DNA of 14,034 nucleotides from Candidatus Iainarchaeum sp. (GTDB taxonomy: Archaea > Iainarchaeota > Iainarchaeia > JAGGVJ01). Both the position numbers and the translations under genes were made by a program. Where the stretch lies: contig JAGGVJ010000034.1 in NCBI GenBank assembly GCA_021158055.1, forward strand, positions 1 to 14,034, read 5' to 3'. This document shows, in pieces, positions 1 through 14,034 of this stretch. Within the stretch, counting starts at the first letter, position 1, and the number at the start of each line of letters is the position of its first letter. The notes under the pieces were generated by a model, which made no database searches, was not told the origin of the DNA, and worked only from the letters and a program-made list of their open reading frames with translations.

Positions 1-43
1 GTTTTGGCGAAAACAAAAGAACAAAACAACACAGGTGTAAAAA

Positions 44-1675
44 TTGAGCGACAAAGAAACTGAAACCAAGGAAACAGAGAAAGACACAAAAGAAACAAAA
101 ATCGAAAAAGAAGAAATAAATATTCAGGAAGAAAACGAAGGCAGTGAAGAGCAAGAAAAAACCAAAAGCAAAGAAAAACCCGATGACTCCAGTGCCAAAG
201 ACACTGCTGCTGAAGAAACCGCAGACTCCGATGCAGAAGACGATGACGACCCTGAAAACGAAAACATTGACGAATTACTTGATTCAATTTCAAAACAAAG
301 CGGAAAAACCGTGGAAGAACTCAAAGGCCTTGTGAAAGAAAAACAAGACGAGTTCGGAGGGCTCCTCACAAAAGAAGCTGCCGCGCACACTATCGGCAGA
401 GAGCTCGGGGCAAAAATGAAAGTCACAACAAGCACACAGGAAAAAATAGGGGAAAAATTCACGATAGGCGACCTTGAAGACGGGCTTGAGAACGTGACCC
501 TGACTGCGAAAATAAACGCAGTATTCCCGACATACCACTTTGAAAAAACAAACGCAAAAGGAAGAGTGACAAACGTAGAGCTCATTGACGGGACAGGAAA
601 AATCCGCGTGGTGCTATGGAACGACGAAGGAAAACCTGTTGAAGAAGGGCTTCTGAACAAAGGGGACTGTGTTACACTCCACAGTGTGCAGGTTGCAAAA
701 AACCGGGAATTCCTTGAGCTCCGGATGGGTTACTCGGGAACAATGGAAAAATGCGAGGAAAGCAGCGAATGTGAAAACCTTCCCGAAATCAAAGTAAAAA
801 TCCTGAAAGTCAAAGAACTGAAGGCAGGGGAAAACGACGTTGACGTCGTTGCAAAAATCGGCGCAATATACGGGATAAGAAAATTCACTTCAGACCGCGG
901 GGAAGGAAAAGTAGCAAACGTACTCATAGCCGACGGGGAAGACACTTCAAGGCTCGTGCTCTGGAACAACGCAACAAGAGCACTGAAAAACCTCAACCGG
1001 GGAGACACAATAAAAATAGAAAACGCATACACCAAAGACGGCATGAACGGCGTTGAAGTGCACGCGGGATGGAGGACAAGAATAATCGCAAACCCGCAAG
1101 GAGTTGAAGAGCCAAAACCGCTTGTTGCAAGAAACAAAAAAATCAGCGAACTTGAAGACAGGGACTTCAACGTGAAAGTGGAAGGGATACTTGTTGACCT
1201 GCAGGAACAAAAAGGATTCTTCTACAGCTGCCCGACATGCAAAAAAGGACTGCGTGACGGAGAATGCAAAGAACACGGCAATGTTGAAGGCGTGCCTGAA
1301 CTTGTCAGCACCGGAACACTCGACGACGGCACAGGAACAATCCAGGTAGTATTCTACAGGAAAAACGCCGAAGCACTTCTCGGAACAACCGCACAAGAAG
1401 CAGTCAACAAAATAGAGGAAACCGGAGACGAATTTGCCCCCATAAACGACGCAAAAGAATCAGTTGTCGGAAAAGAATTCGTGATAGAGGGAAACGTGAA
1501 ATTCAATGAAATGCGCGGGGAAAAAGAGCTCATTGTAAATTTCTTCACAAAAAACGACGGAAATCCGGGAAAGACAACCGAAGAGAAAACGGAAACAAAA
1601 ACTGAAGAAAAACCTAAGAAAACAGATGCCCTTGAAGAAATAGAACGCGAACTTGAAGAAGAAACAGAAAAATAA
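44..1675 (+). CDS. rpa: Replication protein A (RPA)-like ssDNA-binding protein, multi-OB-fold with zinc motif
   Basis: 543 residues. Residues 1-75 are a Glu/Lys/Asp-rich, probably disordered tail. Residues 75-125 form a helical segment like that preceding the OB folds of archaeal RPA. At least three OB-fold blocks follow: about 135-230 (VELIDGTGKIRVVLWND), 248-350 (VLIADGEDTSRLVLWNN) and 364-505. The third contains a probable zinc-binding motif C396-x2-C399-x8-C408-x2-H411 followed by the OB strand GTLDDGTGTIQVVFY. The C-terminus (508-543) is again acidic. From family knowledge the protein coats single-stranded DNA in replication, repair and recombination, which fits its place upstream of radA. 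The start is TTG at 44, supported by AGGTG at 33-37 six bases upstream; no in-frame ATG precedes the OB region closely. The 43 bases before it show no clear promoter, and all three frames are open there, so an upstream cotranscribed gene is possible. Confidence 0.9.
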   Translation: MSDKETETKETEKDTKETKIEKEEINIQEENEGSEEQEKTKSKEKPDDSSAKDTAAEETADSDAEDDDDPENENIDELLDSISKQSGKTVEELKGLVKEKQDEFGGLLTKEAAAHTIGRELGAKMKVTTSTQEKIGEKFTIGDLEDGLENVTLTAKINAVFPTYHFEKTNAKGRVTNVELIDGTGKIRVVLWNDEGKPVEEGLLNKGDCVTLHSVQVAKNREFLELRMGYSGTMEKCEESSECENLPEIKVKILKVKELKAGENDVDVVAKIGAIYGIRKFTSDRGEGKVANVLIADGEDTSRLVLWNNATRALKNLNRGDTIKIENAYTKDGMNGVEVHAGWRTRIIANPQGVEEPKPLVARNKKISELEDRDFNVKVEGILVDLQEQKGFFYSCPTCKKGLRDGECKEHGNVEGVPELVSTGTLDDGTGTIQVVFYRKNAEALLGTTAQEAVNKIEETGDEFAPINDAKESVVGKEFVIEGNVKFNEMRGEKELIVNFFTKNDGNPGKTTEEKTETKTEEKPKKTDALEEIERELEEETEK

Positions 1676-1677
1676 CA

Positions 1678-1700
1678 TTGCCGGGCAAAAATACCGGCAA
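1678..1700. repeat. Short inverted repeat after the RPA gene
   Basis: TTGCCGG (1678-1684) and CCGGCAA (1694-1700) form a perfect 7-bp stem with a 9-base loop, three bases after the RPA stop codon. No T-tract follows on the plus strand, so it is not a typical terminator; mRNA 3'-end structure is possible. A third CCGGCAA occurs at 1746-1752. Confidence 0.5.
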
Positions 1701-1767
1701 AAGAAAAAAGCCAAAACCAAGGGCATTAACTGAAGTCTGATATTACCGGCAAGCCACTCTAAAGAAG

Positions 1768-1776
1768 GTTTTTAAG
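1768..1776 (+). promoter_or_regulatory. Probable TATA-box promoter of radA
   Basis: GTTTTTAAG at 1768-1776 resembles an archaeal TATA box. It would place transcription start near 1798, giving a leader of roughly 24 nt that contains the Shine-Dalgarno GGAGG (1810-1814), seven bases before the ATG. This suggests radA is transcribed independently of RPA. Confidence 0.55.
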
Positions 1777-1821
1777 CAGACAAGGAAGTTTGATTAATTC
1801 CGACCCAAAGGAGGGCTTGTC

Positions 1822-2928
1822 ATGGTAAAAACAAAAGCAATCAAAACAACTGAAGAAGAACCCAAAATGGAAACTGAAGAAGAACCCAAAATGGAAACTG
1901 AAAAAGAAGAAACAGAACTTAAAGAATCAACAAAGCTGGAAAACGCGGAAGAATCAATCGAACAGGAAGAAACTGATTCAAAACTAAAGCCAAAAATAAC
2001 AGAAATAGAAGACCTTCCGGGCGTCGGACCAACCACCGCTACAAAACTTCGCGAGGCAGGATACGACAACCTCGAAAGCATTTCCGTTGCATCCCCTGCA
2101 GAAATAGTCGAAGTGGCAGCGCTTGGAGAAGCCACTGCAGCAAAAGTGATCGAGGCCGCAAGAGAAGCCCAGGACATGGGTTACGAGACAGCAGCAGACC
2201 TCATGATAAGACGAAGAATAATCGGAAGACTTACAACAGGAGCCGCTGAAGTGAACGAACTTCTAAACGGCGGAATAGAAACCCAGAGCATTACCGAAGT
2301 GTATGGAAAATACGGGTGCGGAAAAAGCCAGCTCGCAATGCAGCTTGCAGTGAACGTCCAGCTCCCCTACGACAAAGGAGGGCTTGAAGGCGGAGTGCTT
2401 TTTATAGACACGGAAGGCACTTTCAGGCCTGAAAGAATCATCCAGATGGCAGAACACCTTGGGATGAACAGCGAACAAGTGCTCAAAAGCATTCATGTGG
2501 CACGCGCCTACAACTCAGACCACCAAATGCTCCTGGCTGAAAAAGCGGCAGAACTCATAAAAGAAAAAAACATTCGCCTGGTGGTGGTTGACTCACTCAC
2601 AGCACACTTTCGCGCGGAATACGTGGGAAGGGGAACCCTTGCAAACAGGCAGCAAAAGCTCAACCGGCACATGCACACGCTTGCAAAACTCTCGGATTTA
2701 CACAACATAATAATCTTTGTTACAAACCAGGTAATGTCAAGACCAGACATCATGTTCGGAGACCCGACCGCTCCAATCGGCGGCCACATTGTAGGGCACA
2801 CTGCAACTTATCGGATATACCTGCGGAAAAGCAAGGGAGAAAAAAGAATTGCGAAACTCGTCGACTCCCCATGCCTTCCGGATGGGGAAGCACTCTTCAG
2901 CGTCACGGAAAATGGAATAGAAGAGTGA
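1822..2928 (+). CDS. radA: DNA repair and recombination protein RadA
   Basis: 368 residues. RadA is the archaeal RecA/Rad51 recombinase; it forms ATP-dependent filaments on ssDNA and catalyses strand exchange. A helix-hairpin-helix region (about 63-112, [17 protein letters not shown]) identifies RadA rather than RadB. The linker carries YETA (121-124), in the place of the FxxA polymerisation motif. The core has Walker A GKYGCGKS (162-169), Walker B LVVVDS (253-258), a probable L2 loop around 303-325 and the typical C-terminus ending [12 protein letters not shown]. Two departures are visible. The P-loop holds Cys166 and Ser169 where most archaeal RadA proteins have GSGKT. The protein also has an extra acidic N-terminal tail of about 58 residues, including a tandem EEEPKMET repeat. 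The ATG follows GGAGG by seven bases. Ends convergent with the radical SAM gene. Confidence 0.97.
1849..1896 (+). repeat. Two exact 24-bp tandem repeats in the radA tail
   Basis: Positions 1849-1872 and 1873-1896 are identical 24-mers, and the first bases of a third unit start at 1897. Each encodes the octapeptide TEEEPKME in frame, so the number of copies can change without breaking the gene. The repeat lies wholly within the acidic tail before the helix-hairpin-helix region. Confidence 0.9.
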
Positions 2929-2943
2929 CCCAGACAAACCCTC

Positions 2944-2999
2944 GGGGCGAAACCTCTCGCCCCACACATCCTATCTACAAGTTAAAAATTCAATTTTTT
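2944..2999 (+). terminator. Hairpin plus T-run between convergent genes
   Basis: GGGGCGA (2944-2950) and TCGCCCC (2957-2963) make a perfect 7-bp GC-rich stem with a 6-base loop, 15 bases after the radA stop. A T-run at 2994-2999 follows on the plus strand. A5 at 2984-2988 gives a T-run for the opposing transcript. It is probably a two-way terminator region; archaeal termination depends mainly on the T-runs, so the role of the stem is inferred. Confidence 0.55.
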
Positions 3000-4075
3000 C
3001 AATTTGGAGAAGGAGGTTTGAACGGCGGGTAAAGAGGCTTTTTTTCAAAATCCCACGGCTTGAAAACAGGATACTCAAGCACATCAAAGGACTTTAAATC
3101 AAGTGAAGAAAATTTCTTTGCAATCTTTACAGCGGTCTTTAAATCACATTCAATCCTGCACTTTTCCTCATCAAAAAACACCTTCGGACCCTTTTTGATT
3201 TCAGACCACGCCTTTTTGACGTTTTCAGGGCTTCCTTCAACAACACCTTTTCTCTTGAAGCCCTCGTTTGTCACCGACTCAAACGGCTTTCTGGTGTTTC
3301 TTGCCCTTCTCTTCAACCGGTTTACCAGCTGGACCCCGTTTTTTGTTTTCACAGAACAAAACTGAGCTTTTACATCTGTTTTTTCAAACCTCAAAAGAGC
3401 TTCAAGCGCAAGTTCCCTTGAACCTGAAACAGCGTACGTGTACTCGTCTCTTGGCCTGCACCCTTCTTTAATCATCTGATCCCAGTTTGAATCAGAAAAC
3501 TCAAGCTCATTGATGTTTATAAACTCAATATTATTTTCAATCACAAAATCAACAAGAGAAAAAAGCTCTTCTTTCCGGCTTGGAATCGCAGGCACTTCAA
3601 CACCCACACTCAACGAAGACTTCAAAGCTGGAAAAATCCTTTCCCTGTCTTTTCCAAGCAAATGAAAACGAACCTCGTCAAGCCCTGCATTTTCAAGCGC
3701 TTCAATCTCTTTTTCTCCTGCAAGGTCGCCGAAAGTGTAAAGGTGAATGTGAAAATCTTTTCCAAACTCTTTTTTCAGTGCCTTGATATAGGACACTACC
3801 CTGTCAAGCACCAAAAACGGCTCTCCCCCGGTAATGCTTGCGCCGCGTGCATCCATTGCCTTTGCTTCTTCAATAATATCCGAGACCCTGAAAACAGGGC
3901 GTTCGTTTGCCGCCTGAACATCTTTTCCGCCGCGCTCAACACTTATCGGGCAATACCAGCAATTTTGCCTGCAAACACCTGTTACAAAAACAACCATTTT
4001 TTCCCCGGGCCAGCAATACTTACAGCCCTTAGCGCAACCGTTCACCATTTTGGCGCCGAAAGAATTAATCAACAT
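2999..4075 (-). CDS. Radical SAM protein, COG2108-like (related to pyruvate formate-lyase activating enzymes)
   Basis: 358 residues from ATG 4075. The radical SAM cluster motif is C35-x3-C39-x2-C42 (GVCRQNCWYCP), followed by the SAM-binding GGEP motif at 83-86 and a partial TIM-barrel pattern. Its N-terminal layout (cysteines, then EKMVVFVTG, then the second cysteine triad) resembles the archaeal COG2108 group, whose substrate is unknown to me. A second CX3CX2C triad, C14-C18-C21, lies just before the canonical one. The C-terminal third (about 260-358) has a basic stretch and no domain I recognise. An in-frame TTG at 4120 would add 15 residues, but it lies directly next to the TATA box and upstream of the expected transcript start, so ATG 4075 is preferred. 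No Shine-Dalgarno is visible. The neighbours give no functional hint. Confidence 0.88.
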   Translation of the reverse strand: MLINSFGAKMVNGCAKGCKYCWPGEKMVVFVTGVCRQNCWYCPISVERGGKDVQAANERPVFRVSDIIEEAKAMDARGASITGGEPFLVLDRVVSYIKALKKEFGKDFHIHLYTFGDLAGEKEIEALENAGLDEVRFHLLGKDRERIFPALKSSLSVGVEVPAIPSRKEELFSLVDFVIENNIEFININELEFSDSNWDQMIKEGCRPRDEYTYAVSGSRELALEALLRFEKTDVKAQFCSVKTKNGVQLVNRLKRRARNTRKPFESVTNEGFKRKGVVEGSPENVKKAWSEIKKGPKVFFDEEKCRIECDLKTAVKIAKKFSSLDLKSFDVLEYPVFKPWDFEKKPLYPPFKPPSPN

Positions 4076-4122
4076 GAAACAACTGTGTCTTTGAAAACAT
4101 AAATTGTTTGCTAAACCCAAAG

Positions 4123-4131
4123 CTTTTTATA
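4123..4131 (-). promoter_or_regulatory. TATA box of the radical SAM gene
   Basis: On the minus strand 4131-4123 reads TATAAAAAG, a strong archaeal TATA box. It predicts transcription start near 4102, about 27 nt before ATG 4075. It overlaps the first of two palindromic repeats. Confidence 0.6.
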
Positions 4132-4178
4132 CATAAATATGTATAGCTACTTATAAATGCTTATACATAAATATGTAT
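4127..4178. repeat. Two identical 18-bp palindromic sites, probable operators
   Basis: TTATACATAAATATGTAT occurs exactly at 4127-4144 and 4161-4178, 34 bp apart. Each contains the inverted repeat ATACATA-AA-TATGTAT. The first overlaps the TATA box of the radical SAM gene and the second lies directly upstream of that box, which suits binding by a dimeric repressor. No cognate regulator can be named. Confidence 0.65.
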
Positions 4179-4215
4179 TAAACTACAAAACATAAAAACT
4201 AAACCGACGTCAATT

Positions 4216-4237
4216 ACCCCTCCCTTTCGGAAGGGGT
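4216..4237. other. GC-rich hairpin in an AT-rich intergenic region
   Basis: ACCCCT (4216-4221) pairs with AGGGGT (4232-4237). Alternatively CCCTT (4222-4226) pairs with AAGGG (4231-4235) around a TCGG loop. The block stands out in otherwise AT-rich sequence between the radical SAM promoter and the ATPase gene. Its function is unknown; it could be a structured RNA element or an element remnant. Confidence 0.4.
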
Positions 4238-4265
4238 CTTACTATGAGGATAAAACCATAAACAG

Positions 4266-4274
4266 ATATAAAAA
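4266..4274 (+). promoter_or_regulatory. TATA box of the ATPase gene (leaderless)
   Basis: ATATAAAAA at 4266-4274 is centred 25 bases before ATG 4295, the distance expected for a leaderless archaeal transcript. A weak GTGA (4287-4290) also lies before the ATG. Confidence 0.5.
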
Positions 4275-4294
4275 ATAACACTTCATGTGATAAA

Positions 4295-5743
4295 ATGATA
4301 ATAAAATACACTTTAGCAAAACTTGCTGAGGCTCCCATACTTATAAAAAACCACATAGAAAAAAACGGTGAAAAACTCAAATTCAGGCGACCATATTTTC
4401 GCATTAAAAAATATGTGGACAATTTTTTGTTAGGTGAAAAACTTGGCAACATAGAAAACCGACTCATCATATTACCAGGTCTAAGGGGTGTTGGAAAAAC
4501 AACTCTGGTTTTTCAGATATATGACTATCTAAAAAATGTAAAAAAAATAGATCAAAGCAGACTGTTATATTTCTCGGCAGATGAATTAAAAATATGCACC
4601 GACAACAAAATAATCGACGTAATAAACACCTTTATCCAGGACATACATCAAACAACAGCAATCAACCTTGATGAAAACCTATTTATCTTTGTAGATGAAG
4701 CGCATTTTGACAATGACTGGGCGCAAGCAGCAAAAATAATGTTTGACAAAAGCAAAAAAATATTTTTGATATTTACAGGGTCTTCTGCACTAAATCTTGA
4801 ACTTAATGTGGACATTGCAAGAAGAGCTTTAAAAGAAACAATTTTTCCAATGAATTTTTCAGAATACATTACATTCAAATACAATATTTTCCCCCCAGCA
4901 CACACAGCGGAAAGCATAAAACAATTATTGTTTGCACCAGATGACTTTTCATTAAAAGATGCACAAAATAAAGAAAACGAACTGATAAAAACAACACTTT
5001 CAATTGGAAAACCAGTTGAAAAAGAACTTATGTCTTTTTTATGCTGCAATGGTTTTCCATTTGGATTAACTACAGAACCAATCGAAACCCACCAAAAGCT
5101 TTTCAATGTAGTTGAAAGAATTGTAGAAAAAGACATTTTTTCTATACAATCATTCAACACCGACACAAAAGACACAATCTCACGAATAATTGTTTTCCTT
5201 GCCCTTCAAAAACCCGGCGGGACTTCTGACTCAAAACTTGCTCAAAGACTTGAAACTTCACCAACACTCATAAGAACCATTCTTGAAGTTTTAGAAAAAA
5301 GCCATTTAATATTCAGCATCAAACCATATGGCGGCGCTGGAAAAACAGTAAGAAAACCATGGAAATACTATTTTCTTTCACCTTCAATAAACGCAGCAAT
5401 AAGATCTAAACTTGGAGCATACAACACAACAGACAGAGACATGCTTGGCACTTTGGCAGAAAATCTTGTCGCTGCAACTTTTTTCAGGATGAAAGAAACA
5501 ACAAATATACCCACAGGAATATTTTATGACTCCAATAAAGGCGGTGTTGATTTTTTACTCAAAGACATTAACAACAACATAATTCCAATAGAAGTTGGCA
5601 TTGGCAAAAAAAACAAAAAACAAATCAAAAACGCCATAAAAAACTACAAATCAAAATACGGTTTTGTTATATGTAACATTGAAAAAATAACAAAAAAAGA
5701 CAACATAATTTTCATTCCATTAACCACTTTTTCATTCAGCTAA
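4295..5743 (+). CDS. AAA-type ATPase with DUF4143-like C-terminal region (COG1373 type)
   Basis: 482 residues. Walker A is G62-LRGV-G67-K68-T69 and Walker B is LFIFVDEAH with D134/E135, followed by a sensor-like FTGSS (160-164). This is the pattern of the COG1373/AAA_14 ATPases. The middle (about 235-375) fits the helical and winged-helix part seen in DUF4143 proteins, including SKLAQRLETSPTLIRTILEVLEKSHLI. The C-terminus has GGVDFLL (416-422) and IPIEVG (430-435), resembling a restriction-nuclease fold, but the usual E-x-K is E433-V-G. Such proteins are common in archaeal genomes with no settled role. The gene is clearly more AT-rich than its neighbours, stands alone between AT-rich spacers and has its own promoter, which suggests horizontal acquisition. 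Confidence 0.87.
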   Translation: MIIKYTLAKLAEAPILIKNHIEKNGEKLKFRRPYFRIKKYVDNFLLGEKLGNIENRLIILPGLRGVGKTTLVFQIYDYLKNVKKIDQSRLLYFSADELKICTDNKIIDVINTFIQDIHQTTAINLDENLFIFVDEAHFDNDWAQAAKIMFDKSKKIFLIFTGSSALNLELNVDIARRALKETIFPMNFSEYITFKYNIFPPAHTAESIKQLLFAPDDFSLKDAQNKENELIKTTLSIGKPVEKELMSFLCCNGFPFGLTTEPIETHQKLFNVVERIVEKDIFSIQSFNTDTKDTISRIIVFLALQKPGGTSDSKLAQRLETSPTLIRTILEVLEKSHLIFSIKPYGGAGKTVRKPWKYYFLSPSINAAIRSKLGAYNTTDRDMLGTLAENLVAATFFRMKETTNIPTGIFYDSNKGGVDFLLKDINNNIIPIEVGIGKKNKKQIKNAIKNYKSKYGFVICNIEKITKKDNIIFIPLTTFSFS

Positions 5744-5753
5744 ACTTCCACCC

Positions 5754-5765
5754 ATAAAATTTTAT
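5754..5765. other. 12-bp AT palindrome after the ATPase gene
   Basis: ATAAAATTTTAT is a perfect palindrome 11 bases after the ATPase stop. With its T4 it may help end transcription, or it may belong to the upstream region of the chaperone operon; the sequence does not decide. Confidence 0.3.
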
Positions 5766-5790
5766 CAAACACAATAAAAAATAAGAAAAC

Positions 5791-5833
5791 TTTTTAAATA
5801 TGAATGGTCGTATATATGAATGTGAATTCATAT
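5791..5833 (+). promoter_or_regulatory. Promoter and three-half-site operator of the chaperone operon
   Basis: TTTTTAAATA at 5791-5800 is a TATA box predicting transcription start near 5821, about 10 nt before the regulator's ATG. ATATGAAT occurs at 5798-5805 and 5814-5821, and its inverse ATTCATAT at 5826-5833. The latter two form a perfect 8-4-8 inverted repeat over the predicted start of transcription; its final AT is the first two bases of the start codon. The placement suits autorepression by the ArsR-family protein encoded directly downstream, with loss of binding under stress. Confidence 0.7.
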
Positions 5834-6323
5834 GAACGATGATTTAAGGCAAAGACAAAATCTTTTAATGCAGGCATCTTTGTTCAAACTGCTCGGGGAC
5901 ACAAACCGGCTTCGTATAATCAGGATAATCAGCTATGAGCCGTCAAGCGTTTCCAACATATGCTGCGAACTCAAGCTTGAACAAAGCCTTGTTTCACACC
6001 ACCTATCAAATCTGCGAAAATTCAACGTCGTATCCTCGCAGCGGAACAACAAACAAATAATTTACTCAATAAAAAGAGACATGTTAAGCGAAGCACTGGA
6101 TCTTTTGGATCACTTCCTTGAACGGATAGAAACAGAAACAACCCTTGAAAAACTTCGCTGGAAAGAACTTGAAAGCAAGCACCGAAAAGAAAAAGAAATT
6201 GAAGCTGAAATTTACAGAAAAGGACCAGAGGCAAAAAAGCAGGAAGAAAAATACGAAGACACGGATGAATTTTCAAACAACCAATATGAATTCAAAAAAG
6301 ACATCTTAGAGCTGATCAGATGA
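5832..6323 (+). CDS. ArsR-family winged-helix regulator, probable heat-shock repressor of the grpE-dnaK-dnaJ operon
   Basis: 163 residues. The ArsR-type domain spans about 12-98: LLGDTNRLRIIRII, then the helix-turn-helix with LEQSLVSHHLSNLRKFNVV (49-67), then the wing with NNKQIIYSI. After it comes a charged helical tail (98-163) beyond the usual ArsR length, perhaps for dimerisation. In the expected register, the cysteines of the arsenite-sensing ELCVCD motif correspond to Ser39 and Ser41, so metal sensing by that site is unlikely. Known archaeal heat-shock repressors Phr and HSR1 have related winged-helix folds. This gene is first in the operon, overlaps grpE by ATGA and has palindromic sites at its promoter, so I infer an autoregulated repressor of Hsp70. 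The stress signal is not visible. Confidence 0.9.
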   Translation: MNDDLRQRQNLLMQASLFKLLGDTNRLRIIRIISYEPSSVSNICCELKLEQSLVSHHLSNLRKFNVVSSQRNNKQIIYSIKRDMLSEALDLLDHFLERIETETTLEKLRWKELESKHRKEKEIEAEIYRKGPEAKKQEEKYEDTDEFSNNQYEFKKDILELIR

Positions 6324-6865
6324 ATAAAAATAACTTAAAACCCCCACTTCAAGATGAAAATAAAAACAATAGCAAAACAAAAAAAGGAAACAAAGAGGAA
6401 ACCGCGGAAAAAACAACAAAAACAAAAGAACAGGAAGAAAAAATAAACGAACTTGAAGAACAACTGCAGAGAACAACTGCTGACTTTGAAAACTACAAAA
6501 AATGGGTAGATCGCCAGACAAGCGAACAAATCCAGTTTGCAGGGGAAAAAATACTCAAAAAACTCATTGACTTCTACGATGACCTGGAACGCGTAATAAA
6601 CGCTTCAAAAATCCAGTCCTCAAAAGAAATTATTGAAGGCCTTGAGCTTTTGGACAAAAAATTCAAAAAACTGCTTGAAGAAGAAAACGTAAAACCGATG
6701 AACTGCATCGGGCAACAATTTGACCCGTACTTTCACGAGGCATTCGCCCAGGAAAAAGGCAAAGAAGAGAACATCATACTCGAGGAACTTCAAAAAGGAT
6801 ACTTTCTCAACTCACACGTATTAAGACACGCAAAAGTCAAAGTGTCCCAAAAGCAAAAAGATTAG
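6320..6865 (+). CDS. grpE: Nucleotide exchange factor GrpE
   Basis: 181 residues. GrpE releases ADP from DnaK and so drives the chaperone cycle. Residues 1-38 are a charged disordered tail, 38-120 the long coiled coil (KINELEEQLQRTTADFENYKK, DFYDDLERV at 84-92), and 122-176 the C-terminal beta domain with FDPYFHEAF and GYFLNSHVLRHAKVKVS, matching the GrpE signature. Cys128 is the only cysteine. The start ATG shares ATGA with the stop of the regulator gene, implying translational coupling. dnaK begins 65 bases after its stop codon. Confidence 0.95.
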   Translation: MNKNNLKPPLQDENKNNSKTKKGNKEETAEKTTKTKEQEEKINELEEQLQRTTADFENYKKWVDRQTSEQIQFAGEKILKKLIDFYDDLERVINASKIQSSKEIIEGLELLDKKFKKLLEEENVKPMNCIGQQFDPYFHEAFAQEKGKEENIILEELQKGYFLNSHVLRHAKVKVSQKQKD

Positions 6866-6900
6866 AAAACAAAAACAAACAAATGGAAAATAAAAAAAAA

Positions 6901-6925
6901 TTTAAAAAGAAAAAATAACGGGTGA
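6901..6925 (+). promoter_or_regulatory. Possible internal promoter and Shine-Dalgarno before dnaK
   Basis: TTTAAAAAG (6901-6909) in an A-rich spacer could be an internal TATA box for dnaK. GGGTGA (6920-6925) is a good Shine-Dalgarno five bases before ATG 6931. The box would start transcription very near the ATG and lose the Shine-Dalgarno, so read-through from the operon promoter is more likely to supply translated dnaK mRNA. Confidence 0.35.
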
Positions 6926-6930
6926 AAAAA

Positions 6931-8805
6931 ATGGCAAAAGAAAAAATAATCGGAATAGATCTTGGAACATCAAACTCTCAGGCATCAGTGTTCATGGGTG
7001 GAAAACCGACAATCATACCAAGTGCTGAAGGCGCAACCGTTGCGGGAAAAATGTTTCCGTCAGTTGTGGCGTTCACAAAAGACGAACAACTTCTTGTCGG
7101 CGAACCTGCAAGAAGACAAGCAGTGACAAACCCGGCCGGAACAATAATGGCTGCGAAAAGAAAAATGGGAACCGACTTCAAATTCGAAGTGCACGGCAAA
7201 AAATACACCCCGCAGCAAATATCCGCATTCATACTCCAGAAAATAAAAACAGATGCTGAAGCATTCCTTGGAGAACCGGTTAAAAAAGTAGTCATAACAG
7301 TTCCCGCTTACTTTAATGACAACCAAAGGCAGGCGACAAAAGACGCCGGAGAAATCGCAGGACTTGACGTAGTGCGAATTATAAACGAACCAACAGCAGC
7401 ATCCCTTGCATACGGCGTTGACAAAGGAGACACAGAACAGAAAATACTTGTATTTGACTTTGGAGGCGGAACACTTGATGTGACCGTGCTTGAATTCGGA
7501 GACGGGGTCTTTGAAGTAAAATCAACTTCCGGCGACACAAAACTCGGCGGGACAGACATGGATGCTGCCCTTGTTGACTACATCGTCGCCGAGTTCAAAA
7601 AAGAAAGCGGAATCGACCTCAAAGAAGACGACATGGCAATGCAGAGGGTCCGGGAAGGAGCTGAAAAAGCAAAAATTGAACTTTCAACTGTTCTAAGCAC
7701 AGAAATCAACCTGCCCTACATTTCCGGCCCAAAGCACCTTACCTTGAACCTTAAAAGAGCAAAGCTTGAGGAACTGGTAGCACCAATCCTTGAAAAATGC
7801 AAAAAACCAATTGAACAGGCTGTAAAAGATGCCAAAATCAAAAAAGACAAGATAGACAAAGTCATTCTTGTGGGCGGGCCGACCAGGATGCCCATAGTTC
7901 AAAAAACTGTTGAAGACATCATGGGCAAAAAAGTAGAAAAAACAATCGACCCCATGGAATGCGTTGCATCAGGAGCCGCAATCCAGGGAGGGATACTTGC
8001 AGGAGAACTGAAAGACATCGTGCTTCTGGATGTCACTCCGCTGACCCTCGGGATAGAAACCCTTGGAGGCGTCTCAACACCGCTGATTGAAAAAAACACG
8101 ACAATCCCTGCAAAAAAATCACAGATCTTTTCCACTGCGGCAGACATGCAGACAGCCGTGACAATCCACGTGGTCCAGGGAGAACGGCCGATGGCTGCAG
8201 ACAACACAAGCCTTGGGACATTCAACCTTGAAGGAATCCCCCCTGCTCCAAGAGGAGTGCCTCAAATAGAAGTCACTTTTGACATTGACGCAAACGGGAT
8301 AATCAACGTCAGCGCAAAGGACAAGGCAACAGGAAAAGAACAAAGCATAGCCATAACTGCTTCGACAAAACTTTCAAAAGACGACATAGAAAAAATGGTA
8401 AACGAAGCAAAAAAGCACGAAAAAGAAGACGAAAAGAAAAAACACGAAATAGAAATCATGAACAACGCAGACACCCTGCTTTACACGTCTGAAAAAACAA
8501 TTGAACAGTTCAAGGACAAAATAAGCGACGAACAAAAGACAAAAATAACCGAAGCAAAAAAAGTCCTTGAAGAAGCAATAAAAGAAAAAAACCCGGAAAA
8601 AATTGAAAAAGAAAGCGAAAACCTTTCAAAAGCAGTGCAGGAAGTCGGGGCCCAGCTATACCAGCAGGCAGCAAGTGAAAGCGCTGCGGCAGAACAAAGC
8701 AAATCTGCAGAAACAAAAACCGAAAAAGGAACTGACGACGAAAAAGTTGTTGACGCTGAGTACAAAGTGAAAGACGACGAAAAGGAAACCAAAGATAAAA
8801 AATAA
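6931..8805 (+). CDS. dnaK: Chaperone protein DnaK (Hsp70)
   Basis: 624 residues. DnaK is the ATP-dependent chaperone that binds exposed hydrophobic segments with DnaJ and GrpE. The nucleotide-binding domain shows phosphate-1 GIDLGTSNS (8-16, Ser where GTTNS is usual), [23 protein letters not shown], phosphate-2 [11 protein letters not shown] and adenosine [11 protein letters not shown] (311-321). The linker is [19 protein letters not shown] (362-380), followed by the substrate-binding beta domain and the helical lid from about 490. The tail KVVDAEYKV (605-613) resembles the conserved DnaK C-terminus. The segment after KRKMG lacks the roughly 24-residue insertion of proteobacterial DnaK, as in Gram-positive and archaeal forms. 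A GTG at 6922 could add three residues, but it lies inside the Shine-Dalgarno GGTGA, so ATG 6931 is preferred. Confidence 0.98.
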
Positions 8806-8855
8806 AATCAAACAAAAGAAATGAAAAAGCACCAAACTCAGCAGACGTGAACAAC

Positions 8856-9992
8856 ATGCCAGAAGACTACTACAAAATATTAGGGGTGGAAAAAGGAGCA
8901 ACTCCGGAAGAAATAAAAAAGAAATACCGAACGCTTGCAAGAAAATACCACCCTGACGTCAACCCCAACGACAAAACCGCTGAAGCAAAATTCAAGGAAA
9001 TAAATGAGGCGTTTGAAGTACTTGGGAACCCGCAAAAACGCGCAAACTATGATCAGTTCGGGCAAGCAGGTCCCGGAATGGGCAGAGGCGGGTTTGGAGG
9101 TTTCGGGGGTTTCAACCAGGCAGACTTTTCGCAGTTTGATGACTTGTTCAGCGGTTTCGGTGACATCTTCAACGTATTTTCCGGAGGCAGAAGAAGACAC
9201 GGACCCCAAAGCGGCGCAGACCTGCGGTACGACTTAACCATTGAACTTGAAGAATCGTTCAGCGGAATCAAAAGCAAAATAGAACTGCCGAGAACAGAAA
9301 CCTGCGGCAGATGCAATGGAAACGGAGCAGAACCGGGAACAAGCCTCAAGACCTGCCCTGACTGCAACGGAACAGGAGAGGTAAAACAAACAAGGAGAAC
9401 ACCCCTCGGGCAATTCGTGCACATCACAATGTGCCACAAATGCAACGGAAGCGGAAAAATAATCGAAAACCCATGCAGTGAATGCCACGGGGAAGGAACT
9501 GTACGAAAAACAAGAACCATTGAAATAAACATACCAAAAGGAGTTGACAACGACTCTCACCTGAAAATCTCAGGGGAAGGAGAAGCCGGAACCCGGGGCG
9601 GGCCGTCCGGAGACCTGTACATCGTGATTCACGTAAAGCCGCACAAGACATTTGAGCGGTACGGAAAAAACCTTTACTGCAAAAGAACGATCAGCCTTAG
9701 CCAAGCTGTTCTCGGAAGCGAAATAGAAGTTGACACAATAGAAGGAAAAGCAAAGCTGAAGATACCTTCCGGAACACAAAGCCACACAGTATTCAAGATG
9801 CGCGGGCAGGGAATGCCTGACCTGCACAACGGAAAAAGAGGAGATCAATTAGTCAAAATTGAAGTTCTCATTCCGACGAAACTAAACAAAAAACAAAAAG
9901 AAATGTTTGAAGAGTTTTCAAAAGACAAAACCGACCCTGTTCAAGATACAAAAAAAGGCTTTTTTGAAAAACTCAAAAAAATATACCAATAA
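8856..9992 (+). CDS. dnaJ: Chaperone protein DnaJ (Hsp40, type A)
   Basis: 378 residues. DnaJ delivers clients to DnaK and stimulates its ATPase. The J domain (4-68) has HPD at 32-34. A Gly/Phe-rich region (70-113) follows, then four CxxCxGxG repeats with C150/C153, C167/C170, C193/C196 and C207/C210 binding two zinc ions, then the C-terminal substrate-binding domains (about 218-345) and a short basic tail. All hallmarks of a complete type A DnaJ are present. GTG at 8847 is in frame but forms part of the Shine-Dalgarno CGTGA (8846-8850), five bases before ATG 8856, so ATG is the better start. It is the last gene of the operon, 50 bases after dnaK. Confidence 0.98.
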   Translation: MPEDYYKILGVEKGATPEEIKKKYRTLARKYHPDVNPNDKTAEAKFKEINEAFEVLGNPQKRANYDQFGQAGPGMGRGGFGGFGGFNQADFSQFDDLFSGFGDIFNVFSGGRRRHGPQSGADLRYDLTIELEESFSGIKSKIELPRTETCGRCNGNGAEPGTSLKTCPDCNGTGEVKQTRRTPLGQFVHITMCHKCNGSGKIIENPCSECHGEGTVRKTRTIEINIPKGVDNDSHLKISGEGEAGTRGGPSGDLYIVIHVKPHKTFERYGKNLYCKRTISLSQAVLGSEIEVDTIEGKAKLKIPSGTQSHTVFKMRGQGMPDLHNGKRGDQLVKIEVLIPTKLNKKQKEMFEEFSKDKTDPVQDTKKGFFEKLKKIYQ

Positions 9993-10005
9993 TATCAATA
10001 AAAAC

Positions 10006-10051
10006 AAAAAAAATTTAAAAAAAGAAAAAGAACAGGTCACCAGACCTGTTC
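10006..10051 (-). terminator. Intrinsic-type terminator of the lipoprotein gene
   Basis: GAACAGGTC (10030-10038) and GACCTGTTC (10043-10051) form a perfect 9-bp stem with an ACCA loop. On the minus strand the stem includes the lipoprotein stop codon and is followed by two long T-runs (10029 down to 10006). On the plus strand no T-run follows it, so it serves the minus-strand transcript. The T-runs alone would suffice for archaeal RNA polymerase. Confidence 0.75.
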
Positions 10052-10339
10052 ATCTAATTCTTCAGAGCCATAAGTTGAAACAACATCAATCTCGCTTTCT
10101 TCAGGCAATTCAAGCAAAGAAATTTCCCCTATTCCCTGAATATCTGTCTCAACCTGCTCATAGTCAGCTGGAACGGATTCCTGAACCTCTTCCTCAACAA
10201 CAGGTGTTTCATCAGTTAGCTTGGTTGTTTCATCCGCGGGTTGCTGATCAGCCAATCCGTCTGCAGGCGGCTGCTGAATGCACCCGCTAAACAAAAGAAC
10301 AACCGCTAAAAAGGCAAATGCAAATTTTGGATTAATCAT
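10037..10339 (-). CDS. Small acidic lipoprotein
   Basis: 100 residues. A hydrophobic signal segment (5-19) ends in a lipobox, LLFSGC, with Cys20 as the expected lipidated residue. The mature 80 residues are highly acidic and Pro/Gln-rich near the anchor, probably extended, with no recognised domain. ATG 10339 is preceded by GAGGTG (10350-10345) with five bases of spacing. A TATA-like TTAATATAA lies at 10390-10382 on the minus strand, predicting a leader of about 22 nt. The 58-base gap from the exported helical protein upstream suggests a shared transcript as well. Function unknown; a surface or periplasm-like location is inferred from the lipobox. Confidence 0.77.
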   Translation of the reverse strand: MINPKFAFAFLAVVLLFSGCIQQPPADGLADQQPADETTKLTDETPVVEEEVQESVPADYEQVETDIQGIGEISLLELPEESEIDVVSTYGSEELDEQVW

Positions 10340-10372
10340 CTAAACACCTCACAATCCCATGTAGATATACAA

Positions 10373-10395
10373 AAGAATTACTTATATTAATTCTT
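10373..10395 (-). promoter_or_regulatory. Inverted repeat between the two exported-protein genes
   Basis: AAGAATTA (10373-10380) and TAATTCTT (10388-10395) form a perfect 8-bp inverted repeat with a 7-base spacer, starting two bases beyond the stop of the helical protein gene. It overlaps the lipoprotein gene's TATA-like box TTAATATAA (10390-10382). It may be a weak terminator (TTCTTTTGT on the minus strand), an operator, or both. Confidence 0.45.
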
Positions 10396-10397
10396 GT

Positions 10398-11468
10398 CTA
10401 CACTTTTGCACTTGTCTTCAAGCCGACCCGGTTATTTTCTTCCCAGTCGCCTTCTTTGAGTTCAAGGTTTGATTTTGTTTTTACCATGTGCCTGCTTTTA
10501 ACAACCTCAAGATCACCTTGCATTTTTTGCATCAATTCTCTTGACTTTTTAAGAGACTGATTTGCCAAAGCAACCTGATCTGACCCAATGTGCCTCTCCA
10601 TGTTCTCAAGGTTTAAAATCAACTCCCCTGAATCCCTATCCAATTCAGCAGTGTCCTCTCCAACCTTCGTGAATCTATCCTTGATTTTGCCCAGACGAAC
10701 CTTTACTTTTTCCTTGAAGTCATTCACTATATCTCTTAGAGCATCCAAAAAAACATGCCTAAAGTCACGCCAGGCATCTTTTATTTCCCTGTCAACAAGC
10801 TTGACTTCTTCTCTGTCTCCGGATAGCAAGGCAGCTTCCAGTGAAGTTCGCAAATCTTTTAGAGCATCAAATTTTTCATTGACTTCCCCTGTAAACGTGC
10901 CATTCAAATCACGTCTTTCAAGCGCTTCCACTCTTTTTTCAGCAATGCACACATGCAAATCAAAAACAGCCAATGCCACTTCAGAAGCTTCTACTCTTGC
11001 CTGCTCCCGCCAGGCTTTGACTTCATCTTCTACTTCCAGCCTTGCTTCATGCAACGCTTCCATTATCTGCTCTGAAAATGCATCAAGACCCTCGATTTCA
11101 TGCGCTGTTTCCCTGAACTCTGAAATAAGCTCTCTTATTTCACTGATTGACTGCCTGTACGATTCCCTATCAGTAACATCAATTGCATCAAATTTTTCTT
11201 TTGCTTCAGCCATTATTGCTTCAAGCTGCGAAACACTGACATCATTTTCCAAACCGACATTAATTACTGCCTGCATTTCAGCAAGTTTCAGAACTGATGT
11301 TCCCATGTCAAAAAGATGCCTTGCACGCAATATTTCACCGACATTGAGCTTTCCGCAGGATGTTACATTTAAATCCTTTTCAAGCGCGTCAGCCATTCCA
11401 TCTTTTGCAACCGCAAAAGGCACAAGCAGGAACAAAGCCGCTACTACAACCAAACATATTCTTTTCAT
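10398..11468 (-). CDS. Secreted alpha-helical protein of unknown function
   Basis: 356 residues. A signal peptide is clear: MKR, a hydrophobic core 4-20, and a cleavage site after AVA at about 21. The rest is almost wholly charged amphipathic helix (Glu/Lys/Arg/Ala/Leu-rich, few Pro or Gly), suggesting a long helical bundle or coiled coil. There are only two cysteines in the mature part, C38 and C174, which could form a disulfide. No C-terminal membrane segment or sorting motif is visible, so the mature protein is probably free or held by a partner, perhaps the lipoprotein encoded next. ATG 11468 follows GAGGTGA (11481-11475) by six bases. I do not recognise the family. A long plus-strand open frame over the same DNA is Ser-rich and lacks a plausible start context. 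Confidence 0.82.
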   Translation of the reverse strand: MKRICLVVVAALFLLVPFAVAKDGMADALEKDLNVTSCGKLNVGEILRARHLFDMGTSVLKLAEMQAVINVGLENDVSVSQLEAIMAEAKEKFDAIDVTDRESYRQSISEIRELISEFRETAHEIEGLDAFSEQIMEALHEARLEVEDEVKAWREQARVEASEVALAVFDLHVCIAEKRVEALERRDLNGTFTGEVNEKFDALKDLRTSLEAALLSGDREEVKLVDREIKDAWRDFRHVFLDALRDIVNDFKEKVKVRLGKIKDRFTKVGEDTAELDRDSGELILNLENMERHIGSDQVALANQSLKKSRELMQKMQGDLEVVKSRHMVKTKSNLELKEGDWEENNRVGLKTSAKV

Positions 11469-11500
11469 TTCAAATCACCTCAAATTATTTCATTTATAAA

Positions 11501-11554
11501 ACTAAAAATTCAACTAAAAATACTAAAAAAGATGTGCACAAACTAGTTAAAAAA
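11501..11554. repeat. A-tract cluster upstream of the secreted protein gene
   Basis: A-tracts of five or six at 11504-11508, 11516-11520, 11525-11530 and 11549-11554, three of them within ACTAAAAA words (11501, 11513, 11522). Spacings are near one or two helical turns, so the DNA may be bent. On the minus strand AATTTTTAG (11511-11503) could also be the TATA box of the secreted protein gene. Confidence 0.45.
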
Positions 11555-11560
11555 CGTTTC

Positions 11561-11650
11561 TCCCTTTATCCGGCTTTATTTTTAGAAAAAAAGCTTTATA
11601 ATGCTTTAAAATACTTTAAAAGTAGTTAAAACCCTTTAAATTATTTTAAA
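11561..11650. repeat. 10-bp-phased CTTTAAA array
   Basis: In nine consecutive decamers from 11561, the word CTTTA or TTTTA starts at the fourth base of seven (11564, 11574, 11594, 11604, 11614, 11634, 11644). One more has AGTTAAA at 11624 and one (11581-11590) lacks it. From 11601 on, each decamer ends in TAAA. The upstream bases of the decamers vary, so this is not a simple tandem duplication but a phased motif array lying between divergent genes. Confidence 0.75.
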
Positions 11651-11670
11651 AGTGGTTGTTTATTTGACCC

Positions 11671-11692
11671 CTGCAACACCACCTTATTGCAG
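11671..11692. promoter_or_regulatory. CTGCAA-N10-TTGCAG inverted repeat
   Basis: CTGCAA (11671-11676) and TTGCAG (11687-11692) form a 6-bp inverted repeat about 20 bases upstream of the TATA box of the membrane regulator gene. The same two words, in reverse order, lie upstream of the TrmB-type gene at 13748-13767. Confidence 0.4.
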
Positions 11693-11710
11693 CCAACGCA
11701 AAGGAAAACC

Positions 11711-11718
11711 TATTATAC
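11711..11718 (+). promoter_or_regulatory. TATA box of the membrane-anchored regulator (leaderless)
   Basis: TATTATAC at 11711-11718 is centred about 25 bases before ATG 11740 and no Shine-Dalgarno precedes the ATG, so the transcript probably begins at the start codon. Confidence 0.6.
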
Positions 11719-11739
11719 ACTACAAAATAACATTATAGC

Positions 11740-12468
11740 ATGCGAAACACGAACACGCTGTTCCTTTTGATCAGCATCGTTGTCATTGTCTCATTTGCTT
11801 CCGGAACACAAATAAGCGGGACAACTTACGACTGGATTGAAGAAACCCCCCTTGAATTCACAATAATCAAGGCATACTTTGAAGAAAATCTTGCCGGACA
11901 GGCAGTTTCCGACAAAAACGGTTTCTATTCACTATCGCTTGCAGAAGGCCAATATTTCATAAACGCCCAATACACAAAAAACGGCTCAAAATACAGCACA
12001 GATGAAAACATAACTGTTTTGGGAAACGAAATCGTGTTAGATCTTCTGTTAATAGATGATTTTCCTGAAATAACCAACATTGAAGACCTGCCGCAAAACA
12101 TATTTCCAGACGAATACTTTGCCGAATCAAGCGAACTGGAAGAAGAACCAGTTGTTATTGAACAAGAACCACAAGAGGATAACTTTACACTTTGTGCCAC
12201 CCTCGCAGGCATTGTCTTGTTAAGTGCAATATTTTTGATTTTTGCAAAACACTCTCATTTCAAAAAACCAAAATCGATAGAACTAAGTGACAACACCGTG
12301 CTCTCAATCATACAGGGAAAAAAAGAATGCCTTCAAAGCGACATCGTTGAAAAAACAGGTTTTTCTGAAGCAAAAGTCAGCTTAATCATAAAATCACTAA
12401 TTGAACAAGGGAAAATACAAAAACAAAAAGTGGGAAGAAACAACGTGTTATCACTCAAAAAGCAATAA
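11740..12468 (+). CDS. Membrane-anchored winged-helix regulator with extracytoplasmic beta domain
   Basis: 242 residues. A signal or first membrane segment (7-22) is followed by an outside domain (24-105) of alternating beta character. Its pattern ISGTTYDW...VSDKNGFYSLSLAEGQYFINAQY resembles carboxypeptidase-regulatory-like or Cna-B-type sandwich domains. An acidic linker (106-148), a membrane helix (151-169, LCATLAGIVLLSAIFLIFA), a basic stop (170-178) and a cytoplasmic winged helix-turn-helix (182-240, LQSDIVEKTGFSEAKVSLIIKSLIEQGKIQ) follow. The order matches predicted archaeal membrane-associated transcription regulators (COG2512 type). It would sense something outside and act on DNA from the membrane; ligand and targets are unknown. 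Transcription appears leaderless. Confidence 0.85.
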   Translation: MRNTNTLFLLISIVVIVSFASGTQISGTTYDWIEETPLEFTIIKAYFEENLAGQAVSDKNGFYSLSLAEGQYFINAQYTKNGSKYSTDENITVLGNEIVLDLLLIDDFPEITNIEDLPQNIFPDEYFAESSELEEEPVVIEQEPQEDNFTLCATLAGIVLLSAIFLIFAKHSHFKKPKSIELSDNTVLSIIQGKKECLQSDIVEKTGFSEAKVSLIIKSLIEQGKIQKQKVGRNNVLSLKKQ

Positions 12469-12513
12469 TCTTCCCGCAACCTTTTCAAAAAACAAATTCA
12501 AGGACCGTTACAA

Positions 12514-12864
12514 TCAAAATATGCCTGAAAGCGCAACAATTACCGCGAACAACACATTTGCAACCGCCAGCATTTTCACAGTGACCTCTTTCAGATTTCC
12601 TTTTGACAAAAACACAACTGATAACTGGACTGCAAGGAAACCGATCCACGCAAAAACAAGCCATTCATGCAGACCAAACCTGAAAAACCAAAACCCGACC
12701 AAAGCAAAAACAACACACACTGCAAAAGAAACCCTGAAAAAAATTATCGAATAAAACGATTTTTCTGACTTGCCTTTGCCTGAAACAACAAAAAAAGCAA
12801 TTGCCAAAGCAAAAACCACCGTTGCCAACCCAAAAAATCCGTGAAACAAAACCAGTTCACTCAA
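12514..12864 (-). CDS. Small four-helix membrane protein of unknown function
   Basis: 116 residues with four hydrophobic segments: about 8-28, 38-61, 66-86 and 97-115. Short loops contain KGKSEKS and SKGNLKE. His8 lies at the start of helix 1 and His66 at the start of helix 3; I see no family motif. The preferred start is TTG 12864, because GGTGG (12873-12869) precedes it by four bases. An upstream TTG at 12882 would add six residues without a Shine-Dalgarno. The gene is convergent with the membrane regulator (45-base gap) and divergent from the KaiC-like gene, sharing a short promoter region with the latter. Its membrane pattern makes it more credible than the plus-strand frame over the same DNA, which is Asn/Thr/Lys-rich. 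Confidence 0.72.
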   Translation of the reverse strand: MSELVLFHGFFGLATVVFALAIAFFVVSGKGKSEKSFYSIIFFRVSFAVCVVFALVGFWFFRFGLHEWLVFAWIGFLAVQLSVVFLSKGNLKEVTVKMLAVANVLFAVIVALSGIF

Positions 12865-12908
12865 AAGACCACCACTGAACAAAAAATACTGTTTATCGAA
12901 ACATTAAT

Positions 12909-12946
12909 AACATATGTTTTTTAATCACATATTATTTATTAATAAA
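12909..12946. promoter_or_regulatory. Divergent promoter region with palindromes before the KaiC-like gene
   Basis: AACATATGTT (12909-12918) is a perfect 10-bp palindrome and TTTATTAATAAA (12935-12946) a perfect 12-bp one. ATATGT (12912-12917) is also repeated inversely as ACATAT (12927-12932). The AT block near 12917-12925 could act as TATA box in either direction, predicting starts near 12946 for the KaiC-like gene and near 12896 for the membrane protein gene. Confidence 0.5.
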
Positions 12947-12956
12947 CGGTGAAACA

Positions 12957-13694
12957 ATGGAAAGAGTTCCAACAGGCATTAGCGGGTTTGACGAGCTTAT
13001 AGGCGGGGGATTCCCAAGAGGACGTTCAATGCTAATTTCCGGCGGAACAGGTACCGGAAAAACCATTTTTTGCATCCAATTCCTGCTAAACGGAGCCACC
13101 CAATACAACGAACCCGGGGTCTACGTGACACTTGATGAAAGACCCGGACTCATCAGGGAAGACATGCTTCAATTCGGCTGGGATTTAAGAAAACTTGAAG
13201 ACGAAGGAAAACTCATAATCGTTGACGCCTCAATGGCAAAAATTGGCATACCAAGCAGTGAAGAGTACTCTATTTCAAGTTCGGGTTTTGACCTTGACAA
13301 ACTAATTGTGGAAATAATGAGGGTTTCAAAAGAAATCGGGGCCAGAAGACTGGCCATTGACTCCCTTGCCGCAATGGGTCTACACTTTTCAGACCAGACC
13401 TCAGTAAGGAAAGCAATCCTCAAACTGAACTTCATGATGATGAGAACAAACCTCACCACCCTCGCAACCTCAGAAATACCTGAAGGAAGCAACTTGTTTT
13501 CAAAATACGGTGTTGAAGAATTCGTTGCCGACGGAGTTATCATGCTTCACTACCTTGGAATCGGAACCCAGTCAAACAGAACGCTCCACATCAGGAAAAT
13601 GCGGGGAACCCCCCACAGCGAAGACATCCACCCCCTTGAAATAACAAAAAAAGGCATAAAAGTCCACAAAGTCGACGAAGCCTACGGCATTTAA
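12957..13694 (+). CDS. KaiC-like RecA-superfamily ATPase
   Basis: 245 residues, a single KaiC-type domain. MERVPTGISGFDELIGGGFPRG is the typical opening, followed by Walker A GGTGTGKT (29-36), VYVTLDERP with D60/E61 at the place of the KaiC catalytic acidic pair, Walker B RLAIDS (131-136), and a C-terminal LHIRKMRGTPHSEDIHPLEI (210-229) as in archaeal KaiC homologues. Archaeal single-domain KaiC-like proteins are widespread and linked to signalling and motility regulation; no clock partners (KaiA, KaiB) are present here. GGTGA (12948-12952) stands four bases before the ATG. The TrmB-type regulator follows 105 bases downstream on the same strand but with its own promoter. Confidence 0.92.
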   Translation: MERVPTGISGFDELIGGGFPRGRSMLISGGTGTGKTIFCIQFLLNGATQYNEPGVYVTLDERPGLIREDMLQFGWDLRKLEDEGKLIIVDASMAKIGIPSSEEYSISSSGFDLDKLIVEIMRVSKEIGARRLAIDSLAAMGLHFSDQTSVRKAILKLNFMMMRTNLTTLATSEIPEGSNLFSKYGVEEFVADGVIMLHYLGIGTQSNRTLHIRKMRGTPHSEDIHPLEITKKGIKVHKVDEAYGI

Positions 13695-13747
13695 CCGCTT
13701 CAAGCCAACCTGACTGCATTCAATCTGTTTACATTCAGTGCAAACAC

Positions 13748-13778
13748 TTGCAGCGCCATTACTGCAACGTACTTATAC
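13748..13778 (+). promoter_or_regulatory. Promoter and possible operator of the TrmB-type gene
   Basis: TTGCAG (13748-13753) and CTGCAA (13762-13767) form an inverted repeat with an 8-base spacer, directly upstream of the TATA-like ACTTATAC (13771-13778). The box is centred about 25 bases before ATG 13800 and there is no Shine-Dalgarno, so the mRNA is probably leaderless. An operator at the TATA/BRE position would suit autoregulation, which is inference. Confidence 0.5.
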
Positions 13779-13799
13779 ATGAAAGTTACTTAATTTTTC

Positions 13800-14034
13800 A
13801 TGGACGAACACATGGTCGAACTAATCAAAACTTCTTTTTCAAAAATATTCAATGACTTTGGACTAAACCAAGCACGAGCATATGCAACACTCCTTGGAAG
13901 AGGATCAATGAGCGCCTTTGAAATAAGCAAGGAATCAGGGGTTCCAAGAGGAAGAATATACGACACACTAACCGAACTCGAACGAAAAAAACTAATTGAA
14001 TCACAAGAAAGCAACCCAAAACAATTCTTCATAA
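13800..14034 (+). CDS. TrmB-family transcriptional regulator, N-terminal part (runs off the window)
   Basis: Open from ATG 13800 to the window end (78 residues seen, no stop). FNDFGLNQARAYATLLGRGSMSAFEISKESGVPRGRIYDTLTELERKKLIE (residues 17-67) is the characteristic TrmB winged helix-turn-helix: a helix with the L-N-x-x-R-A-Y pattern, then a turn with SGVPRGRIYDTL as recognition helix. Full-length TrmB-family proteins often carry a C-terminal sugar-binding or dimerisation domain; here that part is beyond the edge, so the ligand cannot be guessed. A second ATG at 13812 is possible, but the TATA box spacing points to 13800. The gene follows the KaiC-like ATPase. Confidence 0.85.
   Translation, partial: MDEHMVELIKTSFSKIFNDFGLNQARAYATLLGRGSMSAFEISKESGVPRGRIYDTLTELERKKLIESQESNPKQFFI

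Follow-up and report, generated by a model that had tools for sequence, protein, structure and literature searches.

The window analysed here, a stretch of 14,034 nucleotides that constitutes one entire contig of a 1.15-Mb archaeal genome (95% complete, contamination estimate 0.05%), carries the genes arsR, grpE, dnaK and dnaJ in this order on the forward strand. It is proposed that they form a self-repressing Hsp70 operon under the control of an ArsR regulator descended from the operon-leader ArsR autorepressors of Fe-S, redox and metal genes present in DPANN archaea, an explanation to which, taken as a whole, we give a probability of about 0.72. Thus, the window ArsR would very probably be the dedicated autorepressor of arsR-grpE-dnaK-dnaJ, and the operon appears, very probably, to have been rewired to a borrowed on/off switch used by none of the 112 related Hsp70 loci examined. 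The evidence on the operon, its operator, the recognition helix and placement of the regulator, the loss of cysteines and the foreign DnaK comes from comparative sequence analysis, and from this analysis we infer DNA binding, repression, a single transcript and the signal.

The first-pass annotation of this DNA had described the order regulator-grpE-dnaK-dnaJ with an ATGA overlap between the first two genes, and this description holds: the open reading frames, whose coordinates were checked, lie as described, and their Pfam and NCBIfam assignments are clear (Table 1). Two candidate starts exist for dnaK, GTG 6922 and ATG 6931, the latter being more typical. A gap of 56 nt separates grpE from dnaK, and the TATA-like sequence located ahead of dnaK could act as a separate promoter. 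The G+C content is 0.425 in the operon and 0.406 in the rest. The regulator is the sole ArsR of its kind detected in the window's genome. Just 5' of arsR, on the same strand, Pfam identifies an AAA_14/DUF4143 ATPase gene (4295-5743); genes with this DUF4143 combination are frequently mobile, and transcription might read through from this one into the operon.

Table 1. Genes, predicted promoter elements and candidate operator sites of the arsR-grpE-dnaK-dnaJ locus (window positions).
Feature	Positions	Strand	Description
TATA-like box CTTTTTAAATA	5790-5800	+	Read from the sequence
Weaker putative operator copy ATATGAATGGTCGTATATAT	5798-5817		3 mismatches; 16 bp upstream of the main site
Wider inverted repeat TCGTATATATGAAT-gtga-ATTCATATGAACGA	5808-5821/5826-5839 (arms)		Spans the arsR start codon
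Second TATA-like stretch	5810-5819		
Main predicted operator ATATGAATgtgaATTCATAT	5814-5833		Perfect palindrome, ATATGAAT-GTGA-ATTCATAT; -18 from the arsR ATG
arsR	5832-6323	+	163 aa; ArsR/SmtB-family winged-helix regulator
Charged helical tail of ArsR	6123-6320 (codons)	+	Residues 98-163, ~65 residues; in none of the homologues found
grpE	6320-6865	+	ATGA overlap with arsR; Pfam GrpE 1.5e-41
TATA-like AATTTAAAA ahead of dnaK	~6898-6906 (within 6890-6931)		
dnaK (Hsp70)	6922-8805	+	Pfam HSP70 1.8e-224; closest DnaKs from Aenigmatarchaeota
dnaJ	8847-9992	+	J, zinc-finger and C-terminal domains all complete; Pfam DnaJ 5.1e-28, DnaJ_C 9.4e-52

The regulator belongs to the ArsR/SmtB superfamily, in agreement with its initial description as an ArsR-type winged-helix protein, since it matches Pfam HTH_5 (2.7e-11; 43.6 bits against a cut-off of 22) and NCBIfam HTH_metalloreg (NF033788; 65.7 bits against a cut-off of 55). 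The serines noticed earlier at the metal-site cysteine positions are S39 and S41, in alpha3, where the sequence reads S39-V40-S41 and no Cys-X-Cys is present. R82, M84, F95 and R98 fall, in an ungapped alignment, on CzrA 84, 86, 97 and 100, which we take to be the alpha5 metal ligand positions (Asp/His), and the protein thus appears to lack both alpha5 ligands of the CzrA/SmtB type and the alpha3 Cys site. Further on than the alpha3 positions, next to the recognition helix EQSLVSHHL (residues 50-58, of the EQSxVSH type), stands a vicinal pair, C44-C45, which the first-pass annotation had missed. In DPANN homologues with an EQS-type helix a cysteine is found at position 64 in 32 of 40 sequences and at the C-terminus in 37 of 40, an arrangement that suggests a thiol or Fe-S sensor of Fe-S assembly; the window protein has F64 and no C-terminal cysteine.

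Matches of homologues to the window ArsR stop near residue 100. The long tail that follows had been predicted to be helical, and AlphaFold, run on the single sequence, models it as a helix, with residues 101-130 as the best block (pLDDT 82-92); the mean over the ArsR model is only 60, a quality insufficient for searching with the fold. In the ArsR tree the window protein occupies a long, poorly placed branch. The regulator has lost the sensory cysteines of its relatives and gained a charged, predicted helical tail, so that its signal is most likely not a metal. The earlier guess of a non-metal signal is thereby favoured, there being no recognisable metal ligands and most sensory cysteines having gone.

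Taking into account the general geometry of archaeal promoters, transcription of arsR is predicted to start at about 5818-5823, leaving a 5' leader of some 10-14 nt. The main predicted operator, also absent from the first-pass annotation, overlaps both this predicted start and the arsR start codon, and an exact match to ATATGAATgtgaATTCATAT occurs only once in the 1.15-Mb genome, at the site itself. Pairs of sites spaced by 16 bp, as formed here with the weaker copy, are also found at other DPANN ArsR promoters. Local shuffles of the promoter region matched the inverted repeat in 47 of 2000 trials, which is not rare for such AT-rich DNA; this significance being weak, the case for the operator rests on comparative evidence.

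This evidence was obtained by fixing the window palindrome beforehand as the query and running it over loci fetched for other reasons. Good matches lay nearly all at ArsR genes. With at most two mismatches to ATATGAA-N6-TTCATAT allowed, the operator (ATATGA-N8-TCATAT) was found within -150 to +80 of the ORF start at 37 of 62 other DPANN ArsR-homologue loci, where shuffles led to an expectation of 1.0. In those 37 loci most sites lie at precisely -18 and/or -2, two offsets that differ by 16 bp; across the same loci, 46 matches fell in 14.3 kb of ArsR promoter regions versus 3 in the other 183 kb. Presence of the motif follows the recognition helix, since it accompanies 33 of the 40 homologues with EQSxVSH and 4 of the 19 without it (Fisher p 8.5e-6). 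The window ArsR shares both the helix and the operator (0 mismatches, at -18) with this group, and this coincidence makes it very probable that the protein binds the promoter of its own gene, and with it that of the operon.

The operator-bearing homologues lead operons for nifS (cysteine desulphurase), sufC, merA-like (mercuric reductase) and rubrerythrin genes, and further ones for thioredoxin, thioredoxin reductase, the FTR1 iron permease and metal ATPases, the names of the led genes having been checked for seven homologue operons. The EQSxVSH autorepressor group comprises loci L002-L030 and L227-L256. Descent of the window ArsR from these operon leaders is part of the explanation favoured above, and the C64 and C-terminal cysteines that it lacks are present in most, not all, members.

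The surroundings of grpE elsewhere are of a different kind. In the phylum group that includes the window's genome, GrpE was found in 58 of 87 genomes, all 58 in its class, and grpE loci from this group together with samples of Nanoarchaeota and Aenigmatarchaeota gave 112 distinct loci. The gene-neighbourhood check suggested with the initial description, which looked for conservation of the ArsR-grpE adjacency in relatives, went against it: an ArsR occupies the hrcA position in 0 of these 112 loci from three DPANN phyla, and among ArsR matches in 527 genomes of Nanoarchaeota and Aenigmatarchaeota none was seen, on comparison by eye, to adjoin a listed grpE. The adjacency has therefore been seen in one genome only and is not a general archaeal arrangement. 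Thus, of the idea of a dedicated Hsp70 repressor, what stands is that the regulator leads a complete DnaK operon and has an operator of a conserved type on its own start codon, but not its extension to archaea at large.

A different winged-helix gene lies beside grpE in 50 of 56 loci of the class, 21 of 32 of Nanoarchaeota and 3 of 24 of Aenigmatarchaeota. It encodes a protein of about 135-145 aa, is almost always divergent from grpE, and is not covered by any dedicated Pfam or NCBIfam model; a structure predicted for a Woesearchaeal winged-helix protein was of middling quality (pLDDT 67). Between this gene and grpE, the palindrome GTTGAYTTNAARTCAAC is present in 28 of 32 Nanoarchaeota loci (at most 2 mismatches, 0.2 expected) and TTGTYTAAANNNTTTARACAA in 35 of 56 loci of the class (at most 3 mismatches, 0.4 expected), both being group-specific and neither occurring in other groups. 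These palindromes were derived from the same regions in which they were counted, so the counts describe rather than test them, although the effect size and the absence across groups are convincing. The family (L034-L100, L122, L123, L129-L158, L171, L175 and L191) has the look of the usual regulator of Hsp70 in DPANN archaea, and the likeness of the window ArsR to HrcA, which the first-pass annotation had stressed, is one of position only, that position in DPANN archaea being usually held by this divergent family. In six Nanoarchaeota loci (L131, L135, L137, L141, L142 and L150) GTTGAYTTNAARTCAAC is kept at the grpE promoter with no adjacent winged-helix gene, which suggests a regulator acting in trans. 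The window's genome contains no clear member of the family (best own-genome match, E 0.03), and the possibility that the window operator is one of the grpE-linked palindromes was rejected, as GTTGAYTTNAARTCAAC and TTGTYTAAANNNTTTARACAA have at least 5 mismatches near the operon. In two Bacillota MAGs (L106 and L109) a gene of about 520 aa, chaperonin-like and by eye of archaeal type (group II), directly precedes grpE in the Hsp70 cluster.

Archaeal Hsp70 sets have been borrowed from bacteria. The window DnaK is 79% identical to its nearest relative, from Aenigmatarchaeota, and nests within this phylum with support 100/99; a constraint that keeps it with the class of its genome is rejected (AU p 0.0044; this group was defined once the first tree was known). 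RadA, which is encoded on the same contig and has no second copy in the genome, falls within the class to which the genome belongs (97/90), its nearest relative being that of genome G002 (70%). Given these two placements, the Hsp70 genes were probably gained horizontally. The nearest BLAST relatives of GrpE come from Nanoarchaeota and those of DnaJ from bacteria or Aenigmatarchaeota, so no single donor is evident for grpE, dnaK and dnaJ together. Both GrpE and DnaK are absent from G002 and from ten family f2 genomes of the class, all of them small and incomplete. The simplest reading is that the Hsp70 was probably acquired from, or shared with, Aenigmatarchaeota. The window operator was not found in the hsp70 promoters of those Aenigmatarchaeota nearest in DnaK.

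In the proposed mechanism, an ArsR dimer would bind the palindrome at 5814-5833 and probably also its weaker copy, covering the stretch from the first TATA-like box to the start codon and blocking RNA polymerase in the manner described for Phr. This would shut off arsR itself and the co-transcribed grpE-dnaK-dnaJ. A stress signal would lower the DNA affinity of ArsR, freeing the promoter and allowing expression of the operon; later, the repressor, remade along with the chaperones, would re-accumulate and turn the operon off again. For this arrangement to arise, ArsR would have been set before Hsp70 genes probably gained from Aenigmatarchaeota. As to the signal, our favoured guess, held at somewhat less than even odds, is proteotoxic or thermal stress, with the tail as the sensor and contact with the DnaK system as a possible route. 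A fuller version, tentative and in our judgement rather doubtful, is that a lineage with a foreign Hsp70 built an HrcA-like loop from a redox/Fe-S ArsR, dropping the cysteine sensor and adding a helical tail that, perhaps by being a client of DnaK/DnaJ, senses chaperone load.

The main rival on the signal is that a thiol sensor has been kept, with C44-C45 beside the recognition helix, and that oxidative, sulphide or metal(loid) stress switches on Hsp70, just as it presumably does the Fe-S and redox operons of the relatives. A cysteine stands at position 44 in 24 of the 60 sequences aligned, and the relatives lead rubrerythrin, thioredoxin, thioredoxin reductase, MerA and nifS genes, but the far more conserved C64 and C-terminal cysteines are gone in the window protein, which has a new tail instead, and there are no alpha5 metal ligands. 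We consider this explanation rather unlikely. Less probable again is that ArsR only regulates itself, its overlap with grpE being incidental and dnaK-dnaJ being transcribed mainly from an internal promoter after grpE. The TATA-like sequence and the gap ahead of dnaK would fit this, as would an adjacency limited to one genome; against it stand the start/stop overlap with grpE, the short gaps, the common strand and the operator on the first promoter, and the fact that the operon-leader ArsRs of this group head operons that they presumably control.

Two other explanations have very little probability. A foreign contig placed in the genome bin by an assembly or binning error would account for a DnaK that groups with another phylum, but the low contamination estimate, the similar G+C content of operon and remainder and, above all, the single RadA of the right class on the same contig make such an artefact highly improbable; misbinning of the contig was rejected on the RadA grouping, and the ArsR-grpE adjacency is accordingly not a binning artefact. 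That the window exemplifies a conserved HrcA-like regulator, with ArsR-grpE general in archaea, would agree with a gene position like that of bacterial hrcA. Within the DPANN sample (the class, Nanoarchaeota and Aenigmatarchaeota) it is refuted by the absence of the arrangement from every locus compared and by the different, mostly divergent winged-helix gene that many of them carry.

The preferred reading, a self-repressing operon under a recruited ArsR, offers a defined candidate protein-operator pair amenable to in vitro assays. The comparison has in addition brought to light a family that resembles a standard Hsp70 regulator of DPANN archaea, with operators of its own. Since the same position is filled by at least two unrelated predicted repressors, the replacement of regulators becomes open to study. 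If the tail does sense chaperone load, a dedicated repressor of Hsp70 would have evolved independently in archaea.

Among known systems, a 2022 review lists just two regulators of the archaeal heat-shock response, Phr and HSR1 (PMC9133787). Phr of Pyrococcus furiosus binds over the transcription start, and HSR1 of Archaeoglobus fulgidus is encoded by the first gene of a chaperone operon and recognises a palindrome that precedes this gene (PMC9133787); both belong to arCOG01684 (PMC5852551). The window ArsR shares with them an archaeal ArsR-like fold and autoregulation (PMC9133787, PMC5852551), the latter being predicted in its case. Its putative operator overlaps the predicted transcription start, as does the Phr site, and is a promoter palindrome, as is that of HSR1. 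However, it is not Phr by profile (16.0 bits with NCBIfam NF053602, cut-off 320), its operator differs from the HSR1 site CTAAC-N5-GTTAG and from the Phr boxes, and it heads a DnaK set, whereas the targets of Phr and HSR1 are hsp20 and AAA+ ATPase genes. A search of the open-access literature yielded no account of an archaeal DnaK operon with an ArsR gene at its head, and nothing on DPANN Hsp70 regulators.

The HrcA/CIRCE system resembles the window, as far as prediction goes, in having a dedicated repressor as the first gene before grpE-dnaK-dnaJ and a palindromic operator, but HrcA is an unrelated protein, twice as long, without a representative among the Pfam or NCBIfam matches of the window, and the operator ATATGAAT-N4-ATTCATAT is not CIRCE. 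The DPANN grpE-linked winged-helix proteins share with the window ArsR the place beside grpE and conserved palindromes of their own, although they form another family, are usually divergent and have GTTGAYTTNAARTCAAC or TTGTYTAAANNNTTTARACAA as putative operators. The closest likeness is to ArsR/SmtB proteins. The winged helix aligns without gaps to CzrA over residues 15-83, as in a relative of CzrA, SmtB and HlyU, and, as in the operon-leader autorepressors of this superfamily, a palindromic operator lies over the promoter of the regulator, itself the first gene of the operon presumably controlled. The window ArsR departs from CzrA and SmtB in the missing alpha3/alpha5 metal ligands, in its charged helical tail of about 65 residues and in having Hsp70 as its target. 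Taken together, it would be a variant of the ArsR operon-leader autorepressors that has acquired another target and in which the sensor region has been replaced.
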